Assembly: GCA_020723165.1 (NCBI GenBank)
Contig: DYJK01000022.1
Span: forward strand, 1 to 37,540
Origin: Melioribacter roseus
Lineage (GTDB): Bacteria; Bacteroidota; Ignavibacteria; Ignavibacteriales; Melioribacteraceae
Length of the DNA: 37,540 nt
Direction: 5' to 3'
Part shown: positions 1 to 37,540 of the stretch, one piece after another
Layout: each line of letters starts with the position of its first letter
Numbering within the stretch: the first letter of the stretch is position 1
Notes under the pieces: model-generated
Seen by the model: the letters and a program-made list of their open reading frames with translations, nothing else
Told to the model about the DNA's origin: nothing
The model's database searches: none
Program-made: the position numbers and the translations under genes

Positions 1-606
1 CATCAGTTCTCCGGCTCTTTCATTAAATGTTCCGATCAACTGCTTTTTTGTACGTGCCGGATTCGTGAGCGGTCCCAAAATATTAAACACGGTTTTCATT
101 CCGAGTTCACTCCTCACCGGTGCTGCATACTTCATCGCCGGATGATAAATCGGTGCAAACAAAAATGCGATGCCGATTTCATTCAATGCTTTCCCGGATT
201 GTTCCGGCGTGAGTGAAATATTTATTCCGAGTTCTTTCAAAACGTCGGCACTGCCGGAACTGCTTGATACCGCGCGGTTACCGTGCTTTGCAACTTTGAT
301 TCCGCAAGCCGCAACAAATGCCGCCGCCGTAGAAATATTAAATGTTCCGCTTGCATCTCCGCCGGTTCCGCAAACATCAATTACATTTTCATCATCGCAT
401 TTTATTTTAATCGATTTGTCGCGCATCGCTTTTGCAAATCCGGCAACTTCTTCCGCTGTTTCGCCTTTTGATTTCAACGCAATCAGAAGCGCGGCAATTT
501 GCGAATTATTTACTTCACCGCTCATCACGTAATTCATCACTTGATATGCTTCATCAATCGTCAGGTTTTCTCGTTCAATTATTTTTGCAATGAATTGTTT
601 TATCAT
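1..606 (-). CDS. trpD: Anthranilate phosphoribosyltransferase (N-terminal part, runs off the left edge)
   Basis: Transfers phosphoribose from PRPP to anthranilate, the second step of tryptophan synthesis. The reverse strand reads open for 202 codons from an ATG at 606 to the window edge. The protein shows the family's glycine-rich PRPP site CGTGGD, followed by the ISTAAAFV helix, the KHGNR(A)VSS loop, and the NILGPLTNPA segment that binds anthranilate. The family is usually about 330-345 residues, so roughly the last 40% lies outside the window. The ATG overlaps the trpG stop as ATGA, which indicates translational coupling inside a trpE-trpG-trpD operon. Identification is firm; only the C-terminus is missing. 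Confidence 0.95.
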   Translation of the reverse strand, partial: MIKQFIAKIIERENLTIDEAYQVMNYVMSGEVNNSQIAALLIALKSKGETAEEVAGFAKAMRDKSIKIKCDDENVIDVCGTGGDASGTFNISTAAAFVAACGIKVAKHGNRAVSSSSGSADVLKELGINISLTPEQSGKALNEIGIAFLFAPIYHPAMKYAAPVRSELGMKTVFNILGPLTNPARTKKQLIGTFNERAGELM

Positions 607-1169
607 AACGCTAACCAATTTTTTATCAAACTTTCCCCTTGCGGAGTTAAAACAGATTCCGGATGAAATTGAATTCCTTCAATTGGAAAATTTTTATGAC
701 GCACTCCCATTATCACACCGTCCTCGGTTTCTGCGGTAATTGTTAAATCCGCCGGGCAAGAATTCCGGTCAATCACAAGTGAATGATACCTTCCGGCTTG
801 AAATTTTTGCGGAAGTCCTTTGTAAATTTTTTCTCCGTCATGAATTATTTCGGAGGTTTTGCCGTGCATCAGAAAAGGTGCCTTCACAACTTTTCCGCCG
901 AAAGAAATTCCAATTCCTTGATGCCCCAAACAAACTCCGAGCACGGGAATTTTTTTGCCGCACTCTTTAATTACTTCGAGAGATATTTTTGAATCTTCCG
1001 GTCTGCCGGGTCCGGGCGAAACAAAAATTTTATCCGGCTTAATCAAATCAATTTCTTCGAGCGATGTTCTATCATTTCTGCGCACCGCAACATCGTTCGT
1101 TAATTTACCGATCAACTGAACGAGATTGAAAGTAAACGAATCGTAATTATCAATAACTAATACTTTCAT
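603..1169 (-). CDS. trpG: Anthranilate synthase component II (glutamine amidotransferase)
   Basis: Supplies ammonia from glutamine to TrpE for anthranilate formation. It is a class I amidotransferase of 188 residues, normal for a stand-alone TrpG. Visible motifs are the N-terminal DNYDSFTFNL, the oxyanion segment SPGPGRPED, the nucleophile Cys80 in GVCLGHQ, and the His169/Glu171 pair in QFHPES. The longest open frame begins three bases earlier at a TTG; the ATG at 1169 is preferred because AGGTGA lies about 5 bases upstream. It overlaps the 3' end of trpE by 20 bp and its stop overlaps the trpD start (ATGA). PabA is a possible alternative role, but the trpE and trpD neighbours favour TrpG. 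Confidence 0.95.
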   Translation of the reverse strand: MKVLVIDNYDSFTFNLVQLIGKLTNDVAVRRNDRTSLEEIDLIKPDKIFVSPGPGRPEDSKISLEVIKECGKKIPVLGVCLGHQGIGISFGGKVVKAPFLMHGKTSEIIHDGEKIYKGLPQKFQAGRYHSLVIDRNSCPADLTITAETEDGVIMGVRHKNFPIEGIQFHPESVLTPQGESLIKNWLAL

Positions 1170-2649
1170 CAATCACCTCTGCATAATTTAATGCGTTGAT
1201 TAACACAGCCGATTTGTTGTTGATTTCTTTCAGTTCGAGTTCCGGTTTGCTATCCGCAACAATACCGGCGCCGGCTTGCCAAAATATTTTTTCGTCTTTG
1301 GCAAACAATGTTCGGATTGCGATGCACATATCGAGGTTGCCGCTGAAATCGATGTAACCGACAGCACCGGCGTAAACTCCTCTCCGTAAATTTTCATATC
1401 CGTTCAATAATTGAATTGCGCGAATCTTCGGTGCACCGGTAACAGTGCCGGCTGGAAAACTTGCTTTCAACGCATCGATGCAGTTTGTTCCGTCGAGCAG
1501 ATCGCCTTCAACACGCGAAACAATGTGCATCACGTGGGAAAATTTATGCACGTTCATTGTTTCCGTTACTTCAACACTTCCGAATTTGCAAACTCTTCCG
1601 AGATCGTTCCGCGCGAGATCAACAAGCATTACATGTTCTGCAGTTTCTTTCGGGTCATTCATCAACTCATTTTCAATCTTTTGATCTTCGGCTGAATTTT
1701 TGCCGCGTCTGCGTGTACCGGCAATAGGCAAAATTGTTGCGCGTTTGTTTTTCACTTTCAGCAAGTCTTCGGGTGATGTTCCGATTACTACAAAATCATT
1801 TTCATTTTTAGCGGAAGAACTTACAAGTTCCATGTAGTACATGTACGGCGAAGGATTGATAATTCGAAGTGCGCGGTACACATTCAAAAGATCGCCGCTG
1901 TATGTAGTTGAGAATCGTTTCGAAAGCACAATTTGAAAAACATCGCCTTCGAGAATATTTGTTTTACATTTTTCGACGAATTCAAAAAACTTTTCTTTAT
2001 CGAATCCGTTATTAAAATCTTTCGACGCGGAAAATTTCAGCTCACAATTCAGCGGTTCGCTAAGTTCTTTGCGAAGTTCATGCAATTTTTCTTTTGCTTG
2101 TTTGTATGCCGCTTCGGGAATCGTATCCGCATCAATCGTAACATTCTCAATCAAAATTATTTGGTGTTTGTAATGATCGAATGCAATTAACGTATCGTAA
2201 ATGCCGAATATCGAATCGGGAATCTGCAAATTATTTTCGCCGGTGAATTGAATTACATCTTCAATCAGAGAAACATTTTCATAACCGAGATAACCAACAA
2301 TACCGCCGGTGAAATCCGGCAGTTCGTCAATCTTTGCATCTTTGTATTTGGAAATTTCTTCGGCGAGGTAATCAAAAATATTTTTTTCAATTGTTGTGGT
2401 TTTCCCTTTTTCGACAATCGTTAATTGTGTACCAACGTTCGTAAAAATTTTAGATGGATTTTTACTGATGAACGAATAACGCGCAAGTCGTCCGATCCCT
2501 TCTACCGATTCAAAAAGAAAACTATTCGAGTTTTTCTCACTGATCTTCAAATAAGCAAGCACCGGCGTCAAAAGATCGGCGGTTATCTTTTCATAAACCG
2601 GAATCTTATTGTAAGTTTTTGATAATTCTAAAAATGTTTTGAAATCCAT
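1150..2649 (-). CDS. trpE: Anthranilate synthase component I
   Basis: Converts chorismate plus ammonia to anthranilate, the committed step of tryptophan synthesis. It is 499 residues, full length for the family. FLFESVEG (44-51) matches the LLES-type tryptophan feedback site. Chorismate-binding signatures follow: PIAGTRRRG (308-316), LVDLARNDLGRV (342-353), FPAGTVTGAPKIRA (398-411) and QAGAGIVADS (458-467). The chosen ATG has GAGGA 5 bases upstream. It is the first structural gene behind the trp leader and attenuator at 2691-2839, so expression should drop when tryptophan is plentiful, in addition to enzyme feedback. The downstream overlap with trpG fits stoichiometric synthesis of the complex. 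Confidence 0.96.
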   Translation of the reverse strand: MDFKTFLELSKTYNKIPVYEKITADLLTPVLAYLKISEKNSNSFLFESVEGIGRLARYSFISKNPSKIFTNVGTQLTIVEKGKTTTIEKNIFDYLAEEISKYKDAKIDELPDFTGGIVGYLGYENVSLIEDVIQFTGENNLQIPDSIFGIYDTLIAFDHYKHQIILIENVTIDADTIPEAAYKQAKEKLHELRKELSEPLNCELKFSASKDFNNGFDKEKFFEFVEKCKTNILEGDVFQIVLSKRFSTTYSGDLLNVYRALRIINPSPYMYYMELVSSSAKNENDFVVIGTSPEDLLKVKNKRATILPIAGTRRRGKNSAEDQKIENELMNDPKETAEHVMLVDLARNDLGRVCKFGSVEVTETMNVHKFSHVMHIVSRVEGDLLDGTNCIDALKASFPAGTVTGAPKIRAIQLLNGYENLRRGVYAGAVGYIDFSGNLDMCIAIRTLFAKDEKIFWQAGAGIVADSKPELELKEINNKSAVLINALNYAEVIDESISY

Positions 2650-2690
2650 TTCGTCCTCAATTTCTCTTTTGCAAGAGATTCATTTAAAAC

Positions 2691-2722
2691 AAAAAACCCT
2701 TCCCGGTGAATCCAAGAAGGGT
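2691..2722 (-). terminator. Attenuator terminator of the trp operon
   Basis: Read on the minus strand, ACCCTTCTTGG pairs with CCGGGAAGGGT around an ATTCA loop. This gives 11 bp including two G-U pairs, followed directly by TTTTTTG. It is an intrinsic terminator lying between the leader peptide and trpE. Bases 2702-2706 of its 3' arm are also used by the antiterminator pairing, so the two structures exclude each other. Confidence 0.9.
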
Positions 2723-2759
2723 CTGCAAACTTCTATTTTAATTATCCTAATTCACCGGG
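2702..2759 (-). promoter_or_regulatory. Antiterminator of the trp attenuator
   Basis: CCCGGTGAAT (2759-2750), at the end of the leader reading frame, is perfectly complementary over 10 bases to ATTCACCGGG (2711-2702). The latter is the loop plus part of the 3' arm of the terminator. A ribosome finishing at the TAG (2749-2747) would cover the first strand and let the terminator form. A ribosome stalled on the Trp codons upstream would leave it free to pair and allow readthrough into trpE. Confidence 0.88.
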
Positions 2760-2839
2760 GTTGCGTATTTCTCCGTATACCACCACCAAAACCATGTTGT
2801 GGTAAAATTAGTATAATATGTTGCGTTGTTCATTTTCAT
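2747..2839 (-). CDS. trpL: trp leader peptide (30 aa)
   Basis: This small reading frame was found by reading the minus strand between the trp promoter and trpE. The ATG at 2839 (a second ATG is at 2833) starts a 30-residue peptide with five Trp-region residues W-F-W-W-W, i.e. four Trp codons at residues 16 and 18-20, ending at TAG 2749-2747. Four Trp codons in 30 residues, followed by mutually exclusive hairpins, is the standard design of ribosome-mediated attenuation. The peptide has no other expected function. No Shine-Dalgarno sequence precedes it, and the start lies only a few bases from the predicted transcription start. Confidence is high because the peptide, antiterminator, terminator and promoter all fall in the right order. 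Confidence 0.9.
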   Translation of the reverse strand: MKMNNATYYTNFTTTWFWWWYTEKYATPVN

Positions 2840-2845
2840 TTGCTG

Positions 2846-2877
2846 CAAAGATATATTTTCAAACGGCTTGTTGTCAA
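2846..2877 (-). promoter_or_regulatory. Promoter of the trp operon (Bacteroidota-type)
   Basis: On the minus strand TTG (in TTGACA, from 2877) is followed after 21 bp by TATCTTTG (2853-2846), a perfect match to the TAnnTTTG -7 consensus of Bacteroidota-like sigma factors. The predicted transcription start is near 2841, immediately upstream of the trpL start codon. Confidence 0.75.
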
Positions 2878-2936
2878 GTAAAAACTTCAATTACTACAAA
2901 AAATTTTCGTAAAAAATAACCACGGCAAACACTTCT

Positions 2937-2967
2937 TTTGAAACTTTACAGTTAAAAAGTATATTTA
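2937..2967 (+). promoter_or_regulatory. Probable promoter of the men operon (Bacteroidota-type)
   Basis: TTTG (2937-2940) is separated by 19 bp from TATATTTA (2960-2967), which matches TAnnTTTG except for the last base. It sits about 25 bp upstream of the menF ATG and diverges from the trp promoter about 60 bp away. Confidence 0.5.
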
Positions 2968-2991
2968 CTTATTAAGTAATCAAATATTGAT

Positions 2992-4350
2992 ATGCCGTTT
3001 CTAAATAAAGATAACTTTACTGATTTTTTTACCGGATCTTTCAAAAATCAATTTACCGGTAACACTATATTTCAGTATATCCAGTCAATAGATAAAGATA
3101 TATTTGAAAGAGGATTAAATCTTTTAACCACCTCCAGTGATCATTTTTATTGGTCATACCCGTTTTCAAATTTTACTTTCTTTGGTATTGATGAACTGAC
3201 TGATTTACAACTCGAATTAAATAATACTGATTATAATTATAATATAGTTAGGAATGACCGATCGATTGACAATTCAATAATACCATTGTTCATAGGTGGA
3301 TTAAAATTTCCATTGGAAGACAAATCCAATCTATGGCAAGATTTTAAATCTAGTCATTGGTTCATACCAAGGATTCTCTTCTTAAACAACAATTTTAAAT
3401 CATATCTTATTATAAATTTTACAGAAAAGGACTTATCCAATAAAGATCTTGTTAGTGATATTGATAAACTATTACAAGAAGTTAAAATAACAACCGAGAA
3501 TTTTAGTAATTATGAATTATCAATTTTGGATTCATCTTCTTTTGAAGAATGGAAACAATCGGTAAATAAATCTTTAGAATTAATTTCGACCGGATCAATA
3601 TTAAAAGTTGTAATTGCAAGAAAACTAACTGCTCTGTTTTCGACTTCACAATCGATTGTAGGTATTGTCAAAACGCTTGAAGAACAATACCCTGAATGTT
3701 ATACTTTTTCATATAAGAGAAGTAACTCCATCTTCTTCGGTTCAACACCGGAAAAATTACTGAATGTAAACAAAGACATAATAGAAACAGAGGCACTTGC
3801 CGGTTCAATTAAACGTGGTAAGGATTTTTGGGAAGATGAAATTCTTTCCTCGCAGCTGATTAACAATCCCAAAGATATCGAAGAACACAAAAGCGTTTTG
3901 GATTTTATTACTACAATACTTAGAGAATATTGCATCGAGATCAATTACGAAAAAAAACCACTGATAAAAAAACTTAAAAACATTCTTCATATCTGGACCC
4001 CAATCATAGCAAAATTGAAGGATGAGAAATCGATCTTTCAAATCATCGAAAAAATTTATCCCACTCCGGCAGTCTGCGGTTTTCCAAAAGAAAAAGCATT
4101 AACAGTTATTGATGAACTTGAAAATTTTGACCGCGGTATGTATGCCGGTTTGATCGGCTGGTTCAACAAATCATACGGAGAGTTTGCTGTGGCAATACGT
4201 TCTGCACTTATCAAAGATAAAAAATTACATGCCTTTGCCGGGTGTGGCATTGTCAATGGCTCCACAGCAGAAAGTGAATTCTTAGAAACCGAACTTAAAT
4301 TCAAACCGATTTTATCTCTCTTTGAAAATGAAATTATCAGTCAATCGTAA
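2992..4350 (+). CDS. menF: Isochorismate synthase
   Basis: Isomerises chorismate to isochorismate, the entry step of menaquinone synthesis. It is a 452-residue member of the chorismate-binding (ADC synthase-like) family. Signatures include SILKVVIARK with the putative general base Lys205, FFGSTPEKLL (248-257), ETEALAGSIKRG (265-276), YPTPAVCGFPKEKA (356-369), and CGIVNGSTAESEFLETELK near the C-terminus. The conserved HPTPA His of many isochorismate synthases is Tyr here. Context separates it from TrpE: it heads a menF-D-H-B-A-E operon and lacks the TrpE feedback motif. Its N-terminal ~170 residues are poorly conserved, as usual. The 3' end overlaps menD by 23 bp. Confidence 0.93.
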   Translation: MPFLNKDNFTDFFTGSFKNQFTGNTIFQYIQSIDKDIFERGLNLLTTSSDHFYWSYPFSNFTFFGIDELTDLQLELNNTDYNYNIVRNDRSIDNSIIPLFIGGLKFPLEDKSNLWQDFKSSHWFIPRILFLNNNFKSYLIINFTEKDLSNKDLVSDIDKLLQEVKITTENFSNYELSILDSSSFEEWKQSVNKSLELISTGSILKVVIARKLTALFSTSQSIVGIVKTLEEQYPECYTFSYKRSNSIFFGSTPEKLLNVNKDIIETEALAGSIKRGKDFWEDEILSSQLINNPKDIEEHKSVLDFITTILREYCIEINYEKKPLIKKLKNILHIWTPIIAKLKDEKSIFQIIEKIYPTPAVCGFPKEKALTVIDELENFDRGMYAGLIGWFNKSYGEFAVAIRSALIKDKKLHAFAGCGIVNGSTAESEFLETELKFKPILSLFENEIISQS

Positions 4351-6100
4351 TACTGTTTGGTGCGATCTGTTTGTTGAAGAACTTTACCGGAATGGCGTAA
4401 GGTACGTTTGTATTTCGCCCGGTTCGCGGAGTACCCCTTTAACATTGGCTTTTGCCCAGCATCCAGGAATTAAAACTTATGTTATTGTTGATGAAAGGTC
4501 TTCCGGCTTTTTCGCATTAGGCATTGCAAAAAAAACCGGATCACCGGTTGCTGTTGTTACAACTTCGGGCACAGCCGTAGCTGAAATTTACCCTTCGATT
4601 ATAGAAGCATATTATCAACGTATCCCTCTAATAATTTGTACTGCGGATAGACCGCCGCATTTAAGAATGCGAGGTGCTAATCAAACAATTAACCAGGTAA
4701 ATATTTTTAAAAACCAGATCCGTTTTTTTGCTGATATTGGTTTACCTGATATATCATGGAAAGGATTGAAAAATTTTAAGGGAAAAATCAATGATGGATT
4801 ACAAACTGCCTTAGAAAAAAATATTGGGCCGATTCATTTCAACTTTCCGTTTGAAAAACCATTCGAGCCAGACACACCTACAGATAAGTTTGATGCTGAA
4901 TTATTAAATAGATTCTCAAATTTAGATTTACAAACAACACTCAATAAAATCAAAATCGGTATTAACAGTAAAATACCCGGGATTATTGATTTAATTAATA
5001 AAAAAGAAAAAGGTATTATACTTTGCGGATATAAAGTTTATGATCCTGATTTAGTTAAAATGATTGACCGGTTATCGCATCATACCGGTTATCCAATAAT
5101 CGCCGATGGTTCGTCTTCATTAAGATTTGGTACACATAACAAAGCAAGAATTGTCAATAACTTTCCGGCAATGGTTCGTTCTAAAGAATTTTTAAATAAC
5201 TTCAAACCGGAAATCATCATTCAATTCGGCGGATCGCCTACTTCAAATGTTGTACTCGACTATTTCAAAAATTGTGATGCAATAAAAATTATCGTTAATA
5301 AATTTGGCGACAAAAACGACCCTTCACTTACTGCAAAGTTCTTTCTTAAAATTGATGAATTAGAATTCAGCGATATGATCATTAAACAGAAAATAAAAAG
5401 AACCAACATATGGCAAAATAGATTAAGCGAGTTAGATAAGAAGATTGAAACTGCAAAAAAATTATTCTTCAATAAAACTTCGTTCAATTTCGAGGGATCG
5501 ATAGTAAAATCCTTAGTTGATATTTTACCCAATGACTGTAATCTAATGGTATCGAACAGTCTGCCGATACGTGATTTAGATTTTTTCGCATCGAGCAACA
5601 ACAAAAAAATTAATCTATTTGTAAACAGAGGTGCCAGCGGTATAGATGGAATTAATTCAACGGCTCTTGGTATTGCATCATCTTCTAACAAACCTACTGT
5701 TTTATTAACCGGCGACCTAGCATTCTTTCACGATTTTAATGGTCTGCACATTTCTTACAAATATAAAATCCCCCTAATAATAATTTTAATTAACAATAAT
5801 GGCGGAGGAATATTCGAATCCCTTCCAATTTCGAGGTATGGCAAGTTATTTACTGAAAATTTTGTAACGTCTTTAAATTTAGAATTTGCTAATTTCGTTA
5901 AGGCGTACAAAGGTGAATACTTTGAAGCGAAGTCTTTAAATCAATTAAAGAAGAAACTTTTTAACTCAACAAGAGTAAAAAAGCTTTCAGTGATTGAAAT
6001 AAAGACCGATTCAAAAAAATCCAAAGAGATTCGAGATAAGTACTGGCAAACAGTATTAAATAAAATAAATTCCCCGGTCAATGTTATTAAAAATCGATGA
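4328..6100 (+). CDS. menD: SEPHCHC synthase (2-succinyl-5-enolpyruvyl-6-hydroxy-3-cyclohexene-1-carboxylate synthase)
   Basis: A ThDP-dependent enzyme adding a succinic-semialdehyde unit from 2-oxoglutarate to isochorismate. It has 590 residues, within the family range. CISPGSRSTPLT is near residues 28-39, followed by VDERSSGFFALG, which carries the ThDP-activating Glu56. The C-terminal ThDP/Mg site shows NSLPIRDLD (410-418), NRGASGIDG (433-441), GDLAFFHD (462-469) and NNNGGGIF (489-496). The frame opens two codons earlier at a TTG; the ATG at 4328 is preferred. It overlaps menF upstream and menH downstream by 20 bp, which is consistent with one translationally coupled operon. Confidence 0.96.
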   Translation: MKLSVNRNTVWCDLFVEELYRNGVRYVCISPGSRSTPLTLAFAQHPGIKTYVIVDERSSGFFALGIAKKTGSPVAVVTTSGTAVAEIYPSIIEAYYQRIPLIICTADRPPHLRMRGANQTINQVNIFKNQIRFFADIGLPDISWKGLKNFKGKINDGLQTALEKNIGPIHFNFPFEKPFEPDTPTDKFDAELLNRFSNLDLQTTLNKIKIGINSKIPGIIDLINKKEKGIILCGYKVYDPDLVKMIDRLSHHTGYPIIADGSSSLRFGTHNKARIVNNFPAMVRSKEFLNNFKPEIIIQFGGSPTSNVVLDYFKNCDAIKIIVNKFGDKNDPSLTAKFFLKIDELEFSDMIIKQKIKRTNIWQNRLSELDKKIETAKKLFFNKTSFNFEGSIVKSLVDILPNDCNLMVSNSLPIRDLDFFASSNNKKINLFVNRGASGIDGINSTALGIASSSNKPTVLLTGDLAFFHDFNGLHISYKYKIPLIIILINNNGGGIFESLPISRYGKLFTENFVTSLNLEFANFVKAYKGEYFEAKSLNQLKKKLFNSTRVKKLSVIEIKTDSKKSKEIRDKYWQTVLNKINSPVNVIKNR

Positions 6101-6902
6101 TTTAGAATTTAATCTTCTTCTTGATCAATCAAACCTTACGAGTAACAAATTACCCGTTCTCTTTCTTCATGGTTTTACCGGTTGTGCTGATGACTGGAAA
6201 TTTATTTTAGAAAAACTGCCTACTGGATTCTACCCCCTCGCAATTGATTTAATCGGTCATGGTCAGTCGAGCAAACCTGAATCGATCGAAGCATATTCAA
6301 CTTCTGCCAACTTATTACACATAAATAGAATTCTAGCAAAACTAAAAATTTCTAAAATGATTTTATGCGGATATTCGATGGGTGGAAGAGCGGCAATTTC
6401 TTTTGCATTAAAGTATCCACATAAAATATTGGCTGCTGTTTTCGAAAGCACTACCGCCGGTATAGAAGATTTTGAACAGAAAAAAGAAAGAGTTGAATTC
6501 GATCTTTTACTTGCTGATAAAATTAAATTAGAAGGTGTTGAATCGTTCCTTAATTACTGGCTTAGCACACCTATGTTTGAATCATTAAAAGATGCAACTA
6601 ATGTTGACGAATTAAAGGGTAAAAGAAAAAAGAATGATGTGATCGGTCTGGCAAATTCACTAGCCGGATTCAGCAGCGGTTTGATGCCAAGCTGCTGGGA
6701 TAAATTGGATCAAATCAATTTCCCGGTTTTATTAATCAGCGGTGCAAATGATTTGAAGTACACAGAAATAAATAAAAAAATGAATTCACGAATCAAAAAT
6801 TCTAGACATATTATAGTTGCTAATAGCGGTCATAATGTTCACTTAGAAAAACCTGATGTTTTTAGTAAATTTGTTTCCGAATTTCTCACTTCACTTAATT
6901 AG
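6081..6902 (+). CDS. menH: SHCHC synthase (alpha/beta hydrolase)
   Basis: Eliminates pyruvate from SEPHCHC to give SHCHC, the third step of the pathway. It is a 273-residue alpha/beta-hydrolase with [13 protein letters not shown] (28-39), the nucleophile elbow GYSMGG with Ser99, Asp224 in SGANDLKY, and His251 in [10 protein letters not shown]. These form the expected Ser-Asp-His triad. The family is closely related to other hydrolases, so the assignment rests on position between menD and menB plus the HGFTG motif typical of MenH. It is followed by 11 bp before menB. Confidence 0.9.
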
Positions 6903-6913
6903 GATTAGAAATA

Positions 6914-7747
6914 ATGAAGTACAACTGGATCAAAGCAAAAGAGTATCAAGATATTATATATGAAAAATGGAACGGTATTGCAAAGATTACGATTAACCGT
7001 CCCGAGAAAAGAAATGCGTTCCGGCCGGAAACTACGCAAGAATTGTTTGATGCATTCACAGATGCCCGTGAAGATTCAAATGTTGGCGTAATTTTATTAA
7101 CCGGAGCCGGCCCGGCTAAGGACGGTAAATATGCTTTTTGTTCCGGTGGAGATCAATCAATCCGCGGAGACAAAGGATACGTTGGCAAAGATGGTGTGCC
7201 GCGCTTGAATATACTTGATGTGCAAAAACAAATTAGAAGCATTCCCAAACCAGTTATTGCACTTGTTGCCGGTTATGCAATCGGTGGTGGACATGTTTTG
7301 CATGTTGTGTGCGATTTAACGATTGCCGCAGATAATGCAGTCTTCGGACAGACCGGGCCAAAAGTCGGAAGTTTCGACGGCGGCTTTGGTGCGAGTTACC
7401 TTGCACGTATCGTCGGGCAAAAGAAAGCACGCGAGATTTGGTATCTCTGCCGCCAATACAATGCACAAGAAGCATTTGAGATGGGGCTTGTAAACAAAAT
7501 TGTTCCGGTGGAAAAACTTGAAGCTGAAGGTGTGCAATGGGCACAAGAAATTCTTGAAAAGAGTCCGCTTGCATTACGTTTACTTAAATCTGCTTTCAAC
7601 GCAGAGCTTGACGGACAAGCCGGAATCCAGGAACTTGCCGGCAACGCAACTTTACTTTATTACATGAGCGATGAAGCACAAGAAGGAAGAAACGCGTACA
7701 ACAAGAAACGCAAACCGGATTTTTCAAAATTTCCAAGAGTACCGTGA
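6914..7747 (+). CDS. menB: 1,4-dihydroxy-2-naphthoyl-CoA synthase
   Basis: A crotonase-fold enzyme that closes the second ring of OSB-CoA to form 1,4-dihydroxy-2-naphthoyl-CoA. It is 277 residues and very close to canonical MenB throughout. Oxyanion-hole and active-site segments include FCSGGDQS (75-82), [11 protein letters not shown] (120-130) and [15 protein letters not shown] (145-159). Gln146 and Gly148 correspond to the bicarbonate-binding pair of type I MenB, so a bicarbonate-dependent enzyme is expected. The C-terminal ELAGNA(T)LLYYM and RKPDFSKF segments are also typical. Base composition is less AT-rich than in menF-menD-menH, perhaps reflecting high expression. A 206-bp repeat-rich gap separates it from menA. 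Confidence 0.97.
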
Positions 7748-7750
7748 ATA

Positions 7751-7943
7751 AATTCTGAGCGACTCGCCTCGCTTCGACGAGTCTCAACAATTCGGAGTGG
7801 GAGCGAATGCCAAGGGCATCCCAATGAGAGAATCTCAATGCTACCGAAGTCCGAGTATATTTTATTGTTATCCAAATTAGTGGGCTCTGTTATTATTAGG
7901 TTAGAGATTCTTCGTCCTCCGATAATTTGGAGTCCTCAGAATT
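7751..7943. repeat. Palindrome-rich intergenic element between menB and menA
   Basis: A 193-bp segment bounded by AATTCTGAG (7751-7759) and its exact inverse CTCAGAATT (7935-7943). The termini extend imperfectly (left AATTCTGAGCGACTC versus inverted right AATTCTGAGGACTCC). Internal hairpins are GACTCG (7761-7766) with CGAGTC (7778-7783), and ATGCC-AAG-GGCAT (7807-7819). No plausible gene is present. It looks like a small non-autonomous palindromic element (MITE or REP type) lying inside the men operon. Confidence 0.65.
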
Positions 7944-7953
7944 AAAGAAGAAT

Positions 7954-8853
7954 ATGTCAATCGCAACCACAAATACAATTACAAAATTTGATGCATGGAT
8001 TGTTGCATCGCGCCCAAAAACTTTGCTGGCAGCATTGGTGCCGGTTATTGTTGGTTCTTCAATTGCAATCAATGATAATCACTTTAAACCGATAGCGGCA
8101 ATTGTTGCATTGATTTGCGCTTTACTCATTCAAATCGGGACAAATTTTGTAAACGATCTTTTTGATTTTCTTGCCGGGACCGATAAAAAAGAAAGAAGCG
8201 GTCCACAGCGTGCCGTTGCATCCGGTATTCTAACAACATCAGAAATAAAAATTGGAATCATCCTTTCATTTGGTCTCAGTTTCATTTTAGGATTATATTT
8301 AGTACATCTCGGTGGATTAGAAATTTTGCTACTTGGTGTAATTTCAATTATCGCTGGTATAGCATACACAGCGGGACCATTCCCTCTTGCATATAATGGG
8401 TTGGGAGACGTTGCTTCGTTTTTATTTTTTGGTTTAGTCGGAACTGTTGGTACATACTATGTACAAGCTCTTGAAATTTCGGCAACTTCATTTTGGGCAT
8501 CTATACCAGTAGGTGCACTAATTACAAATATATTGGTTGTGAACAACTACCGTGATAGAATTGAAGATCGATCGAATGGAAAAAATACATTGGCTGTTTT
8601 AATCGGTGAACGTTTTACAAGGTTACAATATGTTTTATTTATGATCATTTCTTACTCCATATTATTTGTAGTTTACTTTACATATAAATCAAGCATCTTT
8701 GTTTTCCTTCCAATATTAAGCTTACCTCTTTCGATCAAATTGGTAAAAATGATTTATACGTTACGGGGCAAAGATTTGAACAAAACATTGGAACTTACCG
8801 CAAAACTTTCTGCTCTTTACGGACTCCTCTTTGCGATTGGTATCATAATATGA
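7954..8853 (+). CDS. menA: 1,4-dihydroxy-2-naphthoate polyprenyltransferase
   Basis: A membrane UbiA-family prenyltransferase that attaches the polyprenyl tail to DHNA, giving demethylmenaquinone. It has 299 residues with about eight hydrophobic segments. The two Asp-rich Mg/diphosphate sites are visible: NFVNDLFDFLAGTD in the first third and NNYRDRIEDRSNGKNTLAV in the second half. RPKTLLAALVPVIVGSS near the N-terminus is typical of MenA. The open frame begins at a TTG at 7927 inside the upstream repeat; the ATG at 7954 matches the family N-terminus better. Its stop overlaps the menE start (ATGA). Confidence 0.94.
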   Translation: MSIATTNTITKFDAWIVASRPKTLLAALVPVIVGSSIAINDNHFKPIAAIVALICALLIQIGTNFVNDLFDFLAGTDKKERSGPQRAVASGILTTSEIKIGIILSFGLSFILGLYLVHLGGLEILLLGVISIIAGIAYTAGPFPLAYNGLGDVASFLFFGLVGTVGTYYVQALEISATSFWASIPVGALITNILVVNNYRDRIEDRSNGKNTLAVLIGERFTRLQYVLFMIISYSILFVVYFTYKSSIFVFLPILSLPLSIKLVKMIYTLRGKDLNKTLELTAKLSALYGLLFAIGIII

Positions 8854-10334
8854 TTAACATTTCAAATACTAAACACTGGTTAACAGAACAAGCAGAAAAA
8901 TTCAATAACAAACCGGCAGTTTTAATTAATAATAATTCGATTACTTATTTTGAATTATACAAATCTTCGTCAAATTTAGCTTTTCATTTACTTTCGATCG
9001 GCATTGTAGAAAATGATAATGTAGCAATTCTTTGCGGAAACAATATTGAATTTATCAAAACAGTAAATGCATTGTGGCTAATCGGCGCAGTGCCGGTTCC
9101 GCTTAATACAAGAAATAATGTTGAAGAAATAGAATCTCAAATTAAACATGCGGATGTAAAATTTCTGTTAATCGAAAAATCACTATCGGAAAAATTTTCT
9201 CGATTAAGCTTAGATAAAAAAATTGTATTAAATCCAATCGAAACAATAACCGATAATCAACGACCTTTGGCTCAAATCTCAAAACTCAGAACTCAAAACT
9301 CAGGACATTCAGCACTCGTTCTTTTCACTTCCGGCAGCAGCGGAAAACCGAAAGCCGTTTTACACACATTCTCAACTTTGTATGAAAGTGTTTTAATGAC
9401 AGATGGTTTATGCAATCTGGATAGCAGCGATGTTTGGCTCGCTTCGCTTCCGTTTTATCATATTGGTGGATTTATGATTTTAGTCCGTGCACTTTTGAGC
9501 GGTGCCATACTTGCATTCCCCGAATCTCTCAACCACGAAAGTATTTCAGCGGCTGTGCAAATGTATAATCCGACTCATGTTTCGATTGTATCGACTACCT
9601 TGAAACAATTTTTAGATAACGGAATAAATCCCAACGAGAACTTGCAATATCTTTTTCTCGGCGGCGGTCCGCTTAATGAAGGACTTTGCGGAGAAGCAAT
9701 TGCTAAAGGATTTCCAATCACAAAAGTTTACGGTTCAACAGAAACATGTTCTATGATTTCTGCATTGTGCAAAGAAGATTTTCATAATAAACCAAATTCG
9801 GTAGGCAAACCTTTAGGCGAAACGAAAATCAAAATATTAGATGAAAACGAAAAAGAAATTTTCGGTTCTGTTGGTGAAATTGCCGTACAAAGTAAAACCT
9901 TGCTAAAAGTTTATTACAATGATGAAAAAGAAACAGAAAAAAAATTTATAAACGGATTTTACCGCACCGGCGATTTAGGATGGATTGATAATGACAGTTT
10001 TCTATTTGTTCAATCGAGAAAGGAAGATATTATTATAAGCGGCGGAGAAAATATTTCAACAAAAGAAGTTGAAGAGGCAATAAAAACTTGTAAAGGTGTA
10101 CACGATACGTTTGTTTTTGGAATGAAAGACGAAACATGGGGCGAAGCTGTTTATGCAGTTATTTCATGCGGTGAAGATGTAACTGAACGGACAATTATCA
10201 AACACTTGCGGAAAAGTGTTGGTGCTTATAAAATTCCAAAAAAAATTTTTTTTCTAGAAAAAATACCCCGTTCAGAACTTGGGAAAGTTAACAAGGAAGA
10301 ACTTTTTAACCTCCTTAGCCTAAATGTTCATTAA
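8850..10334 (+). CDS. menE: o-Succinylbenzoate-CoA ligase
   Basis: Activates o-succinylbenzoate to OSB-CoA through an acyl-adenylate. It is a 494-residue ANL-superfamily ligase with the phosphate loop FTSGSSGKPK (159-168), the YGSTETC motif, RTGDLGWID with the ribose-binding Asp, and a C-terminal catalytic Lys around 479 in ELGKVNKEEL. The ligase family is broad; assignment as MenE rests on the operon. Residues about 141-152, just before the phosphate loop, are encoded by five tandem heptamers (9271-9305) that look like a repeat insertion in a surface linker. The last 20 bp overlap the convergent thioesterase gene. Confidence 0.93.
   Translation: MINISNTKHWLTEQAEKFNNKPAVLINNNSITYFELYKSSSNLAFHLLSIGIVENDNVAILCGNNIEFIKTVNALWLIGAVPVPLNTRNNVEEIESQIKHADVKFLLIEKSLSEKFSRLSLDKKIVLNPIETITDNQRPLAQISKLRTQNSGHSALVLFTSGSSGKPKAVLHTFSTLYESVLMTDGLCNLDSSDVWLASLPFYHIGGFMILVRALLSGAILAFPESLNHESISAAVQMYNPTHVSIVSTTLKQFLDNGINPNENLQYLFLGGGPLNEGLCGEAIAKGFPITKVYGSTETCSMISALCKEDFHNKPNSVGKPLGETKIKILDENEKEIFGSVGEIAVQSKTLLKVYYNDEKETEKKFINGFYRTGDLGWIDNDSFLFVQSRKEDIIISGGENISTKEVEEAIKTCKGVHDTFVFGMKDETWGEAVYAVISCGEDVTERTIIKHLRKSVGAYKIPKKIFFLEKIPRSELGKVNKEELFNLLSLNVH
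9271..9305 (+). repeat. Heptanucleotide tandem repeat inside menE
   Basis: Five consecutive 7-bp units: CTCAAAT, CTCAAAA, CTCAGAA, CTCAAAA, CTCAGGA. The period is not a multiple of three, so gain or loss of one unit would shift the menE frame. Similar 7-bp arrays occur at 16746-16780, 17401-17428 and 34350-34377. Confidence 0.8.
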
Positions 10335-10716
10335 GTTTTTTGAAGAACTCTTTAGGCAGTTCAATCTTTTTAAAATTTCCTTTAGAAACACAAACATGAA
10401 CAGTTTTTGCTTGTGCAGTAAATTCGCCGTCGTTTTTATAGAATCTATAAGTAATCTCAAACGAAGAATTTTTCAAAGAGCTTACCGATACATCAATACG
10501 CAACTCGTCACCGACACGAATCGGCTTTACATAGTCGGCTTCAGCGTGGAAAATAGGTAAAACATATTCTTGATCGAAAAAAAAATTCCGTTCGGTATGC
10601 AAACTTCTTAAAAAATCTTCATAAGCTGCGTGAACGTATTTAAAAATACTTGCGTAAAATATTATCCCGGCCGGGTCGGCATCATAAAAATAAACTTTTT
10701 GGTTTGAATTGAACAT
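10315..10716 (-). CDS. Hotdog-fold acyl-CoA thioesterase (4HBT type; possible DHNA-CoA thioesterase)
   Basis: A 4-hydroxybenzoyl-CoA-type thioesterase of about 133 residues. The motif YDADPAGIIFYASIF carries the catalytic-type Asp in DPAG, at the position of Asp17 of the Pseudomonas 4HBA-CoA thioesterase. An alternative GTG start lies three codons upstream at 10725; the ATG at 10716 has GGA just upstream. The gene is convergent with menE and overlaps it by 20 bp. Menaquinone synthesis needs a thioesterase to release DHNA from DHNA-CoA after MenB, and enzymes of this fold do so in other bacteria, so that role is plausible here. A YbgC-like housekeeping thioesterase cannot be excluded. Confidence 0.8.
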   Translation of the reverse strand: MFNSNQKVYFYDADPAGIIFYASIFKYVHAAYEDFLRSLHTERNFFFDQEYVLPIFHAEADYVKPIRVGDELRIDVSVSSLKNSSFEITYRFYKNDGEFTAQAKTVHVCVSKGNFKKIELPKEFFKKLNEHLG

Positions 10717-10840
10717 TTCCGTCACTTTTTATTCCAAACTTAACCAATGACTTCGACTAATTCTATTTTTTTTCTTTGAAATGGAACTTGTTTTACCGTT
10801 TTTCAATTTGTTAATTAGCAATCAAAATTATTGGAAATAG

Positions 10841-11848
10841 ATGGAAAACATTATACTTTTTCCCTTTTCAGAGTATTGGGGCGTTTACGTAGGATTCACA
10901 ATATTTGTATTATTAGTATTAGCATTAGATTTAGGCGTTTTTCACAGAGAAGCGCACGAAGTAACATTTAAAGAAGCAGCAATCTGGTCGGTTGTTTGGA
11001 TAGCTCTCGCTCTTCTTTTCAATCTTGCATTTTATTACTACGCAAATTGGAAATTTTCTACTCAGCCTGAATACGCTGCAATACCCGGTTTCATTCCGGA
11101 AGCTGCGGCAAAACAATCGGCTTTAGAATTTCTAACCGGATATATTATTGAAAAATCTCTCTCCGTAGATAATATTTTTGTATTTGTTGTGGTGTTTACT
11201 TTTTTTGCAATACCGGCAAAATATCAGCACCGGATTTTATTTTATGGAATTTTAGGTGCGTTGATTTTCAGGATCATTTTCATTTCACTCGGATCCATTC
11301 TTCTTCAGTATCATACACTAATAATTATCTTCGGCGTATTTTTAATCTTGACCGGAATTAAAATTTTATTTTCACCGGAGAAAGAAATTAATCCCGATAA
11401 AAACCCGGTTATAAAACTCCTTAAAAAAATCTTTCCCGTAACTCCTAACATTGAAGGACAAAAATTCTTTTTCCGCAAGGAAGGAGTATTGTATGCAACA
11501 CCACTTTTAGTCTGTTTGGTTTTTGTTGAATTGACCGACATAATTTTTGCAATTGATTCGGTTCCGGCAATTTTTGCTATTACCAAAGAACCGTTGATCG
11601 TTTTTACATCAAACATTTTTGCAATACTCGGTTTGCGTGCACTATATTTTCTTTTAGCCGGAGTCGTGAACAAATTCAAGTATTTGAAATACGGACTTGG
11701 ACTTGTACTTGTTTTTGTAGGTTTGAAAATGGCGTGGCTTAACGAAGCATTCGGCGGCAAGTTCCCGATTAGCTGGTCGCTCGGAATTATTGCCGGAATT
11801 ATTTCATTGTCAATAATAATTTCACTTGTCGCTACGAAAAAAAGATAA
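10841..11848 (+). CDS. TerC/Alx-family integral membrane protein
   Basis: A 335-residue inner-membrane protein with about nine hydrophobic segments. The two acidic signature motifs of the family are present: EKSLSVDNIFVF (104-115) and ELTDIIFAIDSVPA (230-243), the latter with Asp233 and Asp239. A charged cytoplasmic loop spans roughly 178-212. TerC/Alx proteins are linked to tellurite resistance, pH response and manganese export; recent bacterial work favours Mn2+ handling. Nothing in the neighbourhood (no ter genes, no yybP-ykoY riboswitch recognised upstream) narrows this. It is transcribed alone and ends at a clear terminator. Confidence 0.9.
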   Translation: MENIILFPFSEYWGVYVGFTIFVLLVLALDLGVFHREAHEVTFKEAAIWSVVWIALALLFNLAFYYYANWKFSTQPEYAAIPGFIPEAAAKQSALEFLTGYIIEKSLSVDNIFVFVVVFTFFAIPAKYQHRILFYGILGALIFRIIFISLGSILLQYHTLIIIFGVFLILTGIKILFSPEKEINPDKNPVIKLLKKIFPVTPNIEGQKFFFRKEGVLYATPLLVCLVFVELTDIIFAIDSVPAIFAITKEPLIVFTSNIFAILGLRALYFLLAGVVNKFKYLKYGLGLVLVFVGLKMAWLNEAFGGKFPISWSLGIIAGIISLSIIISLVATKKR

Positions 11849-11876
11849 GTGATTTCAGCAAAATTATCTCAAAAGG

Positions 11877-11904
11877 AACCCGGTTATGCCGGGTTTTTCT
11901 TTTT
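11877..11904 (+). terminator. Intrinsic terminator after the TerC-family gene
   Basis: AACCCGG (11877-11883) and CCGGGTT (11889-11895) form a 7-bp stem around a 5-base loop, followed by a T-rich run (TTTCTTTTT). It lies 28 bp after the stop codon. Confidence 0.88.
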
Positions 11905-11965
11905 CAATTATGCCTTACTCCGTTTCCCTCTTTTCATTAAATTGCAGACCAAATAAATCAGTCTG

Positions 11966-13228
11966 ATGAAAAAAATCGTTTTCATATTTTTATTTATTTC
12001 AATCACTTCTTTCGCACAAGAATTGAAAAGAGAGTATTATCCGAACGGAAAAACAAAATCCGAGGGATATTACGAGAATGGTATACGCAGTGGTGTGTAC
12101 AAAGAATATTATGAGAGCGGTAAAATTTGGAAAGAATGGTTTTTTGTAAACGGAAAAGAAGAAGGAATATCAACCTGGTATTTTGAAGATGGAACAAAAA
12201 GTATGGAGTGGAATTACCGGAACGGTAAACTTGAAGGGTTATCAAAATGGTATTATGAAAGTGGAGAACTTTGGGCTGAACCGAATTACGTAAATGATAC
12301 CCAGGAGGGATTTAATAAAACTTATTATAAATCCGGTGCCCTCCAGGCAATATGGAACTATATAAATGGTAAACTAAACGGCATCTCAAAAATATTTTTT
12401 GAAAATGGACAGGTTGAAGTGGAAAGAAATTATGTTGATGATCAATTAGAAGGAATCAGTAAAGTCTATTTTGATTTCGGTCTCATTGCTCTTGAAGCGA
12501 ATTACAAAAACGATCTGCTTGATGGTACCTCGTATTTTTATTATCCCGATGGCTCTATTAAAGTGATTGATACTTATGATAAAGGACAGATAGTGAAGCG
12601 CGAACGTTTCGGAATAGGCGGCAAGTTTGATAAAGTAGAAGAAAGTTTTACGGATTTTTACGATGAAGGAACTATGCGATCTGTGCAAAATTTCCACGAA
12701 GGAAAACTGCACGGCAAAGTTATTCATTACTACCCAAGCGGTTACCTGAAATCCGAGTTGAATTATATTGATGGTAAGTTGGAGGATGAATGCAAATTCT
12801 ATTACGACGACGGCATTATATCCGAAATTGCAGATTATTATGGCGGAATGAAAAACGGTCTATCAACAAAATTTAACCAGGATGGGGTAAAAATTGCTGA
12901 AGACAATTATGTTAATGACAAATTGGAAGCCACCTCAAAAACATTTTACATCAGCGGAGAAGTTCGATCAAAGCGAACTTATAGGAATAATAAACTGGAA
13001 GGAACAACAACCTATTATTATAAAAATGGAAAAACTCTAGCTGAGGAAAATTTCAGTAAGGGTTTAAAAGAAGGGATCTCAAAATGGTATTATGAAAACG
13101 GGCGTCTGTCTGATTTTTTAATTTACAAAAACAATCTTCTCAATGGGAAAATAATATCTTACTCTTTAGATGGAAAAGTAAGCGGTGAAAAAGAATATGT
13201 GAGTGGTGAATTAGTACAAACTAAATAA
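11966..13228 (+). CDS. Secreted MORN-repeat protein (MORN_2 type)
   Basis: A 420-residue protein with a Sec signal peptide (MKKIVFIFLFISITSFA, probable cleavage before QE). The rest, about residues 20-415, is built from roughly 16-17 degenerate repeats of 23-24 residues of the form WYY-x-NG-x(5-6)-Y-x-NGKLEGIS. This matches the MORN_2 beta-hairpin repeats found in exported proteins of Bacteroidota, sometimes labelled YwqK-like antitoxins. One unit near residues 205-220 is interrupted. No enzymatic domain is visible. A binding or scaffolding role at the envelope is the most that can be said. It converges on hsdM with a 22-bp gap. Confidence 0.85.
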   Translation: MKKIVFIFLFISITSFAQELKREYYPNGKTKSEGYYENGIRSGVYKEYYESGKIWKEWFFVNGKEEGISTWYFEDGTKSMEWNYRNGKLEGLSKWYYESGELWAEPNYVNDTQEGFNKTYYKSGALQAIWNYINGKLNGISKIFFENGQVEVERNYVDDQLEGISKVYFDFGLIALEANYKNDLLDGTSYFYYPDGSIKVIDTYDKGQIVKRERFGIGGKFDKVEESFTDFYDEGTMRSVQNFHEGKLHGKVIHYYPSGYLKSELNYIDGKLEDECKFYYDDGIISEIADYYGGMKNGLSTKFNQDGVKIAEDNYVNDKLEATSKTFYISGEVRSKRTYRNNKLEGTTTYYYKNGKTLAEENFSKGLKEGISKWYYENGRLSDFLIYKNNLLNGKIISYSLDGKVSGEKEYVSGELVQTK

Positions 13229-13250
13229 TATTCCGAAATAATTATCTTAA

Positions 13251-14708
13251 TCAATTTTTGTTATTCAAACCACTTATAATTTCTCTAAAATTTTCCAGAC
13301 TTGCTTCAACATTTTCGATGATCTCGGTTGCTAATATATCCGGATCCGGTAAATTCTCTGTGTCTGTTAAGCTTTCGTCTTTCAACCAAGTAATATCAAG
13401 ACTAGTTTTATCACGTGATATTATTTCATCATATGTAAATTTCTTGAATCTCTCCGTCTCTGTACGTTTAAATCTGTTCTTAGGATTATAACATTTTATA
13501 AAATTTTCAAGATGTTCATACTTTAATGTGTTTGTCTTTAATGTAAAATGCTGATTTGTTCTAAAATCGTAAATCCACACTTCTTTTGTCCATGGAGTTT
13601 TACTTGCCGGTTTGTTATCAAAGAAAATTACATTTGCTTTTACACCCTGAGCATAAAAAATACCGGTTGGTAATCGGAGTATTGTATGCAAATCAGTCAT
13701 CTGCAAAAGATTCTTTCTGACAGTTTCACCGGCACCGCCTTCAAACAAAACATTATCCGGAACAACAACAGCGGCTTTTCCATCGGGCTTAAGCATTGAT
13801 ACAATATGTTGTACAAAGTTTAACTGCTTATTAGAAGTAGTAACCCAGAAGTCTTGCCTCTCATAAGTTAATGATTCCCTTTTTTGAATTCCTTCTTCAT
13901 TTGTTATTGTTATACTACTCTTTTTGCCAAACGGCGGATTTGTTAATACATAATCATAATTAGTGTTTGGTTTTGATAAGAGACTATCCTCACGGGCAAC
14001 TAACGGTTCACTATCAAGGTCGCTTATGCTGTGCAAATACAAATTCATTAAGCATAAACGCGCTGCGCTTGGTACAATTTCCCATCCTTTGAATGTTTTG
14101 AATTTCAGATATTCCTTTTGTGTACGGTCAAGATTTTGTTTGCTCAGATAATTGTACGATGAAAGAAAAAATCCGCCCGTTCCGCATGCCGGATCAGCAA
14201 TTGTTTTCATTGGTTCGGGTTTAATACATTCAACCATGGCTTTAATTAATGCACGCGGAGTAAAATATTGACCGGCTCCGCTCTTGGTATCTTCCGCATT
14301 CTTTTCAAGAAGTCCCTCATAGATATCACCTTTTACATCAGTCTCCATCGTAAGCCAGTTCTCTTCATCAATAAGCTGAATAAGTTTATAAAGTTTTGCC
14401 GGATCTTGTATTTTATTCTGCGACTTGAAGAATATTTCACCCAGCATTCCTTTTTTCTTTCCGAGTTCCGTTAAAACAGTTACATAAAATACTTCCAGCT
14501 CTGCACCGGTTTTTGAACGGAGTTTTTCCCAATCGTATTTTTTATCGATTATTGTTTCTCTGTTGTATGGCGGTTTGGAATACTCGTAAGCCATTTTAAG
14601 AAACAACAGATATGTTAACTGTTCTAAATAATCTCCGTAGCTAACACCGTCATCACGGAGAATGTTGCAGTAGTTCCAAACTTTTGATACGATGGTTGCT
14701 GTTGTCAT
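13251..14708 (-). CDS. hsdM: Type I restriction-modification DNA methyltransferase subunit
   Basis: The N6-adenine methyltransferase subunit of a type I RM complex; two copies with one HsdS form the modification enzyme. It is 485 residues. An N-terminal helical domain (about 1-140) is followed by the catalytic core with TPRALIKAMVE, the SAM-binding motif ADPACGTGGF (171-180) and the catalytic TNPPFG (256-261). These motifs are intact, so modification activity is expected. The start overlaps the fic stop by 4 bp (ATGA), so hsdM is the last gene of the island's minus-strand run and depends on fic translation or the fic promoter. Confidence 0.95.
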   Translation of the reverse strand: MTTATIVSKVWNYCNILRDDGVSYGDYLEQLTYLLFLKMAYEYSKPPYNRETIIDKKYDWEKLRSKTGAELEVFYVTVLTELGKKKGMLGEIFFKSQNKIQDPAKLYKLIQLIDEENWLTMETDVKGDIYEGLLEKNAEDTKSGAGQYFTPRALIKAMVECIKPEPMKTIADPACGTGGFFLSSYNYLSKQNLDRTQKEYLKFKTFKGWEIVPSAARLCLMNLYLHSISDLDSEPLVAREDSLLSKPNTNYDYVLTNPPFGKKSSITITNEEGIQKRESLTYERQDFWVTTSNKQLNFVQHIVSMLKPDGKAAVVVPDNVLFEGGAGETVRKNLLQMTDLHTILRLPTGIFYAQGVKANVIFFDNKPASKTPWTKEVWIYDFRTNQHFTLKTNTLKYEHLENFIKCYNPKNRFKRTETERFKKFTYDEIISRDKTSLDITWLKDESLTDTENLPDPDILATEIIENVEASLENFREIISGLNNKN

Positions 14709-15847
14709 TCGTTATTTGAGAATAGTTTATAATATTGTTCAAACAAGAAGAATCGATTCCTTTTGTAACCGGTTAATTCTTTTAGTATACCCAACTCTTC
14801 AAATTGATTAATAATTGCATTTGCCGGTTTAGTTGTAACATTCAGAATTTTTTCAACATCTTTAACATTGATCAACGGTTTTTTATAAAGGAAGTTAATT
14901 AGATTCTTGGCATTTTTTACTCTCTTTCCGAGTGAGAGTAATTTCGTCCCTTCAATATTTTCTTTCAATTTTAGTATTTCCCTAAAGGTTTTAACTCCTT
15001 TATCCGATGTTTCGATTACGGCAACAAGAAAAAATTTGATCCATTGAATTAAATTGTTTGATGTCCGTATAAAAGTCAGGTTATCATAATACAATGATTT
15101 TTTTCTCTCAAAAAAATCTGAAAGGTATAGAGTTGGTTTATCCAATAAACCAGTTGATACCAAATAGAGCGTTATCATCAATCTCCCCAATCTACCGTTT
15201 CCATCAAGGAAAGGATGAATAGTTTCAAACTGATAATGTGCAATAGCAATTTTGATGAGATGCGGTACTTCTATTTTATCATTATGAATAAAATTTTCAA
15301 GATCATTCATCAAATCGGAAATCTCGGTATGATGGGGTGGGACAAAAACAGCATCTTTCAAAGTTGCGCCGCCAATCCAATTTTGACTTGTTCGGTATTC
15401 GCCAGGCATTTTCGATTCACCTCTTACTCCTTCCAACAAAATTTTATGGGCTTCTTTTAACAGCCGTGTAGATAGAGGAATTTCTTTTAATTTTTCTATC
15501 GAATAATTCAGGGCTTTAATGTAGTTCTGAACTTCGCTCCAGTCATCCCGTTTTTCGGGCGCTATTTCATCAATTGAAAGCAATGCTTCATCAACACCGG
15601 TTTTTGTACCTTCAATTTTGCTGGATGTTGTTGCTTCTTTTATCACATGCATTGATATAAAAAAATTAATATCAGGAACGTAGAGCGAAAAAGCATTAAG
15701 CTCGCCCAGCTTTTTATTTGCCTCGGCAAGAAGCGTATTAATTTTCGGATCTTTCCATGTCCATTCCAGATTTACCTTTGATGGCGTAAAACTTTTATAT
15801 TGATATTGCTGTATATATTGACCGGCTTTAAATTCTATTAAATCCAT
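14705..15847 (-). CDS. Fic-family AMP-transferase, class II, with C-terminal winged helix
   Basis: A 380-residue Fic protein. The N-terminal Fic_N region contains the inhibitory helix motif SSKIEG (75-80, pattern [ST]xxxE[GN]). This marks an autoinhibited class II enzyme. The active-site loop HPFLDGNGRLGR (211-222) is canonical, so AMP transfer to a protein hydroxyl is expected once inhibition is relieved. The last ~70 residues look like a winged-helix DNA-binding domain (KKPLINVKDVEKIL, then PANAIINQFEELGIL). The open frame begins upstream at a TTG at 15871; the ATG at 15847 is preferred. It lies between hsdS and hsdM, behind its own promoter with three phased repeats, and is coupled to hsdM. 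The targets are unknown. Confidence 0.92.
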   Translation of the reverse strand: MDLIEFKAGQYIQQYQYKSFTPSKVNLEWTWKDPKINTLLAEANKKLGELNAFSLYVPDINFFISMHVIKEATTSSKIEGTKTGVDEALLSIDEIAPEKRDDWSEVQNYIKALNYSIEKLKEIPLSTRLLKEAHKILLEGVRGESKMPGEYRTSQNWIGGATLKDAVFVPPHHTEISDLMNDLENFIHNDKIEVPHLIKIAIAHYQFETIHPFLDGNGRLGRLMITLYLVSTGLLDKPTLYLSDFFERKKSLYYDNLTFIRTSNNLIQWIKFFLVAVIETSDKGVKTFREILKLKENIEGTKLLSLGKRVKNAKNLINFLYKKPLINVKDVEKILNVTTKPANAIINQFEELGILKELTGYKRNRFFLFEQYYKLFSNNE

Positions 15848-15868
15848 TTTCAGCTCTTTTTGACTCCA

Positions 15869-15899
15869 CAAAAATAATTTATAATGGACTTTAAGTCAA
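15869..15899 (-). promoter_or_regulatory. Promoter of fic-hsdM (Bacteroidota-type)
   Basis: On the minus strand TTG (15899-15897) is followed after 20 bp by TATTTTTG (15876-15869), a perfect TAnnTTTG. The predicted start is about 15-20 bases before the fic ATG. The spacer contains operator-like repeat 1 (15880-15895), so a bound repressor would block the promoter. Confidence 0.65.
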
Positions 15900-15972
15900 T
15901 ATGTTCTACTATAATAATATATAATGGAGTTTAAGCGATTATCGGCAATTATAAACTAATGAAATGGAGTTT
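15880..15972. repeat. Three operator-like direct repeats at 40-bp spacing upstream of fic
   Basis: TATAATGGACTTTAAG (15880-15895) and TATAATGGAGTTTAAG (15920-15935) are 15/16 identical. A shorter third copy, AATGGAGTTT (15963-15972), lies at the same register. The common AATGGA core recurs exactly every 40 bp (T at 15885, 15925, 15965), close to four helical turns. Repeat 1 sits between the -33 and -7 elements of the fic promoter. This is the arrangement of a multi-site operator. The rest of the 264-bp gap up to hsdS holds no gene. Confidence 0.7.
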
Positions 15973-16111
15973 CTTTAATATAACCTATACAATTATCAAA
16001 CATGGTAAATCTTTAGAAAATCCATATCATCTCCATACCAACTCCCATTATTTTGTCTCAGGTTATTAAACTAAACTTCCTTCAAACGTCCATCAGAGGC
16101 GGACAATTTAA

Positions 16112-17440
16112 TCATATTAATTCACCATTGAACGCTTGTTTAAGTATGCTCTGTTTTAACTGCTCTGCCTTTTCTAAACTTTCGTCTATTGTTTGTTCTA
16201 ATTTATCCGCCACAGAAAACCGCCGCTCGATTTCGGAAACGATTTTTGATTGTTCATTCAGTGGTGGTAGTAAAACCATAAAATTTGATAATGTACTGAA
16301 GCTGACTCGTGGATGATGAACACCACTTATATTGGATTGTGCATAACTAACAAAATCTTTTGAAAGAAGGCGATATTTAAGAAATTGATTTGAGTGATAA
16401 TCACTTTTCGAAAAGACTAAAATATCAGTTGAACAAACTCCGTCATAATCCGGCACTGCTACTTTATTCAAATACGGTCTTAACTTTCCATATAATAAGT
16501 CACCTTTTCTATAAACAGTTTTTGTGCTAACAGTTTCATCAGAATTTGAATAACCTATAATCTTTCCACTATCTTTTTCAATATGCTCTAGCCCAATAAA
16601 TTTTTGTCTTTTATTTTCTTTCGGTTCAAATCTTTCTTTAGAAGGACTAATAACCTCACCCAGCTTCACCCATTTCCAACCTTCGGGGAGTGCAGAGTGC
16701 TGCCCGCCTTGGCGGGTAAAAGTGTAGAATGCAGAATTAACTCCATTCATTCTGCGTTCTAAGTTCTGCATTCTGGATTCATCCGTCAGCTTACCGCTGA
16801 ACGCATACGCAAGCACACTTTGTCTGTAAGTTTTAATTTGTTCTTTTGCTTTGCGGAGGTTTTCAATTCCGTTATCCAGTTCGCTGAAGAGTTCTTCTAT
16901 TTTTGCAACAATTTTTTTTTGCTCGTGGAGTGGTGGGAGGGGAATTTCTAACTCTTTTAATTGTTTTTTAGTAACTCCATTTATTGTCGTACCTCTACTA
17001 TTAGATTTGAAAGATTGAACTGCTTTTGATAGAATATATAAAGCATAATCAACGTCAATCAACTTTTTGTTTAACACAAGACCTTGTGAATCCTGACTAA
17101 AACACATATCAAAATTATTCTTTGCTATTTTTCCAAGGCCAACACGTGTAACCACTACAAGATTTTCTTTTGGTAAAAGATTCGTAGCTGATTCTTCAAT
17201 CGCTTTTTTTGTAATAGCTTTCCTCGGAGTAATACTTTTTATTCCCAAAATATCCGCGCTTGTAATCCATGGAATATTGCCATTCCAAAAAGATTTATTC
17301 ATTGTTGAAGGAGTACCGCCACCTAAAATAGATTTACAAACATCACCAAGTCTGACCCAAGACCAGTCATTTGGTAATTTTGAATCATGCCTAACGGCAG
17401 ACGAGTTGCGGATTGCGAATTGAGAATTATTACTTGACAT
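16112..17440 (-). CDS. hsdS: Type I restriction-modification specificity subunit
   Basis: The DNA-recognition subunit, 442 residues with the usual two target-recognition domains. TRD1 follows LPNDWSWVRLGDV (near 22-34) and TRD2 follows LPEGWKWVKLGEV (near 249-261). Each TRD ends in the conserved helical spacer that begins LPPLHEQKKIV or LPPLNEQSKIV, followed by a long coiled coil ending QSVLAYAFSGKL or QSILKQAFNGEL. Segments just before each TRD are encoded by 7-bp tandem repeats (17401-17428 and 16746-16780) and by a GC-rich palindrome at 16703-16716. They read as low-complexity linkers. The start overlaps the DUF5131 gene by 11 bp. The half-sites of the target sequence cannot be predicted by eye. 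Confidence 0.94.
   Translation of the reverse strand: MSSNNSQFAIRNSSAVRHDSKLPNDWSWVRLGDVCKSILGGGTPSTMNKSFWNGNIPWITSADILGIKSITPRKAITKKAIEESATNLLPKENLVVVTRVGLGKIAKNNFDMCFSQDSQGLVLNKKLIDVDYALYILSKAVQSFKSNSRGTTINGVTKKQLKELEIPLPPLHEQKKIVAKIEELFSELDNGIENLRKAKEQIKTYRQSVLAYAFSGKLTDESRMQNLERRMNGVNSAFYTFTRQGGQHSALPEGWKWVKLGEVISPSKERFEPKENKRQKFIGLEHIEKDSGKIIGYSNSDETVSTKTVYRKGDLLYGKLRPYLNKVAVPDYDGVCSTDILVFSKSDYHSNQFLKYRLLSKDFVSYAQSNISGVHHPRVSFSTLSNFMVLLPPLNEQSKIVSEIERRFSVADKLEQTIDESLEKAEQLKQSILKQAFNGELI
16703..16780. repeat. Heptamer array plus palindrome in the hsdS inter-TRD linker
   Basis: On the plus strand five 7-bp units occupy 16746-16780: TTCATTC, TGCGTTC, TAAGTTC, TGCATTC, TGGATTC. Inverted units GTAGAAT and GCAGAAT lie at 16724-16737. 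A palindrome CCCGCC-TT-GGCGGG is at 16703-16716. All of it is inside the hsdS frame and encodes the linker between TRD1 and TRD2. Confidence 0.75.
17401..17428 (-). repeat. Heptamer array at the 5' end of hsdS
   Basis: Starting four codons after the hsdS ATG, the minus strand reads AATTCTC, AATTCGC, AATCCGC, AACTCGT: four degenerate 7-bp units encoding the residues before TRD1. Changing the unit number by one would put hsdS out of frame. Confidence 0.75.
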
Positions 17441-18155
17441 ATTTTAAATTTACTTCAGGCATGCCGTTGTAAAATTTTCCGTTAAGTTTACGCCCGCTTT
17501 TCTTTTTATTTGTTCCGCCCCATTGCTTAAAGAAAAATTCTACTCCGGCTTTTTCACAAGCATTCAATATATCTAAAACCCATTCAGGCTCCATTGGGCG
17601 AGGCGTTCTTCCGCTTTCTCCCCCCACAATAACCCAATCAATTTTTCCCAAGTTTAAGTTCGGCAAAGGACCAATCAATGGTTCGCAAGAAAGAAACTTG
17701 GTTTTTGCATGCGTTTCACTCAAAAGATCTATTCTGTTCATCACTTTTTCGTTTTCAACAGAAACACCCATCCAAATATTATGTGTCCATTTTAATTCTT
17801 TGTTATACTTAAGAAGAATGTCTGCACGTTTTGTAAGTATTTGAAAAACATGCTGGGGATTCTCATTCATAACTTTAAATACTTTTTTAATAAAACTAAG
17901 CGGAATGTCTTTATGGAATAGATCGCTCATAGAATTAACAAAAGCAATACGGGGTTTTTTCCACGTATAAGGAATTCTTAAATCATCATCGTGAAGAGTG
18001 AGTTTAAAGCCATTATTATACTTAACCAAACCCATTGCTTTTAGTCTTCTTGCCATCACTTCGGCGTAACAAAATTTACACCCGGCAGAAATTTTATTGC
18101 AACCCGTGGACGGATTCCACGACATTTCAGTCCATTCGATTCTAGTTTGTGCCAC
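17430..18155 (-). CDS. DUF5131 / Gp37-Gp68 family three-Cys-motif protein
   Basis: About 241 residues of the PF07505-type family, known by a three-cysteine motif resembling the Fe-S site of radical SAM proteins. Here it is C19-x6-C26-x2-C29 in STGCNKISAGCKFCYAE, preceded by EWTEMSWNP. The rest (CEPLIGPLP, VIVGGESGRTPRPM, FFKQWGG) is the family's conserved core. The biochemical function is unknown. The start is a GTG at 18155 with AAGGAAG 6-7 bases upstream, overlapping tcmP by 14 bp. The longer frame to 18248 would overlap tcmP by 107 bp and adds non-conserved sequence. Direct coupling to its usual partner TcmP inside an RM operon suggests a joint role, possibly DNA or RNA modification or defence. 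Confidence 0.85.
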   Translation of the reverse strand: MAQTRIEWTEMSWNPSTGCNKISAGCKFCYAEVMARRLKAMGLVKYNNGFKLTLHDDDLRIPYTWKKPRIAFVNSMSDLFHKDIPLSFIKKVFKVMNENPQHVFQILTKRADILLKYNKELKWTHNIWMGVSVENEKVMNRIDLLSETHAKTKFLSCEPLIGPLPNLNLGKIDWVIVGGESGRTPRPMEPEWVLDILNACEKAGVEFFFKQWGGTNKKKSGRKLNGKFYNGMPEVNLKYVK

Positions 18156-19281
18156 AATTAGCTTCCTTTTTTTTAAATAATATTTGCCTTTTTTCATTAT
18201 CCAAGTATAGTCCCTTAATCTCTTTGGAATCCATTGCAATAATATCAATACTACCTTCCTTATTCAATTTCTTAATTATATCAGCGGCATGAGTAGGTAA
18301 AAATCCGTTTTCGTAGGAATACTCATTAATTTCCATATTTGTTCTACCAGAACCAGATAGTATAAAACGTGTTAGATTTTCTTGAAAACCTGTTGATTCA
18401 CTTTCTGAGAAAAGGTCTCCAGTATCGTTAATCTTAAAGCCTTTGCCTCTCTCTCTATCAATATTCCATTTGGTCTGAACTATTTTTTTATAACCAACTT
18501 TATTATTCGTAAAAAAAAACAAACAAAAAACACTATTGGCATCCCTTTCTATAAAAAAAGTATCGATGTATTTCATTTGCAAGTATTCTTGGAATCGTTT
18601 CTTTATATCAAGAATAAAACTATATACGTTTTTAGTGTTTGGTATATTGTTTTCAAATAACTCTTGAAAAAATCGTTCTAAACTTTCTCCTCCTTCAAAT
18701 CCTTCCGTAACAGCTTTGTTAGCAAACCTATACATGAAATAAATCGGGATAAAAAGCAACAATTCTGTTTTACCATTCATTAAAATGAATTTAATTTCTT
18801 CAGGATGAATATCTTTATATCCCCAAGGATCAATAAACACTAAGGCTCGTTGACTATTTTCCATATGATTTAGATGTCGAATAAGATGTTTAACGATATC
18901 ATTATAGTCTATTGAATAATACTTTATTTTAACGTTTGTAGGAACGAATTCTTTTTCAATAAATTCTTTTACTCTGTCAATCTTCTTTTTTCCTTTTTCA
19001 ATTTTAGAAATACCAATATCATTAAGAATTAGCATTATATCTTTCGTTTTATTTCCATTTGAGAAATAATGCCTCTTGATTGTTTCAACACTTTGAATAG
19101 AACTTCCTTTTTTTCCATCTTCATAAATTCCTTCACCAGCAAATAAATCGAACAAAAAGATTTTTTCAATGTACTGGACTCTTTCAATAATATTTAAATA
19201 AACAGCGAGATATTTAATATAAAGCTCTACTTTAGCTACAGAGTGAGGCATCATAACTATTTTAGAATCTTTTTTACTCAT
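18142..19281 (-). CDS. tcmP: Three-Cys-motif partner protein TcmP
   Basis: A 379-residue protein matching the TcmP family, which is found beside DUF5131-type three-Cys proteins. FLFDLFAGEGIYEDG (42-56) resembles motif I of SAM-dependent methyltransferases and FIDPWGYKDIHP (149-160) resembles a DPPY-like motif IV. A Rossmann methyltransferase-like fold is therefore likely, though activity is unproven. The C-terminal ~100 residues look like a helical or winged-helix region (NGFLPTHAADIIKKLNKEGSI). The start overlaps the hsdR stop as ATGA and the end overlaps DUF5131, so it is coupled on both sides. The gene looks more AT-rich than hsdR and hsdM, hinting at a separate origin. Confidence 0.85.
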   Translation of the reverse strand: MSKKDSKIVMMPHSVAKVELYIKYLAVYLNIIERVQYIEKIFLFDLFAGEGIYEDGKKGSSIQSVETIKRHYFSNGNKTKDIMLILNDIGISKIEKGKKKIDRVKEFIEKEFVPTNVKIKYYSIDYNDIVKHLIRHLNHMENSQRALVFIDPWGYKDIHPEEIKFILMNGKTELLLFIPIYFMYRFANKAVTEGFEGGESLERFFQELFENNIPNTKNVYSFILDIKKRFQEYLQMKYIDTFFIERDANSVFCLFFFTNNKVGYKKIVQTKWNIDRERGKGFKINDTGDLFSESESTGFQENLTRFILSGSGRTNMEINEYSYENGFLPTHAADIIKKLNKEGSIDIIAMDSKEIKGLYLDNEKRQILFKKKEANCGTN

Positions 19282-22044
19282 GTTGCTAATTCCTCATTCA
19301 ACTCATTAACAATCTTTTCTGTCTCTTCTCCAAACAATTTCCAAAATTTCCCCAGCCCGCCGTTATCAATAAAAGGCGTGTAATCAAAATCATCTTTTTC
19401 AATTCTAACCGAAGTAACAATATGGTCGCGTATCATTCGTAACCAGTCGAGTTGTTCTTCAGTAAATATTTTACCAACTGCTTGTCGGCGGAATATCCAG
19501 TTCTTAAAGTTAATGTTTACAATTTCGCTGTAAGGTTTCAGTTCTTTATCAATTCCAATTTCGTAACGGATAAGAGAAATAATATCTGTCAAAATTCTTG
19601 CTGCGGTTAAACCGGTAACTTTCTGCGGTTCAAGCCGGTGATACGCATTCCAAATCTTTTCAGCAGTTAACATATACGGCGGAGATGCGAGAAGTTCTTT
19701 CAGTTCGGTAATCATTTTAAGTGTTAAATCTTTTCTTCTGTACGGCTGGCTGTAAAGAATTTTAAGTGCAATAATTTCATTTTTCTTTTCGTCAAGGAAT
19801 TTGCGGAAGTTGTTAATAATTTCTTCTGCATTTTCTTTTGCTGTTTTATCAAATCCTGAGAATGTTACTTTATCAATATTTACGGTATCAATAATCTGGT
19901 AAATTTTCTGCCGCACGGTTTCAACAAAATTGCGCAGTTCCGGATTATCAAACGGTTTAGTAACAGATTGAATAATCGGCTCCATTGCTGATTGAATTTG
20001 TTCGGGTGTTGGTTCCTCATTGTTGGACAGATTATAAATCTGTCCTACGGTCTTGGATTGGAAATCGGGATCGTAAAGATTTGCAAGTTCAACAGCAACT
20101 TGAGTTATAGATTTTCCATCAGCTAATTCCATGAACTTTTCTCTATCGGTTTCTGAAATCTGTTTATCAATTTTAGTCAACCGTGAAGCAAGAGCAGAAA
20201 CATTATCTTCATCTGGCTGTAGCATAACCATTTTCATCAAATCTCTTAGAGGAACAGAAGGTTTTCTATCAACAACCGGATAATCAACTTTTATAGATTT
20301 GAAAGCTCCAACAGCATCAATAATATAAAAACGTTCCTTGTTCAGTATAGCTCCTGGTGTAACCTTAACAAGTTCATCTCTGCTGAATGAGCGTGTTCCC
20401 CTTCCAATCATTTGCTGGAAATAATTTCTCGAACGCACATCGCGCATAAAAATTAATACTTCTATCGGTTTTACATCGGTTCCGGTTGCAATCATATCTA
20501 CTGTAACCGCAACGCGAGGATAGTACGCAGTTCTAAATTGCTGAAGAATTGATTCAGGGTCTTCGTTCTTTACATTGTAAGTTATCTTTTTGCAGAAGTC
20601 GTTCCCTTCGGCAAATTCTTCCCTTACAATATGAACAATATCTTCTGCATGGCTGTCGGTTTTGGCAAAGATCGAGGTCTTAGGAACTTCATTTTCATTT
20701 TTATTTCTTTCGGGGAAGAATTCTTCTTTTAGGACTCTTTTATATTCACGGAAAATATTCCTAATCTGGCTTGTATTTACTACATCTCTATCAAGCTGAT
20801 TTGGTTCGTATATAACTTCATCCTCAAGCTGGCGCCATTCTTTCTTTCTGGTCATCTTGTTCCGCAGATCAACAAACTGTTTCGCTTTTATCTGTGCACC
20901 GTGCTGTGTTATTTCTGTTTCGATTGTGTAAACATCGTAACCGACATTTACTTTATCAGCAATGGATTGTTTAAGCGTATATTCGCTTACAATATTTTCG
21001 TTGAAGAATCCAAAAGTCCGGTTGTCCGGTGTTGCGGTAAGTCCAATCATAAACGCATCGAAGTAATCGAGTATTTGTTTCCATAAATTGTAAATTGAGC
21101 GGTGGCATTCATCTATGATTATAAAATCGAATGTTTCAATCGGGAAGTTAGAATTGTAAACTACTTCGACTGGTTTATCAATAACTTTTGATTCGTATAG
21201 GGATTCATCTTCGAACGATTCATCGAGTTCTTTACCTTTAAGAATTGAATACATTCTCTGAATTGTGCTTATGCAGACTTGAGCTGAAGGATCAATAAAG
21301 TTCGATCTTAATCTCTGTACATTGTAAAGTTCAGTGAAAAGCCGTTTATCATCATTCGGTTTATAAGCTTGAAATTCTTGTTCGGCTTGTTTACCAAGAT
21401 TTCTTGTATCAACTAAAAATAAAATTCTTTTAGCACCGGCAAATTTAAGCAGACGATAAACAGCAGTAATGGCAGTAAATGTTTTACCGGCACCGGTTGC
21501 CATTTGTATAAGCGCACGCGGATGATTTACTGCAAATGATTTTTCCAGGTTTTCAATTGCTCTTATCTGGCAATCCCGAAGTTTTTCTTTATTAAGCTCT
21601 GGAAAATTTTGTAATCTCCTTCTTAATGTACTGCTCTGTTTCAATAGTTCATCTAATCTTTCAGGTCTGTGGAATGAAAAGATTTCTCTTTGCCGTGGAA
21701 TAGTATCTCTTGAATCTGTGAAAAATGTTTCTGTACCGGTCGATTCATATTGAAATGGCAGTTCATCCCTTCTTACGATAAACTTTAATTTGTCAGAGGC
21801 ATATCGGGTAGTTTGTTCGTGTACTTGACTAAGAAGTATACCCTTCTTTCTTTGCTTCAATTACACCAACTGGTTTACGTTCAACAAACAAAATATAATC
21901 AGCTGAACCGGACTCGGTTGGATATTCTGTTACAGCAATACCTTTTCCAACAGAAGGATTAAAATCTTGATAAGTCTGTACAGTCCAGCCAGAAGAAGTT
22001 AGAAGACTATCAATCTTTAAACGAGCTATCTGTTCCGGGTTCAT
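19278..22044 (-). pseudogene. hsdR: Type I restriction subunit HsdR, broken by one frameshift
   Basis: The ATP-dependent translocase and endonuclease of the type I complex, read in two frames. The first frame (ATG at 22044, stop at 21831-21829) holds the nuclease signature: Asp49 in SADYILF and EAKKEG (63-68). The second frame continues from about 21846 as GILLSQVHEQTTRYA and carries the helicase motifs: QMATGAGKT, IIDECHRS, GLTATPD and QMIGRGTRS, then a long C-terminal domain. Joining the frames requires removing one base near GAAGGGTAT (GGG at 21843-21841) and restores a normal protein of roughly 920 residues. All motifs are otherwise intact, so the lesion is recent, a sequencing error, or a recoding site. 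The stop overlaps tcmP by 4 bp. Confidence 0.88.
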
Positions 22045-22097
22045 GTATAAAGGCAATTAGATTTAAACCAACAACAATTTAATACATTTCACAATTA

Positions 22098-23162
22098 TTA
22101 ATCCTGAATTTTTCTTATCACAAATAAATCCATATAGCTGCTGCCAAATGCTAACGAAGGTGTGTACGCACCGGGTTTTACTTCGTTATTCAAAACTCTA
22201 ATTGCAGATTCTGCCCCGCCAACGGCAGTCATATTATATCCTTCCATCACCTGGTAAACTTCTTCCTTCATTTCGCCTTTTCCATTTTCTACTCTGCCCC
22301 AGACAAATGTTATGGTTGAATCCCTTTCCTTTTTGTTAGGACCGGTTACATTTTTATTGATATAGTTCCCAACCACATTTTTAATAAATGGAATTCGTAA
22401 TAGTTTTGTAAACAACAATAAAATATTTTTAAAAATAAATACAATCTTCGGTAACCCCATATAAACTTCAACATTAGGAATACCCGTGGAGATAAATGAA
22501 GTAAAAACATCACCCCATGGAATTGAAATTCCGGTGAATGAAAAATTTCCTTTTTTAACTTTTACTGTGTATTGACCTATAGGCGATTCGATCATTTGCC
22601 CGTTTCTTCGTATGCGACCGGTTCCGCCGAGAAATTCAAGTGTGGTTAATAATGTACCTCGCGATATTTTTCCATTAATGTTAAGAAAGCCGAGTTTAAG
22701 ATTTATTGCGCCGGGCATTTGTTCACTTAATCGTTTTGCAAGACAATCGGTTGGAATGATGTCAAAACCTACACTTGGTAAAATCACTATTCCTTTCTCT
22801 TTTGCAATGCGGTCATTTCCAAAGGCATAAGCAAGAGCCGGCATCTCTCCGGTAATATCAAGATAGTTGGTGCCGGTCTGCAAACAATAATCAATCATAT
22901 CTTTAGCTGTGTATTTAAATGGTCCGGCACAATTTAATACGGTGTGAATACCGGTTAATGCTTCAATTGATTTGCTATCATCGGAAAGATCAAAGATTTT
23001 ATAATCGCAAGAATAATTTTTTGCTAACTTTCTAATTGTTACTTCATTACGTCCGGCAAGAATTGGTCTTATTCCGCGCTTCAGTAATTCTTCAATTATT
23101 AATTGAGCTGAATAACCGTTCGCACCGTAGATCATCAATTTGTTTTGTGATGAATTCAACTT
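22098..23162 (-). CDS. Saccharopine dehydrogenase-like NAD(P)-binding oxidoreductase
   Basis: About 354 residues. The N-terminal Rossmann motif GANGYSAQLI is followed by LAGRNEVTIRKLA and VLNCAGPFKYT, a pattern shared by saccharopine-dehydrogenase-like and trans-acting enoyl-reductase-like proteins. The substrate is unknown. The longest frame begins at a TTG at 23177. A TTG at 23162 has AGAGGG 5 bases upstream and is used here; an ATG at 23135 starting MIYGANG is the other candidate. It follows the Rnf run on the same strand, separated from rseC by a palindromic repeat, so co-transcription is uncertain. It ends 53 bp before the hsdR ATG. Confidence 0.75.
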   Translation of the reverse strand, partial: KLNSSQNKLMIYGANGYSAQLIIEELLKRGIRPILAGRNEVTIRKLAKNYSCDYKIFDLSDDSKSIEALTGIHTVLNCAGPFKYTAKDMIDYCLQTGTNYLDITGEMPALAYAFGNDRIAKEKGIVILPSVGFDIIPTDCLAKRLSEQMPGAINLKLGFLNINGKISRGTLLTTLEFLGGTGRIRRNGQMIESPIGQYTVKVKKGNFSFTGISIPWGDVFTSFISTGIPNVEVYMGLPKIVFIFKNILLLFTKLLRIPFIKNVVGNYINKNVTGPNKKERDSTITFVWGRVENGKGEMKEEVYQVMEGYNMTAVGGAESAIRVLNNEVKPGAYTPSLAFGSSYMDLFVIRKIQD

Positions 23163-23180
23163 TTCCCTCTTAATCAATAA

Positions 23181-23230
23181 TAGAACGCTGATGACGCTGA
23201 TTTATTATGATCGGCGCTGATCATAACAAA
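23181..23230. repeat. Palindromic repeat with CGCTGAT heptamers between rseC and the oxidoreductase
   Basis: CGCTGAT occurs at 23186-23192, 23195-23201 and 23215-23221. TTATGATC (23205-23212) and GATCATAA (23219-23226) form a perfect 8-bp inverted repeat around GGCGCT. The structure looks like a dispersed REP-like element rather than a terminator, as there is no T-run. Confidence 0.65.
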
Positions 23231-23250
23231 TCATAGAAATCAACTAATAA

Positions 23251-23688
23251 TTAGTTAATTCTTTTTACAAAAACAATCTTGGGTAGGATTTGGTTACGCT
23301 GATCTTTATTATGAAGAAAAGTGAAGAGATAATAAATTGCTGTCAATGCAATTCCAAAAAGAAACGAATACAATTCTGAGAATTTATCCCCAGGAAAAAT
23401 TGAATTGCCTAATAATATTCCAACCAAAAGAAGAATTAATGGAATTCCGTAGAGATTAAAAGAAGCTTTAAGAAGTGAGTTCCCTTTTATTTCAATCCTT
23501 ACACTATCGCCTACCCTGGTGCCTAACGGATCTTCAACATGCAAAATGTTTAGATGATCTTTATTTGGTTTGCAGATGATCTTAGCAGAACATTCATCAC
23601 ACTTTTCGTTTTGACTTACTGAAACATCCGCAAATCCATTTTCGATAGAAACAACAATCCCTTCCTCAACAATTACTTCATCATTCAT
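23251..23688 (-). CDS. rseC: RseC/MucC-like positive regulator of Rnf-type reduction
   Basis: A 145-residue RseC-like membrane protein. The soluble N-terminal part has EEGIVVSIENGFADV, a family signature, and a cysteine cluster C30-x2-C33-x5-C39 that could bind metal or be redox-active. Two membrane helices follow (about 73-92 and 98-116). RseC proteins accompany rnf/rsx operons and in E. coli help keep SoxR reduced; the role in other rnf operons is unclear. The frame extends upstream to 23742, but the ATG at 23688 overlaps the rnfB stop (TGATG) and fits the family N-terminus. Confidence 0.85.
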   Translation of the reverse strand: MNDEVIVEEGIVVSIENGFADVSVSQNEKCDECSAKIICKPNKDHLNILHVEDPLGTRVGDSVRIEIKGNSLLKASFNLYGIPLILLLVGILLGNSIFPGDKFSELYSFLFGIALTAIYYLFTFLHNKDQRNQILPKIVFVKRIN

Positions 23689-24506
23689 CAATTCACCGGA
23701 ATTTCTCGTCCGCCAATTTGCCGAATTGCACCGGTACTGCACTTTTCAAACGGAATTTTTGATACATCAAGTTTACCATAATTAATAACGCCAAGGTTAT
23801 TAATCATTTCAATTCCGCCATCGGTTTTGCGAGCGCAGATTCCGCAGCCGATACATGCAACAGAACAAACCTCTTTCGACCGTTTCGGATCGTCTTGATT
23901 TTTGCAGAAGACAAACACATTTCTATCTACCGGGTGCATTTCTACAATGTTTCGCGGACATGCTTTAATACAGATTCCACACCCGGTGCAAATTTCTTCA
24001 ATGACTTCCGGCAAACCGTCTTCGTTCATTATCATTGCACCGAATGGGCACGCTTGAACACAATCGCCACCGCCCAGACAGCCATAGAAACATAATTTGT
24101 CTCCGCCTGAAACAAGAGCCATTGCTTTACAACTTAATGGTCCATAATACTCTGTTATTTTTTTTACTGCTTCACTGTTGCCGCCGCGGCATAAAATTTT
24201 GGGAACCATTTTAATAGAATTACCGGCTTCAACTCCCAAAATCGTTGCAATAGTTTTTGCTGTTTCTTCGCCTCCAACCGGGCACCCCGTCGGTTGAGCT
24301 TTCCCATCAACAACTTTAACTGCAAAATCATAACAGCCGGCACTTCCGCATCCGCCGCAATTTGCATTCGGCAATACTTCGTTAACTTGACCGATAAGAG
24401 GATTTTCCTCCACACGTAATTTCTTATCGGCAAATGCGAGTCCGCCGGCAAAAATAAATCCTAATCCGCCCATAGTAGCTATTGCAATAATGAAAGTAAG
24501 TTCCAT
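23688..24506 (-). CDS. rnfB: Rnf complex subunit B, ferredoxin-like iron-sulfur protein
   Basis: Accepts electrons from ferredoxin and passes them into the Rnf complex. It is 272 residues: an N-terminal membrane helix (3-24), then a [4Fe-4S] site C50-x2-C53-x4-C58-x16-C75, and ferredoxin-like motifs C139/C143/C149/C153 and C173-x2-C176-x2-C179-x3-C183. Additional cysteines lie in CSVACIGCGIC (214-224). GAGGA precedes the ATG. It follows apbE by one base, giving the order rnfC-D-G-E-A-(apbE)-B, the CDGEAB order known from Clostridium-type Rnf. Confidence 0.96.
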   Translation of the reverse strand: MELTFIIAIATMGGLGFIFAGGLAFADKKLRVEENPLIGQVNEVLPNANCGGCGSAGCYDFAVKVVDGKAQPTGCPVGGEETAKTIATILGVEAGNSIKMVPKILCRGGNSEAVKKITEYYGPLSCKAMALVSGGDKLCFYGCLGGGDCVQACPFGAMIMNEDGLPEVIEEICTGCGICIKACPRNIVEMHPVDRNVFVFCKNQDDPKRSKEVCSVACIGCGICARKTDGGIEMINNLGVINYGKLDVSKIPFEKCSTGAIRQIGGREIPVN

Positions 24507-25471
24507 TTAATTCCTCACCAAGTATTTTTTGAAACCTGACGATTCATGAATCGTTCCGGTTGTATCTACAATTATTCCTTCTACATTTTCTAATTTTTCT
24601 ATTAGTTCCATTCCTCTTTTAGGACCGAGAATAAAAACTCCGGTTGAAAGAGCATCTGCAAGCAATGCTTCTTTTGCAATTATTGTTACGGCTTCACATT
24701 CGTCTGCCGGGTACCCAGTTAAGGGATTGAGTAAGTGTGAATATCTTTTACCATTTTTTTTGAAGTACTGTTCATAATCTCCCGAAGTTGAGACACCCAT
24801 TCCATCAACGTTTATTGCACCGAGCAATTCATTTTCTTTTCTTGGATGCTGAATGCCGATCTTCCAGTTTTCGCCGCGTGCAAAAATCTCTCCGCCTACA
24901 TTTATCAAATATTCTTTTATCCAAAGTTTGAAAGCAAGTTCGCAACTTTATCTGCGGCATAGCCCGGTACAATTGCATTGAAACTAAGTTTAATATTTTT
25001 TGGCTTAACTAAAACATTTCCTTCTTTTAGCTGAACATTCTTCCACCCGATAAGGTTTAATGCATCTTTTATTTGCTTATCAGTCGGAAGTTGCGGTGAA
25101 CCTTTTTCGAAACCAATAACATCAATCAAATTCCCTATGGCTGGATCAAACGCACCTTCTGTTAAATGCCAGAGTTCATCACATTTTTTTAGCATGAAAA
25201 ACATTTCGGCATCAACAATAATTTCATCTGCTTCCGTGTTGTTTAATTTCCACATCGGGTTGCCGGTCATGTAAGTAGAAAACAATGTATCGAGGCGTTT
25301 TACTTCTTCGAATGATGCTGTTATTGCCCTATTAGCTGTAACACTATTTACACCACGTACCTGGATTTCTACAGTGCTGCCCATAATGATAGTTGTACGC
25401 TTAACAGCTTCATCACTGCTGCATGAAAGCAAACCAATCAAAAACAATATGTATAAAAAATTTTTTCCCAT
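24507..25471 (-). pseudogene. apbE: FAD:protein FMN transferase ApbE, lipoprotein, broken by one frameshift
   Basis: ApbE covalently attaches FMN to threonines of RnfG and RnfD outside the membrane. The first frame (ATG 25471, TAA 24919-24917) has a lipoprotein signal with lipobox LLSC (Cys17), MGSTVEIQV, FSTYMTGNPMWKLN and SFNAIVPGYAADKVANLL. The second frame continues as KEYLINVGGEIFARG, then DGMGVSTSGDY and LADALSTGVF. Adding one base near TTTGGATAAAA (24914-24924), for example restoring GGA-ATA-AAA, joins them into about 321 residues, a normal ApbE length. All key motifs are kept, so a sequencing error or recent mutation is likelier than long decay. Its position inside the rnf operon fits its role. 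Confidence 0.88.
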
Positions 25472-25478
25472 TTTTAAC

Positions 25479-25570
25479 TGTAGAGACGCAGCATGCTGCG
25501 TTTTCCTTTTGAGACACGATATGTCGCGTCTCTTTATTTTTTGGGAGACGCCATGTATGGCGTCTCTACA
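25479..25570. repeat. 92-bp palindromic element between rnfA and apbE
   Basis: It is bounded by TGTAGAGACG (25479-25488) and its exact inverse CGTCTCTACA (25561-25570). Inside are three palindromes: CGCAGCATGCTGCG (25487-25500), GAGACACGA/TCGCGTCTC (25511-25532, one mismatch), and GAGACGCCAT-GT-ATGGCGTCTC (25545-25566, 10-bp perfect arms). GTAGAGACG palindromes of this kind are common dispersed repeats in several phyla and resemble REP elements mobilised by RAYT transposases. Confidence 0.8.
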
Positions 25571-25574
25571 TTTT

Positions 25575-26147
25575 TTAAATCATTCCGGCAAAACCCATGA
25601 ATGCAAGAGCAAGTAATCCGGCAGTGATTAAAGTAATCGGTGCACCGCGGAACGGTTTTGGCACATCAGTCAATTCCAATTCTTCTCTAATTCCCGACAT
25701 AATAAACAACGCTAATGTAAATCCGGCACCGGCACCAAAACCAAAGACAACACTCTGCATAAATGTATATTCTCTCATCGAAAGTAGCAACGCCAAACCG
25801 AGAATTGCACAATTCGTTGTAATCAATGGCAGAAAAATTCCGAGAGCACGGTAAAGGGGCTGACTTACTTTTTTTATAACCATTTCTACAAATTGAACGA
25901 GTGCCGCAATCACTAAAATGAATGACGGTATTTGTAAAAATTCTAATCCATAAGGCACTAATATCAAGAAATATAATAACCAGCTAACAATTGCAGTTAG
26001 TACCATAACAAATGTTGTTGCCATTCCCATTGATAATGCGGAAGAAGTTTTATTTGATACGCCGATGAACGGGCAGATTCCAAGGAAATATGATAACACA
26101 AAATTATTTACAACAGTAGCCGAGATAAAAATTATCAACAGATCCAT
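25575..26147 (-). CDS. rnfA: Rnf complex membrane subunit A
   Basis: One of the two paralogous six-helix membrane subunits (RnfA/RnfE, related to NqrE/NqrD) that carry electrons and ions through the membrane part of Rnf. It is 190 residues and strongly hydrophobic, with VNNFVLSYFLGICPFIGVS near the N-terminus and TTNCAILGLALLL in the middle; the cysteines in these two half-repeats are those expected to hold an intramembrane iron-sulfur centre. GGAGG precedes the ATG. It starts 1 bp after rnfE ends. Confidence 0.95.
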   Translation of the reverse strand: MDLLIIFISATVVNNFVLSYFLGICPFIGVSNKTSSALSMGMATTFVMVLTAIVSWLLYFLILVPYGLEFLQIPSFILVIAALVQFVEMVIKKVSQPLYRALGIFLPLITTNCAILGLALLLSMREYTFMQSVVFGFGAGAGFTLALFIMSGIREELELTDVPKPFRGAPITLITAGLLALAFMGFAGMI

Positions 26148-26148
26148 T

Positions 26149-26823
26149 CTATGCCTCCGCTTCCTTTAATTCATTTTCACTTTTTCTGTACTGCAAAATT
26201 TTCTGCTGCTGTTCAATTCTTTTCTTTCTTTCAAGATAAGCATTTGAAAATCCCATCAACAACCCAAATGTAAGAAACGCACCGGCCGGAAGAATCATAA
26301 TAAGCCATGGTTCAAACCCGTTTGGCATTACCTGGTATCCTAAAAATGTTCTCGAACCAATTATTTCCCTGATTCCTCCCATTACAACTAACGCCAATAA
26401 AAATCCGGCCCCGTTGCCAAGCGCATCAAGAAAAGAACGGAGCGGAGAATTTTTTGAAGCAAACGCTTCCGCTCTACCAAGAATTATACAGTTAACAACT
26501 ATCAACGGAACAAACGGTCCTAATGCCTTGCTCAATTCGGGAAATTTCGCTTTCATAACCAAATCCGCAACCGTAACAAATGCTGCAATGATTACAATGT
26601 ACGCTGCAATTCTAACTTGATTTGGAATTAGTTTTCTTACCATCGAAATAAAGAGACTTGAAAATACAAGTACGAATGTAGTTGCAAGTGCCATCGCAAT
26701 TCCATTCATAACAGAAACCGTTACTGCAAGAGTTGGACACGTTCCAAGAATCTGTTTAAAGGTTGGATTGATCTCCCAGATTCCTTTATAAAATTCATAC
26801 CACATAGATTTTTGCTTACTCAT
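26149..26823 (-). CDS. rnfE: Rnf complex membrane subunit E
   Basis: The paralogue of RnfA, 224 residues with about six membrane helices. Family signatures are NPTFKQILGTCPTLAVT (20-36) and the VNCIILGRAEAFAS segment in the middle, both with the conserved cysteine. A charged, probably cytoplasmic tail (ERKKRIEQQQ onwards) ends the protein. GGAGGG lies upstream of the ATG. It overlaps rnfG by 4 bp (ATGA). Confidence 0.95.
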   Translation of the reverse strand: MSKQKSMWYEFYKGIWEINPTFKQILGTCPTLAVTVSVMNGIAMALATTFVLVFSSLFISMVRKLIPNQVRIAAYIVIIAAFVTVADLVMKAKFPELSKALGPFVPLIVVNCIILGRAEAFASKNSPLRSFLDALGNGAGFLLALVVMGGIREIIGSRTFLGYQVMPNGFEPWLIMILPAGAFLTFGLLMGFSNAYLERKKRIEQQQKILQYRKSENELKEAEA

Positions 26824-27383
26824 AATTTGCCCTCCTTCTGAAGTTTACGGGCTTTTTCCAATCCAGAATTTATTATTGCAACAATAGATTTTGATGAAAT
26901 GGTAGCGCCGGTGATAGTTTGAATTTCATTCGGTTGTTCGGGCGATTTACCTTTTACCCAATTAACTTGAGGCGTTGTCTGCAATCCTTTAAACTGATCT
27001 TTGAATGGATTTTCAGTAACTTTTGTGCCGAGCCCCGGCGTTTCAACTTGCTCTAAAATTTCGATCGAGGTAATCTCATTTAAATCAGATTTCAACCCGA
27101 TCATCATTCTTATCTTTCCTTGAAAACCATTTCCTTCATAAGCAAGTGAGTAACCGCTTAGGTTTTTATTTTCATCGAATACTTTATAAATTTCAAAATC
27201 TGCATTAGCAACGGCTTCGTAACTTTTGCCTTCAGGATTTACAAGAAAGATTGCTTTCTCGGTCTCTGCTTTTTGATTTGCCTCAATTAACGGACTTGCC
27301 CAATCATTAACTTCAGATAATATTCCCCCGGCGATAACTCCAATGATTGTCAAAGTAGCGATCATATGAATTACAATTTTCAT
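26820..27383 (-). CDS. rnfG: Rnf complex subunit G, covalent FMN protein
   Basis: A 187-residue subunit with one N-terminal membrane anchor (about 5-24) and an external FMN-binding domain. ETPGLGTK (114-121) and the flavinylation motif TGATISS with the FMN-accepting Thr161 are both present. The long open frame to 27569 overlaps rnfD in another frame and is not used: the ATG at 27383 has GGAGG upstream and overlaps the rnfD stop (ATGA). FMN attachment requires ApbE, encoded (with a frameshift) three genes downstream. Confidence 0.94.
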   Translation of the reverse strand: MKIVIHMIATLTIIGVIAGGILSEVNDWASPLIEANQKAETEKAIFLVNPEGKSYEAVANADFEIYKVFDENKNLSGYSLAYEGNGFQGKIRMMIGLKSDLNEITSIEILEQVETPGLGTKVTENPFKDQFKGLQTTPQVNWVKGKSPEQPNEIQTITGATISSKSIVAIINSGLEKARKLQKEGKL

Positions 27384-28345
27384 TTTGCCTCCCCAAAAAT
27401 TCTTGGGCGTGTGTAACGATTTATAATCGGGACTATAGAATTCATTATCAATATTGCATACATCACTCCTTCCGGCAATCCGCCAAAAACTCTGATCAAG
27501 AAAACCAGAAGAGCAATTCCAAATCCAAAAACCCACATCCCCTTTGATGTTATTGGCGATGTAACCCAATCAGTTGCCATGAAAAATGTTCCGAATAAAA
27601 ATCCACCGGCAAATAATTGAAATAGTGGATTTGGATATTTTACGGGATCGATAATCCAAAATATCCCGGCAAATAAAATCATACCAAGAATCATTGCAAG
27701 TGGAATGCGGTAATTAACAACACCTATTATAATTAAGAAAATTCCACCGATTAAAATTGCAAGTGCAGAAGTTTCACCGAGTGAGCCACCGACATTCCCA
27801 AGAAACATCGGTTCGATACTTGTAACAACTTTATCAAACTTGAATGCGGCTAATGGAGTTGCACTTGTTACAGTATCTACAGCATAACTCGGTTGTGTCC
27901 ATGTTGTTATTGCAACCGGGAATGCTGCTTGTAGAAATGCTCTGCCGATTAACGCCGGGTTGAAAATATTATAACCCAAACCGCCGAAAATTTCTTTTCC
28001 GATTGCAATTGCAAAAACAGCCCCTATCGCAGTTGATGATAATGAAAAATTCGGCGGAAGAATCAGACCGAGTAATAGCCCGGTGATAATTGCACTCCCA
28101 TCATCAACGGTAATTTTTCTCTTTCTGATTTTCTTCACTGCAAATTCCGTAGCAGCACAAAACAGAACGGAAGTCAATATTATCAATAACTGGTAAGGTC
28201 CAAAAAATATCACAGCAGAGATCAATGCCGGAATTAAAGCAAGCACAACAAACCACATCGCTTGTTTTGTTGACCACCGCGAGTGAACATGCGGTGAACT
28301 CGTAAGTTCTAATTTAAATGTTGGATTAGCAGTAGTTATTTCCAT
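27380..28345 (-). CDS. rnfD: Rnf complex membrane subunit D, covalent FMN protein
   Basis: A 321-residue polytopic subunit of the NqrB/RnfD family. Conserved segments include DGSAIITGLLLGLILPP (82-98), GKEIFGGLGYNIFNPALIGR (116-135) and the flavinylation site TSATPLAAF with Thr163. The second half carries ATDWVTSPIT. It begins 135 bp after rnfC, the gap being filled with a palindromic repeat, and no Shine-Dalgarno sequence is evident there. Confidence 0.95.
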   Translation of the reverse strand: MEITTANPTFKLELTSSPHVHSRWSTKQAMWFVVLALIPALISAVIFFGPYQLLIILTSVLFCAATEFAVKKIRKRKITVDDGSAIITGLLLGLILPPNFSLSSTAIGAVFAIAIGKEIFGGLGYNIFNPALIGRAFLQAAFPVAITTWTQPSYAVDTVTSATPLAAFKFDKVVTSIEPMFLGNVGGSLGETSALAILIGGIFLIIIGVVNYRIPLAMILGMILFAGIFWIIDPVKYPNPLFQLFAGGFLFGTFFMATDWVTSPITSKGMWVFGFGIALLVFLIRVFGGLPEGVMYAILIMNSIVPIINRYTRPRIFGEAK

Positions 28346-28365
28346 AGTTATTTATTATTTCCTTA

Positions 28366-28477
28366 ATGTCATGCTTAACAATTCAAGTGAACTTGTTGAA
28401 GTCTTGTCTTAGCTTCTGATAATTAAAAGATTCCGAAACAAGACTTGCCTGACGGCAGTCAGGTCCGGAGTGACAAT
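28366..28477. repeat. Nested inverted repeats between rnfC and rnfD
   Basis: Outer TGTCA (28367-28371) and TGACA (28471-28475) enclose CAAGT-GA-ACTTG, AAGTCTTGT (28399-28407) paired with ACAAGACTT (28438-28446), and CCTGAC-GGCA-GTCAGG (28448-28463). The layout resembles the widespread GTCATGCTGAACTTG-type palindromic intergenic repeats. No gene is seen. Confidence 0.65.
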
Positions 28478-28480
28478 TTA

Positions 28481-29857
28481 TTAAATCGTTTGCCTTTCTC
28501 TCTGTAGCGCCATCACTTTTTGTTTCCCAAAACGGATCCATTGGACAAGCGGAATATTAGCCGGACACGTATATGTGCAAGTACCGCATTCCATACAAAC
28601 TGTTATTCCGAGTTGCTCTGCTTCTTCAAATTTTTCTAGTGACGATAACCGCGCTAATTTTGTCGGGGTCAAATTCAGCGGACAAGCATCAACACATTTT
28701 CCGCATCGTAAACATGGAGTTTCTTCGTGATCATTTACTTCATCTTCGGTTAACACTAAAATTCCGGAAGTCGCTTTCATAACCGGTGCAGAAAAATCGT
28801 ATTGAGCAACTCCCATCATCGGTCCCCCAACTATAACTTTAGCAGCATTCTCTTTTACGCCGCCGCAATAGTCGAGAATTTCTGCCAGCGGAGTTCCAAT
28901 CGGAACGATTAAATTTTTCGGCTTGTTAATTCCCAATCCGGAAACTGTGAGGGCAGCTGTTAATTGCGGTTCTCCTTTAACAACAGCATCATTAATTGCA
29001 ATTGCTGTCCCGATGTTCTGGATAACTACACCAACATCAAAAGGAAGTTTACCGGGAGGAACTTCTTTTCCGGTAACAGCTTTTATCAACATTTTTTCCG
29101 CACCTTGAGGATATTTTGTTTTCAGCACCTCTACAGAAATGTTGGAATGTTTTTTTACTGCTTTTTTTAATTTATTGATTGCTTCAGGTTTGTTGTCTTC
29201 AACTCCAATTGCTCCTTTTTCAACACCAACAGCCTTCATAATTAATCGTAAGCCCGAAATAAGATCATCGGTTCTTTCGAGCATGTATCTGTAATCGCGT
29301 GTAAGGTACGGTTCGCATTCGCAGCCGTTTAAAATTGCTACATCAATTTTTTTATCCGGCGGCGGCGATAATTTTACATAAGTTGGAAATGCCGCACCAC
29401 CTTGCCCTACAATTCCGGCATCTCTTACCCTATCACGAATTTCTTGAGGAGTGACTGTTTCGGGATCGAGCGGAGACATGAGGACATGTTCATTCGCTTC
29501 GGAAGATTCAATAACGATTGCGTCTTTCGGAAATCCGATTACTGTTGCACTAGCAATAATTTTCAAAACCTTACCGGCAACCGGGCTATGAATCGGTGAA
29601 GAAATAAATCCATTTTGCTCGGCTATTATTTCACCGACTTTAACTTCACTACCTTTCTTTACAATTGGCTTAGCCGGTTTGCCAAGGTGCTGCGTTAAAG
29701 GAATGGTTATCTGTTTAGGATTCGGCATTACTTCAAATGAAAGATTTTCAGTTAGAACTTTTTGATCGCTCGGATGGATACCACCTTTAAAAGTTTTCGT
29801 ATGGTTGAAAGAGAACATATCAATCTCGATTTTAGAATAGACTGCGTTTGAAGACAT
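28481..29857 (-). CDS. rnfC: Rnf complex subunit C, NADH/FMN and iron-sulfur protein
   Basis: The NAD-side subunit of Rnf, 458 residues. KTFKGGIHPSDQK near the N-terminus is a family hallmark, followed by a biotinyl-like lobe (KPIVKKGSEVKVGEIIAE) and the flavin/NADH-binding core with GQGGAAFPTYVK and NGCECEPYLTRDYR. Two [4Fe-4S] motifs close the protein: C382-x2-C385-x2-C388-x3-C392 and C421-x2-C424-x2-C427-x3-C431. It is the first gene of the rnf run. An ATG at 29818 (13 codons in) is an alternative start. The 172-bp gap upstream, to 30029, holds no gene and no convincing promoter match was found. Confidence 0.95.
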   Translation of the reverse strand: MSSNAVYSKIEIDMFSFNHTKTFKGGIHPSDQKVLTENLSFEVMPNPKQITIPLTQHLGKPAKPIVKKGSEVKVGEIIAEQNGFISSPIHSPVAGKVLKIIASATVIGFPKDAIVIESSEANEHVLMSPLDPETVTPQEIRDRVRDAGIVGQGGAAFPTYVKLSPPPDKKIDVAILNGCECEPYLTRDYRYMLERTDDLISGLRLIMKAVGVEKGAIGVEDNKPEAINKLKKAVKKHSNISVEVLKTKYPQGAEKMLIKAVTGKEVPPGKLPFDVGVVIQNIGTAIAINDAVVKGEPQLTAALTVSGLGINKPKNLIVPIGTPLAEILDYCGGVKENAAKVIVGGPMMGVAQYDFSAPVMKATSGILVLTEDEVNDHEETPCLRCGKCVDACPLNLTPTKLARLSSLEKFEEAEQLGITVCMECGTCTYTCPANIPLVQWIRFGKQKVMALQRERQTI

Positions 29858-30029
29858 AAAGTATGCCAGATAAAAACTCAGCTTTGCAGATAACTTTTAA
29901 ATGGAAATGCTTAATTCAGTTAGGATTATCAATTTAGATTATACGTATCATTTTAGATTAAAATTACTTTTCATAACTGAAAAAGATTTTCGGAAAGGTG
30001 AGAAATAGTGGATATAGTGTGACTATATC

Positions 30030-30959
30030 TTATCCGGCATATTGTGGTACAAAAACTTCCGACTTTATTTTTATTTCTTGATTATCTAATGAACTATTAA
30101 CCAGTTTTAGTTTTACATCGATGCCATTTTGATTTATATCTAATAAATAATATCCGGCTTCGTTTGTTAAATTATTTTCAACAGTACCGCCGGCATTCAA
30201 AAATTTGATACCTTTTCTGTAATACTCTTTTATCTCGTGGCTATGCCCGTGAAGAACTAATTCAACATGATTTTCCTTAAATAGATTTAAAAGTTTTTTC
30301 TTCTTTCTAAGTTTCATAGTAAAATTTTCTATTCTGTTCCAGATAGCACTTTCAGAACTTTTAGATGAAATATTGTTTTTATAGAAGTGGTGATGTACCA
30401 AAACAATTTTTAGTTTTTCTTTAAACGCACTCAAATCAAATATTTTTTTCACATGGTTAAATTGATTTTTATCAATTCTTCCGTTTGAAGCGAAAGGATT
30501 TTTAAGTTTAGAGTATTCATCTATAGAATTCAATCCTATTAATACAAGATTATCAATCACTTTTGCATAAGGAAATGGATTTTCTTTCGAATGCGAGAAT
30601 GTATTTTCAAAAAGTTCTTCAAAATATTTAACAAATTTATTTACTTGTTCTTTGTAATCAACCCGGGCACATCGAGAAGGAAAGTTCACTACATCTCCGG
30701 CGGTTTGTACCCCTCCAAAAATATCGTGGTTGCCAATGATAATGGAAGTTTTATCGGATCTTAACAAATCAAACGACTGCAATATTTTTTTAAATATCAA
30801 AAAATCATCATGCTGTGCGTTATCAGCAATATCACCGGTAATAACAAAATGATCTGCCCCCGAATCCAAAGCGTGCTTAATTACTTTTTTTGTTTTAGCA
30901 ATATTATTTCTTTTAAATTTAGGACAAATATGTAAATCGGATAAATGTGCAATCTTCAT
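30030..30959 (-). CDS. Calcineurin-like metallophosphoesterase (CpdA/Icc-like)
   Basis: A 309-residue cytoplasmic protein with the complete dinuclear metal site of the family: SDLHI (Asp8, His10), TGDIAD (Asp43), GNHD (Asn77, His78), VHHHF and HGHSHE. The order and spacing resemble cyclic-nucleotide phosphodiesterases of the CpdA/Icc type, but the substrate cannot be told from sequence. It stands alone: a gap to rnfC lies downstream and the divergent glycan cluster lies upstream. Confidence 0.88.
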   Translation of the reverse strand: MKIAHLSDLHICPKFKRNNIAKTKKVIKHALDSGADHFVITGDIADNAQHDDFLIFKKILQSFDLLRSDKTSIIIGNHDIFGGVQTAGDVVNFPSRCARVDYKEQVNKFVKYFEELFENTFSHSKENPFPYAKVIDNLVLIGLNSIDEYSKLKNPFASNGRIDKNQFNHVKKIFDLSAFKEKLKIVLVHHHFYKNNISSKSSESAIWNRIENFTMKLRKKKKLLNLFKENHVELVLHGHSHEIKEYYRKGIKFLNAGGTVENNLTNEAGYYLLDINQNGIDVKLKLVNSSLDNQEIKIKSEVFVPQYAG

Positions 30960-31131
30960 TATGAAATTCCAAAAATATATATGAACAAAATTTACTCTAT
31001 AAATGTTAATAGGATGTAAATTGAATGTTAAGATTGTATTAAGAGGATATTATTGGATTATTAGCTATTCTTCTTAACAATTATTTAACTTCAAGAAAGT
31101 TTATTGGAATGAGTTTCAAAACATTTTTCTT

Positions 31132-31139
31132 TAAATTTG
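31132..31139 (+). promoter_or_regulatory. Candidate -7 element for the glycan cluster
   Basis: TAAATTTG matches TAnnTTTG exactly, 23 bp before the first ATG of the cluster. No good -33 element is seen at the usual distance. The rest of the 203-bp divergent gap (30960-31162) shows no other feature. Confidence 0.35.
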
Positions 31140-31162
31140 TTTCTGATAAATAACTGAGGGTT

Positions 31163-32182
31163 ATGCTAAAGAAAAAAATTCTCTTCATCGGGGGTTCTGT
31201 AAATCAAACCTCTATGTTGCACAAAATTTCAACGTACATGCCTGACTGCGATTGCTGGTTCTCTCCATATTATGGTGATGGATATATAAATTTTCTAGCA
31301 CAACATAAAATGCTTGATTTCTCCATCCTTGGCGGCGAATTTAAAAGACTTACCTTGGAATATCTAAACGATAACAATCTTCAAATAGATTACAGAGGTT
31401 TAATAAACGATTACGACCTGGTTTTTACCGGTTCCGATTTAATCATCCCTAAAAACATCAAGAAGAAAAAAATTATTCTTATACAAGAAGGGATGACCGA
31501 CCCGGAAAACTTCTTAACATTTTTAGTTAAGTATTTTAATTTCCCCCGGTGGCTGGCAAGTACTTCTACTACGGGAATGTCAAACCAGTATGATCTTTTT
31601 TGTGTTGCATCCCATGGATACAAAGAATTATTCATTAAAAAAAGTGCCAATCCAGAAAAAATTATTGTAACCGGGATACCAAATTTTGACAACGCAAAAG
31701 AATATTTGAAAAATGATTTCCCTTACAAAAATTATGTTCTTGTTGCTACTTCCGATTCACGCGAAACTTTTAAATATGAGAATAGAAAAAAATTTATAAA
31801 GCATTGTGTAAAAGTAGCTGCCGGGAAGCAATTAATTTTCAAACTTCACCCGAACGAAAAAACAGATAGAGCTATTCGAGAAATCAATAAATATGCACCC
31901 GGTTCTGTTGTATTCAATAATGGAAATACTAACCACATGATAGCAAACTGCGATGTTCTAATAACTAAATATTCTTCTGTTGTGTATATCGGCATGGCCC
32001 TTGGCAAAGAGATACATTCGGCATTTAATTTTGAAGTGTTGAAAAAATTAACTCCGCTGCAAAATAACGGAACGTCGGCAGAAAGGATTGCAAGGGTTGC
32101 TGCACACTTATTAGAGGTTCCTAATGCCACAACTGAAAAACTTCAGGAAATTTCAGGTATAAAGGAAGCGTTGAATACTTGA
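31163..32182 (+). CDS. GT-B-fold glycosyl- or glycerophosphotransferase-like protein
   Basis: A 339-residue protein of the two-lobed GT-B type. The N-terminal half begins with a beta-strand and glycine turn (ILFIGGS). The C-terminal half has VTGIPNFDN, FKLHPNEKTD (226-235) and TKYSSVVYIGMALGKE (268-283). The last two are typical of CDP-glycerol glycerophosphotransferases and capsule transferases. Donor and acceptor are unknown. GAGGG lies 5 bases before the ATG. It is the first gene of a run to 37462 and ends 12 bp before the cytidylyltransferase gene, so a role in transferring or handling the sugar made by the cluster is likely. Confidence 0.65.
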   Translation: MLKKKILFIGGSVNQTSMLHKISTYMPDCDCWFSPYYGDGYINFLAQHKMLDFSILGGEFKRLTLEYLNDNNLQIDYRGLINDYDLVFTGSDLIIPKNIKKKKIILIQEGMTDPENFLTFLVKYFNFPRWLASTSTTGMSNQYDLFCVASHGYKELFIKKSANPEKIIVTGIPNFDNAKEYLKNDFPYKNYVLVATSDSRETFKYENRKKFIKHCVKVAAGKQLIFKLHPNEKTDRAIREINKYAPGSVVFNNGNTNHMIANCDVLITKYSSVVYIGMALGKEIHSAFNFEVLKKLTPLQNNGTSAERIARVAAHLLEVPNATTEKLQEISGIKEALNT

Positions 32183-32194
32183 TTTTACACATAT

Positions 32195-33001
32195 ATGTCT
32201 AATCTAAAAATTGTAACAGTTGTTCAAGCACGTCTTTCATCTACCCGGCTGCCCGGTAAGGTCCTACTACCTATACTTGGTAAACCGCTTTTAATTAGGA
32301 TGATTGAAAGAGTTCAAAATGCAAAGTTGATTGGAGAGCTTGTTGTTGCAACTTCAAGTAACATTGATGATGATGCAATTGAAGAAATATGTATTCAAGA
32401 AAAGATAAATTGTTACCGGGGTCATTTAACCGATTTACTCAATAGGCATTATCAAGCTGCAAAAATATATTGTGCCGATGCCGTTGTAAAAATCCCTTCC
32501 GATTGCCCATTGATCGATCCAGCAATTATTGATAAAGTTTTAAAATTCTATATAGATAATTCTGATAAGTATGATTATGTAAGCAATCTGCACCCGGCAA
32601 CTTATTCCGATGGCAATGATGTTGAAGTTATGTCGATGGCGGCAATTGAAAAAGCCTGGAAAGAAGCTATAAGAAATTTTGAGCGCGAGCACACAACACC
32701 ATACATTTGGGAGAACCCAAATCACTTTAGAATTGGCAATATAATTTGGGAAGACGGGTTGGATTTATCAGTTACGCAAAGGTGGACAATTGACTTCGAG
32801 GAAGACTACCTGTTTATAAAAAGAATTTATGAAGAACTATACCCATCTAACCCTACATTTGGGATATATGATATACTCAATCTGCTTAAAGATAAACCTG
32901 AGATTTATAAAATCAACAAAAAGTACTTAGGTAAATACTGGTACGAAAACCATTTAGATGAATTAAAAAACATTAACGACTATAAAAAGAAAATTTCTTG
33001 A
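32195..33001 (+). CDS. SpsF-like cytidylyltransferase family protein
   Basis: A 268-residue nucleotidyltransferase related to SpsF and acylneuraminate cytidylyltransferases. The nucleotide-binding signature QARLSSTRLPGKVL (11-24) is intact, and VVKIPSDCPLIDP supplies the metal-binding Asp region. The expected reaction is CMP activation of a nonulosonic-acid-like sugar, which fits the NeuB-like synthase and KdsC-like phosphatase downstream. Some SpsF proteins are annotated as glycosyltransferases without proof. Its stop nearly abuts the aminotransferase gene. Confidence 0.82.
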   Translation: MSNLKIVTVVQARLSSTRLPGKVLLPILGKPLLIRMIERVQNAKLIGELVVATSSNIDDDAIEEICIQEKINCYRGHLTDLLNRHYQAAKIYCADAVVKIPSDCPLIDPAIIDKVLKFYIDNSDKYDYVSNLHPATYSDGNDVEVMSMAAIEKAWKEAIRNFEREHTTPYIWENPNHFRIGNIIWEDGLDLSVTQRWTIDFEEDYLFIKRIYEELYPSNPTFGIYDILNLLKDKPEIYKINKKYLGKYWYENHLDELKNINDYKKKIS

Positions 33002-33012
33002 CCGGAGAAAAC

Positions 33013-34350
33013 ATGCCTAACAAAATTTCGCTTAACAATGAATTTCCATCAATAGAAAAATCTAACGAACTATATAACCGCGCACTTGGATTGATACCAT
33101 CCGTAACACAAACTTTGGCAAAAGGACCCGGGCAATGGGTAAAAGGTATTGCTCCAAAATATTTAGTGAAAGGTAAAGGTTCTCATGTATGGGATGTTGA
33201 TGGAAATGAATACATCGATTACATGATGGGTGTCGGTCCCCTATCACTCGGTTACTCTTATCCCAAAGTTGATGAAGCAATAAAAAAACAATTGGAAGAC
33301 GGAATAACTTTTTCCATGATGCATCCGCTCGAAGTTGAAGTTGCTGAATTAATACGTGATATAATTCCCAATGCAGAAGCAGTCCGATACAGTAAAACCG
33401 GTGCGGATGCTACAAGCGCAGCAGTGAGATTAGCGCGCGCCTATACCGGAAAAAATAAAATTTTATGCTGCGGTTACCACGGATGGCATGATTGGTACAT
33501 TGCAGTTACAGCTCGTAACCTTGGTATCCCGGAGGCAGTGCAAGCAATTTCGTTCACATTTAATTACAATGATCTGGATTCAGTAAAAAATTCTATTGAT
33601 GACGATGTTGCGGCAGTCATTTTAGAACCGGTTGTTTTTGCCGAACCGAAAGATAATTTTTTACACAAGCTTGCAGATCTCTGCAAAGAAAAGGGTATAG
33701 TTTTAATTTTTGATGAAATGTGGACGGGATTCCGCATGGCTCTAGGTGGCGCGCAAGAATACTTTGGAATTACCCCTGATCTCGCGACATATTCAAAAGC
33801 AGTTGCAAACGGAATGCCGATTTCAATATTAACCGGTAAAAAAGAAATTATGCAATTGGCTGATGAAGATATATTCTTTTATACAACATTCGGCGGCGAG
33901 GCGCTTTCTCTCGCCGCAGTTAAAGCAACAATAGAGGAGCTGCGCGAAAAAAATGTTCCGGCTTATCTCAATAATCAAGGTAAGAAATTAAAGGACGGAT
34001 ATAATTCTATTGCTCAAAAATTTGGTATGGATTATACTAAAGCAATCGGTTACAACTGGCGTTCGATGGCAACCTTTGATGGGAAAGCCGGCGATCCGCT
34101 CATCCAAAAATCTTTGATGCAACAAGAAATGATTAAACGCGGCGTGTTATGGCAAGGATTTCATAACATGAGTTATTCTCACTCGGATTCGGATGTTGGT
34201 TATACTTTACAAGCCTTAGAAGAATCGCTCTCTGTTTTGAAAAAAGCCGTTGATGAAAATAAGTTAAAAAAAATGTTACTTGGTGAACCGGTACAACCGG
34301 TATTTAGAAAAACGGATAACTTTAACATGAAGCCGGTAAAGAAAGTGTAG
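33013..34350 (+). CDS. Class III aminotransferase, glutamate-1-semialdehyde aminomutase-like
   Basis: A PLP-dependent enzyme of 445 residues. It resembles HemL-type aminomutases: VWDVDGNEYIDYMMGVGP, SKTGADATSAAVRLARAYTG, GYHGWHDWY, FDEMWTGFR (with the PLP-nitrogen Asp234) and the Schiff-base Lys262 in TYSKAVANGMP. In this glycan context an amino-sugar aminotransferase role is likelier than tetrapyrrole synthesis. The open frame begins at a TTG at 32998; the ATG at 33013 has GGAG 7 bases upstream. Four 7-bp repeat units follow its stop codon. Confidence 0.88.
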   Translation: MPNKISLNNEFPSIEKSNELYNRALGLIPSVTQTLAKGPGQWVKGIAPKYLVKGKGSHVWDVDGNEYIDYMMGVGPLSLGYSYPKVDEAIKKQLEDGITFSMMHPLEVEVAELIRDIIPNAEAVRYSKTGADATSAAVRLARAYTGKNKILCCGYHGWHDWYIAVTARNLGIPEAVQAISFTFNYNDLDSVKNSIDDDVAAVILEPVVFAEPKDNFLHKLADLCKEKGIVLIFDEMWTGFRMALGGAQEYFGITPDLATYSKAVANGMPISILTGKKEIMQLADEDIFFYTTFGGEALSLAAVKATIEELREKNVPAYLNNQGKKLKDGYNSIAQKFGMDYTKAIGYNWRSMATFDGKAGDPLIQKSLMQQEMIKRGVLWQGFHNMSYSHSDSDVGYTLQALEESLSVLKKAVDENKLKKMLLGEPVQPVFRKTDNFNMKPVKKV

Positions 34351-34377
34351 AGTGAAGAACGAAGAGTGTAGAATGAA
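34350..34377. repeat. Intergenic heptamer array after the aminotransferase gene
   Basis: Four contiguous 7-bp units: GAGTGAA, GAACGAA, GAGTGTA, GAATGAA. The same type of unit (GAAYGCA) forms the hsdS linker array on the other strand sense. Confidence 0.75.
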
Positions 34378-34396
34378 AATTATAAATTGAGGATTT

Positions 34397-35200
34397 ATGA
34401 AATTATTTGAACTTAAAAATAAAACAGCTATCGTAACCGGTGCTCTTGGATTAATCGGAAAGGAACATTGCAAAGCGTTGAGCGAAGCCGGTGCGAATGT
34501 TGTTGTTGCAGATATTGATGAATATAAATGTATTGAGTTCGCTAAAACTTTAGAAACTGAATCTATAGGATCTGCACTTGATGTTACTAAGCCCGATTCA
34601 ATAAAAAAATTACGTGACAAGGTACATGAAAAATTTGGACATATTGATATACTCGTGAACAATGCAGCTATAAATGATATGTTTGAAAATCCAAAAGCCG
34701 CAAGTGAACAATCAAAATTTGAAAACTATCCGCTCGAACTATGGCAGAAATCTGTTGACGTGAATTTAACGGGAGTGTTTCTTTGTTCTCAAATACTCGG
34801 TTCTGAAATGGCAAAGCAGAAATCAGGCAGCATAATTAACATTGCATCAACTTATGGAATAACTGCGCCGGATCAATCACTTTACATTAAGGAAAACGGT
34901 TCACAATCATTTTACAAACCACCGGCATATTCAGCAACCAAAGGCGCGGTTATCATGTTCACGCGTTACCTTGCTGCTTATTGGGGTAGTGATGGTGTTA
35001 GGGTAAATACTCTTACACCGGGTGGTGTTGAAAATTTCCAGGATGAATTTTTCATACAAAAATATTCGGCTAAAACCCCATTAGGAAGAATGGCTCAACC
35101 CACAGATTACAAAGGAGCGTTGATTTTTCTTGCGAGTGAAGCATCAAGCTATATGACCGGCACCAATCTAATTGTTGATGGCGGTTGGACAGCATGGTAA
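34397..35200 (+). CDS. Short-chain dehydrogenase/reductase
   Basis: A classical SDR of 267 residues: NAD(P)-binding TGALGLIG (14-21), NNAA (88-91), catalytic Ser151, Tyr178 and Lys182 (PAYSATKGA), and a C-terminal LIVDGGWTAW. Asp39 after the second strand (VVVADID) suggests NAD preference. SDRs of this type occur in sialic- and legionaminic-like sugar clusters (PtmA-like), where they are thought to act on the sugar or its precursor. TTGAGG precedes the ATG. Confidence 0.88.
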   Translation: MKLFELKNKTAIVTGALGLIGKEHCKALSEAGANVVVADIDEYKCIEFAKTLETESIGSALDVTKPDSIKKLRDKVHEKFGHIDILVNNAAINDMFENPKAASEQSKFENYPLELWQKSVDVNLTGVFLCSQILGSEMAKQKSGSIINIASTYGITAPDQSLYIKENGSQSFYKPPAYSATKGAVIMFTRYLAAYWGSDGVRVNTLTPGGVENFQDEFFIQKYSAKTPLGRMAQPTDYKGALIFLASEASSYMTGTNLIVDGGWTAW

Positions 35201-35225
35201 TTTATTAACTATAACCGGGTGAACA

Positions 35226-35768
35226 ATGTCAAAGAAAAAATTATCTAATAAAGAGATTCGTAAACGAGCATCAAAGATAAAACTACTTTTAACCGATGTT
35301 GACGGTGTACTCACCGATACCGGTGTTTATTACTCGGCAAATGGAGAAGAAATGAAACGGTATTCTATAAGGGACGGAATGGGAGTAGAAAGATTAAGAA
35401 AGTTAGTTGATGTTGAAACCGGGATCATTACAAGAGAAGAAACTGAAATTGTTTCAAGCCGTGCACTTAAATTAAAAATTACCGAGTTACACCTTGGCGT
35501 TAAAGAAAAAGAAAAAATCATTGATGAAATTCTAAGAAGAAAAAATATATCAGTCGAAGAAACCGCATTCATCGGGGATGATACAAATGATGTAGAAATA
35601 ATGAAACTGGTCGGGCTCTCGGCTTGCCCAAAAGATGCAACTCAATTTGCCAAAGATGCCGCTGATATTGTGGTTGCAAATAAAGGCGGCAATGGTGCAT
35701 TCCGTGATCTTGCTGAAATTATTATTTCGGCTAAACTTGCTTTAAAAACTAAGAAGGAACCAAAATGA
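35226..35768 (+). CDS. KdsC-like HAD phosphatase
   Basis: A C0-type HAD phosphatase of 180 residues without a cap domain, like KDO-8-phosphate phosphatase and N-acylneuraminate-9-phosphatase. LLTDVDGVLTDTGVYY carries the nucleophile Asp24 and Asp26, and FIGDDTNDVEIM supplies the third and fourth motifs. It would dephosphorylate the 9-phosphate (or equivalent) of the nonulosonate made by the adjacent NeuB-like synthase, with which it overlaps by 4 bp (ATGA). Confidence 0.9.
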   Translation: MSKKKLSNKEIRKRASKIKLLLTDVDGVLTDTGVYYSANGEEMKRYSIRDGMGVERLRKLVDVETGIITREETEIVSSRALKLKITELHLGVKEKEKIIDEILRRKNISVEETAFIGDDTNDVEIMKLVGLSACPKDATQFAKDAADIVVANKGGNGAFRDLAEIIISAKLALKTKKEPK

Positions 35769-36658
35769 AATTAGCGAAAGTAAAAGTTGGTAATCGATAT
35801 ATTGGCGATAATGAACCGGTTTATATTATTGCCGAAATCGGTATTAATCATAACGGGTCGGTCGAACTTGCAAAAAAATTAATTGACGGTGCTGCATTTG
35901 CCGGTTGTGATGCTGTAAAATTTCAGAAACGCACACCCGAACTTTGTGTTCCAAAAGATCAATGGAACCTTGAACGCGACACACCTTGGGGCAGAATTAC
36001 TTATATCGAGTATCGTCACAAAGTAGAGTTCAGCCATAAGCAGTATTCCGAAATAAACTATTATTGTAAGCAGAAAGGAATTGATTGGTTCGCATCTCCA
36101 TGGGACGAAGAAGCGCTCGATTTTATGGAAGAATTTGAACCGGTTGTTTATAAACTTGCCTCAGCTTCATTAACCGATGAAAACTTATTAAGAAAAATGA
36201 AATCAACCGGGAGACCGATTATATTATCAACTGGCATGTCAACCATGGAAGAAATTGATGAAGCTGTCGGCATATTGGGCACCGATAATTTATTGATTGC
36301 TCAATCAACATCAACATACCCGTGTAAGTTAGAAGAATTAAATTTAGGTGTTATTAAAACTTATAAAGAAAAATTTCCAAATGTACCGGTCGGTTATTCC
36401 GGTCATGAGACCGGTTTGGCTCCAACACTCGCAGCAGTAGCTTTAGGAGCTTCTTTTGTAGAAAGACATATTACATTAGATCGTGCTATGTGGGGCACAG
36501 ATCAAGCTGCTTCAGTAGAAATCGGCGGAATGTTCCGGTTGGTTAAAGATATCCGCGATATTGAAAAAGCTCTCGGTGACGGAATCAAGAAAGTATATGA
36601 AAGTGAGCTAAGCAGTATAAAGAAATTAAGAAGAGTTAAAAAAGAAGCACTTGTTTAA
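35765..36658 (+). CDS. NeuB-like nonulosonate synthase, without SAF domain
   Basis: Condenses PEP with an amino-hexose to form a nine-carbon acid, in the NeuB/PseI/LegI family. It is a 297-residue TIM barrel: IIAEIGINHNGS (21-32), AVKFQKRTPE (50-59), SPWDEEALDF, YKLASASLTD, ILSTGMSTMEEI and VGYSGHE are clear. Two features are unusual. The C-terminal antifreeze-like SAF domain, present in most NeuB proteins of about 340-350 residues, is missing. The usual GPDHxAS motif reads WGTDQAAS after ERHITLDR. The sugar is therefore not predictable and could differ from sialic, legionaminic or pseudaminic acid. Confidence 0.88.
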   Translation: MKLAKVKVGNRYIGDNEPVYIIAEIGINHNGSVELAKKLIDGAAFAGCDAVKFQKRTPELCVPKDQWNLERDTPWGRITYIEYRHKVEFSHKQYSEINYYCKQKGIDWFASPWDEEALDFMEEFEPVVYKLASASLTDENLLRKMKSTGRPIILSTGMSTMEEIDEAVGILGTDNLLIAQSTSTYPCKLEELNLGVIKTYKEKFPNVPVGYSGHETGLAPTLAAVALGASFVERHITLDRAMWGTDQAASVEIGGMFRLVKDIRDIEKALGDGIKKVYESELSSIKKLRRVKKEALV

Positions 36659-36661
36659 GCT

Positions 36662-37462
36662 ATGATAGAATTTTTAAAAGAACTAATTAATAATCTACAG
36701 CCATATGAAATTGCCTCGTACACTATAATAATTAGTGCTGCTGTTCTATTTACTATTCTTGAAAGAATTTTTCCTTATAACAAAGGTCAAGAAATTTTAC
36801 GTACCGGCTATTTTGATGATCTTGCACTTTATACAATTGCACAAAGTTATATACTCGGCATTTTTATTTTCACATTTGTAATTGATTCGATTGATAATAC
36901 AACCGGACTTTCCCGATTAAAAATTTTTTCCGGGCTACCGATATGGGTTCAACTGGTTTTCTTTACAATAACACACGACTTTTATATTTACTGGATGCAT
37001 CGTTGGCAGCACAAGAACAAATTTTTATGGCGGATTCATGAAGCACATCATTCCCCTAAAAAAGTTGATTGGCTTTCCGGCTCGCGTTCACACGCATTTG
37101 AAATTTTGATAAACCAAACCGTAGAATTTCTACCAATCGTATTACTCGGTTCACCGCCCGAAGTTGCAGCATACAAAGGTGTGATAAGCGCTCTTTGGGG
37201 AATGTATATTCATTCCAACTTAAACGTAAGGATTGGAAAGTTACAACTGTTTATTAACGGACCGGAAATGCACAGAATACACCATACAACGGGTAAAGGA
37301 CGAAACAGAAATTTTGCAACTAAACTTGCAATTTGGGATTGGATCTTTGGTTCGGCGTTTTTACCCAACGAGAAAGCAAACGAGTACGGCTTGTTAACTT
37401 ACTTCCCGAATAATTATTTCAAACAATTTGTATTCGCTTTTAGAAGATTTAAGCGATTTTAA
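36662..37462 (+). CDS. Fatty acid hydroxylase / sterol desaturase family membrane protein
   Basis: A 266-residue integral membrane di-iron protein. The histidine clusters are complete: HDFYIYWMHRWQH (105, 113, 117), HEAHH (126, 129, 130), H184 and HRIHH (204, 207, 208). Three to four membrane helices surround them. Bacterial members hydroxylate lipids or carotenoids, or are uncharacterised; the substrate is unknown. It begins 3 bp after the NeuB-like gene, so it is probably in the same operon and may modify the lipid carrier or anchor of the glycan. Confidence 0.85.
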   Translation: MIEFLKELINNLQPYEIASYTIIISAAVLFTILERIFPYNKGQEILRTGYFDDLALYTIAQSYILGIFIFTFVIDSIDNTTGLSRLKIFSGLPIWVQLVFFTITHDFYIYWMHRWQHKNKFLWRIHEAHHSPKKVDWLSGSRSHAFEILINQTVEFLPIVLLGSPPEVAAYKGVISALWGMYIHSNLNVRIGKLQLFINGPEMHRIHHTTGKGRNRNFATKLAIWDWIFGSAFLPNEKANEYGLLTYFPNNYFKQFVFAFRRFKRF

Positions 37463-37490
37463 TTCTGAGCAAAGCGAATGCCTTCGTGTA

Positions 37491-37540
37491 TTACTTCAGC
37501 AATTCGGTAACGGCACGTAGACGGTCTAAAGGAGTAAAGT
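37491..37540 (-). CDS. Possible C-terminal end of a gene entering from the right edge
   Basis: On the minus strand an open frame runs from the window edge to a TAA at 37493-37491, reading FTPLDRLRAVTELLK at its end. The amphipathic C-terminal sequence looks coding and would converge with the preceding gene across 28 bp. It is too short to identify. Confidence 0.35.
   Translation of the reverse strand, partial: FTPLDRLRAVTELLK

Follow-up and report, generated by a model that had tools for sequence, protein, structure and literature searches.

The stretch of DNA analysed here, 37,540 bp of a Melioribacter roseus assembly (hereafter, the window), carries on its minus strand the tryptophan biosynthesis genes trpE and trpG; as the contig ends shortly beyond trpG, the rest of the trp operon is not visible. 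On the plus strand, from position 2992, a series resembling menF-menD-menH-menB-menA-menE diverges from the trp operon, both starting from one 340-bp region (2650-2991), and chorismate is the substrate of the first enzymes of both. Farther along, on the minus strand, lie type I restriction-modification genes (13251-21860), an hsdM-like gene (PF02384) and an hsdR-like gene (PF04851/PF08463), with a gene for a Fic-domain protein between them. The features ahead of trpE, on which we focus here, are listed in Table 1 together with the two trp genes.

Table 1. Features of the trpE upstream region and of the trp genes in the window.
Feature	Position	Strand	Evidence
-33-type promoter element, TTGACA	2877-2872	minus	direct read; most Ignavibacteria relatives have a TTG at this spacing (19-21 nt) from the TAnnTTTG box
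-7-type promoter element, TATCTTTG (TAnnTTTG)	2853-2846	minus	direct read; 2-12 nt ahead of the leader AUG in 32/42 Ignavibacteria
Leader ORF, MKMNNATYYTNFTTTWFWWWYTEKYATPVN, 30 codons and TAG	2839-2747	minus	direct read; Trp-rich counterpart in 42/42 Ignavibacteria loci
Regulatory codons TGG TTT TGG TGG TGG (W-F-W-W-W)	2794-2780	minus	direct read
Region 1, protector strand inside the leader codons (ATTAT.CTAATT)	2817-2806	minus	pairs with 2752-2741; covariation and swap test
Region 2, antiterminator 5' strand (2759-2750, CCCGGTGAAT) sharing bases with the partner of region 1 (2752-2741) and with the leader stop codon	2759-2741	minus	covariation, folding
Region 3, antiterminator 3' strand, ATTCACCGGG (terminator loop and 3' arm)	2711-2702	minus	pairs with 2759-2750
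Intrinsic terminator, ACCCTTCTTGG (2722-2712) with CCGGGAAGGGT (2706-2696), T-run 2696-2691	2722-2691	minus	folding, covariation
trpE, anthranilate synthase component I, regulated gene	2649-1150	minus	PF04715 and PF00425; TIGR00564, 2.2e-159
trpG, glutamine amidotransferase, overlaps trpE, operon partner	1172-603	minus	PF00117, 5.8e-59

A first-pass annotation of this DNA had described a TAnnTTTG promoter and a 30-codon leader with a W-F-W-W-W run, and both were confirmed on re-reading and by script, every coordinate that it gave being right; the leader ORF also contains a second in-frame AUG (2833-2831). A short ORF with consecutive Trp codons ahead of a trp biosynthesis gene is one of the features by which ribosome-mediated trp attenuators are recognized. 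Another is the placement of the leader: its TAG stop (2749-2747) lies directly 3' of the antiterminator strand 2759-2750, an adjacency already pointed out in the annotation, so that a terminating ribosome would cover region 2. The antiterminator helix (2:3) is perfect over 10 bp (2759-2750 with 2711-2702), and the terminator (3:4) has a stem of 11 bp, including two G-U pairs, with the loop ATTCA and a T-run, both agreeing to the base with the annotation. Its statement that the 3' arm of the terminator overlaps the antiterminator is right in that a strand is shared, and can be refined, as the shared strand comprises the terminator loop and the start of the 3' arm. What this two-state picture lacks is a protector helix (1:2) of 11 bp (2817-2806 with 2752-2741), whose first strand is located upstream of the Trp run and which sequesters part of the antiterminator strand; with it, the layout becomes the classical 1:2 / 2:3 / 3:4.

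The leader is conserved throughout the class. A search of named genomes for trpE returned 41 Ignavibacteria-type loci besides that of the window. In all 42, trpE is preceded by a short ORF that ends about 75-185 nt away from it and contains two or more Trp within five codons (3.6 loci on average after dinucleotide shuffling), and 40 of the 42 have at least three Trp within five codons (none after shuffling). No leader of the latter kind was found on the antisense strand, and the Trp-rich leader is absent from the Bacillota and other outgroup trpE loci of the same search. One relative (L032) has W-I-W only and no clear antiterminator. A terminator precedes trpE in the relatives, the automatic terminator finder giving no call for L034 and for three loci of the phylum sample. 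The window trpE is 95% identical to its counterpart in an Ignavibacteriales metagenome-assembled genome (L005). A search pattern made of the Trp codons and the terminator only (TGGTGG-N45-75-CCCTTC-N9-17-GAAGGGTTTT) matches 26 of 58 whole genomes of the window's order, in one place each and, as judged by tblastn, always directly before trpE, the single match in the window's genome included; the reversed pattern, used as a control, has no matches in the 58 genomes.

Base pairing was counted on two subclade alignments, A1 (13 sequences, including the window) and A2 (18 sequences: L012-L020, L025, L034-L039, L041, L042). For helix 1:2, 84% of the cells are paired in A1, with two-sided changes in 6 of 11 pairs, and 80% in A2, with two-sided changes in 7 pairs. 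For helix 2:3, the respective values are 90% (5 of 10 pairs) and 93% (4 pairs), and for helix 3:4 in A1, 95.8% (3 pairs). The covariation score is above all 500 shuffles for 1:2 and 2:3 in both alignments and for 3:4 in A1, and pairing is destroyed when one strand is slid by 1-3 columns (to 29-42% for helix 2:3 in A1). As the arms were picked in individual sequences of small alignments, and the results of shuffling are inflated by relatedness, this slid-register control matters, and so does a swap test in which cognate arms were compared with arms exchanged between species, using permutations and double-centred duplex energies, which replaced raw energies because base composition dominates the latter. 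Cognate arms pair better both in Ignavibacteria (z -8.8 for 1:2 and -7.1 for 2:3) and in the sample of the phylum at large (z -8.8 for 1:2 and -7.5 for 2:3), and none of 10,000-20,000 permutations match them. A control upstream region also scores negatively (z -2.3 for Ignavibacteria and -3.8 for the phylum), and part of the signal must thus be due to composition or relatedness. The retention of the Trp codons and the covariation of the stems in relatives, on which the first-pass annotation had staked its reading, were both borne out, and for all three stems: the antiterminator and the intrinsic terminator are mutually exclusive, share a strand and both covary, and a device of these two helices only is rejected by the swap and covariation results for 1:2. 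Also rejected was tyrosine sensing through the Tyr-Tyr of the leader, as these codons (CATATTA) form the protector strand, pairing with TAATATG in A2. The conserved Thr-Tyr-Tyr of the A2 leader peptides, which stands at a fixed distance from the AUG and not from the Trp codons, is explained by this RNA pairing.

The RNA left exposed by the ribosome was subjected to ensemble folding, assuming a ribosome edge of 12 nt and equilibrium, with synthesis order ignored. With no ribosome, helix 1:2 is predicted together with the terminator (P(3:4)=0.996), which, along with the swap test and the covariation, supports a protector helix that leaves the terminator free to form in the absence of translation. 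With the ribosome on the stop codon, the terminator is again predicted (P(3:4)=0.998). With the Trp codon at 2788, 2785 or 2782 in the A site, the antiterminator would prevail (P(2:3)=0.70, 0.91 and 0.62, respectively; P(3:4)=0.07 at 2785), and a ribosome at the first Trp codon gives an ambivalent outcome (P(2:3)=0.46, P(3:4)=0.53). The fold energy of the whole leader is unexceptional, slightly more stable than shuffles (z -1.5); this value is uninformative, and the case rests on conservation and covariation. With a Trp-run leader, three exclusive and covarying helices, a position always before trpE, and predicted folding that depends on the ribosome position, the element is very probably a ribosome-mediated transcription attenuator of the trpEG operon, as the first-pass annotation had proposed, and one of the classical three-state kind.

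Other explanations fare much worse. The helices could act in translational attenuation, exposing or hiding the trpE ribosome binding site, and Shine-Dalgarno-like sequences of at least four bases are indeed commoner before trpE (27 of 42 loci) than before the leader AUG (2 of 42), but the last of the helices is a GC-rich hairpin with a T-run, which in the window leaves 40-50 nt to the trpE AUG, and the trpE start region takes part in none of the three, making this scenario very improbable. Even less credit can be given to a constitutive intrinsic terminator with a Trp-rich ORF upstream by chance and no regulation at all: strong intergenic terminators are common and the whole-leader fold barely beats shuffles, but chance is hard to reconcile with Trp-run leaders in 40 of 42 relatives versus none in shuffles and with the covariation of the antiterminator and protector helices, and a terminator ahead of a biosynthetic gene would silence the gene unless some read-through device were present. 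Finally, a tryptophan-responsive RNA working without a translating ribosome (a T-box reading tRNA-Trp, the TRAP protein or a tryptophan riboswitch) is comparably implausible, as, while such devices also attenuate trp operons elsewhere, no T-box or riboswitch covariance model matches the leader even at E<=5, the TRAP gene (mtrB, PF02081) is absent from the window's genome and 19 related genomes (the Bacillus subtilis control being positive), and such systems need no conserved Trp-run ORF with its stop at the antiterminator strand. A TrpR-type repressor was found in one of the same 20 genomes, not that of the window. With TRAP absent and TrpR so rare, attenuation may be the main tryptophan control in these bacteria.

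The leader transcript is predicted to start very close to the leader AUG. A promoter of the form TTG-N18-22-TAnnTT(T/C)G lies 2-12 nt before this AUG in 32 of 42 loci, and of the ten loci that lack this strict form, at least seven show, by eye, AT-rich boxes resembling it, which are outside this count; the comparison of promoter distances with other genes of these genomes covered 17 genes only. At mapped starts of Flavobacterium johnsoniae, the final G of the promoter box is at -5 (PMC6847099), and by this rule the leader 5'UTR is predicted to be 0-8 nt long; for the window this gives 2 nt, or 8 nt when counted from the second AUG. Leaders longer than 10 nt make up 87% in F. johnsoniae (PMC6847099), and in Bacteroides thetaiotaomicron those shorter than 10 nt make up only about 3.7% (PMC7366714).

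For the operation of the attenuator, we infer the ribosome positions, transcription start, termination and tryptophan response, as well as the ribosome footprint, the co-transcriptional order and the coupling of transcription and translation, as follows. Transcription would start a few bases ahead of the leader AUG, and a ribosome would load at this near-5'-terminal codon. With charged tRNA-Trp present, it would reach the TAG at 2749 and cover region 2, allowing 3:4 to form and RNA polymerase to stop in the U-run at about 2691. With charged tRNA-Trp scarce, it would stall on the WFWWW codons, covering region 1 and leaving region 2 free, so that 2:3 would form, the terminator could not, and trpEG would be transcribed. 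Without translation, 1:2 would form and block 2:3; owing to this protector helix, the absence of translation should again result in termination. The position of region 1 differs between the subclades. In A1, the first Trp codon follows it after 5-20 nt. In A2, where it occupies nucleotides 15-27 of the leader ORF, this distance is 21-33 nt, too far for a stalled ribosome to cover it directly. In A2, 1:2 could possibly be kept open by steric hindrance, or by a second ribosome starting or queuing behind.

The element resembles trpL of Escherichia coli in its Trp-codon leader peptide, its exclusive helices 1:2, 2:3 and 3:4, its intrinsic terminator and its position before trpE. It differs in that the Trp codons follow region 1 instead of lying within it, the leader stop codon marks the end of region 2, the transcript is predicted to start 0-8 nt from the leader AUG, which has no clear Shine-Dalgarno sequence, and TrpR was not found in the window's genome. 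The proteobacterial Rfam family Trp_leader is not among the window matches up to E 5, the sequence relation being undetectable. A closer parallel in terms of the start is the leaderless trpL (rnTrpL) of Sinorhizobium meliloti, whose transcript begins at the leader AUG (PMC7298713); this is likewise a Trp-leader attenuator with a (near-)leaderless start and no transcription repressor (PMC7298713), but it belongs to an Alphaproteobacterium and encodes a leader of 14 amino acids, versus 30 codons in the window.

The first-pass annotation considered trp attenuation noteworthy in Bacteroidota, and this is only partly so. A Trp-peptide leader of Bacteroidetes is already on record as Rfam RF01692, 'Bacteroid-trp' (Weinberg et al., 2010; PMC2864571), and Trp-run leaders are present in many Bacteroidota families besides those of RF01692: at least three Trp in five codons are found in 35 of 71 other Bacteroidota trpE loci (none in shuffles), in a sample chosen non-randomly, by family and match score. 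The family f24 (L085-L096, L098-L104), unlike most others, has no Trp-run leader at any of 19 trpE loci. At its cut-off, RF01692 is found in 27 of 296 sampled Bacteroidota genomes, all of families f28, f46 and f25, and in the control Bacteroides ihuae. It does not match the window at the gathering score (49 bits) or up to E 5, and is over the cut-off in none of the 58 genomes of the window's order. Thus, the kind of element is known in the phylum, while the clade of the window is left uncovered. The two share the phylum, a Trp-codon leader (AUG..UGGUGGUGG) ahead of trp genes, and a hairpin in the leader with the beginning of a terminator after it; they differ in the position of the AUG, which is about 20 nt into the RF01692 model. 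In the open literature, no paper on the Ignavibacteria trp leader was found; the comparative study of attenuation across bacteria by Lopatovskaya et al. (2010), as cited in PMC4833913, may contain further predictions.

Similar observations can be made for histidine. In 29 of 30 loci of the window's order (L185-L213), hisG is preceded, at about 75-105 nt, by the end of a short ORF with a His run (for example, MLLVFNHHHHHSILITESGVF and MKNIPATYHLHHHHFNSKRAG). Of 28 genomes sampled from other families, roughly a dozen have such leaders as well (L308, L310, L315, L316, L321 and L330 being among these loci). These are probably his attenuators; none of 20 such loci match any Rfam family. Leu and Ile/Val leaders were not found before leuA and ilvB, the first gene of that operon not being established. 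LeuA-like matches (TIGR00973) cross one TGA in two related genomes, G000:C137:37254-38408 (the window's genome) and G314:C152:100012-101178, and may merely run past the true stop.

What makes the finding valuable is that the leader is conserved, with covariation, across the whole class, that it has a third helix and a predicted near-leaderless start, and that hisG has His-run leaders in parallel. The new details are the placement of the leader AUG, within about 0-8 nt of the predicted transcription start, and the His-run leaders of hisG in the window's order. A broader proposal, which we consider unlikely, is that the trp and his attenuators of Bacteroidota are built around near-leaderless leader cistrons, with Bacteroidia ribosomes operating without Shine-Dalgarno pairing, and that in the A2 subclade, in which the protector strand is fixed relative to the AUG, 1:2 is held open not by the stalled ribosome but by a second one, either newly started or queued.

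Overall, ribosome-mediated trp control is extended, with support from covariation, to a whole class, Ignavibacteria, that the Rfam Bacteroid-trp model does not cover. The predicted near-leaderless start would present a natural and testable example of initiation without a Shine-Dalgarno sequence. As such a device works only if the ribosome closely trails RNA polymerase, the conservation of the trp leader in Ignavibacteria also points indirectly to coupling of transcription and translation in these bacteria.
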